Below, piece by piece: positions 1 through 64,000 of a stretch of DNA of 64,000 bases. The DNA comes from Selaginella tamariscina (lineage: Eukaryota; Streptophyta; Lycopodiopsida; Selaginellales; Selaginellaceae). Positions within the stretch are counted from its first letter, which is position 1. Each line of letters begins with the position of its first letter. Where the stretch lies: NCBI GenBank assembly GCA_003024785.1, contig PUQB01000001.1, forward strand, positions 379,501-443,500, given 5' to 3'. The notes beneath the pieces are model-generated. The model was not told the origin of the DNA. It made no database searches and saw only the letters and a list, made by a program, of their open reading frames with translations. Both the position numbers and the translations under genes were made by a program.

Positions 1-480
1 ACATGTACATAATATATGAAGATGATGCAAAATCTGTTGATTTAGATGGAAAACACGATGATGTGGTGATGAACAGTGTGTAAGGGACATGTGTATGACG
101 GAGGCAAATACAACTACTGGATACAAGTTCGATAAGAAGTTATACGTAGTGAAGATTTTAATAGCGAAGAAGAGCTTTGGTGCATCCCTATATATTTGGT
201 CAGGACACTGATGTTCTTGAAGACTTTGAAATCGAAGAAAAAAGTGGCGATGGAATTGGAAAGAGTGGAATCTGAATGTATCAATAAGGGAAAATGGGTG
301 GAGACGTATAAAGCTAATGACTACGAAGAGTATTGTGTCATGATGCGACCCAGTAGTGAGTAATGAACGGTTGTGTGGAAGATAATTAAGAAAGTGGGTG
401 GAAACCATGGTAATGAAGAGTATTGTGTTGTATGCGAGTCATTAGTAACTATATAAATGGTTGTGTAGAAGATATTTAGG
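1..480 (+). pseudogene. Decayed copy of a small Cys-containing protein gene
   Basis: The stretch aligns by eye to the open reading frames at 38336-38749 and 43297-43665 (reverse strand). It keeps recognisable blocks: acidic YEDDAKSVDLD, CVRDMC, LWCIPIY, ERVESECINKG and a GCVED-like end. Several 1-nt indels and an in-frame stop after the R-P-S-S-E block break the frame, and the start lies outside the window. I do not recognise the family. It is the same element that precedes the receptor-kinase gene at 22.1 kb, and its downstream sequence (about 505-570) matches 22570-22635. It is therefore a relic of the same duplicated block. Confidence 0.6.
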
Positions 481-2500
481 TTTAATAGTTAGTACGTTAT
501 TGTTGTACGTTGAAACACACGTATTTTAATCAAACTTCATTAATAAAGAAGACGCGACAAAATATATGACAGGTCATTTCTATGCAATACGGTTTGTATT
601 CTCTCATAGCCGATCAAAACAGAATGAATCCAATTTAAAAATCTGAAATTTCATACAATGAGGGAATGAGCATGAATCGGCCATTTCCAAAAACACATGA
701 AACCTGTGAATGTAGAGCTAAATAGCTGCAATTTGTATGTTTTCAGCTCGAATCCGCCCTAAGCGATGAAGAAACTGTGTATGAATCTGCCATAGCCGAT
801 CAAGCCACTTAGAATTTGCGAGCTGTTGGTAATGGCGGCATCTTGCCTAATTTATTATGTACGAATATCGTGAAACGATCAAATATTCAATTTTTTTAAA
901 GGATTTCTTTATAAAATATTAGCTTAACAATACAAATAGGGACACTTGCAGAACGGGGCTCCTTACGAGGACATATATAAAAAATTGAAGAGAAATTAAT
1001 TTTTCTTAATTCTAAAGGATTTTCAAAGGTTTCTTAGGTATAATTTTTAAAAAAAATTTTCTAATTATGCATGGACAACCGTCACATATATGCATTTAAA
1101 TAAGAAAATGCATTAACCCTAAAAACATTTATATTTTAATTCATAAAATATCATGTTTAATTTTAATTTTTCTTCTTATGTTATAACAGTAATACATATT
1201 AAATCCCTTAAAAAAAAATCGGAATTAAAGAGACATTGTGCATACATTTAGCACATTATTAGAATGGGGTATATAAAAAAACTGTAAGTATACATATTTT
1301 CACCTTATTTAATCGGATTTAATATGTATTTGAAAGATAAATGAAAAGAGATATAAGTCTATTAAATATTCCTTAGTTTTTGGTATATTAATTTGTTAAT
1401 TAATCAATGTTTATTAATATAAAACGGGTTATATACCGGAAATGTGTACAAGATAGAAATCTTGAACTTTTTAGTTAAATGAGAAAAGAGAATTTAGATT
1501 TAACTACTAATTAAATTTATGATTTGTGGTTTATTTTATAGACTTACAAATGTTATTAACATTTACAAATTAAAAATTAAATGAGATTTTAAATATGTGA
1601 TTTCTATCTTTTATCATCTCGTTGTCAACACTGTTTACGCATAAATGAATAAAAACTTACTGTGCTTGTACATAATATTAAATTATGATATTATAATTTA
1701 CTTAAATAAATAATAATTACAATAATATTAACTATTCAAAATCAAAAAGAAAACACGTGTAAAGTTATGTTATTATTATTTATTTCTCTCACTCTATATA
1801 TATATATATAATATATATATATATATAATATCATACACAGGTGCGTGCTATCAATAGTTGTGTGTGAAAGAGAGAAGAGTTCTATGACTTCAATACCACA
1901 CACACAGTATTTTGCTATATACATATATGTATATGTATATTCACTTATAGTGATGATAACAGGATGTGAAGACAACGAATATTCTGTTGGATGTATCAAA
2001 AGTATATATAGTATATAAAATATATACTAATGATATAATATTTCAATATTGCTTACTTATAACTAATTGAAACAACATGATTTACCATTTGAATTAAATA
2101 ATTATTTAAAATTTTAAACCTGTTTAGAACATAAAATTTTTCTATAGACATAAAATGAGATCATTAGAAAATAGATAAACATAATAGGTGATTCTATAAT
2201 CTTAATTTGAAAATTTTAAATTATTAAAATTTGAAATGTTTTTAATTCTTCTCTCAGTTAAATTTAAATGAAAGAGTAAAATTAAAATACATTTGAAGCT
2301 TTATCTTATTAAAAAAATTAAAAAAAAATTACATATATAATTATATTATGGTATACTATTGTATATTTTTGGTTAAAAAACTGATCATGTAAATATATTT
2401 CTAGTTCCATGCTTATTTTAATCTTAAATTTTAATAAATAATAATTATATAGAAAATAAAATATATTAATAATAGGCTGTCTCAGTAACGGTCTATATAT
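481..2500. other. AT-rich spacer with dispersed repeats, no gene seen
   Basis: No supported coding region. About 585-800 contains a phrase (catagccgatcaa, then gaatgaatccaatttaaaaa) that recurs at 17590-17640, so it is a dispersed repeat. A (TA)n run lies near 1795-1830. About 2030-2500 is a copy of the sequence at 34855-35340 and 41620-42110, the boundary segment that always sits next to the IMP4 3' fragment. Confidence 0.6.
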
Positions 2501-2505
2501 ATATT

Positions 2506-3925
2506 TTTTGATACATATGTCTATACATATAAACACGACACACACACAACACAGTATGGTATACAGAGCATGGTATAAAACTGTGATCTTTATGGATCAT
2601 GGCTGGCAACACTCTTCATACGATACACACACACAACACACTAATAGAATTAAGTTTCATATTCAATCTGAGACTTGCCTTACAATGCCGTATGCTTCCG
2701 TGCAGAGTTCATGTACGGCCTAATCACCCATTCATTCTGGGCTTCAACTTGATCCACAGTACCCAGCTTACTCTGGTAAGGCCATTTAATCATGATAAGA
2801 AATTAAATAAGAATAATAAATAGTTACTTAATACCTGAAAGATATGTAGTCCTGTTGGTTAGCAAACGTAGTAATCCGTTTAGAGTCTGGCTTAGGTACT
2901 GGGAAAAATACTTCAGTATATTAGACGTTCTCTCTGCAAGCTGCAAGAGTGTTTTGCAAAAGCATAAGTGCTTGTGTGTGAGATCATGTACCATCCGGGA
3001 TTTTCTCCAGCTACTTTCAGTATTACAAGTAACTACATTCTTATGCACGTCCTAAATATTACGGGTATAATAGTTACAAGAATATATGTACACACACACC
3101 TGTGTGTGTGTGTGTGTGTGTGTGTCACACAAAGAAGAATACCTTGGTGGTAAAATTGTGAAGTACTAGGTGTGGATATGCTTCCGAGGTATTTCCACAA
3201 TAAGAGTCTCCTGGTTGCCAAGCTACGATGGTGGAGACTCATTGCCGAGAGCTTCTATCCTCACAGTCGATTGGTTGCTTTGAGAGTCCATTAGAGAGTT
3301 AATTGATTACTCACCACGTTCATTAAACCGAAATATGCACTTGGACCATATGGTAGATGACATATTATTACCGTCTGGTTCCCCTCTATGCTCATGGACT
3401 GAGATTATATCAGTGAAATCGTGAGCACAACATGCTCCAACTATTTCTAAAATCACCTGAATAAAGAATGATGTTTAGCAAAATGGTATACAATATAATA
3501 CATATATATACATATGAAACTATATATAAATATATACCTGTCCGCATTTGGAAACACAAACTTCAATTCCTGTAAGACGCACATAAGTCCCTCCCTCCCA
3601 AACACAAACAACACACACCACACACGCGTGCGCAAGAGAAAAGTGTACCTTGACAAATTGCGTGAGCCGACTGCTGGGATCACGGGAAGTAATAAGAAGA
3701 ATCTTAGGATCTTTCTCTCCGGCATATGCATATATTCATCATCAGTATGAGTTGTTGGCTCTACAAACAAAAATCAGAAAAGTGCGTGCGTGTGACATGC
3801 ACATACATGTTTGTGTATTTTTGTTCCCTCCCTCCTCTCTCTCTCTCACACACACACGTACAGAGGCATGATACATGTGTATTTATAGATAGAACTAACC
3901 TACACACGTACAAGATACAAAACCC
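2506..3925 (-). pseudogene. IMP4-like pseudogene fragment (exons 3-8)
   Basis: Reverse-strand copy of the IMP4 gene at 48470-50540. Recognisable parts in order from the 5' side: PTTHTDDEY (near 3750), an ELKFVFPNA exon near 3570, an HDFTDIILVHEHRG exon near 3400 (partly overwritten), [13 protein letters not shown] near 2900, and the C-terminal EWVIRPYMNSA block near 2700-2740. Exons 1 and 2 are absent and replaced by receptor-kinase sequence (next entry), so it cannot make IMP4. It has several frame breaks. At one site it keeps a G4 run (GGG GAA) where the main IMP4 copy has G3. Confidence 0.75.
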
Positions 3926-5083
3926 GATATGAACAACGATAATACCACCTCCATTTACCACAAAGTCTGTATATTTCTGTGTACTTAGGCCCAAGTGCTA
4001 TCAAGTCCATACCTGCATACATATATAACCACGTTGGTCTCTCTCTTCTCTCTCTCTCACACACACACACACACCACACACACACACAGAGCATACCCAT
4101 CTACGGCAGTTAAGTTATTGATATACACATTGAAGATCCTCTGGTACGTTTTATCAAAATAGAGCTCCGTAAATGTAGGCGAATTAAGTAATAAAAGTTT
4201 GAGTCAACAGGCAGTCTCCAAGAAACACGGAAGTTATTGTTAACCGTATTCGACACACCAAGTACCCTGGCGGTTCCGTACACAGCAGCTGGAGCTATAC
4301 ACATATATACACTGTAACACGACCGTAAACGTGTTTATAATACATTCACACAGACATACATACCTGGAACGTCTTTTGTGTATTTGATCTCTGCACTCAT
4401 GTCCTGTGTGGGACTACTGGAGGCAGCACCCTCGAGGAAGGATTGATCCGTTGACCAGGGACGGCGCTGACTGCCGTTGGCTGCGCCACCGACATTGAGC
4501 TTGTACATTATTTGGAGTAAGCCCGAATTTTGTCTGTCCTTGACCGACAAGAATAGAATCATCCTCAAGTGCATCCTCGGGCATGGACATTAGCTGTATT
4601 CCATTTACATATGTCAATGTCAAAAGTGTGCGTGCGTGCGTGACCAAATGAAATACAGTGTTTATAATATACATAGTAATATATATATATGTATGTATGT
4701 ATGTATGTATACACACACATATGTATATATGCTATACATACGTATCCACACATTTCTCTCTCTCTCTCTGTGTGCGTATATATATATAGAGAGAGACTCG
4801 CGTTTGCGTCTTTTAGCTTGTTAAACTACACACTGTGTGTGTGTGTTGGGGGGATATATAGAAAAAACAGCAAGAGCTATATGCATGGGTATCTATATGT
4901 GAGTCGTGCAAGGGGCTGCCATGTATTCTCTCTCTCTCTCTCACACACACACGTGTATAAGCGTTTGCGTCTTTTAACTTGTTAACCTACACACTGTGTG
5001 TGTGTTGGGGAAGGGGGATTTATAGAAAAAACAGCAAGAGCTATATGCATGGGTATCTGTATGTGAGGCTGTCATGTATATAT

Positions 5084-5141
<58 letters not shown>

Positions 5142-5606
5142 AACCTGTATAGCATTCACGAATGCAAAGCTGCCGTTTGGTGTTGTTGCCGGCCGGTCAA
5201 CAAAGAGAGAATATTCTGCTACAGTGTAAGCTCGAGATTCTATCGGATTTCCAGACATGAGAGTGTAGGATCCAACAAGAACCGACGGAGACTGTCAACA
5301 GGTGACAGCGGGAAAGCAAAAGAATTAAGCTCCCTCATCTGCACTCTGGCAGTGAGATATGGGATTTGAGAGGGAAGATTGGGATTCTGGGTGGATTTGT
5401 TAACTGGGATTCCTGCAGAAGTGAATGTGGGATTGTCTAGGGATTCACCTTGGCATTTCTGGTTAGTGTCGGAACTCGTGGTGTTTAATGGCGATCCACA
5501 ATCTATTGAATATGATACTTGGTACCCACTGTGCTAATGCTGTGTAGAATGTGAGGAGGATTACAACGGGTACAGGGGGAAGCCTCTTCTTCCTCCTCTC
5601 CGCCAT
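3926..5606 (-). pseudogene. Malectin-like receptor kinase ectodomain fragment
   Basis: Reverse-strand partial copy of the receptor kinase at 22683-26881. It starts at the same MAERRKKR start region (about 5606) and runs through the SIDCGSP segment, the TPNGSFAFVNAIQ segment (5150-5190), the [21 protein letters not shown] exon (4380-4460), the [20 protein letters not shown] exon (4180-4290) and [11 protein letters not shown] (3960-4015). It stops there, with no TM or kinase region, and continues straight into IMP4 intron/exon sequence. Many indels and stops. Introns keep the (GT)n/(GA)n tracts of the parent. It is a relic of a chimeric duplication. Confidence 0.8.
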
Positions 5607-5649
5607 CGCCCAAAATGTGCCCTAATTTTAGTCAATCCCAGTCAAACTA

Positions 5650-5907
5650 TACGCCACTAATCCGACATTCATGCTGTAGCAAATTTGATGTTTTAGTATA
5701 TACATTGTGTTTTTGATAAGGCTCGTTAGCATGGAAACTCTATCGGTGTGTGTGCGAGCGTGTGACTTGTATATGTATTACATATATGCATCCATACATG
5801 TATAACATACTTATAGCTGAGATGATTCGTATTGAACTTGAAGAAGAAATATTGCCAATATCATAGTTTAAACAAAAGTCAGTCAATCTTTGGAATTTAT
5901 TTCTAGA

Positions 5908-5946
<39 letters not shown>

Positions 5947-6704
5947 TGAATCATACAAAAATAATTTTTTAATCCTAAATTAAAACATAAAATTGTTAAC
6001 CCTAATATAAAAATTAAAAGGAACCTTTTGAATGAAGAGTAAGCAGCACGATGGTGATTGGGAGGTGCGTACCGATCGAGTGATGGATCGGTCGATGTTT
6101 TTGATTTTATTAATCAATTTCTTTTTTAATGTTTCATTTTTTATAATTGTTCCGACGGCAAGCTCATGTAAGTTGGCAATTTAAACCTGAATTCATATAT
6201 GTTAGTCATTTAATTCTGAACATCTACACACACATAATTTTTCTATCTATCTATTTAAAGTTTTATAATTCAAAAGCTGATTTATATAACTTATGGTTTA
6301 CTTAATTATTTAGGTTAATAGCGTTTAGCTTATTTATTTTAAGTTTAATTTAATCTTAACTTTGTCTTTTCTTGTTTTATTTGGTTAGTATAATTCTAAC
6401 TTCAATTATTAATTATCAGTTAAACCTGGTTAATGTTTGTTAATAAATATGTAGGATGGAATGGTTGATTGAGCTGGTTAATTTTAACAATTAGATGAGC
6501 GATTTTGAATTCATATTGTCTTTCTTTGCATGGATCTAATTAACGTTTATTACTTAATTTTTAATAATGAATTTAAACATTTTTAACTTGTTTAAATTAA
6601 GGATGTTCAATATTTAAATTAATTAAACTTGTAGATGCACATAAACTAAACACTATATTAATAAGTTAAGAAGCACAGGTTCATTGAATTGCTGAAATGT
6701 TACA
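5650..6704. other. AT-rich spacer, no gene seen
   Basis: Contains a (TA)n run at about 5913-5944. A block at about 6060-6200 (gatcg-rich start, then ttattaatcaatttctttttaatgttt and a ccgac-g/c-caa motif) recurs at 51975-52110, so it is a dispersed repeat. No coding signal recognised. Confidence 0.5.
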
Positions 6705-7250
6705 GACACTCACCTCTTAGGCGGAAGCAGTCTTTTCAGTGGTGTAACAATTGGTATTGTTACATTGAGTTCAATGTTACTGCTCTTGCCTTTAGCTAGT
6801 GTAAAGCTATTCAAAGAGAAGTATCTTCCAGCTCTGCATTTAGCGTGTTTATGCTTGATAGTTGGGAACATACTTCATGCTTTAGCAGATAAAGCAAGTT
6901 TCCTTTACCTGATTCTCATTGGTAGAATGGTGAATGGGATCGGTTTTACTAGATGGTTCTTTGTTAAAAATATTGTACAGATTCTCGATTGGTAAATGTG
7001 AACAAGCGCACCATGTGCACAAGTTTATTAGTTTTGTCTCAGACTTTAGGCATGGTAGCAGGTCCAATCCTTGGTGGTCAGCTTGCTAAAATTCCGATCA
7101 ATACTTCAGTGTTCAATAAGCTTACTATACCAGGCTGGTTCATGACTTGCATTTGGTCTTTACTTTGGATCTTAATAAAACTATGGTTCAACGAAGTCAA
7201 AACTTTTGAAGCTCCAAGTGTCTCACAGCTTGAAGCTATAAGTGCAGTAG
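6705..7250 (+). pseudogene. Major facilitator (SPX-MFS-like) gene, 5' part, interrupted
   Basis: After a ttacag acceptor at 6704 an open exon encodes hydrophobic MFS segments: GGSSLFSGVTIGIVTLSSM, a helix pair ending in LYLILIGRMVNGIG (the conserved GR..xGxG loop), then LVLSQTLGMVAGPILGG and LTIPGWFMTCIWSLLW. These resemble the MFS half of plant SPX-MFS vacuolar phosphate transporters and relatives. A frame break lies between about 6950 and 6990. The exon is cut at 7250 (EAISAV) by the transposon and resumes at 16154. No upstream SPX or first-helix exon was found, so the gene may already have been a fragment. Confidence 0.6.
7246..7250. repeat. Target site duplication, left copy (AGTAG)
   Basis: AGTAG directly before the left terminal GGGG. 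With the preceding C it could be CAGTAG, depending on how the terminal G/C run is divided. It is repeated at 16154-16158. Removing the element and one copy restores the MFS exon frame EAISAVE up to a gtattt donor. Confidence 0.75.
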
Positions 7251-7300
7251 GGGGCACGGCGAAATTCGAGCGCAGGTCAACGAGCTTGACCTAGATTTCC
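7251..7300 (+). repeat. Left terminal inverted repeat (imperfect)
   Basis: Begins GGGGCACGGC and shares the GGGG start, TCGAGCGCAG, a CGAGC block and GATTTCCG with the reverse complement of 16105-16153. The identity is patchy, so the repeat is diverged. It is followed at once by the GAATATTC cluster. Confidence 0.7.
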
Positions 7301-7438
7301 GAATATTCTTGAATATTCCGTTGTTCCGTACGATTTCCGTCTAGATATCCTCGAATATTCTGTACGGAAATTTTTCGTACTGCCAAGTGTACACACAATT
7401 GGACCTTCCAAAATTTTCAAGAATATTCTAGAATATTC
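7301..7438. promoter_or_regulatory. Left subterminal GAATATTC cluster (HSE-like)
   Basis: Five copies of the palindrome GAATATTC at 7301, 7311, 7353, 7421 and 7431. The first pair and the last pair are each spaced by 2 nt, giving GAAnnTTCnnGAAnnTTC, which is the ideal four-unit heat-shock element pattern. Three more copies lie at the other end (16049, 16070, 16089). Being subterminal at both ends, they may instead be transposase binding sites. Confidence 0.55.
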
Positions 7439-7615
7439 TAGTGCGGCGGCCGCATACAAAATATGGTAGTATATTTTTGTTGTATTTAAAGAAAATATAT
7501 GTTAAATTACTTAAAAATATGCTAACATAAAATTACCATTAAAATTTATATTGAAAATTATAAGTTTGAAATAACAAATATAAAACCGAAGCTGTTTGAA
7601 AACAAACCAAACACA

Positions 7616-10600
7616 CTAAATAGATGGTGGAGGATGGAGGTTCCTTGGTAGCATCAATAAAGAACTTAGTTCACGGGGTGCAAGTGTACGACGTTGCAAA
7701 TGCTTGACAACTCGAGGATCAGCTCCCAGTACACGCTTGTAAACAAAATACATATGTTTGCAAGGCACCCACTGACGACCATTGCAGAACTCCGAGCATG
7801 AACAAGATGGTGCGCTACAAATGACAACCCAAGCAGATGTATGGTCGTTGTCACATACTCTGAAGCGAATGCATGTTGGAGGATCAACCACGTCAACTTC
7901 TGCGACATATGCTCCCAACGTCAAACATGCTTCAAAACTTACCTGTTGTTTCTTAGACATCCCTAAAGGTGTTCTTGTTGCACGACCACTTGCAGGAACA
8001 GGAGGTCCACGAAATTGTGCAGGGGGTGTTGAAAATCCAGTGACTCCAACAGGAACTGAAGGAACATGAGGTGTTGAAAAACCTGGCACTCCTGCATGAG
8101 CTGAAGGAAGCCCAGCTAGCATAAAACCTGATCTTGCCAGATCATTGATCTCCATTGCTATCAGCTTCGTGCCCACTTGAACTTTCCAAACCGAGGTAGA
8201 AGCTGGCGGAGAAACAATAGTTGGTCTTGGATGTCTGTTGCAAAGCATGTTTGTTGGACAAAAATACATCATTTGTGAGCGAAAGCATTCTTCACCAGTT
8301 TCTTTGTCATTGTATCTGATCCTTCCAAAAAAACAAGGAGCAGCCACTCGATTACCACTAGGACTGATCTTTTTGTCACAAGCACTCCACTGACCTCCTG
8401 AAGAGGGAAAGCCTGCCAGACATTTCACAGAACTTCTTTCACCACATCTTCTAATCGCCCATTGTCCAGGTGTAACATCTTGTTCTTCAACCAGAACATA
8501 TTCTTCATGTTCTTCTGCAAGTTGAAAATCCAATCGTCGCTTCCGTCTACACTGTGTTGGAATAACCTGTTCACTATAGAAGATGTCCGGTCGGTGGGAT
8601 CGTTCAGCCTCTGACCCCATATTTCTTTGCACAGTGCGATGTTCAACATTCGTGGCAGCCACAAAAGCAGTATCCTGCATGCTTGATGGAGCAACATCTT
8701 CAACTAAGTCGATGATAACCTTTGCTGTAGGTGTTGTTGAGTTAGCATTTGACATTCTTCTCTCGAACCTTGCTGAGAGCTCCTCTGAAGTCGGCCCGGA
8801 ACCACTATACCTTCCATCTCTAAAAGCCTTCACAAGAGCACATTGTCGCACTGATTCAGTCAGGTCGTGGATTGTAGCTTGGTACAATGAAATGTATTTT
8901 GAATCTCTAGCCCTCCTCCATCTTCCGTGAACAGACTCCGACTGGTTTGTCATGGGCACAACCCTTGCAGCATTCTCCGGCATGCTTTCAAGAACAACAT
9001 TTGAAATATGATTCTTCTGTCTTTCCCACCATGAAAACCACGTCTGCATAACTCCAACATCCTTCACATTTTCATTCCAAAAGCGGAAAAGATTATTTTC
9101 AATTTCTTCACGATCAGTTGTTGATGTGGCTGTTGGCCATGATCTCAAAAGTTGAAGATGTTGTTGTTGATGTTCAAGAGGGACCCACTTCCTTGTCACA
9201 CGTTGTATGGCTTGTTCATAGTGAAAGATACAGCTCCGTTCACGTCCAGGAATTTCTTGGCCATTAAAGAACACATTCCTAATTGCTTGCCAGATCGCTC
9301 CTGCTTCATCGGACATAAACCCAGCGAACTGCACATTGTAGATTCCCTTCTCGGAACAGACATCCAACATAGCACGAAAAAACTTCTCCACAGCTCCAGC
9401 CGTTTGTCTCTTCATGTCACCATAAGCAATGGTGGATAATCGGCGCACACTATAAAATAATCAAAGAGTTAAGCAAACAACAAAAAGATAACATCTTACT
9501 TTGGGTCGTAAACATGCAATGCCAGAGTGATCCACTTATCAACAACACGGTGTGTGTGATCAAGTAGAACCCAACTCTTCTGCAAAGGGCCAAGAGGAGG
9601 TTGGCACATCCTTACATAATCGATTCCAGAACCTGGCCCTGAAACCGTCATCTTAAAAACTAATGCCTGGTCGTCTGAACCACGGAAATTCATCCCAGGA
9701 TAGTGAATCACGTGGATGAATGGGATAGACAACCTTCGTTTCAGCTCCAATAATCCATCAATATTCTCTGGCATTTCAGCAGCAGTTCTCTTTGCGGACG
9801 CTACCCATTGACGAACTCTGCATCAAAGGTATTATCAAAGAATGCTCAGCACAAAGTAAAACTCTAATTGTACCTTCGATTGTTTGATAATGGTTGCAAA
9901 TGATCCATGAGCTTATCCCAACTTCCAGGCTCAGAATTATCTAATAGAAACCAAAGATAGCATCTTTACATGCTGCCATTTCGATGACTCTTGGACTAGC
10001 TCTGGGAGTTCTTTCTGTTGCATTCTGGACCGCCATATGCATTTCTTCTTTGTTCGATGCAGAAACCACCATCACCCACTGGATGTGAATGTTTTCCCTG
10101 GTGGATAAACAATCTAGTCTTGGTTATGTCGTCTGGGAAAACGCAAAACGCCACAGCATGACAAACTTCAAGGCACAATGGATTTTCTTTACAGAAAAAA
10201 CATGTCAATCCTTTTGCCAGTTTGTCGATTGAAGGTGGGGAAACAATACATCCTTTCCATTTAGTGCAGTTCGGAAATCCTGCCTTAGAAGCAGGGCAGT
10301 CCGGGTTGATACAGCAAAGGCTCCCAACACATTTGCTCCTGGACACCCTCGCTTGAAAATTCCAGTTGCTGGTCGTTCCTGCTGTCCAGGTATGTCCATC
10401 CTCTTTCCGATTCATTCCTTTGTATTTGTATTCGGAAGGAGGGAGCTCAAAAATGACATCCCCATCATACGCAATAGGCAATTCATTTGTATGAATGATC
10501 GTGGAACCCTCGATAAGAATTCTTCCCTTTTTGCAGGTATTAGAAGTGAAAAGGTTCTTCAACGTTGAGTATTCAGAGTCAGAAGCAACGACAAGCTTAA

Positions 10601-10835
10601 ACAATGGTCCTTCATCCGGTAACAAAACATATCCTGGATTATCCTTCCCTCCAGCATCTTGGTCCTCGTTTATTTCGATCTGTAAAGCAGATTGCCCATG
10701 AAGAAGTTTAAAAAGACGAACACTTTGCCAATCAAAAATGCCAAAGAACGTTCTAATCTGATTAGTAAGAATGATTCCAACACCATCTATCACAGGAACA
10801 TCGTGATCCAAATTGCCGTAAACAATCCTGGCCAT
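7616..10835 (-). CDS. Mutator-like DDE transposase (MULE)
   Basis: Three exons (10835-9874, 9817-9500, 9449-7616). The N-terminal part has a Cys/His cluster (CVGSLCCINPDC ... HQGKHSHP), like the FLYWCH/WRKY-type fingers of MULE transposases. The catalytic region shows VLLDHTHRVVD (first Asp), FAGFMSDEAGAIW (second Asp), SCIFHYEQAI (the CxxH placed between D2 and E in this superfamily) and NQSESVHG (Glu). The C-terminus carries a SWIM finger (CSCSEFC ... PCKHMYF). Exons 2 and 3 are fully open. Near 10010-10030 and near 9965 the frame of exon 1 shifts, so this copy may be inactive, misread, or spliced in a way I did not see. It should bind the element's ends and excise and insert it in the nucleus. 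Confidence 0.85.
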
Positions 10836-11512
10836 TTTGCAAGCAGTTACCACAAACGTGACAGAAAAACAACAGCATTACTTAATCATCTTTTGGTAAA
10901 TATCGGATATTACCATTTCAAAAATTCACAATCATGACTCAACGTGGGCGAATATTTAATTCAAGGAAACGTATAGATCTTAGATGCTAATATAGTATAG
11001 CACTTCACGTAGAGATAGAGCAATCTTTATTGTCTTTTAAATAAATGTGTGTCTAATCTACATTCATCTGACATATTTATTTATGACTTGTTTATATTCT
11101 GTTAATTTATTTATTATAATTATATAGTTATTTGATCCAGTATTTTATCAAATGTAGATGTTGATTAATACTTGCTCCGCTACCAATTGTCAATTATAAA
11201 TACATATTTTTACACGAATATTTATTTAATTATATAATAATATGTTTTTTTAACATACAAATTTTTACTTAAATATGTGTTTGTATTTGTATCCTTTTAT
11301 ATAGTATGTTATTTATCGTAAGTATTATATATACTGTTGTATGGTTTAATTAAACACAGTTTTATAGTTAAGGGTCAAAGGGTTAAGTGTTAGATTTTAG
11401 GGTAAAGGTTCAGGACTACCCATTCTTCTTCTCCATTCTCCATTGTTGAGAGAGGGCACTTTTGTTCTTTTTTTTGCGGCGACAAGAGGCTAGTGTGAGC
11501 GTCACGGCGACA
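10836..11512. promoter_or_regulatory. Divergent promoter region of the transposon
   Basis: AT-rich stretch between the transposase ATG (reverse) and the first exon of the methyltransferase gene (forward). It has TATA-like runs near 11300-11330 and agggttaag/tagggtaaagg motifs near 11375-11405. No ORF is supported. Its position makes it the only candidate control region for both genes. Confidence 0.5.
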
Positions 11513-12211
11513 TGGCTACAGGTAAAATCTTATATATGTGTATAGTAATTTCTGTGAATGTATGTGCAAATTCAGTAGGATTTCTTTGTATTCACAAACG
11601 CACGCGCGTGTGCACACACACACACACCTCCGACGCATGAGTTATTGCCGATTTCGGCAAACACACACACACACACACACACACATTTCCTGCCAATTCG
11701 GGCAGGAAATGTGTGTGTGTGTGTGTGTGTGTGTTTGCGCACACACATAAATAACATTTTACACACGTATGATTATACAACATTAGACTTGTATACATGT
11801 GTGTGTGTATATATAAATATATATATTTAAATACATACTTAAAAAGACTTATATATATATATATATGTATGTATGTATGTATAAGTATATGAATTTAAGA
11901 CTTGTATATATGAGATGATGCTTTTTCGTCTGTATATACATGTGAAGAGATATGAATATACCCATATTCTCTCACACAGACACATCACAAAACACAAACA
12001 ACATTGCACACACACACACATAATCAACATTACACACATACACAAGGAACATTATATAGTGAGCACACACACAAACAACATTACACGTATAAATATGTGT
12101 GTGTGTGCGTGTGTGTCTATATATATTGATAGGTATACATATATAGTAAATGTGTGTCCATAAATTAAAACAACTCACACACACACACTTATCAGTTGTT
12201 GTAATTGCAGA
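11513..12211 (+). other. 5' leader intron of the ParB-methyltransferase gene, with 37-bp hairpin
   Basis: A leader exon probably ends ATGGCTACAG before a gtaaaatc donor at 11522-11523. The acceptor aattgcag precedes 12211. Splicing joins a four-codon upstream ORF that stops at once (GAA TGA), so the main start is taken as ATG 12212. The intron is mostly (AC)n/(GT)n and (TA)n. It contains a perfect inverted repeat: 11658-11694 and 11701-11737 pair over 37 bp around the 6-nt loop aattcg. Confidence 0.5.
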
Positions 12212-15200
12212 ATGAGACAAAGGCAGAGTAAGAGACTACGAGATAAATACAAGACTTTGACACTTCAAGAACATATCGTCCAAGAAGCTCTTGCAGATAT
12301 GGCTCCAAAACCTCGTGGCAAGAAAGGAGGCCGAGGCGCCAAGCAACAACTGCAACACAAAGAGATGATGCCGACGAACAATGAACCTGTGGATAGTTCG
12401 CAAGTCATTGATGAACATACTGTGGTGAGTGAATGGATGCCTAGAAATAGGGAGATTGCAGGAAGCTCTGCAGAACACGGTAATGCAGAGGAAGTACCGG
12501 ATATTGATCTTGGTAGTAAAATGTTCAATAAGAAGAGGAAACTGGATGCTCCTGAGGATGTTGCCGAATCATATGCAATTCCGGAGCGGCTGACACTTGA
12601 GGCTCCATCCAAGCTTCTTCGGGATCTTGTTATTCGGTATGACACAGATATTGACACATCGCTACAAGGACGAGACCACTACGTTCCAGTTGAGCTTGGT
12701 GAGCCTCCGCGTATCCCGGTTCACAGGTTGCTCCCACACCAACGTTTGAGGAATGTCACTAAGGACGGCGTGAAAGACCTTGTTGGATGGATTAGAGCTG
12801 AAGGATTTTACCAGGAGACGTCAGTGTTCACCTTATCTTTCGGACCACAGCTGAGTGCAGACGAACGCCGAAGTTGGAATGAGTCAGAAGCACAGGTCGA
12901 TAGAGAGTTTGAAGCGGATTTGCATAAGCCAGCATTTTCTGCATGGTATCGATTTCTGAAAGATGCAAAGTTTCTGGTGTGGGATGGGAATCATCGTCGG
13001 GTTGCTTTGAACACTTTGCTTGCTGAAGAGCCAGGTTTGAAATGGACTTTGCGTGTACGTGCAACACTCATAGCATCCACAGTGCAAGAGGAGAAGAGAC
13101 TAATCGCTGCTTGCAATCGGTTGAATGAGTAAGTGACTTGTTTGTTTCATTATTTAAATACTAAATAAATGTTGTTTTGTTTTGCAGAGCAACTGCTCGT
13201 GTGGTTCCTACAACAATCATTCACACCTTGCAGTTCTTACGGAATTGTTGTGTGAAGTCTGCAGATCTTTCTACCGATCATGTTCTTCGCGGGATGCCGG
13301 AGGAAGATAGAAAAGCTGTGGAAGTGTGGAGATCGAACAGAAAAGAAGACGTTTGGTACGAGTATCCAAAGACGACATTGGTGAAGATTTTTTGGGAGGT
13401 AATCTTTTCTTCTTCTTTTGACTGTTTTTTGATTTTCGGTTTCTTTTGCAGAATCAACTGAAGCGACAAATCGCTACAAAACTTGCGAACAGAAAACCAA
13501 ACCAGACAGAATCTCAGATCCTCTCCAGCGTTTACAAGACATTCACAGTTCGGATGAACAAATTCCTCACCATTGCTGATCCGGCGGTCGGTGAAGATTG
13601 GTTCAAGGCGATCACAGATATCACTATCAAACCATCAACGAAGCAAATAACTCTGGAGAAGCTTCAAATGCTCGCGAAGTCCCAGCTTCCTTCCAACGTC
13701 AAGGTTGATATCCTTGGAAAGCTTGTGCACATTCAAGAACGTGGCGTTCTTGAGAAGCTGGTGAACATGACGGAGAAAGACAAGAAGGAAGGTGTCACCG
13801 GCTGGCCTGACAAGGACTTCATCAAGTTTTTGCACATCTTTACTTACTGGTTCCAGGTAATTTAATATTTATATTTTTCATTTTTATTCGTTTTATCGTG
13901 CCAGGTCGCGGAGGCAGCTAAAGAGCTTTTGGTCGAGCATGTAGAGGAGTTCATGACATGGTATATGAAGATGCACAATGAAATTAAGTTGGATATGTAC
14001 CAGAACATGCTCGAGAACAAGGAGTTCGGTGCGACAATTCCACCTCCTCGACTATTTGAGCTGGAAAAATCTGCAAAAAGAATGGCATTCAGGCAAGTTT
14101 TTTTTTTGTTTCTTTACAGATTTTTATCTATTTTTACAGGTTTTTAAAATGGAAGAACGATGCACTCCCTGAAGATTTCAAAGAGTGGATGGATGTTACC
14201 AAGGATTCTAGCATGTGGAGCCGGTTGTTACGTGATATCAGTGATTACGAAGTGGAACACTGTCCTTTCTGGCTGGATTTCCTTCCTGGTGACTGTCCCG
14301 AATGGGAGATGGCCAGCTATAAGATACACAAGGATGATCGGCGAGAGCTATTATGGAAGAACGACAATGCTGCAAGGAAGCTCCATGTGAAGATGGATAT
14401 CAGGTATGCTAGATCGGCGAGCAAGGTCAGCAAGGGACAAGCTTCTTCTTCAGCCCCATCCTTCATCTCGGCTGGATTGGAAGAAGATGATATGTTGAGG
14501 ATGGTGATGCCTGAGAAGGGAAATGGAAGCTGGGAAATCATTCATGCAGATTCAGAGAACCTTGCAGTCCAGTACTTCAAAGCCGGAAGGCCTTTTCCGT
14601 CAGGATTGAAGGAGCTTGAGGATTGGATCGTGAGTCACAAGTCAAGTTGGACTATTCATGTGTTTGGTGCGAAGCCTCCACCAAAATGCATCCAGGGAGC
14701 TGTTGATCTCGTTGTCATCGACCCGCCTACCGGATGCGTTGCTGAGGCAGGCGGGATGGTGGATCAATACACGAAGTTCTCGGATGCTTTGCTGAAGAAC
14801 TTGGTGAACCTTGCTTTCGGGATATTAGACAGAGCTGGCCATGTGGTAGTGTTTGTGCTACCGGATGATGTTCTAGCTTTGAAGAACACTGCAGAAACTT
14901 GCAAGCTAAAGTTTCTGCAGATGAGTTATGTGCACACGACAAAGTCATGGGGATACCGTTTCTCTAGAAAGGTAATTCTTCTTTTTGAGAATGTCATTTT
15001 TTAATGTTTATTTTTTCAGGAAAGCATCATTGCCATGTGTATTTTTGGTTCCCCCTACTCTAAGGTTGCCAAGAACAAGGAGATCTTGGACACTCGCTAC
15101 ACTCTTCTTTTTGATGAGCCAGAAGATTTCCAGCTCCCATGGTATAATGTTGTTTGTTATTTCTCATGTTCTAATATTGTAACTTTCAGGATTTCAATTG

Positions 15201-15844
15201 GCCCGAAATCTCCCAAGTTGTTTGCGATGCTAGTGGAGAAGCTCACAAAGCCTGGTGGAACTGTTGTGGATCTAACAGTGGGAACCGGTGCTAGTATTCT
15301 TGCAGCTTTTCACACAGGGAGACATGGTTATGGAATCGACATCAACAAGGATCTGGTTTTAGCAGCCAGAGATGTCTTCAGGAAGGTCATTCCAAGTGTT
15401 ACAGCAGCTGAAGGTGGTGGGGATGATCAAGTTGTTTCCATGATTACTCCTTTTGATGAGTGGAAGAGGGCCATGGAAACAGAAGCACAGGATTTGCCTT
15501 TGGCTAGCGACAACGATGGAGACCAGGATCCGCCTTCTCGAAACGACAAGGATGTTGTTACGGAGAAGTCCGTGGAGCACAACGACGAGTCATCAGATGA
15601 GTCAGCAGAAGAGAGATCATACGAGTCATCAGATGATGAGTGAGATTTGTTTTATCATTTCTTTGGTTTTAAACTTTAATATGTTTTCAGTATTGTTCTA
15701 CCAGACTACGCTAATCAGATGGCAAAGAAAATGGTTGAAGAGTTCGAAGTTTACGACAGACAGATTTTGGAGAAACGTTCACGACACCGTAACAATGCAT
15801 TCATTAACGACGAGGCACTGGCTGGTGGAAACGAGTCTTCATGA
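12212..15844 (+). CDS. ParB-like domain plus beta-class DNA methyltransferase
   Basis: Eight exons, 12212-13128, 13188-13398, 13452-13856, 13905-14092, 14140-14971, 15020-15141, 15190-15639 and 15691-15844, splice without a break into about 1092 residues. All introns are GT-AG except the fourth (gcaagt donor, GC-AG). A lysine/arginine-rich N-terminus comes first. A ParB/sulfiredoxin-like domain follows at about 160-295 (RIPVHRLLPHQ at 167-177; DGNHRR at 258-263). A middle region of unknown fold comes next. The methyltransferase fold has motif IV at about 768 (VVIDPPTG) and motif I at about 919 (VVDLTVGTGAS), followed by GYGIDINKD for SAM binding. This IV-before-I order is the permuted beta class typical of bacterial and phage N4-cytosine/N6-adenine enzymes. 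The usual DPPY/F/W aromatic is Thr, so activity is uncertain. An acidic Ser/Asp/Glu tail follows. It lies inside the transposon ends. Confidence 0.8.
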
Positions 15845-16048
15845 TTGAGTTATGTTTTTATTGTAATTTTTATTTAGTTTGATGCGGTATTTATATAAAA
15901 ATATAATTATAGTTATAAATATAAATATTAAAAAAATAAAAACATAAATATAAATATAAATATATAAATATATATGTCAGATTAACCCCCAAATTTGTGA
16001 AACTTTGACACATTACCGTGCCGCCATGATTGCCCGCCCGCCGCACCA

Positions 16049-16096
16049 GAATATTCTTTATATGAAAACGAATATTCTGTACGGAATGGAATATTC
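16049..16096. promoter_or_regulatory. Right subterminal GAATATTC cluster
   Basis: GAATATTC at 16049, 16070 and 16089, the latter two flanking TGTACGGAAT, mirroring TGTACGGAAA beside the left-end copy at 7353. The shared flank shows this is a designed subterminal repeat, not chance AT-richness. Confidence 0.55.
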
Positions 16097-16104
16097 CGGT
16101 ATGA

Positions 16105-16153
16105 CGGAAATCCGTACGCTCGGCAAACTGCGCTCGAGGAAATGTCAAACCCC
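16105..16153 (-). repeat. Right terminal inverted repeat (imperfect)
   Basis: Read on the reverse strand it begins GGGGTTTGAC and carries TCGAGCGCAG, CCGAGC and GGATTTCCG in the same order as the left end. Inner to it lie three GAATATTC motifs. Confidence 0.7.
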
Positions 16154-16158
16154 AGTAG
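16154..16158. repeat. Target site duplication, right copy (AGTAG)
   Basis: Direct repeat of 7246-7250, immediately after the terminal CCCC of the element and continuing into the interrupted MFS exon (GTA GAG, then the gtattt donor). Confidence 0.75.
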
Positions 16159-16848
16159 AGGTATTTAGTGTTTTAACTTGTGTGTGTGTGTGTGCACGTG
16201 TGATTACACACACACAATGTTGACACAGTACTTGGTGTGTAGGACCCTGAAGATCCAGCACCACCACCACATGTGGAGAAGTTTACAAGAAGGCAGATAC
16301 TGGTTGCATGTTTCATGAGCTACACAGCATTTACAACCTTCTTTGAGCTCGGCTCGAATCGGCAATTCCCTTGTACACACGCCACGCCTTCCACTATAAT
16401 GCCTGGGATTCAGGTAACTTCATAGGAATAGTCGGGCTTGGAAGTGTAGTAGTGGTTGCTAGTATGCCATTCCTAGCCCGCAGATTACAAGATAGAATCT
16501 GGCTTTTACTTATAGGGTTGGCGGGAATATTAGTGAACGTTGTGTTAGTTAATGGTAAGATGAACATCTGGGCATATAGAGGTCAGTGGTTCCTAGTATG
16601 TGCCGGTTTCATCAAGCATTACATTGTCTTTATTATCGAAGAATCTTCCTGATCGTTTATCTGATAAGGCAGCTTTGGCTATTCAACTTTCAAACTACTT
16701 TGGCCGGTTCATCGGAGCTACTTGGGGGACAGCAGGTCCTCGAGTTGGAGACCTTGGGGTTGCTCTTGGTCAGCTCGGGGTTTGTGCTGTATCGGTTGCA
16801 GGGGTCTTTCTTCTATGGCGACTCATGCGAGCTGAGAGAGGCTAGTAC
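16159..16848 (+). pseudogene. Major facilitator gene, 3' part after the transposon
   Basis: Continues the exon cut at 7250. After GAG an intron (16161-16242, gt...tgtgtag) leads to DPEDPAPPPHVEKFTRRQ, then helices ILVACFMSYTAFTTFFELGS, GNFIGIVGLGSVVVVASMPF, IWLLLIGLAGILVNVVLV and, in another frame, LSLLSKNLPDRLSDKAA, GRFIGATWGTAGPRVGDLG and a last helix ending LLWRLMRAERG-stop. Frame breaks occur near 16350 (ELGS/ESAIPLY) and near 16605. Order and motifs match the C-terminal half of SPX-MFS type transporters. Disrupted by the insertion and the indels. Confidence 0.65.
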
Positions 16849-18100
16849 CATAACTTTATCCAATGGAGCAAGTTAATTACATAAATATTATTAAACAATT
16901 GGTTTTCACTTTGGTTCTTGCCTTTCATGAATTCATCTTTAACTAAGTGAGCTTCTAATAAGATGTTTGAGAGAGAGCACTAATATGTATACACTGCTTT
17001 AAGATGCTCGTTAGATGTGGCTGGACTGAAGAAAGCTCTAGCAAAGGTTGCTCATATGATATTTATCAATATTCACAAAATACCTGCGGCTTGGAAATAA
17101 TCAGCGTTTAAGTTTGTACTCCATCTGCTGCAATAAAAGATTAATCTACACAGATATGAAGTTCTTGGCATCCTCTCCTTCTATAACACCATTATATAGT
17201 ATAAAAGTGTACTCTTGCAAATGTACAATATCTGGCACATTCTTCTGCTAATTCTCGCATCCTTAAACAATATTTCGCAACATTTTGCTCTTCGCAGTGT
17301 GTATATCCTCTCGAGCTCCCAGTGAAGGATTTAGTAGATAAAGGCTTGATAATCTACATCTTGAATCCTCCATATCTATGCTAAGTTGATGGATGCATAG
17401 CTTGTTTCTATATGGGCACCGTAAAAGCATGTGCGTATGGAACATACGGCGCTTGCTTATGAATAAGTTATGCAAATACGTTTAAATACAAACACCCATT
17501 ATATACGTGCATATATACGTTGGTATATACCTGAATGTTGTTAGAAATAGATAAATTTAGTTATAAATACCTGCAGTTTGTATTGTCTTCCATAGCCGAT
17601 CAAGAACGGAATGAATCCAATTTAAAAACCTGAAATTTCATACGAATCCGCAACCGATGAAGAATGTCTTAACCATGTAGTAATCCTTAATCAAATTACT
17701 AGTGAGTTTATTTTGATAACTTCTTTGTTATCGGCGAGATTAGTGTATGTACTTAATAATATATAAAATCTCTCTTTATAAATTATATGTGATAATTCTT
17801 TATTGCTTTTTTTTCATGTTATCGTGTGTACACGATAACACATAAAATATTATATCTCTCGTTGTGTTAAGTTACGTATATAGTATATAGTTTAAGTTAC
17901 TAATATATACGTGATAACTGTTTTTTTAACTTACTTAGATTATTGTGTATGTGATAACTTAATTTTTATTAAGTTATTTTATAGAATTTAAGATGACAAT
18001 TATGAAATAGAATTTAAGACAGTAATTGATTATTATATTAAGATTAAGATGACTATTTAATAAGATTTAGGATGTTGAATAAGATTTAAAATGGTTGATA
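16849..18100. other. Spacer after the MFS gene, no gene seen
   Basis: Possible 3' UTR to about 17100, then AT-rich sequence. 17590-17640 repeats a phrase from about 600-650. Around 17700-17880 lies a gttatc/gataac-rich imperfect palindrome (ttatcgtgtgtacacgataa). No coding support. Confidence 0.45.
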
Positions 18101-19084
18101 TATATTTAGGATTTAAAATGATTATTTTATAAAAATTCATTCCTTTTTTATTTTAAATGAAAACTTAAAATCTCACGGTCTTTAATATTTTTTTTCACTA
18201 TCCTATTAACCATTTTGGCAAAAAAGAACTAATTTACTTTAATTCTCATAAATTTAAATTTATAATAATAAATTTGATAATTTAGATTTTATTTAAATTT
18301 AAATCTTATTTAAAAATTATAATCATAAAAAGATAAATTATCTTGAATTTGCTTAAAAACCTTTTAATTATATAAAAATTAAAATATAATAACATGTCTT
18401 AACTATATAATAACTTAAATTAATACGTGTTATATGCGTAGATACACACATTTTAATCAACATTGACACGTGTTATTATGTTATTATAATTTAGTGAATC
18501 AACTTATTTCATTTATTGAGTCAACAAAATTGCCACGCGTAAGTATTTAATTAGGACTATCTTTTAAAGGTAAAGAGTTATGAAAATAAGTTAATTATAG
18601 ATTTCGAAGAGAATTATACACACACATTTAAATAAATGTTATTTCCGCTTTAAATTTTATTTAAACAATTTTAACAATAAAAGTATGAAGTATCCTAAAT
18701 TGATTTTTTTGGTTTAGATTTTATTTTAAGTCTTCGATTTAGAAACTTTAATATTATAAAAAATTAAAATATTTAAAGAAAAATCAACTTAATCTTATTT
18801 AATAATATATTTTCTTTTTTACTTGAATACATGTGAAGTTCTCACCCATTAGAAATCATTCCTTTTAATTATTAAAAAAACCTAAGATCTCGCCATTTTA
18901 ATAATATCCTATTAACTTAATTTTCAACTTCATTTAGATGGCCATTAAACTGCAGTATTGACACGTGTTATTTTCATGTATTGAGTCAACAAAAATTGCC
19001 ACGTGTAATTATTTGATTAGGATTACTCTTTAAAGTAAAAGTATATAAATAAGAGTGGCTCATTAAGATTTTATTAGGGTCACA

Positions 19085-19190
19085 ATGGCAAGAGAAAAAG
19101 GTATTCCATGTATAAGTAATATATGAAGATGATGTAAAATTTATTGATTTAGATGAAATGACGATGATGGTGGCGATGAACATTGTGTAT
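19085..19190 (+). pseudogene. 5' stub of the small Cys-containing protein gene
   Basis: ATGGCAAGAG followed by the YEDD/LDLDE/MTMMVAMNIV-like start of the family, in the same promoter context (tataaataagagtggctcatta) as the 22.1-, 38.7- and 43.7-kb copies. It ends abruptly near 19185, where unit B begins, so it is a rearrangement breakpoint. Confidence 0.55.
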
Positions 19191-20689
19191 TTTAATTTTA
19201 CTCTTTCATTTAAAATTTAAATGAAGAAGAATTAAAACACATTTCAAAAATTGTGAAAATAATTTATATTTTTTAAAATTAAAATTATAGAATCACCCTA
19301 TTATGTTTATTGATTTTCTAATGATACAAATCTAATTCTTATTTTCTATACAAATTTTTTATGTTCTAAACAAGTTTAAAATTTTAAATAATTATTTAAT
19401 TCAAATGGTAAATCGTGTTATTTCGGCTAGTTATAAGTAAGCAAATCATTAGTATATATATGTTATTAAATTAGTTAGTACGAATGAAATATTTGATATT
19501 GAACTTTAACTTGATTAAAAGAATATTAGTCTTAACAAATTAATATAACTAAGAAAGTACGAAATTATGAGTGTGTCACACACATGGTCAGTCTAAAGTG
19601 GGCGCTATGCCAACCTTTTGTATATTGAATGGTGAATGTTATAAAATGAGAAGTAAACTTTATGATATTTGTACAAAATATTATCTAGTTAGGGTGTCTT
19701 TTAATATCAAGTATATGTTTTCACATGTTATAGAATTATATTATGGTGATGAGGATATTTTATGATGAATTGAATTTTGCACAAATATGTTCATGAAAAA
19801 AATAAAGAGAATGCCTATATAAAATGATTCTTAAATGAAATTCTAGTTTATGTTAACAATATTTTTTTTACTTGTTTAAAATAAATATTTACGTTCTAGA
19901 CCGAGCATGATCAATGAATTTACCTATTTAAAACCTTATTACCTAGCATTGAGAATGTAAGATGTAACATTATGTAATTGAATTTTATATTTTTAAAAAT
20001 TGATATTTCATCCTCGACATTAAAAATGAAAAAAATTGTAAATTCGAACCTTTTTAAGACTTAGTATTAAGAATAAAGCATGATTACAAAAATATTAAAT
20101 TTGCACCTAGGACCATGAATGAAGCAAAATTCACATCCTTTTAATTATCAATTACAAGGATGGGGCATAATTCATATAATTTTAAGGCAATTACTAATGA
20201 GTATGGAACATGCATATGATAAGGTAGAACTTGTAATATTCTAAAGTCATACATAAAACTTATAACTTAATGGAACCATGCATCATCTTCAAATAATTTG
20301 CAACCTTATAAAGTTATGCATCATTCTTAATGCCAAAGCTAGTGCATGAACTCATAAGGTTATGAATTTGATTATTTTTCAATGTATAATATTACAACAT
20401 AACCCTAAAGATCGTGAGTTCATTCCTTATCGAGGTACAATATTAATATTAAGCTTGCTCAAGTGAGGTTTGAATTTGCAGTTGTATGGGTCATAACCTT
20501 TGCTGAAGTGAGGTTCAAACTTGCAGTCTTACGAGTCATGTACAATGTGCATGGCTACAAAAGATTATGAATTTAATTTTTTATCAAAGGTATATTATTA
20601 ATCTTTGTCCTAGCAAGGTTCAAATTCATAATCTTCCGCATCTATCGTCTTTGGTGCCAACGACCATCATGGCCCAAAAGATCGTGAAT

Positions 20690-20910
20690 TAAAAGGTTTA
20701 GGTAATTTACTTAATCAACTAATAAACTCACAAGATATTTAGGTAATTGTTTAACTAAATAGTCAATTCATAAGATTTGTCTAACCAATTAGCTAATTCA
20801 AAAAATGTTTAAATAATTTGCTTAATCAATTAGTCAACTCATAAGATTTATTTAACTAATTAGCCAAGATGTTCAACCAATTTACTTAACCAATTAATCA
20901 ATATATATAT
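20690..20910. repeat. ~35-bp minisatellite and (TA)n run
   Basis: Repeats of the form ctaattagtcaattcataaga / tttaaataattta recur at about 35-bp steps, followed by a (TA)n run at 20900-20925. The reverse-oriented counterpart is clearer at 39985-40250, with starts near 40000, 40039, 40073, 40108, 40144 and 40178. Confidence 0.55.
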
Positions 20911-22079
20911 ATATATATATATATGTGTATGCATGTGTAAGATTGTATACATTATACATATACACATATATTACAATATAGCTTTAGTTAGGTTGATTCT
21001 TTAATGGTTAAAGTATGTTTAAAACTTAAACATCTTTAAATAAATATGTTTCCTTTTTTATATAAATAAACTATATGGTTTTAATAAAGAGTGCATATTT
21101 TGGCCATCAGGTTATTATGTCATTGTTAATTTAAGTTTCTGTTTGTTTTAAGAAAAATTAATTATCATAAGTGCCAAAGACAACTTCAATTATGTAAAGT
21201 AACGTAATATAATTGTTTAGGATAATAGTTTACAACATGAACATGGTGAGGATGAAACCCTTAGCAATGAAGATGGCATTGTTATATATAAAACTACAAG
21301 TTTTGAGTGTGTTAATAGCTCTCCACACACACTTGTACTTACAATGCTATGAAGTTTTTATTCAGTTTGGCTTTCTTACAAAATTAATTATTATAAATTA
21401 AATGTTAATTTAATAAGTTAATTAAAATTTTTTAAAGAATTATAAAAGTTACATATATATAATGTTATTTCCTCTTTAAATTTTAATTTAAACAATTTTA
21501 ATAATAAAAGTATGAAGTATCCTAAATTGAGTTTTTTGGTTTAGATTTTATTTCAAGTCTTCATTTAGAAACTTCCATATTATAAAAAATATTTAAAGAA
21601 AAACAACTTATCTTATTTAATAATATATTTTCTTTTTTTACTTGAATACAGATGAAGTTCTCACCCACTTGGAAATCACTCTTTTTTAATTATTAAGAAA
21701 AAACTAGATCTACATTTTTAGTGCTATCCTATTAACCACTTTGGCAAAAAAGAATTAATTTATTGAATTCTAATAAATTTAATATGTAATAATAAATTTA
21801 ATGATTTAAATTTTATATTAAACTTAAATTTTAGTTAAGAATGTTTAATGGTAAACTAATAAAGATCTTGAATTTGCTTAAGGACATTTTAGTTATATAA
21901 ACAGATTACAGCATGTCTTAACTATATAATAACTTAAATTTAATACGTGTTATATGCGTAGATGTCATACACACACACCTTCATTTTCAAACTGTAGTAA
22001 TGACAAGTGTTATTATAATTTATTGAGTCAATCAAAATTGCTACGTTTTATTTTTGATTAGGACCACCCTTTAAAGGTA

Positions 22080-22134
22080 AAAGTTATGAAAATATATAAA
22101 TAAGAGTGGCTCATTAGGATTTATTAGGGTTAGA
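22080..22134 (+). promoter_or_regulatory. TATA-box promoter of the small Cys-containing gene family
   Basis: atatataaataagagtggctcatta followed by agggttagaATGG. The same arrangement, TATA about 45 nt before the ATG plus an agggtt motif, is conserved upstream of the copies starting at 38749 and 43665 (reverse) and 19085. It is a real conserved promoter unit. Confidence 0.5.
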
Positions 22135-22540
22135 ATGGCAAGGACAAAAAAGGCATCCTATGTACAAGTAATATATGAAGATGATGCAAAATCTGTTGAT
22201 TTAGATGAAAACCGATGATGGTGGTGATGAACAGTGTGTAAGGGACATGTGTATGACAGGAGGCAAATACAACTACTGGTACAGGCTCGATAAGAGGTTA
22301 TACGTAGTGAAAGATTTTTAGCGAGGAAGCAGCTTTGGTGCATCCCTATATTTTGGGTCAGACACTGATGTTCTTGAAGACTTTGAAATCGAATTGGAAA
22401 AAGTGGCAATGGAATTGGAAAGAGTGGAATCTGAATGTATCAACAAGGGAAATGGGTAGAGACGTATAAAGCTAATGACTACGAAGAGTTTGTGTCGTGA
22501 CGCGACCCAGTAACGAGTATATGAATGGTTTGTGTGGAAG
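22135..22540 (+). pseudogene. Small Cys-containing protein gene, frameshifted copy
   Basis: ATGGCAAGG start, then YEDDAKSVDLDE, CVRDMC, YNYWY-like, LWCIPI, ELEKVAMELERVESECINKG and a GLCGR-like end, with several 1-nt losses that shift the frame. The nearest intact relative is 38336-38749. It lies about 140 bp before the receptor-kinase ATG on the same strand. Confidence 0.65.
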
Positions 22541-22682
22541 ATAATTAGGAAAAGTGAGTGGCAATGAAGAAGGTTGAAACACACATATTTTAATCAACTT
22601 CATTAATAAAAAAAGACGCGACAAATATATGACCGGGTATAGTTTGACTGGGATTGACTAAAATTAGGGCACATTTTGGGCG

Positions 22683-23222
22683 ATGGCGGAGAGGAGGAAG
22701 AAGAGGCTTCCCCATGTACCCGTTGTAATCCTCCTCACATTCTACACAGCATTAGCACAGTGGGTACCCAAGTATTCATATTCAATAGATTGTGGATCGC
22801 CATTAAACACCACGAGTTCCGACACTAACCAGAAATGGCAAGGTGAATCCCTAGACAATCCCACATTCACATCTGCAGGAATCCCAGTTAACACATCCAC
22901 CCAGAATCCCAATCTTCCCTCTCAAATCCCATATCTCACTGCCAGAGTGTTCGCTTCCCGATCAAACTACACATTTCCGGTCGATCCCGGTCGGTACTGG
23001 CTCAGGCTATACTTTTATCCCATTCCCGCCGGTGGGTTCGATCCGGCTCAGGCAAACTTCTCGGTTCTTGTTGGATCCTACACTCTCATGTCTGGGAATC
23101 CGATAGAATCTCGAGCTTACACTGTGGGAGAATATTCCCTTTTTGTTGACCGGCCTCAGTTGGTTCTTGTCTTTGACCCGGCAACACCAAACGGCAGCTT
23201 TGCATACGTGAATGCTATACAG

Positions 23223-23281
<59 letters not shown>

Positions 23282-24067
23282 ATATACATGACAGCCTCAC
23301 ATACAGATACCCATGCATAGCTCTTGCTGTTTTTTCTATATATCCCCTAACACACACACACAGTGTGTAGGTTAACAAGTTAAAAGACGCAAATGCATAT
23401 AGACGTGTGTGTGTCTTTATTGTATGTGTGTATGTATTACTATGTATATCATAAACACTAGAACTGATGTATTTCATTTGGTCGCACGCACGCACGCACA
23501 CTTTTGAAATTGACATATGCAAGTGGAATACAGCTAATGTCCATGCCCGAGGATGCACTTGAGGATGATATTCTTGTCGGTCAAGGGCAGACAAAATTCG
23601 GGTTCACCCACTTGGCCCTCCAAACAATGTACAGGCTCAATGTCGGTGGCGCATCGGTCAACGCAGCCAACGACAGTCAGCGCCGTCCCTGGTCAACGGA
23701 CCAATCCTTCCTCGAGGGTGCTGCTTCTGGTAGTCCCACGCAGGACATGAGTGCAGAGATCAAATACACAAAAGACGTTCCAGGTATGTATGTGGGTGTG
23801 AATATATGTGTATAAACACGTGTACGTGTTACAGTGTATATAGCCCAGCTTCTGTGTACGGAACCGGCAGGGTACTTGGCGTGTCGAATACGGTTAACAA
23901 TAACTTCCGTGTTTCTTGGAGACTGCCTGTTGACTCAAACTTTTATTACTTAATTCGTCTACATTTTGCGGAGCTCAATTTTGATAAACGTACCAGAGGA
24001 TCTTCAATGTGTATCAATAACTTAACTGCCCTAGATGGTACGTTGTGTGTGTGTGTGTGTGTGTGTG

Positions 24068-24106
<39 letters not shown>

Positions 24107-25645
24107 CAACGTGTTATATATTTATGCAGGTATGGACTTGATAGCACTTGGACCTAAGTACACAGCAATATACAGGGACTTCGTGGTAAATGGAGGTGGT
24201 TCATTAAGGGTTCAGATTGGGCCGACACCGAATGCAAATTCTCAGTATAGCGATGCCATTCTTAATGGTTTAGAGGTTTTTAAGATGAATAATACAGCTG
24301 GAAGCTTGTCACAACCTGAAGTGGTAATGTTATACGCATATTGTGTATACACACACACACACGCACTATATACCATATATCAGGTATATAAAGCATATGT
24401 GTGTATAATTATTTAATTATATAGGTGGAGGGGTGGTAGCTCAGGTGGCAATTCCAAGGCTACTGGCGCAATAGTGGGTGCCGTTTTTGGGGGGACAGCA
24501 GTAGCGGCAGTAGTAATTGCCTGTCTTTTGTGCTGTGCCAGAAGGCAACAAAACACATCGCAAGCCCTTGTCTCCTAGATGGAGGCCGGGCTTGTCTCCT
24601 GCTTGGAGACATGCTCCCTCGGCTTCCGTCGCTAGTGTGGGTTCACCGAGAAGCGTTGCTGCTAGTCATTATTCCACTACTCCGGCAAATCTCTGCCGGC
24701 ATTTTACTCTGCAGCAAATTGTGGATGCAACAAACAACTTCGACGAGGTGTGTGTTTCGCACTTATGAATGTGTGTGTGTGTGTATGCTTATATCCATCC
24801 ATGCATACAGCCATATATCCATGTAAATATACAACATGTATATTGCTCACTTAGAGACTTGAGCTTTTTCTATTATTTTGATTAAAATAAGTATATCACA
24901 ATACAAAACTATTATATATATATATATATGATCTATATCCGATGCATCTTACAGCCTAATGTTTTAGATGGTTTTTGAGAAACTCGTCATGTATATCTGT
25001 TTTGCTTGTCCAGCATGTATTCTAGAGAGAAGTAATGTACTAACAAGTTATCATCCCACACAAACACATATTATACACGCATAGGCACACGCACACACAT
25101 CTTTAATATGAACAATTTTTTTAGTTATTGCTGCTTGGGGTCGGTGGATTTGGCAAAGTCTACAAGGGAGAACTAGAAGGCGGGGTTAAAGTTGCAGTTA
25201 AGCGGGTAATCCAATGTCAGAACAAGGCCTGAGAGAGGTAATTCATACGTGTGTGTGTGTGTACACACACACACATATAGAGAGAGAGAGAGGGAGGGAG
25301 GGAGCGAGATCAATATTATATTATATTTAATTAAATGTTTTTATATAGTTTGAGACGGAGATTGAGATGTTATCTAAACTGAGGCACCGTCACCTTGTGT
25401 CACTAATTGGATACTGTGATGAAGATTCTGAAATGATTCTTGTATATGATTACATGGCAAATGGGCCTCTGAGGGGACACTTATATGGGCCAGGTTCCGA
25501 AGCTAGTCCTTTAACTTGGAAACAAAGGCTCGATATATGCATTGGAGCCGCTCGAGGCTTACATTACTTACACACAGGTCAACAGCGTGCTATCATACAC
25601 AGGTGCGTGCTATCAATAGTTGTGTTGTATGATAGAGTGTGTGTG

Positions 25646-25680
<35 letters not shown>

Positions 25681-26022
25681 CTAAGCATGTTATCAACACA
25701 CACTCACACAAGTATTTGCTACATACATACATGTATATATCCACATGACAGGGATGTGAAGACAACGAATATTCTGTTGGACGAGAAGTTTGTAGCTAAG
25801 GTATCCGACTTCGGCCTATCAAAAGTGGGACCTTCATTAGAGCACACACACGTCAGCACGGCAGTCAAGGGAAGCTTTGGCTATTTAGATCCGGAGTATT
25901 TCCGCCGTCAGATGCTAACCGAAAAGTCTGACGTGTACTCTTTGGTGTCGTCCTTATGGAAGTTTTGTGTGCTCGCCCGGCAATTAATCCGGCACTTCCC
26001 AGGTAGTTATATATGTTGCGCC

Positions 26023-26058
<36 letters not shown>

Positions 26059-26881
26059 TATAATGCATATCTATCTCTCTCTATATATATGTATAATATT
26101 ATACACTATTTATCTAATTAATGTATATAAACCTTGGGTTCCTTACTGCTATTCATGTGGATATACACACTATGCATATGTGTATAGAATTCACAGAGTG
26201 CATTGATGTTTGTTAAACGCCCCTAAACCTTAAACCCTACGTTTCGATAGTTTTCTAGTTAACAACTATCACACACACACACACACGCACGCACGCACAG
26301 ATTGATATGTGTGAGTCTGACAGGGAACAAGTGAACATTGCGGAGTGGGCATTACACTGGCAAAGATTGGGGTGCTGGAGAATATTATGGACCCAAAGCT
26401 TTCAGGCGATATTACTGAAGAATCGTTACACAAGTTTGGAGATATTGCTGAGAGATGTCTTGCTGACAGGGGAAGTGACAGGCCCACCATTGGTGACGTT
26501 CTATGGAACCTTGAACTTTCACTCCAGGTATACTTTACACACCACGTGTAACAGTGTGTAATATGTGTATATATGTACACACAGTCTAAACGTTGTGTGT
26601 GCTATATAATATACGGACACACACACACTCACACACATGTTATATAATAATATATCCATAAATTCTTTGTTTACATGCAGCTACATGAGTCGGTAGTGCA
26701 ACATGGGATGGAAAATGGTAGTGGTGAAAATGGACAGACGGTGGAGATGCCGTTGAGAAGTTTACACCAGCAGAACAGTGATGATCAACGACCGGACAGC
26801 AGCCACGTGGCGTATTCGGATTCAGAGGATGCTTCTGCTAGTGTTGTATTCTCACAGCTAGTTAATCCACAAGGGAGGTAA
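22683..26881 (+). CDS. CrRLK1L-type malectin-domain receptor-like kinase
   Basis: ATG 22683 opens [18 protein letters not shown]..., a basic start plus hydrophobic signal peptide. The malectin-like ectodomain starts with YSIDCGSP and includes [31 protein letters not shown] and, in later exons, [24 protein letters not shown] and [19 protein letters not shown] helix follows near 24470-24540 ([19 protein letters not shown]). Kinase exons: glycine loop [15 protein letters not shown] (25130), [23 protein letters not shown] (25367), [23 protein letters not shown] (25755), [21 protein letters not shown], and a tail to 26881. Isolated frame breaks (near 24545, 25205, 25945) interrupt the model. Such receptors sense wall integrity and peptides at the plasma membrane. 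Partial copies lie at 3.9-5.6, 36.9-38.1 and 42.3-43.1 kb. Confidence 0.85.
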
Positions 26882-27102
26882 AACGAGTTTAAGTTTAATT
26901 GTGAATTAATAGTAGTTAACAAAGAGTTGTAAAATGTGAGTTTTAGTTTTAGTAAACTTTACATATATTTGTTTTACAATTTTTAACTCAATTTATTTAA
27001 AGATTTTAATAAGTGGATCTTATTAATTTAATAATAAATATATTTACAGTTAAATTTAATAATATATATTATAAATTTAATATATTAATTGATATTCAAA
27101 TC

Positions 27103-27708
27103 AAAATGCCCTAAACAAAACAGGAGATTGAACATTCACAATCCACTCCCACAATCCCATGCATTCCCAGCATTTTCCCGATTCAAATTCCCACACCCAT
27201 CTTCCCAACATAGTGCGTGAATTCGAGCAGAGTGTTCCCTGGCGGGCCTCTGTGAAGATTCCCGGGCTGGGAATCAGAATCAAAGCAAGAGGATATACTT
27301 GGGAACGATGCGGGAATTGTATTGGACTCCTAGGTGTGAACATGGTGGTTTTGGAAGACGGGAAGGAGATAGCTTGAGAGTGTATGATGCTGCCAGAATT
27401 GTTATGTCTGTTTTGAGGGGAGAGCTGACTTACTTGTATCGAGCGTGTGATATGCTGCTAATGGAGTTGTCTTGTTCGATCGAGGTGTGTGTATCTATCT
27501 ATGTGTGTGTGTGTGTGTGTCTACACACACACACATATAGAGAGAGAGAAAAAAAAGAGAAATGTGCGTGTTCACGTACACTTATAATTATATATACATG
27601 CATATATATATCACAGAGACATGTATATATGTTCATCTCTCTCTACTCGTCAGAACTTGTGTTATACGTTATATACATACATGTATATACTTAAATGTGG
27701 TGTATGCA

Positions 27709-27796
<88 letters not shown>

Positions 27797-28374
27797 TTAT
27801 ATTTTCAATATATATTATTTATGTATATACATATATATAGGTCTGCCTTCTGTGGTTGCAAGAAGGATGATGCAAAACGCAATGCCGGAAGCAGTAGTAC
27901 TCCCTTAGTTGCCAGGCGTGTAACCTCATTTGAATCTGCAGAGAATGCAACAATAACTGAAGGAGCGGATATGCTCTTGCTCTCAGTATATTTCTGGCAT
28001 AGATTCTAGCATCTTGGAGAGCATCTGTCGACGTGTTAAGATTCTGGTATTCCTAGAATATTCCTCTTTTCTGGAGGTTAGTCAAAATGACCCACGGTTA
28101 AGCTGCTTAAACTCGATGGTAGTATATTCTCAGAATACCAGGCTTAGTTTCTGCGGTGTATTCTAATATTTCTTCGCTAGTTACTAAAAGTGGGATTAAT
28201 TTAACTGTAAATGGAGACGGTAGTAGTTTAGTTAGTGTTAAAACAACTAGTATAACCTCATTAGAGCAGCAGGCTAAGGCTATTATTGAAGAAATGCATC
28301 CTGTTTTTGTGGAAGTATTTCAAGAAGCCTCTGTTATGTTTCTTATTTCTAAAGTAGTCTACCTACCATGTTTA

Positions 28375-28429
<55 letters not shown>

Positions 28430-28925
28430 GTGTGTGTGTGTGCACTCACATATACATACACACACACACATTGTTTACATTTAGGCGGTTTTTCGGACGC
28501 TGGGCTGAGAGAACAAGGCTTAATCTTGACACACCAATTGGAATATGCTTTGCATTACTTTCAGCTTGTCAAAAGAAGGTAATGAAGGGGATAAAAAGGT
28601 TTTACAAAATATGGATGAACAATATAAACTTATGAAAAGATGTAGACATACAACTCCAGCGTGTTTATTCTTTGTAAGTATAGTTTACCTTTAATTTATT
28701 TTTTATTATATAAAAATTTACATTTAAAAATCATTTTCTCTATTTAATTATATATTTAATATATTTATTTTCTTATTTTCTTAAATGTAGGTGGATGCAG
28801 CAACAAAGAGCATTCAAAATTTCTAGATAGATCACTGCAGGTCACAAGTATTGACACTGCTTCTAAGTATTTATTATCACGAGAGGCACCTGCAGAATCC
28901 ACATTCTTTGTTGCTGCAGCTTAAC
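27103..28925 (+). pseudogene. FZL-like dynamin relic lacking the GTPase domain
   Basis: Pieces match the plant thylakoid/plastid dynamin FZL in order. SVKIPGLGIRI and GVNMVVLEDGKEIA (27225-27375), RVYDAARIVMSVLRGE (27390) and LPSVVARRMMQNAMPEAVVLP/LVARRV with EGADMLLLS (27840-27985) form the thiamin-phosphate-synthase-like N-terminal domain. Then come ITSLEQQAKAIIEEMHP (28250), ERTRLNLDTPIGICFALLSA (28508) and LDRSLQVTSIDTASKYLLSR (28825). The whole GTP-binding domain that should sit between the last blocks is absent; only about 120 bp of microsatellite separates them. Stops and frame changes are present. Non-functional remnant, 220 bp after the receptor kinase. Confidence 0.65.
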
Positions 28926-30119
28926 AGATGCAAAGGTGGATGTGGTGTGTGATGTGATGTAGTGAGTGTGTGTAATGTATATTCATGATTATTGTCCTTA
29001 CTCCATTATGATATAATTGATTTACATGGGTTAATTCAGGAACAAACTTAAAAATCATCCCATTAAATGATGTAATAAAAATTATATTATTTTAATTTAC
29101 AACAAGGAGAAGATACATAAAGCCTTCTTTAATAAAATACGATTTCGTAATGAAAAAATAATTGACATTAAAAGACATTAAAAAACTTTAAATTTGTTAA
29201 GGCTACAAAAAAATGTATGAATTGTGATGGTAAGATAATAAAGATGTAGTATATTTTTTAAAATTATTTTTAATTAAGGATTTCTAATAATTAATCATGT
29301 AAACATAGAATATTCCTATATTAATAATTATTTAATTATTAACAAATATTAATTAAATAATAAAAATTATTAATTATTCCTAATTGGAATTATAAAGAGT
29401 TACATTTTTGTTTTAGGGTGCTTATGTGCATCTTGCACTTTGAATTTATTTCTTTATTTTAATTGTTACATGTATTTCTCAATGTCTATTACTACAGTTA
29501 ATTGTTAATATGTATTCATAACCCCGTAATTACAATTTAAAATTTAATTTAATACCTCTTAAATCCTTCCACATTATTAATGAACTCATTCATTCTTTAA
29601 CTTGATATTGATATGCAATCCACTTTAATGATTCATTAATATTAATAAGAACAATTTTAAATTAACACATGATTTTAACTTTCTATATAAAAAGAAATTC
29701 AATTTTCACATTGCACACCATAATTTCATTTATGTGCCTCTTTTTATCATATTATAACAAGTGTATTAATATATATATATATATATTATGTATGTAATAA
29801 GAATATCAATCTTACATACCACATATAACATGAGGCCACTCCCATAGTACATTGGTAATTTCAAATGTTAAACATTTTAAGATAAATTTATTAATACTTT
29901 TGTAATTACATAAACATTATGATAATTTTCAAATGATAATTTTAATGTTGTTGGTCTTGTGATATCCTCCAAGAAAAATTAAAATGCTTTTATCACTTTA
30001 AAAAGATTAAATTTAATTAATGTATATATGTATAGAATGTAAGTTTTGATGCATTATCTTAATTTATATCAATATTTTTATAATAATTGAGTAATAAGTG
30101 CATTTTTGATGACTTAACA

Positions 30120-32110
30120 TTTCAATTGTAATGTTTTTTAAAATAAGTTGAATTATTATATTTAATATTGTTATTTAGAGATCATTTTCATTATACAATG
30201 TAATGCACTTTACTCATTTTATTCTTTATTTCATTATTATGTAACGTGCTTTGAATTATTATACTTAAATATTATCTTTAAAAAGAATATTTTATTCCTA
30301 AAATACGTTGTGTATCACTCATGTACAAAGTTTATTCGATGAGTGAGTGTCACAATAATATTGTTTTCAAAATAAATTTGCTTAATATTGTACATTTCTG
30401 TGATACAATACAATGTATTTTATTTATTTTGTTCTTTCTTTATAATATTATATTTTATTTTACAGAAAATAAGTTGAATTATTGTGTTTAATGTTGTCCT
30501 TAAAAAATATTTTAGTTATGCAATGTAATATATTTTACCCATTTTATCATTTCTTGTATTTTCTTTTAAAGAAAATAAATTCATCCATTATGTTAGTTTG
30601 TTTTAAAAAAATATTTTCATCATGTAATATAATATGTTCACCTATTTAATCCTTTATTTTAATATGTTTCATCCACTTGGTTCTTTAATGTTTTGTAAAG
30701 TAAGTTTATTTAATGTCGTCTTTATATGAATATTTTCTTTATTTAATGCAATGCGTTTCGTTCTTTCTTTATAACATTATATTTTTTTTAAAGAAAATAA
30801 GTTGAATTATTGTGTTTAATGTCATTTTAAATGAAATATTTTCGTCATACAAATGTAATGTGTTTTACTTATTTCGTCCTTTCTTCGCAAAACTATACTT
30901 TCTTTTGAAGAAAAATAAGTTGAATTATTATATTTAGTATTATTTTTAAAAGAATATTTTCGTTATATAATGCAATGCCTTTTACCCATTCGTTATTTTC
31001 TACAATATTATTATTTTTTTTTCAAAAATAAATAAGTTCATTTATTGTACTTAGTGTTGTTTTTAAAAAATATTTTCATTATGTGATGCAATGTGTTTCA
31101 TTCACTTGATTCTTTATTTTAATATGTTTCACATATTTAATTCTTTATTTTAATATGCTTCACTTACTTAATTCTTTATTTTAATATATTTCACCTACTT
31201 GATTCTTTAATATTTTTTAAAGTAAGCTTGTTTAGTATTCATATTTATTGATATAATGTGTTTTACCTATTTAATCATTTCTTTACAATATTATACTTTC
31301 TTTCAAGAAAAATAATTTCATTTATTATGTTTAGTGTTGTTTTTAAAAAAACATTATCTTTTAAAAGAATATTTTTGTCATACAATATAATGTGTTTTAC
31401 CAATATTAATTTTTTTATACAATTTTTTTCAAGGAAAATTAAGTTACATTATTGTGCTTAGTGTTATTCTTAAAAAATATTTTTATCATACAATATAATA
31501 TATTTTACCCATTTCGTCATTTCTTTATAATATTATACTTGTAATGCAATATGTTTCACCCATTTTTCCTTTATGTTAATATGTTTTACCTACATGGTCT
31601 TTTAGTGTTTTACAAAGTACGTTTGTTTAGTGTTATTTTAAAAAAAAAAATACTTTTATTATGTGATGAAAACCCATTTTATTCTTTTTTTATAATATTA
31701 TACTTTCTTTTAAAGAGAAATAAGTTGAATTATTTGTTTTATGTTGTCTTTAAAAAAACATTTTCTTCATATGATGCAATGTGTTTTACACATTTGTCAT
31801 TTCTTTATAATATTTTACTTTCTTTTTAAAAAAAACAAGTTCATTTATTGTTGTTTTTAAAAAATATTTTCATTATAAGATGTAATATGTTTCATTCACT
31901 TAATACTTTATCTTAATATGTTTTATCCACTTGATCTTTTAATATTTTTACTTAGTGTCATGCTTAAAAAGAACATTTTTATCATGTAATGTAATGTGTT
32001 TACCCATTTCATTCTTTTTCTATATTATTATTTTTTTTTTTAAAGAAAATTAAGTTGAATTATTGGGTTTAATGTTATTTAAACCTTTTTGGACATGTGA
32101 TACAATGTGT
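30120..32110. repeat. Decayed AT-rich tandem repeat array
   Basis: A unit containing ttaaagaaaataagttgaatta, ttgtgtttaatgttgt, ttaaaaaatattttc, atgcaatgtgttttacccattt and tttctttataatattata recurs many times in the same order. Examples of aagttgaattatt are near 30145, 30472, 30797, 30910, 31702 and 32052; variants read aagttcatttatt. The shortest spacing seen is about 110 bp. Copies are diverged and variably deleted. Confidence 0.6.
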
Positions 32111-33064
32111 TTGCAATATGCTTCACCTATTTGATCATTTCATTCAGACATTGAAGAATTATTTTAAACAAGACAATAAATAATGAAGAAGTACAATGGT
32201 TAAACCCTAAACTAGTTGCACTTTAAAAATAATTTCGTTATGTGATTAATGTATTTCACTCATTTGATTTTTAAATATTATGTAATATATTTCACCAATT
32301 TAGTACTTTATTTCAATATTGTACAATATGCTTCACATATTTGGTCATTTTTTTAATATTAAAAAATCATTCTAAACAAGATGATAAATAATTAGCACAT
32401 GCAATTGTGCAATGTGTTTTATTTATTTTAGTTATTTATTTCAATATTGTGCAATGTGCTTTAATCACTTGATCTTTTTTCAATATTAAAAAAATTATTC
32501 CAAATAAATAGGTCCCCATCAAAATATGCAATGGCCAAAGAATTCATTCAAGGTATATGTATTAAATATAGTGTAAAGCAACTATACTTGACACAACCAA
32601 TCATTGCAAGTCATTAAAGAGATTTGAGCACAATTATGGATAGATAAAAGCACTAAGAAGCCCCGAATGAAAGAACGCACCTCATTTTTTAGAGGTAACA
32701 CATACACATACACACATGAGAGAGAGAGAGTAGGTTTACATGCATATGTGTCCTTGAGCGTATTATATATATTTATATGAATTTATGTATTTGCATATAT
32801 GTCTCTAATAACATATCCCCTTGTACATGATGTATGTATCTAGCTCCTATGTTACACACATATATGGCACATATGCAAGTTGTATGAGAAGGCACTATTG
32901 TTCACAGTTCTAACACATACTTCCTTTATTATGTGCTTTTCTTAAGATTAGCATGTAGGATGATTGGTCACCTTGAGTAAAAAGCAATTCATATATGGAA
33001 TACCTTAAAGAGATTGACAAGGTACGATTCCGAACAACCCTGCTTTTGCAAATTCCCATTGTTT

Positions 33065-33760
33065 ATTGGCAAATTTCGTTAGAATGCATGTTGTTCAATT
33101 GATGAAGTTCACTAAAAGTGCGTAAACCACTTTGATACCGTATGTCTCTCTTTCTCTCTTGCATATACATACACACACACCTATTTATATGTCGTTTGAT
33201 TATTTACTATAGTCATTTTAAGGACAAAGAATTGAAAGATGCACATGCTCCATTGGATTGCCACTAGTGCATTTATGTTGTCTATGTTGTTTTTATGGAA
33301 CCCTTTTTGTTATATTAAGGCAATAGGACATCGTGAATACATATAAATATAAGGTAAGTAAAATATTTTAAGAAACATTATATGCCAATTGTATTTTTTT
33401 AATTTTTAATGTTAATATGTTTTTGCCAAGGACGTCAGAATGCATGTTGTTCAAGTTCTTCATGTTGATGAAGCTCATTAGAAGAGCGTAAACCACTTTG
33501 ATACCATACATCTCACACACACACACCTATTTATATGTTGTTTAATTATCTACATTCATTTTAAGGACAAATTGAGAGATGCACATGCTTCATTGAATTG
33601 TCGCTAATGCATTTATGTTGTCTATATTGCTTTTATGGAGCACTTTTTGTTATACAAAGACAATAGAACATTGTGAATACATATAGATATAACGTAAATA
33701 AATATTTTAATAAACATTGTATGCCAATTGTATTTTTTTAATTTTTTAATGTTAATATGT
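33065..33760. repeat. Tandem duplication, ~360-bp unit
   Basis: 33072-33345 and 33430-33700 share gaatgcatgttgttcaa, gcgtaaaccactttgatacc, acacacctatttatatgt, ttttaaggacaaa, gatgcacatgct, catttatgttgtctat and caataga/ggacat in order, with point changes. The units are about 358 bp apart. Confidence 0.7.
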
Positions 33761-34169
33761 TTTTAATATTTTTTCTTTGAGCTTAATTAAGTGAAAGATA
33801 TTGTACATGATTAATTTTTATAATATAACAATCCCAATTTTTCCTTCATAAAAGGTGGTTCAAGAATCTTTTTACTCTCACCGGGTCACATGTAATATTT
33901 TATCCTTACTCTTGTGAGGGTCTCAAGGGGGATTTTATTAAATTCTCTCATCCTCACGAGAATAAGAATATGCTTTTTTTTACTATGTGGTTCATTATTA
34001 TAGATTTAAAAAATATTTTATAAATATATTAATATAAATAGGTAAGATTTTAATTTTATTTAGTTTATATAAAAAGAATTATATAATTGAGAAACTCACA
34101 ATTCTAATTTATTTTTATTTTTATTTTTAATAATTTTTATTAAGTTTAAATTAATATCACAAGATGTGT

Positions 34170-34212
34170 AATCCTCACCCTCACCTTCACCCTCACGTGA
34201 GGGTGAGGACAC
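34170..34212. repeat. Short inverted repeat (cctcaccctcac/gtgagggtgagg)
   Basis: tcctcaccctcac before and gtgagggtgagga after a short middle form a palindrome. The related motif tgtgagggtctcaag lies near 33913. Possibly the edge of a small non-autonomous element; no partner end or target duplication was confirmed. Confidence 0.35.
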
Positions 34213-34850
34213 ATGTGAACCACCTCTAAAGGCTGATACCTTTGTAAGATTCGAAGAAGCTTGCACATCATCTACAAAAGGGAACCATCCACTAGCACCC
34301 ACAAACCTCACAAATATGTGGTGGATGCATAAAAATACATGAAGAGCCATGGCACTAGTACCATCCAACAAGTTTAATCTCATTTTCAATCATGTCATAA
34401 ACAACCATAGAGCTCCTTATTTCATTGAATTGTAACTCTTTATTCAAGCTCATGTCATTTGACAATGCCACTTGTTCATTTTTTCTTTATATCGGGTGTT
34501 CCAATGGAGTTTTATGCTTGGAGATACTAATCATCATGTGTCCCAACGGATGTCACAACCTTTTCCTCATGAGTGACATGTGATGCAAGCACAACACAAT
34601 GAGGCAAAGGGTCAATGAGTGTTTATATATTATAATAACTTAAATTCGTTTGAGTCTTTCCCACATATCCTATATCTCGTAATCTTTGCCTAGGTGGTCA
34701 AACCACTATGTTAAAACTACGATAACGAAGTTTCATGCAACAAACATTTGGCAAGTGCACAAAAAGTGAAATAGAAGTACAACAAATTCTTTGCTTGCAT
34801 TGACCATAAGAGCCAATATCAAATATTTCTTTCTTATTAACCTAATAACA

Positions 34851-36905
34851 TATATATACTACTGATATAATATTCAATATTGCTTACTTCTAACTAGTTG
34901 AACCAACATGATTTACCATTTTGATTTAAATAATTATTTAAAATTTTAAACTTAGAACATGAAGCTTTTGTATAGACATAAGCAGATTTTGTATCATTAG
35001 AAAATCGATAAACATAATAGGGCGATTCTATAATTTTAATTTTAAAAAAATATATAATTTATTAAAATTTATACAATTTTTTTATGTGTTTTAATTCTTC
35101 TCAAGAGAAATTAAAATACATTTGAAGCTTTTGAGTCACCATAGATGAATGCGTCCTAAAAAAAAAAAGATTACATATGTACTTATGAGTATATATATTA
35201 TGGTATATACTATTTTATGTAAAATATATTTCTAGTTCCATGCTTATTTTAATCTTAAATTTTATTAAAGAAATAATAATTATATAGAAAATAAAATATA
35301 TTAATAATAAAAATTTCCGAAGCTTTCTCAGTAATGGTCTAATATATATAATATTTTTTGATACATATGTCTATACATGTAAACACACACACACACACAA
35401 CACAGTATGGTATACAGAACATGGTATAAAACTGTTATCTTTATGGATCATGGCTGTCTTCATACGATACACACACACACAATAATAGAATTAAGTTTCA
35501 TATTCAATCAGAGACTTGCCTTACAATGCCGTACGCTTCCGTGCAGAGTTCATGTACGGCCTAATCACCCTTTCATTCTGGGCTTCAACTTGATCCATAG
35601 TACCCAGGTTAATCTGGTAAGGCCTTAACTCCAAACGTGGCCCAACTTCTTTGCTTTTACACCACCTTTCTTATCATATACATGGTGCCTATAATGGTAA
35701 CAGAAAACTATTTAATCATGATAAGAAATTGAATAAGAATAATAAATAGTTACTTAATACCTGAAAGATATGTAGTCCTGTTGGTTAGCAAACGTAATAA
35801 TCCGTTCAGAGTCTGGCTTAGGTACTGGGAACAAATACTTCAGTATATTAGACGTTCTCTCTCCAAGCTGCAGTGTGTGAGATCATGTACCATCCAGGAT
35901 ATTCTCCCAGCTAGTTTCAGTATTACAAGTAACTACATTCTTATGCACGTCCTAAATATTACAGGTATAATAGTTACAAGTATACACACACACCTGTTAT
36001 ATGTGTGTGTGTGTGTCACACAAAGAAGAATACCTTGGTGGTAAAATTGTGAAGTACTAGGTGTGGATATGCTTCCGAGTCCCTTCTTGTCTTTAATGTC
36101 GTGTCTTGTGATCTGTAACTCATGATGTGTATTACTAAAGCATAATAACACTCATGCATACTGGGCATAAGTGTTTAAGAGTTCATTAAAGAGTTAATTG
36201 ATTACTCACCAAGTTCATTAGCAGTTGGACCATATGGTAGATGACATATTATTAAGCCGTCTCTATGCTCATGGACTAAGATTATATCAGTGAAATCGTG
36301 AGCACGACATGCTCCAACTATTTCTGAAATCACGGTATACATATAATACATGTATATATAAATATACACTATATATAAATATACAAAAAGAGATGAGTGT
36401 ACCTGTCCACCACGGTTAACCCGTTGTGCATTTCGAAACACAAACTTCAATTCCTGTAAGACGCACATACGTCCCTCCCTCCGTCCATCCCTCCCACACA
36501 AACACAAACAACACACACCCACACACGTGTGCGCAAGAGAAAAGTGTACCTTGACAAATTGCGTGAGCCGACTGCTGGCACGGGAAGTAATAAGAAGAAT
36601 CTTAGGATCTTTCTCTCCGTCATCAGTATGAGTTGTTGGCTCTACAAACAATAATCAGAAAAGTGCGTGCGTGTGACATGCACATACATGTTTGTGTGCT
36701 TTTGTTCCCTCCCTCCCTCTCTCTCTCTCTCGCTCACACACACACACACGCACATGCACACAGAGGCATGATTCGTGTGTATTTACAGATAGAACTAACC
36801 TACACACGTACAAGATACAAAACCCGATTGAAACCCTGATCATACCAGTACATATTACCTTTAAGTCATATCTAAATATACAGTGTTATAGATAGCATAT
36901 GCATA
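34851..36905 (-). pseudogene. Second IMP4-like pseudogene fragment
   Basis: Same layout as 2030-3925: boundary segment 34851-35340, then IMP4 exons in reverse. The EWVIRPYMNSA end lies near 35560; an [11 protein letters not shown] exon (frame intact here, unlike the other copies) near 35810-35850; HDFTDIILVHEHRDGLIICHLPYGPTA near 36220-36310; ELKFVF and NAQRVNRGGQ near 36410-36460; PTTHTDDGEKDPKILL near 36590-36640. IMP4 intron 2 sequence then runs to the fusion point near 36905 (catatgc). Exons 1-2 are missing. Confidence 0.75.
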
Positions 36906-38095
36906 GTAATATGAACAATGATAATACCACGTCTATTTACCACAAAGTCCCTGTATATTGCTGTGTACTTAGGCCCAAGTACTATCAAGTCCATGCCTGC
37001 ATACATATATAACACGTTGGTTCTCTCTCTCTCTCTCTCTCTCTCTCTCGCGCACACACACACACACAGAGCATACCCATCTACAGCAGTTAAGTTATTG
37101 ATATACACACTGAAGATCATCTGGTACGTTTTATCAAAATAGAGCTCCGCAGAATGTAGACGAGTCAACAGGCAGTTTCCAAGAAACACGGAAGTTATTG
37201 TTAATCGTATTCTACACACCAAGTACCCTGCCGGTTCGTACACAGCAGCACATACATACCTGGAACGTCTTTTGTGTATTTGATCTATGCACTCATGTCC
37301 TGTGTGGGACTACCAGAAGCAGCACCCTCGAGGAAGGATTGGTCCGTTGATCAGGGACGGTGCTGACTGTCGTTGGCTGCGCCACCGTTGGAGGGCCAAG
37401 GGTTTTGTCTGCCCTTGACCGACAAGAATAGCGCATGGACATTAGCTGTATTCCATTTACATATGTCAATGTTAAAAGTGAGCGTGCGTGCGTGTGTGAC
37501 CAAATGAAATACATCAGTAATACACACACACACACACAAACACATACATATAAAGACGCACAACGTGTATATGCGTTTGCGTCTTTTAACTTGTTAACCT
37601 ACACACTGTGTGTGTGTGTTGGGGAAGGGGGGATATATAAAAAAAAAACAGCTATATGCATGTATCTGTATGTCATGTATATATAAAACTCTCTCTCTCT
37701 CTCTCCACGTCTGCAAAGCTGCCGACAAGAACCAACTGAGGCCGGTCAACAGAGGGAATATTCCCCCACAGTGTAAGCTCGAGATTCCATCGGATTCCCA
37801 GGAAATGTGTAATTTGATCGGGAAGCGGACACTCTGGCAGTGAGATATGGGATTTGAGAGGGAAGATTGGGATTCTGGGTGGATGTGTTAACTGGGATCC
37901 TGCAGATGTGAATGTGGGATTGTCTAGGGATTCACCTTGCCATTTCTGCTTAGTGTCGGAACTCGTGGTGTTTAATGGCGATCCACAATCTATTGAATAT
38001 GAATACTTGGGTACCCACTGTGCTAATGCTGTGTAGAATGTGAGGAGGATTACAACGGGTACATGGGGAAGCCTCTTCTTCCTCCTCTCCGCCAT
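36906..38095 (-). pseudogene. Receptor-kinase ectodomain fragment, second copy
   Basis: Starts at 38095 with [18 protein letters not shown] and [14 protein letters not shown] and runs to [20 protein letters not shown] near 36930-37000, where it meets IMP4 intron sequence. It has lost parts of the ectodomain (gaps after GSFADV and in the RVLGVSN exon) and has no TM or kinase. It is a homologue of 3926-5606 with the same fusion partner, so both descend from one chimeric event. Confidence 0.8.
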
Positions 38096-38335
38096 CGCCC
38101 AAAATGTGCCCTAATTTTAGTCAATCCCAGTCAAACTATACGCTACTAATCCGGTCATATATTTTGTCGCGTCTTCTTTATTAATGAAGTTTGATTAAAA
38201 TATGTGTATTTCAACCGACAACAATAACGTACTAACTATTAAACCTAAATATCTTCTACTCAACCATTTATATAGTTACTAATGACTTGCATGTAACACA
38301 ATACTCTTCATTGCCATGGTTTCCACCCACCTTTC

Positions 38336-38749
38336 CTAATTATCTTCCACACAACCATTCATATACTCGTTACTGGGTCGCGTCACGACACAATACTCTT
38401 CGTAGTCGTTAGCTTTATACGTCTCCACCCATTTTCCCTTGTTGATACATTCAGATTCCACTCTTTCCAATTCCATTGCCACTTTTTCCAATTCGATTTC
38501 AAAGTCTTCAAGAACATCAGTGTCCTGAAGGAAGTATATAGGGATGCACCAAAGCTCTTCTTCACTATTAACAGCTTTCACTACGTATAACTTCTTATCG
38601 AGCTTGTACCAGTAGTTGTACTTGCCTCCTGTCGTACACATGTCCCTTACACACCGTTCACCACCACCATCATCGTCGTTTTCATCTAAATCAACAGATT
38701 TTGCATCATCTTCATATATTAGTTGTACCTCTCGAAATATCCTTGCCAT
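38336..38749 (-). CDS. Small Cys-containing protein of unknown family (137 aa)
   Basis: Uninterrupted 137-codon frame with a TATA box (tataaataagagtgg) and agggttagaATGG context upstream. The N-terminal third is very acidic (YEDDAKSVDLDENDDD). Then come CVRDMC, KYNYWYKLDKKLYVV, LWCIPIYF, a charged helix ELEKVAMELERVESECINKG, YCVVTRPSNEY and a C-terminal GCVEDN. Six or more cysteines and conserved aromatics suggest a compact fold. No signal peptide and no TM. I do not recognise it. Five copies lie in the window, two of them open. Confidence 0.65.
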   Translation of the reverse strand: MARIFREVQLIYEDDAKSVDLDENDDDGGGERCVRDMCTTGGKYNYWYKLDKKLYVVKAVNSEEELWCIPIYFLQDTDVLEDFEIELEKVAMELERVESECINKGKWVETYKANDYEEYCVVTRPSNEYMNGCVEDN

Positions 38750-39984
38750 TCTAACCCTAATACAATCCTAATGAGCCACTCTTATTTATATATTTTCATA
38801 ACCTTTACCTTTAAAGGGTAGTCCTAATCAGATAATTACACGTGACAGTTTTTGTTGACTCAATAAATGATAATAACACGTGTCAATACTGCAGTTTAGC
38901 GATTAAAATGTGTGTGTGTGTGTGACATCTACGCATATAACACGTATTAAATTTAAGTTATTATATAGTTAAGACATGCTGTATCTATATATTAACGTTT
39001 ATATAGTCCTTAAGCAAATTCAAGATCGTTTATTGGTTTATTATTAAACATTCTTAAAAATTTAAGTTTAATATAAAATTCAAATCATTAAATTTATTAT
39101 TACATATTAAATTTATCAAATTCAAATAAATTAATTTTTTTTGCCAAAGTGGATAGTATTAAAAATAGTGAGATCTTAGTTTTTTCTTAATAATTAAAAA
39201 GGAGTGATTTCCAGTGGGTGAGAACTTCATATGTATTCAAGTAAAAAAGAAAATATATTATTAAATAAGATAAGTTACTTTTTCTTTAAATATTTTTTAT
39301 TATATGAAAGTTTCTAAATTGAAGACTTAAAATAAAATCTAAACCAGAAAATTCAATTTTGGATACTTCATACTTTTATTATTAAAATTGTTTAAATAAA
39401 ATTTAAAGCGGAAATAACATTTATTTATATATGTGTGTGTGTGTGTGTAACTTTTATAATTCTTTTAAAATTTTTTAATTAGCTTATTAAATTATTTCAA
39501 TAATTTATTTTGTAAGAAAGTAGATTGAACAAAAACTTCACAGTGTTGTATTCGGGGAGAGCTATTTGGCACACTCAAAACTGTGTCACTATAATTTTAT
39601 ATATGACAATGTCGTCTTCGTTGCTAATGGTGTTGTCCTCACCAAGTACATGTTCATGTCATAAATTATTCTCTTAAACAATTATATTATGTTGCTTTAC
39701 ATAATTGAAGTTGTCTTCAACACTAATGATAATTAATTTTTTCTTAAAACAAACAGAAACTCAAATTAACAATGACATAAATAACACTTGAATGGCCAAA
39801 ATATGCACTCTTTATTAAAATCATATAGTTTATTTTATATAAAAAAAGAAAACATATTTAATTAAAGATGTTTAATTTTTTCAAACATACTTTAACCATT
39901 AAAGAATCGACCTAACTAAAGCTATATTGTAATATATGTGTATATGTATAATGTATACAATCTTACACACGCATATATATATAT

Positions 39985-40250
39985 ATATATATATATCATT
40001 TTGTGAATTGACTAATTAATTAAGTAAATTGCTTGAACATTATGTGAGTTGGTTAAGTAAATTGTCTGAATATTTTGTGAATTAGCTAATTGGCTAAACA
40101 AATCTTATGAGTTAACTAATTAGTTAAGCAAATTACTTCAACATTTTGTGAATTAGTTAATTGGTTAAATAAATCTTATGAATTGATTATTTAGTTAAAT
40201 AAATTACCTAAACATTTAATGAGTTTATTAGTTAGTTAAACAAATTACTT
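39985..40250. repeat. ~35-bp minisatellite next to (TA)n
   Basis: After a (TA)n run at 39973-39997, units such as tttgtgaattagctaattgg and tcttatgagttaactaattag alternate with starts near 40000, 40039, 40073, 40108, 40144 and 40178. Mirror copy at 20690-20910. Confidence 0.6.
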
Positions 40251-42117
40251 AAACCTCGTGCCATTAACTATCCAACTCGTGATCTTTTGGGGCCATGCAT
40301 GCTCGTTGGCACTAAAGACGATATATGACTTGGAAGGTTATGAGTTTGAACCTTGCTAGAACAAGAATTAATAATATACCTTAATAAAGAATTGAATTCA
40401 CAATCTTTTATAGCCATGCACACAGTACATGACTCATAAGACTGCAAGTTCGAACCTCACTTTAGCAAGGGTTTATGACCCGTACAATTGCAAGTTCGAA
40501 CCTCACTTGAGCAATAAACTCACGACCTTTTAGGATTATGTATTATCTTTGAAGTTTAATACTTCTTTAAAACAATATTAATATTGTATATTAAAAAATA
40601 ATCAAATTCATGAACTTATAAATTACAAGTTCAACACATTTTTAAGGCAATGTTAATATTGTACATTGGAAAATAATTGAATTTATAATCTTATGGGTTC
40701 ATGCATCATCTTTGGCATTAAGGACGATGCATAATCTATAAGGTTGCAAATTTATTTAAAAATAATGCATGGTTCCATTAAATTATAAGTTTTATTACAT
40801 AACTTTAAAATATTATAAGTTCTACCTTATCATGTGTATGTTCCATATTCATCATTATTTATCTCAAAATTATATGAATTATGCCTCATCTTTGTAATTG
40901 AAAATTAAAAAGATGTGAATTTTGCTCCATTCATGGTCTTAGAAAAGTGTAAATTTAATACTTTTTGTAATCATACTCTATTCTTAACACTAAGTCCTAA
41001 GAAGGTTCGAATTTACAACTTTTTTCATTTTTAATGTCGATGATAAAATATCAATTTTTAAAATATAAAATTCAACTACATAATGTTACATTCTACATTT
41101 TTAATGCTGAGAAATAAGGTTTTAAATAAATAAATTCATTGATCATGCTCGGTCTAAAATGTAAATATTTATTTTGAACAAGTAAAGAAAAATATTGTTA
41201 ACATAAACTAGAATTTATTTTATTTCATTTGAGAATCATTTTATATAAGCATTCTCTTTTATTTTTTTAAAACATAAACATATTTGTGTAAAATTCAATT
41301 CATCATAAAATATCCTCATCACTTTAATATAATTCTCTAACATGTAAAAATATGTAATTAATATTGAAAATAACACCTTAACTAGATAACATTTTGTACA
41401 AATAGTATAAAGTTTATTTATTATTTTATAACATTCACCATTCAATATACAAAAGGTTGTATGGCTACAGTGCATAACGCCCACTTTAGACTAATCATGT
41501 GTGTGACACATTCATGATTTCGTACTTTCTTAATTATATTAATTTATTAAGACTAATATTTTTTAATCAAGAAAGAGTTCAATATTAAATATTTCATTCG
41601 TACTAACTAGTTTAATAACATATATATACTAATGACATAATATTCAATATTGCTTAGTCGAACAACACGATTTACCATTTGAATTAAATAATTATTTAAA
41701 ATTTTAAACTTGTTTAGAACATAAAAATTTTGTATAGAAAATAAGAATTAGATTTTGTATCATTAGAAAATCAATAAACATAATAGGGTGATTCTATAAT
41801 TTTAATATTAAAAAAATAAATTATTTTCACAATTTTTGAAATGTGTTTTAATTCTTCTCTCATTTAAATTTTAAATGAAAGAGTAAAATTAAAATACATT
41901 GGAAGCTTTTGATTCACCATAGATGAATACGCCCTAAAAACAAAAAAAAAGAAAAGATTACATATATACTTATGAGTATATATATTATGGTATATACTAT
42001 TTTATATTTTTGTTTAAAAAAGTAATCATGTAAAATATATTTCTAGTTCCATGATCTTAAATTTTATTAAATAAATAATAATTATATAGAAAATAAAATA
42101 TTAATACATATAAACAC
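40251..42117. other. Repeat unit B', no gene seen
   Basis: AT-rich spacer. Short phrases around caagttcgaacctcact recur near 40335, 40445 and 40490 (about 55 bp apart in the last pair), resembling a tRNA B-box by chance or descent. 41620-42110 is the boundary segment shared with 2030-2500 and 34851-35340. A weak open frame on the reverse strand at 41236-41484 also exists in the left arm (19571-19765, CILNGECYK), but nothing shows it is a gene. Confidence 0.45.
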
Positions 42118-42325
42118 ACACACACACAACACAGTATGGTATATAGAACATGGTATAAAACTGTTATGTTTATGGATCATGGCTGGCAACACTCTTCATA
42201 CGATACACACGCACACACTAATAGAATTAAGTTTCATATTCAATCTGAGACTTGCGTTACAATGCCGTACGCTTCCGTGCAGAGTTCATGTACGGCCTAA
42301 TCACCCATTCCTTCTGGGCTTCAAG
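42118..42325 (-). pseudogene. IMP4 3'-terminal fragment
   Basis: Carries the last IMP4 exon end (EWVIRPYMNSARKRTAL, reverse) and the downstream flank, then jumps at about 42325 (cttcaagtccatacctgc) directly into receptor-kinase sequence. All IMP4 exons between were lost by an internal deletion relative to the 2.5- and 35-kb copies. Confidence 0.75.
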
Positions 42326-43009
42326 TCCATACCTGCATACATATATAACACGTTGGTTCTCTCTCTCTCTCACACACACACACGCGCGCACGCACACACA
42401 CACATAGAGAGCATACCCATCTACGGCAGTTAAGTTATTGATATACACATTGAAGATCCTCTGGTACGTTTTATTAAAATAAAGCTCCGCAAAATGTAGA
42501 CGAATTAAGTAAAGTTTGAGTCAACAGGCAGTCTCCAAGAAACACGGAAGTTATTGTTAACCGTATTCGACACACCAAGTACCCTGCCGGTTCCATACAC
42601 AGCAGCTGGGGCTATATACACGACCGTACAGGTGTTTATACACATACATTCACACACACATACATAGCTGGAACGTCTTTTGTGTATTTGATCTCTGCAC
42701 TCATGTCCCGTGTGGGACTACCAGAAGCAGCACCCTCGAGGAAGGATTGGTCCGTTGACCAAAGACGGCGCTGACTGTCGTTGGCTGCGCCATCGACATT
42801 GAACCTGAACATTGTTTAAAGGCCCAAGTGGGTAAGCCCTTGACCGACAAGAATAGCATCGTGGCATGGACATTAGCTGTATTCCATTTACATATGTCAA
42901 TGTCAAAAGTGTGCGTGCGTGCGTGTGTGACCAAATGAAATACAGTGTTTATGATATACATAGTAATACACACACACACATACGTATATATGTTATATAT
43001 ATATCCACA

Positions 43010-43070
<61 letters not shown>

Positions 43071-43200
43071 CACGCGCGCGTTTGCGTCTTTTAACTTGTT
43101 AACCTACACACTGTGTTGGGGAAGGGGGATATATAGAAAAAATAGCAAGTCGAATACTCTCTCTCTCTCTATAGCATTCACGTATGCAGGGAAGCCTCTT
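42326..43200 (-). pseudogene. Receptor-kinase ectodomain fragment, third copy
   Basis: Reverse-strand RLK pieces: the start of the MDL exon, the NNLTAVDG exon with its intron microsatellites, [17 protein letters not shown] (42530-42580), [14 protein letters not shown] (42715-42760) and the IQLMSMP exon (42860-42890). The signal peptide and first malectin exon are reduced to a few words near 43195 (GSLFFAIV-like). Heavily deleted. Confidence 0.7.
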
Positions 43201-43296
43201 CTTCGCCATCGTCCAAAATGTACCCTAATTTTAGTCAATCCCAGTCAAACCTTACGTTACTAAATCAAATACTCACTACTGGGTCGCGTCACGACC

Positions 43297-43665
43297 CTAA
43301 TTATCTTCTACACAACCATTCAAATGCTCACTACTTGGTCGCGTCACAACACAATACTTTTCTCTGTCCTGATCTTTATACGTTTCCACCCAATTTCCCT
43401 TGTTGATACATTCAGATTCCACTCTTTCCAGTTCCATATACATATCTTCGAGAACGTAAGAGTCCTGACCATAATATATAGGAATGCACCAGAACTCTTT
43501 TTTGCTATTAAGATCTTCCACTACATATAGCCTCTTATCAAGCTTGTAACAGTAATCGTACTTGACTCTTTTCGTACACATGTCCCTTACACACTGCTCA
43601 TCAACACCTTCGCCATTTCCATCTAATTCCGCCTCATCTGGATATATTGGTTTTCTGTCTGCCAT
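43297..43665 (-). CDS. Small Cys-containing protein of unknown family (122 aa)
   Basis: Open 122-codon relative of 38336-38749: acidic start (YPDEAELDGNGEGVDEQ), CVRDMC, YKLDKRLYVVEDLNS, FWCIPIYYGQDSYVLED, ELERVESECINKGNWVETYK, YCVVTRPSSEHLNGCVEDN. Conservation of the core with a diverged N-terminus, and loss of 15 residues mainly in the acidic linker and helix, suggests selection on the core. TATA box atataaacaag upstream. Function unknown. Confidence 0.65.
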   Translation of the reverse strand: MADRKPIYPDEAELDGNGEGVDEQCVRDMCTKRVKYDYCYKLDKRLYVVEDLNSKKEFWCIPIYYGQDSYVLEDMYMELERVESECINKGNWVETYKDQDREKYCVVTRPSSEHLNGCVEDN

Positions 43666-44400
43666 TTCTAACCCTGATAAAATCCTAATGAGCCAGTCTT
43701 GTTTATATATTTCATAGGTTTTTACCTTTTAAAATCAAATAATTACACGTGGTAATTTTTGTTGACTAACTCACGTGTCTTAAATGAATTTGATTAAAAT
43801 ATATGTGTGTGTGTAATTAAGACATCTACTCATATAACAAGTATTAAATTTAAGTTTTTATATAGTAAGACATGCTGTATCTATATATTATCAAATTTTA
43901 ATTTTATATAATTAAAAAAGTCTTTAGGCAAATTCATGATAATTTATCTTCTTATGATTATAACTTTTAAATAAAGTAAGTTTAAAATAAAATCTAAATC
44001 ATCAAATTTAGTATTACAAATTAAAATTTATGAGAATTGAAGTAAATTCGTTCTTTTTTACCAAAATTGTCAATACGAACAGTGAAAAAAAATATTAAAG
44101 ACCGTGAGGAGGTTTTCTTTAAAAATTAAAAGAGAATGAATTTATAATGGGTGAGAACTTCATCTGTATTCAAGTGAAAAAAAGATATTATCTTATATAA
44201 TAAATTTTATTCTGTTGTTTGTGTGTGTATGTCCATATGTTACAATGCCATATGTTATTTAACGACCATTTTAAATTATCTCATTAATGAATGATTATTT
44301 TAATAATCATTCTAAATCCTATATATGTATATCATCTTAAATCTTAAACCCCTCATCAATGGTAAACTTTCTAAAATAACTTGAGAGAGTAAAGTATCAC

Positions 44401-45869
44401 ATACATTAATTTAAGATAATTTATTTAATATTTTTAAATATTTAATTATAAATTTAATATAGTAGGTAAACTAACTCTCAACTTAGACTAATTACATACA
44501 CATGATAGAAAAAGAAAAAAAAATTAAGTTATTACATATATATATAAATAATCAATTAGAAAAGAGATTTCATGTGTTATCACATACACACTTCAATTTA
44601 AGTTGTAGTACTTTTTAAATTCACCAAGGTGCAAAGTTAATATAAACTTAAGAAATTAAAGGTTTAACTTCAAAATAAATTCAACAATTTAATTAAATAT
44701 TATTAAATAATTAAAATTAGGCATGGATAAATCAGGTTAAGAGTCTAGCTTATGAATAAACTAAGAATAATAAGTTGATTAAGGATTATTAAATAGTTAT
44801 AACCATAAGAATTTAAAGATAAACTTACCATTGCCCTTCAATCTTTGCACATCCGACGGCCAATATTAATAAAGGTAATGCTGTTACCTTTTATCTTTAC
44901 CCTACCTATAAAACTAATCACATTATATTTAGGGTTTGCAAAATGGGAGCACAGAAGCACATACAATGGACAACGGTATTCATAAGACAGTGTTTACAAA
45001 TGAATCGTTTAAGGTTAAGGATGTGGAATATATGCACCTTCTTTCGGTGAATATAGTGAGTAGGTTTTAGGGTTCTAATAGCGCTCTCTAGAGTGGCGAT
45101 GGCGCTGGTCAAATAGCGAATCATCGGCCCATTCCAGACATACACACACAGGGATGCTTGCTTTTTATATACGCATTTATGTGTGTATTTATGCATAGCG
45201 CGAATATATGTGTACGTGTGCACTCGAGTATATTTATCACTACATAGGTATATATCTCATGCATATCATTGTGCATACACATATATGTATAACACGTTTC
45301 CTTTCTTACATACACACACAGATGGATGTGTTTTATATACGTATTTATGTTTGTAGTTATGCTTACATATACTGTTCTCATTCTTATTACACGTGTGGGT
45401 TGATTACATAAGAGATATATACATGTAGCGTGCACGAAGTTGTGCCAACGTTATGTATTGATATAATTTCAGTTGCCACAACTTAGTGCCTACGTTATGT
45501 ATTTGTATGTATATGTATCACATAATGAACACATATATGTATGTTTATACATACTTATATACGTTCTATTTTCATTATTAATATTATGTATAATATTAAT
45601 ATCATCATCTAAGAGATTCTTATCAGGAGATTCCTATATAAGGCGGAAGGGAAGATTGCACTTCCTTGAGTACACGTTACGATCTCGTGAGTGTGTGTAT
45701 GTGTGTTCACATGTATATGTTATCCACGTATACAGCAGGCCTATGTGTATAGGTTATGAGTATATTGGTAAAAGTTTAAAATATTCAGACAAGATAGTAT
45801 TATATTTCTCATAACATACTGCTACTAATAACTTTTATAGTAACTAAAAGAATAGAATAGGCATATATA

Positions 45870-45901
<32 letters not shown>

Positions 45902-46138
45902 TACTGAGATATTTTAATTTTTATAATCAATGAATTATAAAGTAATACAAGTTTAAAAAGATGAGTACTGTATGTATAATAGACATCTGCGTGGTGTGTG
46001 TAAAATCTAGAAGGGTTTTTTATGTATTAAGATATCAAGAAAATGCTCTAAAGAATAAAAACAAATTGAATATATCTATGTGTAATACATATAAATAGCT
46101 TAAACATAATTAAGCCTTAAACAAGTCTATCTAGTTGC
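44401..46138. other. Spacer with a possible first exon at 44941-45055
   Basis: A tataaaact TATA-like box and a tagggtttg telo-box-type motif precede ATGGGAGCAC (44943). In an overlapping frame, ATG 44966 gives VFTNESFKVKDVEYMHLLSV before a gtgagtagg donor near 45056. A second telo-box (tttagggttct) and ATGGCGCTGG lie at 45065-45105. I could not link these to later exons. The rest is microsatellite-rich, with a (TA)n run at 45862-45900. Confidence 0.3.
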
Positions 46139-46901
46139 TTAAAACTCCCACCATTTCCTGTTCTTCATCTTGTTGGCAAGCTCTCAGCTAGTGAAGCGAA
46201 GTTCTCAGCCTGTAAGTGTAACTCCTCTGTCTTCTCATTAACAGCCTGTAATGAAGCAAGCATGTTTAATCTTCATTCATTTCTTAATATTTCTTAAAAT
46301 CAAGCATGATTGAATACTAATTTATTCATTATTACATTCAGCTTTTCTCCACGTTCCACCAGCTTGTCCCTTGCTTGAGCAGCTATTGAAGAAGTTCCAG
46401 CCACGTCCTATCATCACACACATCAGTTTTATTGTGTGTGTGTGTGAGAGAGAGAGAGACAATAAAATCTAGTTCCCAATATCATAATTAATATATATAT
46501 ATATGGTCGACCATATGACATGTGTGCGTGCGTGCGTACTAATATACACATTGTATATGTATATATACAGCAATATTACCTTCTTGGGTTTCCAGCCATA
46601 ACGAGCTTTGATTTCTTCAACACTCCTCCTCTCTGACTTTGTGGATGCAGTCCTTGTAGGGCTAAAGAGTGTAGATCTAGCATCGTCTTCTTCAGTTTGA
46701 GAATACCGATTCTGTGTATGCAGATCTGTTCTTGGAGGAAACTGTTCATCTTCATCTTCTTCTTCGATCTTCTCCTTGTTTCTTTCCTGTTCTTACCAGA
46801 TCTTGACAGCAGTGGTATCCCAGTGCAATTGTAGCTCCTACGACGATTGCCGCCGCCGCCGCTCCCGCCAAGAGCAACGCCATGTCCCTGCTCTCCGTCA
46901 T
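46139..46901 (-). CDS. Small membrane protein with R-SNARE/tomosyn-like C-terminus
   Basis: ATG at 46901 gives MTESRDM, then an alanine/valine-rich TM helix (LLLAGAAAAAIVVGATIALG). A linker exon follows with SPTRTASTKSERRSVEEIKARYGWKPKK, then AARDKLVERGEKL, AVNEKTEELHLQAENFASLAE and, one nt out of frame, ANKMKNRKWWEF-stop at 46139. The block EIKA-YG ... RGEKL ... TEEL ... A-NFA-LA is the SNARE-like motif found at the C-terminus of tomosyn-type proteins, here with an N-terminal membrane anchor. Two 1-nt frame breaks are present (near 46790 and near 46160). It probably acts in vesicle docking; the exact family is uncertain. Confidence 0.6.
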
Positions 46902-48440
46902 CCCCTGTTTTGTCAGGAAACCTAGAATTAAATTACATATTTGAAATTTCAATTTAATTATATTACTTGATTTAAGTATGTTATACTATTTCATTAGATA
47001 ATGAGAAATATTCTCTTAAAATGTAACATCCTCACCACGGAGGATGTAATATGTAATATTATGTACCTGAAGGTTTTAATTATAGAAATTAATATTGATT
47101 GAAGATGAAGCATTGTTACTAAAGGTTACATTGTTTTAGAACTATGCATCGAAAATAGCTATGGAGGATGTAATATGTAATATTATGTACCTCAAGGTTT
47201 TAATTATAGAAATTGATATTGATTGAAGATAAAGCATTATTACTAAAGGTTACAAGTTTAAATTGTTTAGAACTATGCACCATCCTTGACATTTAAAATA
47301 GAACATTGTTTTAAAGTGTGCACCATCCTTGACAATGACAATAGAACATTGTTGTAAAGGGTAATAAATTCACATTTATATGGACTTTGCATTATCCTTA
47401 ACATTGTAGATGGAGTAGACTTTATAATCTTTTAAATCATGTACTATCTTTGGTCGAAGTTATGTATCATCTTTGACAATGAGAATCAAGTAAAATTAAT
47501 AGAATTATAAAGTTATATTTGATAATGAGAATCAAATAAAATTAATAGGTTATCTATTGTCTTAAGTATTAATGATGGACATGCATATGGTGGGATTTGT
47601 AAATTTTATGGAGTCATGTATGCATTATTATTGACATTGAGTATGGTGTATGAACCCAAAGAGCACAAATTAAAACATTAAACTAATAACTTTTATTATT
47701 TAGGGTTAAAGACAATGCATATCTAAAAAGTTATAAGTTTTTTTTTTTTCAAAGTAACATATTGGATAGCCTCAAAGAGTTATAAATTCAATTTTATTTT
47801 AATGTATAATACTAATTTATTTTAATAAAATTTGAACTCTCAACTTTTGAAATTGACCACCACTGTGAGTGTTCAGGTAACTTAAAATCTTAATTTACAT
47901 TCTCAACATTATGACCTTAAAAATTATTAAATAAAGTTTAAATAATTTACTTAACTAATTAATTAACCCATAGAATACACACATATATATAAATTGTATA
48001 TACACTACTTCAAAAGCTTTTATATATGCTCATGTGTATGCACATTGAGAGTGTATACATATACACATGTATATGGATACATATATTGCACCATAATTTT
48101 AATTAGGTTAATTCTTTATTGAGTTGTAAAACGTATTTGAATAATCACATATAATCTCTTGGTTAAGTTGATCGAAAGTAATATTCAGGTTCTGCACAGT
48201 TGTTCAATGCATTAAATGTTTTTAATATATTTAATAACTCTATTGGAAGGTGGAGGGTAGGTTCTAATATACAGTCCCATCCCTTAATAACAGTTAATTA
48301 AATAAATTATTTTAATGATTTGATATGTATTTAGAGAGACTTTTTAGGTTAATGCATTTCGTATATGTTTTGGTGTAAATAACTTTTTTAATTTTTACCA
48401 ATTAAATTTTAATTAATCACAATGTGCCGCACTCTGTTTT
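46902..48440. other. AT-rich spacer with a 124-bp tandem duplication
   Basis: 47041-47130 and 47165-47255 are direct copies (aggatgtaatatgtaatatt, tgtacct, aaggttttaattatagaaatt, gatgaag/gataaag cattattactaaaggttaca), 124 bp apart. The rest shows no coding support. A tagggtt motif near 48440 belongs to the IMP4 promoter. Confidence 0.55.
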
Positions 48441-48469
48441 TAGGGTTGGTGTCTTAGGGTTTATAAAGA
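48440..48469 (+). promoter_or_regulatory. Telo-box promoter motif of IMP4
   Basis: tagggttggtgtcttagggtttataaaga directly before the ATG. AGGGTTT (telo-box) is typical of plant ribosome-biogenesis and translation genes, which fits the IMP4 assignment. Confidence 0.5.
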
Positions 48470-48803
48470 ATGATTAGAAGGAACGCGCGGCTGAAGCGCG
48501 AGTATCTCTACCGCAAGAGCTTGGAAGGCAAAGAGCGCCGTGTACGAAAAGAAGCGCAAGATCAAGCACGCCTTGCAAGGTTCTGTTAATAACAAATGCA
48601 AATTTGATTCATAGTCCGTGCGTTTACAGAAGGGAAGCCCTTGCCCACCGAATTGCGCAATGAGGCCGAATTGAGGCACCAAATCGACTTAGATGACGAG
48701 AACACGGCAGGTATGGTCTGGGTTTAGGAGACATTTTTTACTCAATTGTTTATTGTATATCACAAACACACACACACACAACACACACATATATATATAT
48801 TAT

Positions 48804-48850
<47 letters not shown>

Positions 48851-50540
48851 ATTCCTGAAAGTGTATGCTACTTCTACCACTGATATATACATGTAAGTAT
48901 ATATGTATGATCTGGGTTTGACTAGTTTTATTCTTGTGTATGTGTTAGTTATACTGTCAATGTGTGTGTAAAAGTTATACATCTGGGTATATGAATTATA
49001 AATCAGAGAGAACGCATAGAGAAAGATATATGATTTCGGTTTTTTAATCAGTTTTCATTAATACACAACATGGTGTTACTCATATGCTATCTATAACACT
49101 GTATATTTTGAACGCGGTATATATGACTTATAGCTTATATGTACTGATCAGGGTTTCTAGGTTTGTATCTTGTACATGTGTAGGTTAGTTCCATCTATAC
49201 ACATGTATCGTGCCTGTGCCTGTGCCTGTGCGAGAGAGAGGGGGGGGGGGGAGGAATAAAAACACACAACATGTATATGCATGTCACACGCACGCACTTT
49301 TCTGATTTTTGTTTGTAGAGCCAACAACTCATATTGATGATGAATATGCATATGCTGGAGAGAAAGATCCTAAGATTCTTCTTACTACTTCCCGTGATCC
49401 CAGCAGTCGGCTCACGCAATTTGTCAAGGTACACTTTTCTCTTGCACGCGTGTGGGTGTGTGTTGTTTGTTTGTTTTGTGTGTGTGAGAGAGAGAGGGAG
49501 GGAGGGACTTATATGCGTCTTACAGGAGTTGAAGTTTGTGTTTCCAAATGCACAACGGTTAACCGTGGTGGACAGGTAGTATATTTATATATAGTTTCAT
49601 ATGTATATATACATGTATTATATGTATACCATTTTGCTAAACATCGTTTTTTATTCAGGTGATTTCAGAAATAGTTGGAGCATGTCGTGCTCACGATTTC
49701 ACGGATATAATCTTAGTCCATGAGCATAGAGGGAACCAGACGGCTTAATAATATGTCATCTACCATATGGTCCAACAGCATATTTCGGTTTAATGAACGT
49801 GGTGAGTAATCAATTAACTCTTAAATGAACTCTTAAATTCTTATGCCCAGTATACATGAGTGTTATTATGCTTTAGTAATACGCATGAGTTACAGGTGAC
49901 AAGACACGACATTAAAGACAAGAAGGGCCTCGGAACAATGTCCGAAGCGTATCCACACCTAGTACTTCACAATTTTACCACCAAGGTATTCTTCTTTGTG
50001 TGATACACACACGCACACACACCACACATATATATAACAGGTGTGTGTGTATACATATATCCTTGTAACTATTATACCCGTAGGACGTGCATAAGAATGT
50101 GGTTACTTGTAATACTGAAACTAGCTGGAGAATATCCCAGATGGTACATGATCTCAAACAAGCACTTATTTTTTGTAAAACACTGTTGCAGCTTGGAGAG
50201 AGAACGTCTAATATACTGAAGTATTTTTCCCAGTACCTAAGCCAGACTCTAAACGGATATTACGTTTGCTAACCAACAGGACTATATCTTTCAGGTATTA
50301 AGTAACTGACAGATAATATTTATATTTTTATCACGATTAAATAGTTTTCTGTTACCATTACAGGCACCATGTATATGATAAGAAAGGTGTGTAAAATCAA
50401 TTGAACTTAAGGAAGTTGGGCCACGTTTTGAGTTAAGGCCTTACCAGATTAAGCTGGGTACTGTGGATCAAGTTGAAGCCCAGAATGAATGGGTGATTAG
50501 GCCGTACATGAACTCTGCACGGAAGCGTACGGCATTGTAA
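48470..50540 (+). CDS. IMP4: U3 snoRNP protein IMP4 (Brix domain)
   Basis: Eight exons: 48470-48579, 48630-48710, 49319-49428, 49526-49575, 49659-49801, 49896-49985, 50192-50294, 50364-50540. Key words: REYLYRKSLEGKER, EGKPLPTELRNEAELR, EPTTHIDDEYAYAGEKDPKI then [92 protein letters not shown], and EWVIRPYMNSARKRTAL-stop. This is the Brix-domain IMP4 of the small-subunit processome, needed for 18S rRNA processing in the nucleolus. At least five single-nt frame breaks occur (exons 1, 4, 5, 7, 8), at least two of them in G runs where a paralogue here has the extra base. Exons 3-8 also occur as duplicates at 2.5, 35 and 42 kb. Confidence 0.88.
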
Positions 50541-50699
50541 GGCAAGTCTCAGATTGAATATGAGACTTAATTCTATTACCGGATGTGTGTGTGTGTGGTA
50601 TGAAGAGTGTTGCCAGCCATGATCCATAAAGATACAGTTTTATACCATGGTCTGTATAATATGAATAGACATATGTATAAAAAATTTGAAACATATTTG

Positions 50700-53600
50700 A
50701 GTAATTGAATTTGTTTTGAATAATGTATAAAAATTTACATGTATTTTAAATGTTATAAAATATATGTTTTTTTATACATTATTTTAAATGAGCATAACAT
50801 ATTACATCTAATTTTTATAAGTATTTTTGTATATTCAAAACTCGTAAAAGCAAAATTGTAAGGGGTAAATTTTAATTTTGCAAAGTCTGAGGGATAAATA
50901 TATATTTTTTTTAAATATTAGCTAAATTAAAAATAAACTTAAAATTTTAAAAATGACAAATATAATTCCTTTTTAATTGTAAAATGTCATTTTAAATATT
51001 CTTTAAGACTTTTAAAAAGTTATTATTAAAATTGTTGAAACTAAATAACCAAATAATCAAAAGAAAAGAATTAATATAAATAAGTATACTAAGTTATTTA
51101 GATTTAATAATTCTAACAATGTGACTTTTTTTAAAGTTTTAAAAATGATTCTAACGTGCGTTAAAAAAATTGGATTTATAACTTTCTAAAGTTATGCTTA
51201 TTCTTTAAAAAGTTGGAATTTTAAACTCATTAGACCCATACACCATTTTTAAGATTAATTAATTTTGATTAACTTATAAGAAGACTAATTATATGTGCTA
51301 TTTTTACATAGCTCTTTAAATTTTTATATGTTCAAATGTAGACAATGTGTATGTATATACATACATATGTATATAAACATAAAAATTGAAACATAACTTT
51401 ATTGAAAAATAAGTCATAAACATTTTTGAATAAATATGTTTTTTTTTTATGTAAAAAAAACTCTATAACAATAATATAAGGAAGGACTTTTTTATGAATT
51501 ATTTCATTGTTATGCATGTTTTACCTCTAATTATCTTTATTGAAATTTGGTTATAGAATGTATATAAATTATATAACACTATAATTAGTTTAATTAGGAA
51601 ATTTTGAAGTCATAAATATATATTCTCCATATCAAGAATAACACTCTTATGCAAAAGACAACATTTTATATGGATTTTATAAATTATAATTTTTATTATA
51701 TGAAATTGTATAATAAATTGTATAGTGGATGTACGAAAGTGAACATAACACGCTTTGTACATTAGACACACACATATAAATTATTTGTCACAATTAAAAC
51801 GTATTTATTATGATTTAAAAAGTAATCAACTTTATTCTTTTCATTTTTTAATTAATATCCTCTTTAGAATACTAAGTTTTAAACTATGTGTAATTTGTTT
51901 TTATCTTAAAGTTTAATAGTTCATGTGTAAAAAGATTAAAGAACAATCGTTTGAACTCATTTTTATTTTTAATTAAGGTGTTCACCGATGAAGTAATGGA
52001 TTGGTCAATATTCTTATTTTATTAATTAATTTCTTTTTAATGTTTTATTTTTCATTATCATTCCGACTGCAAATTCTTGTAAGTTGACAATTTAAATTTG
52101 AATGTACTTATTATTAATGTTTAACTTTTTCTTATTAACTATGTGATTATTCATTAACTTTTATAAATCCTTTCATATAATTCATTCTCACATAATAAAT
52201 ATTGTGAATTAAATAATTAAAATAATTTTCTTAATTAACTAATGAGAATATAATAAGGTTTTTGTTTAATTTTTATCATATTAATGTCATACCTTATTAA
52301 AGATTGTGAGGTTTTTTAATTTGACTTAGATAATGAAAATGTGATAAGATTCTTAAGATTATAATTTTTATTTAATTATTATTTTAAATTAATTAATGAA
52401 ATATCATAAATTATTCAAGATTGCAAGGTGCTTGATTTGAATTGACTAATGTAATTAAAAAGTAAAAGCAATTTGAAATCTAACAAATTATAAGTATGAA
52501 TTTAATTTAACTTATATATATATATATACAGGTTCTTACGTTGATCGGACCAGTCGTTAAACTATATATAAAGTAAATATTTAAACTACATTGAGTATCA
52601 ATATAATAAAATTATTATAAATATATGTGCATATTGGTATATTGATATAGAGCTATATATGACATTCTCTTCTCTTGTAGTATGGAGTCTCATTATAGAT
52701 TGATACATTGTGTATATTTGTATTGTATGTAATTAAATTAGTTTTGTGATAAAAGAAAACTTACAAAAATATAATTAAGTTGTTAGTTGTGTATTATAAA
52801 CTTCTCTCTATATATATTATATTACTGATCACAAACGAATTTAATTTATTTATACACAGGTGCAAACATATTTTATGGATTATGTTTACATCCTGACCAT
52901 TCAGTCTGGTAAAATATATAATACATACATACACACAGGAAAGCTTGCTTTGTTTGATATACATTTATTAATTATGCATAGTGCCTATATTTATCACTGC
53001 ATAAGTATATATCTGTTGTATACACATGCATGCATACATATGTATATAAAACATGAAGGTACAAATGTAATTTCTATATTTATTAATTTGAGATTTTCAT
53101 GAATTTTAATATTTTATTAATTATTTATATATTAAGTAAATAAGTCATTTACTTCTTTTATGTAAAAATGCATAAGAAATGTATATTCTGATTGTGCATG
53201 AATTGTTCATCCCAGGCTCGCATGGAAGCGCACAAAACACAAAAAGAACCCTCCTTATAAAAGCTAATACATTCTAATTGCTCAAAATTAACATTGTTCA
53301 TTACAAACATAAAAAAGTTGATTTATTATTAACTGAAGATAACATATTAATATTAAAATTAATAATTAACTTAAGATCTTATTAAGTATTTTTAAGAAAT
53401 TTGCTAAGTACAATACGATGCTTGCTATTACATGAGGATATGAGGGATGCATTTCACACATGATGCCCTTTACTTAATAGGCAGTTACTTCAACATAGTT
53501 AAACATATACTACCTTACCGACTATGAAATACATTTGATCTAAAATGAAAGACACCTTCACCTGAAAACAAACAATTGTAACAAATTGAATATATATATA

Positions 53601-53800
53601 ATTATATATATATATATGTGTGTGTTGTGTGTGTGTGGTGTGTGTGTGTGTACGATATATACGCATCTATAAGAATATCCTATATAATGCCCTTTAAAGT
53701 ATAATACTACACAATAAAACGTGTAATGACAACAACATGAAAGCATAATGTATTCATGATATTCATTGGACACACACACACACACACAGGCACACACATA
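50700..53800. other. AT-rich spacer, no gene seen
   Basis: Very AT-rich sequence. 51975-52110 repeats the block at about 6060-6200. (TA)n occurs at 52515-52528. No coding support. Confidence 0.5.
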
Positions 53801-53815
53801 TACATACCTATTAGT

Positions 53816-56630
53816 TTAGTTCTCATCAGCCACAGCATCTTCCTTGGGATCGTAGTCTTCGTCATCTCATCTTCATCAGCAGTAACCATACCATTCTCCT
53901 CATTCTCCTCATTGTTAATCACTTCCTCATTACCCTTAACCTCAGGTTGATCAGCAGGCGGATTATCCGTAATTGCATTCACAACTTTGTCTAAATTGTC
54001 TCCGTTAATCAAATGGTTTTCTCTTCGTTAAGCAAAAGATGCTCTGGCTTTTTTCTGCTTTGCTAATTAAACAATCAAATAAACATTACTCAATATCAGT
54101 CATTCGTAGTATATACCTAATTGTGTGTGTGTGTGTGTGACGTTTTGTTACATGTAGGATATATCAAGCTAACTACAGCAAATTACATATACTCGTGTTT
54201 ATACCATTCGAGATCTGATGGGTTTCTACTAGCATTATGCTATATAGTTCATATGGCACATAACAGTAGTTATATAAACTGAAGAGTTATACAAATACTG
54301 GATTGTGAATTTTAAACTAATGGAAAATTATTTATAATTTAATTACCTGGACGGCCTGAACCAACAGTCTCTATTGCAAGTGGAGCCGTATTTCCTCATC
54401 GCCTTGAAGACGTGAATTTTCACATCTTTTGCACCGTACCTCCATAGCAGCATCTCCCAGTTGAAGGTTATGGTCCTGGTTATGATATTAATGTAAGTAT
54501 GTGTCAAATAATATACATATGAATCATGTATAAACTGACCTGTGCAAAGTAACACCAGCCACCACTGAATGAACATTTGGGAGGTCCAACCATCGGACGT
54601 TCCATATTTTGTTGGTAGTGTCCAACATGTCAAACTCTTTGTGATCCGACGGCATATAAGCCCTTGCAAACTCCGTCGGAACAGTCTGCATTAAAACACA
54701 TGCCATGTCCACTGTGTACGTGTACTCAACCAGGGAGATATGTAAAACGATATATATATATATATATATATATGCAAATACATTTAATATCTGTACGTGC
54801 AAGTTGTATATAAAATACATAAATGTGTATATGTGATCGACAGAGGTAAAGTAAACTTAGCTAAATATATCTCGTGTATGTGAGATACAGACACATGAAT
54901 ACATACCATGAGAAAGGCTGGGGCTAGATTACTCTTCTTCATAAGTGCTATCATGGTGGGGTAATTACTCTTAAACTCCTTTGCTTTTCGCATGCAGGCG
55001 AATCTTCAGAATTATACTCTTTCCTTGGTGTCTTATTTGGTGACTTCCTTGGTGTCTTCTCCTTTTTTTCAGCTTTCTTCTGTGTGTAAAGAACCACATG
55101 TATATATGAGTGTGTCTGCATAATATAATTATATGATTATCTCATGTTATGTTATATATGTATATATACATACATGAGAATGATAGATATATGTGTAACA
55201 TAATTATGGAGTGTCTAAGTGCAATAAAGCGGTTTATCAGTAATATGAATCAGTGATAGTAATTCTCCCTCCCTCCCTCCTCTCTTTATCTATCCATACA
55301 CACAACACGTGCATTTTTCTTCTTCTGAGAGAGAGAGAGTACATTACAATAATATACTATATACAACCGAGTAATGGATATGATATCTATGTACGATAGT
55401 ATGTGTGTTTGTGTGTGTTTATTGAATATCAATACGGTGTTGTATGCATATACATTTTTGACATATATAGCATGCATAACACAAAGTACATATATGGCGC
55501 AAATAAAATAACTATAACGAAACAAGTTAGCACTATTAATCATACAAGCATATAATCTGTAGTATATACAACTACACATAGGATATACTACAGATTCTAT
55601 ATCCTATATGTATAAGATGTCACATATACATACTGTATATAAATTACCTGTAGCTGAACTTTCTTTTTCTTTTCACTTTCCTGCTTCTTGAGTTGAGCTT
55701 CCTAAGAATTAAAGAAAAGGGATTAACTAACCTTATTTATTACATAGATTTTAATGCTCCAAAGATGTACATGTCGGTGCACACGCACACATAATAATGA
55801 TATTAAAGAAGTAGACGCAAATTAAGAAACACACACACACTCTCTCTCTCTCTCTCTCACACACACAGCACGTTAGCCTGCGTGTGCGTTATAAGAAGCT
55901 TATTGATTGCCAACAGTGATATAGCAGTATATATAATGGTTTATTATTCAAATGACCTGCTTCCTCTTTTCCGCCTGCTTCTTTTTCTTCAGCTGCTCAG
56001 CTTCCTAATAAATGTTAAGATTAAGAATTACTACCAAAATAATAATACTTATACACACATGGGTATGTATGTATCTATACATACATACATACATACTACA
56101 TATATATATATATATATATATAGCATTGTACACCCCACAAGAATCATAGTATACTCCCTCCGCGTTATCTATACATGCATACATACACATTGAGCTATAA
56201 TGTACATACGCACAAACATTGTTACAATTTATACCTGCTTCCTTTTCTCTGCCTTAAGCTTCTTCTGCTGCTCGGCTTCGTGCTTTTTCCGCTCAGCCTC
56301 TTGCTTCTTCCGCTCAACCTCTTGCTTCTTTTTCTCAGCTTCAGTCTGGAAAATACATATATACTTAACATCAGTACTTGCATATGAATGACTACGAGTG
56401 GTGTGGTTACAATAACTATATAGTGTTCGCTCTTTTTAATTGTATCATTCAAACTAAGCTATCTTATTCATATGCACATAATGTCGGTGTCTTTAAAGTT
56501 AATTGCTAATATTTCTATGAACAATTACAACCAAATGCATATACACAATTATTGTATACTAATATTATAGCATATACTTGTTCTTAAAATTTACTGGTAT
56601 ATCACTCACGACAGAAAATGCAGACTGCGA

Positions 56631-56704
<74 letters not shown>

Positions 56705-58755
56705 TATTTACCTGAGCTTGTTCTTCTTCATCATCCTCTAGGTCTACCACTTCAGGAACAGATTTCTTAGCTCTCACACTGCTCCTCCTGGTGGACCTCT
56801 TGGGTGTAGTCCTGGGTGTACTCCTCGGCGTGCTCCTTGGCGTGCTCCTTGGTGGGGTAGTATCAACGGGAAGCGTCCATGGATAGTCTTGCCTTCTTCC
56901 TTGCGGGCTCAGAGGTAAGCCGAGCCAGCTCTCTTGCAGTTGTTGCTTCCTTCCTTGGGCTTTTGCTCCTTGCAGGTGACTTAGATCCAGATGCCTCTGT
57001 GTTTCCACGCTTTTTCTGAAAAGAAAAAAAAGATGTAAAATGTATGTGCGTATGTTGATGTACATATCTACAAATCATCTCTCTCGTACATAATCGCTAT
57101 TACAATGTTAAGCTATCTTACGTTGGTATTTGTACTATACATCCACACATAGAACAACAAGTACTTGGAAGATGTAATATATGTATGCCAATAAGAAGTG
57201 GATTGAGAGAGAGAGAGAGAGCGCACTAATGGCCACCTCTGTGTAAAAATGCTACATGCAAAGACACATACATTAGAATATATGAATATGTAATGTGTAC
57301 CTGAGACGACTTCTCTTGCTAGGAGTAGTAACATTTCCAAGAGCAGGAGTGGAAGGCTCTCGATCCTCAAACTTGGGACCTTCTGAACATTGAATACAAG
57401 CGTTGATGTCTCCTCCAGCTGCTTAACTAGCTCCTTAACCACCTCATGAACTTGATCAGTCCCAAACACGATCCCACCAGTTGGTGTTTTATGTGCATCT
57501 AAAGACAATAATCAACCATTAAATCTAATCATAACTGTACGCATATGATGATGTATATATTATAGCACAATTGTATGTATCATTGCACATACGATGCCCA
57601 ATACCATCTATGTGCACACACCCACACATGCAAACATACTATGATGTTTCTATGTATAATAGTGATTCCTTATACTAATAAAAGTCTATATACAGATTCA
57701 GAAAGTATACTAACTACCTTCGTTGTCCGAGTCAGACTGCTCATCTTCCGTGTCGGCGCTTCTGAGCCGTTTTTTCTTGTTGGAGCTCGCGTCAGGCGTC
57801 TAAATTAAAAGAAATTAAATGTGTAAATTTGCCATATAATCAACTAGAATTATAATAATAAAGTAATTAAGCTAGATATTATGTATTTAATTCATTAATA
57901 TCTATAGATTAATGTATGTATACTGTTTAGTATATACTTATTACTGATAAGTTTCATACATACATATAAATGGATACATAAAGAAAGTACATAATACAGT
58001 AAATATAGATTGATTGTATAATATTACAATATATTTGGTTATATAACTATGCATGTATAATGTTTTACGTATGAGTATCTACTGGACCAATTTAACTACA
58101 CATAATATGTTAAATAATACCTTTTCGAGGCCATCTTTACTGAAGATCTCCACGTTAAAACGGCGGGCAGCTTTCTGACGGAAAACTAATGAATCGTTTT
58201 CCTTAACACCATTCTGAGTACAAAATTCCTTCCAGCCTTCTCTGAATGATCCACCGTCGTGTTCGACGTCATAATCCGCACCTACATTTTACATCGAAAA
58301 TCTATTACGTTACATGATTAACTCACTAATTGCATAATTAGATAAATTAACTAGCTAACTAGTTGAGTAAGAATATACCTGCAGTTATCAGCACAATCTT
58401 CCCTTTAACCAGCTTCTCATTGACGGCTTCTGGGAGTGGCTGTGAAATACAGATAAAATACATGCATATGATTACCAATTAATCAAGGTTTAATTAATTA
58501 TAGTTAATATGGGTCACCCTGTATATTTGCACGTACATGTTTAAGAAGATGAACAACCATACTATGTAAATATTGAATATTAAATAACAAATACCCTATG
58601 AAATCTTTGTGAATAAATGCAGATGAAATATAAACCCTCACACATGAAGATCAAGAAAATGCGGCCGTGGCATCATCGCTTACCAGATGAGCTGCATACG
58701 ATTTCTTCATATTTCTGCAGAACACAATCTGCGCATTCTTCCTGGCCGAGGTCAT
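53816..58755 (-). CDS. B3-domain protein with central coiled coil and second B3-like domain
   Basis: Starts at 58755 (MTSARKNAQIVFCRNMKKSY). Exons 58684-58755, 58379-58439 and about 58132-58282 form a REM-type B3 domain: PLPEAVNEKLVKGKIVL ... GGSFREGWKEFCTQNG ... ENDSLVFRQ ... FNVEIF. Then come a basic/acidic linker (NKKKRLRSADTEDEQSDS), a KTPTGGIVFGTDQVHEVVKEL helix, SKSPARSKSPRKE and STPRSTPRSTPRTTPK repeats (56760-57010), K/E/Q coiled-coil exons (EAERKKHEAEQQKKLKAEK; EAEQLKKKKQ; EAQLKKQES), and a second B3-like domain (FKSNYPTMIALMKKSNLAPA, VPTEFARAYMP, KIWNVRWLDLPN). An acidic tail ends DEN-stop at 53816. 1-nt frame breaks lie near 57415, 56880, 55005 and 53865. Likely a nuclear DNA-binding or chromatin protein. 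Confidence 0.7.
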
Positions 58756-59062
58756 ATCGCAATCAATCTATCCACAGAAAACACACATTTTCTCCCTATC
58801 TTACCACAGGCGCCGGCGAGAGAGAGAGAGAGAGAGAGAAAAGAGAGAGAGAAAGAGAGAGAGATTACCTGAGTCTACCGGAGAATAGATCACCAAAACC
58901 CTAGAGAACACAGCTGCGAGAAGAGGAATCCTATATTTTTCCGTATATTCAAAGTATATTCGTATAGCATATTCTAATAAGGCATTAGTATATTCTAAAG
59001 GAGCGTCAAAAGAATAGTCTTAAGTATATTCTCTCGTTTTGAATTTAAATGTACAAAAAATC

Positions 59063-61345
<2,283 letters not shown>

Positions 61346-61503
61346 TTTGTTTTTCTACAAGTGAATACACACACACACAACGCACAGGAATCGGTAACCC
61401 TAAAATGCTCCTGCTTCCTCCACTTGTCGCACCTGGATCATGCCAAGTGTCGCAATCCCAGACCTATTAGGGTTCTTCGCAGTGAGCAGATTCAAGAGTA
61501 AGA
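61346..61503. promoter_or_regulatory. 158-bp bidirectional promoter, CFAP299/AOX
   Basis: Only 158 bp separate the two ATGs. The stretch is less AT-rich than the flanks and contains an (AC)n run, a gtaaccctaaaatgc telo-box-like word, ctattagggttcttc and a cacttgtcgcacc segment. No TATA box is obvious. The layout implies shared control of a sperm-flagellum gene and a mitochondrial oxidase. Confidence 0.55.
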
Positions 61504-63666
<2,163 letters not shown>

Positions 63667-63903
63667 ATGGCAACTACACAAAATGGGTTCTCCTTAAAAT
63701 CATTTCCCTGTACATTGGGCAGTCGAACAAGGTATTTAGCTCGTAAACAGGCTGAATACACACGAACTCCCGGATTTCTACTACATCGCACAAATTCACT
63801 GTATATACGGTGTATACATGACGAATCTACTAATGCAGCTGAAGATTCAACAGGTAGTAAGTGTATATGTGCGTATGAATACATGTGAATATGTGTGTGT
63901 GCA

Positions 63904-63995
<92 letters not shown>

Positions 63996-64000
63996 AGATT
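63667..64000 (+). CDS. First exon of an unidentified, possibly organelle-targeted protein (partial)
   Basis: ATG 63667 in a good context (taaATGGC) opens MATTQNGFSLKSFPCTLGSR, rich in Ser/Thr/Arg with few acids, then TRYLARKQAEYTR, as in plastid or mitochondrial transit peptides, up to a likely donor (acag|gtagtaag) near 63851. A (TA)n then (GA)n tract runs to the window end in the presumed intron. No family recognised. It directly follows the putative AOX stop, so one of the two assignments around 63620-63670 may be wrong. Confidence 0.4.

Follow-up and report, generated by a model that had tools for sequence, protein, structure and literature searches.

A young, high-copy and probably Mutator-like transposon of Selaginella tamariscina with a spliced gene for a methylase-domain protein

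Is the methyltransferase gene found inside a transposon of Selaginella tamariscina a one-off capture or a regular part of the element, and what might its product do there? The question arises from a first-pass annotation of a 64-kb stretch of contig PUQB01000001.1 (the window), which described a Mutator-like element (MULE) with inverted ends and a target duplication inside an MFS exon, encoding a DDE/SWIM transposase and, divergently, a spliced ParB-methyltransferase protein. The features of this copy are given in Table 1.

Table 1. Features of the transposon copy in the window, with the basis of each assignment.
Feature	Position	Strand	Basis
Complete transposon copy, ~8.9 kb	7251..16152	.	ends common to other copies with different flanks; left-end pairing
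Left target-duplication copy CAGTAG, shortened	7245..7250	.	direct reading of sequence
Left end: GGGGCACGGCGAAATTCGAGCGCAG at the terminus, five GAATATTC palindromes	7251..7460	+	left-end pattern found at 100 genome sites
Transposase exon 3 and stop: remaining DDE-like domain, C-terminal SWIM-type CxC...CxH finger	7616..9449	-	weak MULE match
Transposase exon 2, first catalytic-type Asp (LLDHTHR)	9500..9817	-	catalytic residue assigned by eye
Transposase exon 1, initiating M at 10835; frame disrupted in window copy	9874..10835	-	copy comparison
Possible 5' leader intron of methyltransferase gene, CA/TG repeat-rich	11522..12210	+	inferred by eye
Methyltransferase gene, 8 exons, 1092 aa	12212..15844	+	spliced open frame; catalytic 30-mer at 122 sites
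Methyltransferase exons	12212-13128, 13188-13398, 13452-13856, 13905-14092, 14140-14971, 15020-15141, 15190-15639, 15691-15844	+	
ParB/DndB-like domain (putative), containing KFLVWDGNHRRVAL (WDGNHRRV at aa 257)	12599..13126	+	DndB match below cut-off
Beta-class N6/N4 methylase domain, exons 5-7, limits approximate	14483..15409	+	profile match, motif order
Right end: three GAATATTC palindromes, CGAGCGCAG on minus strand, terminus GAAATGTCAAACCC	15990..16152	+	
Right target-duplication copy CAGTAGAGG, first 6 bases = left copy	16153..16161	.	direct reading

The element is real, and ends one base before position 16153, where the first-pass annotation had placed its limit. It starts GGGGCACGG and finishes GAAATGTCAAACCC. 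The sequence CGAGCGCAG is present at both ends in opposite orientation (two matches in 64 kb against 0.03 expected), and a subterminal inverted match of 23 bp (21/23 identical) scored 18, the largest score in 500 shuffles being 13. Random pairs of window stretches (n = 500) gave scores of up to 32, five of them at 19 or above, so that this match is unremarkable by itself. The inverted ends of the element are short, and long terminal inverted repeats (TIRs) are absent. The target duplication is imperfect in the window copy, the flanks of which have just CAGTAG (6 bases) in common, but is evident across copies: among 17 flank pairs (the window copy and 16 others with a right end obtained, from 20 left ends fetched), 11 share a duplicated word that is 8 bp or longer (9 bp in most cases), compared with 1 of 272 mismatched pairs, and the duplications vary from copy to copy. 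One of the duplicated words is a CT repeat, and some extend into the G-rich start of the element. As for the MFS exon, reading frames in the flanks matched PF07690 (E = 0.0041 and 0.001) and PF00083 (E = 0.0018), all below the Pfam cut-offs, and one of the four frames gave no MFS match in the Pfam profile search.

Markers and ends were searched for in the 300.7 Mb of the same assembly. The left end was found at 100 sites with three mismatches or fewer (reversed-pattern control, 0), a transposase marker at 121 (control, 0) and the catalytic 30-mer of the methyltransferase at 122 (control, 0). For the best-scoring 40 of 138 candidate right ends, the methyltransferase marker lies 1.41–1.45 kb inside in all 40 cases and a left end 8.0–9.05 kb away in 33, and both gene markers occupy the standard place and order at no fewer than 56 of the 100 left ends, among the marker matches listed. 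Seven copies with a left end and transposase, for which the methyltransferase marker was not listed in its standard place, were read: six do contain methyltransferase sequence, and the stretch read at C838:313755 has none. Over ~3.26 kb of the methyltransferase gene, 18 of 29 other loci show zero substitutions compared with the window. The element is mobile and regularly carries both genes; it is young and high-copy, and probably autonomous and active in recent times. The single gene capture that the first-pass annotation had itself held up as a possible refutation does not fit these counts. The isolated base indels that distinguish copies hint at a degree of noise in the assembly, but an assembly or contamination artefact, such as the erroneous joining of a bacterial gene to a plant contig, is next to impossible for a spliced gene at ~120 sites on many contigs, with differing flanks and target duplications.

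MULEs are recognised by a target-site duplication of 8–11 bp, a MULE-type DDE transposase domain and a zinc finger that is often of the SWIM type; long TIRs are usual, not universal. Across its copies the element has duplications of a matching length, mostly 9 bp, and lacks long TIRs; non-TIR MULEs have been described (PMC6446971). The transposase gene consists of three exons and is divergent from the methyltransferase gene. In the window it has an extra base near 10067, absent from 6/6 further copies, and is missing one near 9950 that 5/6 possess, and the transposase annotated there is therefore broken; in copies C882 and C484 the frame is open and the protein is 1037 aa long. The MULE profile PF10551 matched an excised 163-aa piece below the cut-off (E = 0.0081, model positions 2–96 of 99) and did not match the whole protein, while the SWIM profile reached E = 2.5 on an excised piece in which the CxC...CxH pattern is in place. 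Taken with the 9-bp duplications, the sub-threshold MULE match suggests that the transposase is probably Mutator-like.

The methyltransferase frame is open across 1092 codons, with GT-AG junctions plus one GC-AG, and within the candidate leader intron, arms of 38 nt at 11657-11694 and 11701-11738 form a perfect inverted repeat. The sole Pfam family matching above its cut-off is N6_N4_Mtase (PF01555; E = 3.8e-8, 34 bits vs. a cut-off of 26.7), over model positions 165–218 of 221, which is the motif-I part only. Motif IV (VVIDPPTGC, aa 765) precedes motif I (DLTVGTGAS, aa 919), and this order is collinear with a phage beta-class methylase. The element's enzyme has its class and motif order in common with prokaryote and phage methylases such as M.MboIIA (match at E = 0.65) and phage SEP9_059, but identity is ~24–28% in the matches seen and SEP9_059 has DPPY. 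ParB-methylase pairings occur in prokaryotes and phages. The ParB N-terminal domain model (PF02195) was not matched in the methyltransferase protein by Pfam profile search, nor anywhere in the genome. DndB is ParB-like, and its profile PF14072 gave E = 0.0055 with the whole protein and 1.2e-4 with a 66-aa piece, both below the cut-off; TIGR03233 gave E = 0.017. The sub-threshold DndB match and the DGNHRR motif provide weak evidence that the N-terminal part is ParB/DndB-like. No close relative, and no fused one, was found in the collections searched, and a structure model was unusable (pLDDT 38.6). FtsJ matches below threshold, best NCBIfam matches to non-DNA methyltransferases (corrin-associated, E = 0.0011; arsenite, E = 0.0076; all falling well short of the family cut-offs) and an unusual fourth residue in the catalytic motif would suit an enzyme acting on RNA or protein, for example affecting host silencing factors or the transposase. 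We consider such a target improbable, as the one family above its cut-off is a DNA methylase family, the best-matching phage families (phrog_67, 3008 and 498) are annotated as DNA methyltransferase, and the ParB/DndB-like domain points to DNA.

Host gene pieces are often carried by MULEs, according to the account in PMC6446971, and the gene could be a captured passenger without use, akin to Pack-MULE cargo. This is very unlikely for a gene that is complete, with introns and an open reading frame, and whose marker is as numerous as that of the transposase. In the ~3% diverged copy C755, the methyltransferase has 32 replacement and 52 silent changes, a silent excess suggestive of selection (one-sided p = 2e-7 vs. 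a transition-only neutral share; crude dN/dS 0.2–0.3), the strength of the signal varying with the neutral share chosen. Silent changes are also commoner among substitutions that recur in at least two copies (34 replacement, 38 silent, 0 stops) than among private ones (154 replacement, 85 silent, 8 stops; Fisher p = 0.013). From these substitution patterns, the gene appears to be kept by selection.

The catalytic pattern of active N6/N4 DNA methyltransferases is generalised as [DNS]PP[YFW]; the element's motif is DPPT, not DPPY or DPPW, and does not match it. In the amino-methylases that PMC8885841 names, the fourth residue is aromatic (motifs DPPY, NPPY, DPPY/F and DPPW). The threonine is the same in 30/30 loci (the window and 29 others, compared with a search anchor that fixed the letters up to DPP) and in C755, and DPPT is therefore a stable feature, one that may mean that no base is methylated. 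If so, the methylase domain could be inactive and the protein an anti-silencing factor of the element or a regulator that binds specific DNA sequences, its methylase fold kept as a scaffold for DNA or cofactor. Palindromes clustered at both ends would offer possible binding sites, and VANC proteins of VANDAL elements, as described in PMC5735166, are directed to repeated motifs and lead to demethylation of the DNA of their own elements. Motif I argues the other way: it lies above the Pfam cut-off and is identical over the 55 residues compared in C755 and C497, which suggests that S-adenosylmethionine is still used as cofactor, and we regard an inactive regulator as somewhat unlikely, though to be taken seriously. 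The decayed copies C478, C1036 and C536:561-564 kb have changes in the motif I region.

Eight GAATATTC palindromes occur in the 374 bp of element ends (0.02 expected) and none in the interior; the rest of the 64-kb window has another eight. They may simply be transposase-binding sites. The explanation that we favour, and whose truth we judge to be evenly balanced, is an autonomous, Mutator-like cut-and-paste element with recent activity and two divergent genes, in which the methylase is integral, selected and marks the element's own DNA. One gene would encode a DDE/SWIM-type transposase, and the other, an integral part and not a one-off capture, a protein that unites a beta-class methylase domain (N6-adenine/N4-cytosine type) with a ParB/DndB-like domain that engages DNA. 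This protein would bind the element's own ends, perhaps via the eight palindromes, and would mark the end DNA with the help of S-adenosylmethionine; the mark would keep the element expressed or license its ends for transposition. Mobility, copy number, co-occurrence of the genes, the silent-change excess and methylase-domain homology are the demonstrated part of this explanation. We infer that DNA is the substrate, the palindrome the target and the element the beneficiary. A more specific version, with a ParB/DndB-like-guided methylase putting 6mA or 4mC on the palindromes at the ends and so licensing transposition or blocking 5mC silencing, is put forward tentatively and is, in our estimate, unlikely.

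The general idea of a transposon-borne DNA methyltransferase is already in print (PMC5890265, PMC3627910). DIRS retrotransposons, with a Dam-like N6-adenine methylase, and retrotransposons of Symbiodinium and Klebsormidium nitens, with DNMTs, are eukaryotic transposons of this kind as presented in PMC5890265, but these are retrotransposons with Dam-like or C5 enzymes, whereas the Selaginella element is a DNA transposon with N6/N4-type and putative ParB/DndB-like domains. Viral Mariner elements, in the account of PMC3627910, are DNA transposons with genes for both a transposase and a methyltransferase; they differ in having a Mariner transposase, methylases of other families and a nuclease beside the methylase, resembling restriction-modification. 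The VANDAL/Hiun elements of Arabidopsis are MULEs, the class to which the Selaginella element probably belongs, and 9-bp duplications and SWIM fingers are reported for the group (PMC5735166, PMC6446971). They too encode an additional protein, VANC, which influences their epigenetic state; compared by description, VANC is an anti-silencing protein, while the extra protein here has a methylase domain joined to a putative ParB/DndB-like domain. Fungal DNA transposons with a TET/JBP dioxygenase and Phytophthora MuDR elements with SET also carry a gene for an epigenetic enzyme, but those treated in PMC12730594 encode dioxygenases or histone methylases and not an N6/N4-type DNA methylase. N4CMT of bdelloid rotifers is, as portrayed in PMC8885841, an amino-methyltransferase of bacterial type that has become fixed in a eukaryote; it differs in that it belongs to the host, includes a chromodomain, is connected with the silencing of transposons and lies outside any transposon.

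Transposons with genes for epigenetic enzymes serve as natural experiments in evading or exploiting silencing. This very young plant element, in which the methylase marker occurs at ~120 sites and the methylase gene bears signs of selection, allows a direct test of whether an element-written, non-5mC mark can exist in a land plant and of its effect, and its DPPT motif poses the biochemical question of a new catalytic variant versus a methylase fold turned regulator. If the version with 6mA or 4mC on the palindromes is true, a transposon-borne modification system would be at work inside a land-plant nucleus.

Searches of the whole genome (300.7 Mb in 1391 contigs, the window being G000:C1:379501-443500) with 30-mers marking the left end, the methylase gene and the transposase gene returned 100, 122 and 121 places at up to three mismatches, with 54 exact matches for the left end; the reversed-pattern control gave 0 in each case. 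Co-occurrence was scored from the first 100 of the 122 methylase positions and the first 100 of the 121 transposase positions, together with the best 40 of 129 left-end and the best 40 of 138 right-end candidates. The methylase marker lies 1.41-1.45 kb inside all 40 of the best-scoring right ends (best 40 of 138 candidates), and for 33 of these 40 a left end was located at a distance of 8.0-9.05 kb (the pattern gave 32, and separate left-end scoring supplied one more). Among the markers listed, at least 56 of the 100 left ends have both gene markers in place, and the rest have the transposase alone (27), the methylase alone (7) or neither (10). No methylase marker was found on the wrong strand within the same distance band of the left ends, again among the markers listed. 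The first-pass annotation had described a transposon that carries its own DNA methylase, and the presence of other copies with transposase, methylase and both ends, flanked by differing target words, supports a mobile element in which both genes are regular parts.

Features of the window copy and of two neighbouring reading frames (positions within the window)
Feature	Position	Strand	Remarks
Two-gene element	7251-16152	both	ends common to other copies
Methylase gene		+	8 exons; 1092 codons open; junctions clean
Transposase gene		-	3 exons; window copy broken by single-base indels
Perfect 38-nt inverted repeat	11657-11738		CA/TG tract and TTTCCTGCC; 6-nt loop; 5' of the methylase reading frame
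Reading frame	5240-5533	-	shares a near-identical long stretch with the next frame
Reading frame	22668-23291	+	shares a near-identical long stretch with the previous frame

Reading seven of the 27 copies listed with the transposase alone showed methylase sequence in six; it reaches the right end on contigs C755, C816, C497 and C478 and consists of the first part of the gene only on C578 and C793. At C838:313755 (locus L059), which has a left end and a transposase marker, no element sequence was found in 5.3 kb at the place expected for the methylase gene, making this a possible truncated copy or methylase-less variant. Three left ends on one contig (G000:C516 415575, 440857 and 581125) have the identical two mismatches and neither gene marker among those listed; they may have arisen by local duplication or represent a non-autonomous derivative. 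A recurrent left-end-to-methylase spacing of 13.6-13.9 kb in four copies raised the alternative of a longer element, which is contradicted by the sole copy read, that on C793. There the element sequence ends within the methylase gene and is followed by a frame (L057 7156-7800) that is gag-like by eye, probably a nested LTR retrotransposon.

The motif CGAGCGCAG occurs twice in the 64 kb, once near each end of the element and in opposite orientation (expected 0.03), and a subterminal inverted match of 21 of 23 bases scores above shuffles but not above the best random pairs from this repeat-rich window. The right terminus, ...GAAATGTCAAACCC, is common to copies with differing flanks. Flank pairs were compared for 17 copies, the one in the window and 16 out of 20 with a fetched left end. 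In 11 of them both flanks have a common junction word that is 8 or more bases long, in most cases 9, against 1 of 272 mismatched pairs. The six pairs with no 8-bp word share 6 bases (window, C452), 5 (C608), 4 (C550, C391) or 0 (C923, where the right terminus has been lost). These junctions, the copy number and splicing argue against contamination or misassembly. The window copy was proposed to sit inside an MFS exon; both flanks give weak MFS matches, all of them below the Pfam cut-offs, and inspection by eye places the target a few bases 5' of an exon end. Eight GAATATTC palindromes are found in the 374 bases of the element ends and none in the interior (expected 0.02; maximum of 5000 simulations, 2), and eight further ones occur elsewhere in the 64-kb window. 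The 38-nt inverted repeat may form a strong hairpin, and the two neighbouring frames, of malectin-like receptor-kinase type by eye, are perhaps an inverted duplicate.

Copies C882 and C484 each have an open transposase frame of 1037 codons. When loci L051-L056 are compared with window 7561-10900, in the transposase region, many differences are isolated single-base indels; this suggests assembly noise, and frame breaks in single copies need caution. An excised transposase piece matched nearly the full MULE domain model at E 0.0081, below the cut-off. At the C-terminus there is a finger pattern of SWIM type, for which the profile score was not significant. Because these two features occur together with 9-bp duplications, the element is likely to be Mutator-like, as first annotated, albeit short of proof. 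A survey of MULEs with groups numbered to 50 reports duplications of 8-11 bp and SWIM fingers in many groups, and the words methyltransferase and methylase are absent from its main text (PMC6446971). None of 7987 candidates from protein collections matched the transposase exon at E ≤ 1.

The second protein, the product of the methylase gene, matches Pfam N6_N4_Mtase at residues 897-950, the motif-I part (34 bits, cut-off 26.7), and the match to phage family phrog_67, annotated as DNA methyltransferase, covers both domain halves (E 3e-10). An enzyme from a Staphylococcus phage is collinear with the protein across motif IV and motif I, at 25% identity; in beta-class enzymes motif IV precedes motif I. 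The second protein has DPPT as its catalytic motif and the phage enzyme DPPY, and the T is kept in C755 and in 30 of 30 loci, in which DPP was set by the search anchor. The ParB domain of the first-pass annotation held up in part: KFLVWDGNHRRVAL is present in the N-terminal third and an excised piece matched DndB (E 1.2e-4), but since that match is below the cut-off and ParB_N gave none, the domain is at best ParB/DndB-like. Its predicted structure has a pLDDT of 38.6, too low for a fold comparison, and no Pfam family matched the 394-aa region that separates the two domains. Sequence searches returned no close relative and give no support to recent acquisition from any known bacterium or phage. 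None of 7994 candidates scored from protein collections matched the whole protein at E ≤ 0.01, none of 1149 matched the methylase piece at E ≤ 1, and a scan of viral contigs found no relative. Plasmid tblastn gave two matches only (E = 7 and 8), and phage tblastn gave no match with an 840-aa piece and a best E of 0.04 with the methylase piece.

Over about 3.26 kb, 18 of 29 other loci are identical to the window by substitution (five of these 18 have exonic indels), and the last transposition burst is therefore very recent; L001-L030 are the best 30 of 98 matched rows and so are biased to young copies. Changes common to two or more copies should stem mostly from the mobile phase, and private changes mostly from after insertion. 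In a 35-locus set, from which the locus of the window itself (L008), aligned segments shorter than 150 columns and near-gap columns were left out, the shared changes comprised 34 replacements and 38 silent changes with no stop, and the private ones 154 replacements and 85 silent changes with 8 stops (Fisher p = 0.013). The shared 34:38 differs from a transition-only neutral share (expected replacement fraction) of 0.657 (p = 0.001), and changes shared by at least three copies were 16:16 (p = 0.049). The private 154:85 is consistent with 0.657 (p = 0.36), yet lies under 0.744 (p = 0.0004). The outcome varies with the neutral share and the copies chosen: in the smaller 30-locus set the p value for the shared 11:13 was 0.0026 with a neutral share of 0.744, about 0.01 with the transition share rounded to 0.70, and 0.034 with an A>G/T>C-only share. 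The copy on C755, about 3% diverged by substitution, has 32:52 and no substitution stop (one-sided p = 2e-7, crude dN/dS 0.2-0.3), the highest silent fraction among strongly diverged copies. Other diverged copies are C497 (32:29, 1 stop), C478 (46:34, 1 stop), C536:561-564 kb (68:37, 4 stops), C1036 (27:17), C578 (17:10), C793 (11:13, 1 stop) and C1114 (7:14), and indels are also present in old copies. We read these counts as pointing to purifying selection on the methylase gene during the spread of the family. The excess of silent changes, the marker counts and the pairing of the ends argue against single-gene capture.

Eukaryotic transposons with DNA methylases are known, examples being DIRS elements with Dam-like enzymes, retrotransposons with DNMTs (PMC5890265) and viral Mariner elements with methyltransferases (PMC3627910), and other epigenetic proteins are carried by DNA transposons (PMC12730594; PMC5735166). 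Among the matches listed from the open PMC literature, none was found to describe an N6/N4-type methylase or a ParB/DndB-like fusion in a Mutator-like element. Since the second protein is conserved, palindromes cluster at both ends and precedents are known, the protein most likely acts on the element's own ends, which it would recognise and then mark or occupy. The DPPT motif reduces the certainty on marking, and if this motif is inactive the next best reading would be a DNA-binding role like that of VANC, the anti-silencing protein of Arabidopsis VANDAL MULEs. Under the favoured reading, action on its own ends, marking or occupation would keep the element expressed or its ends competent.
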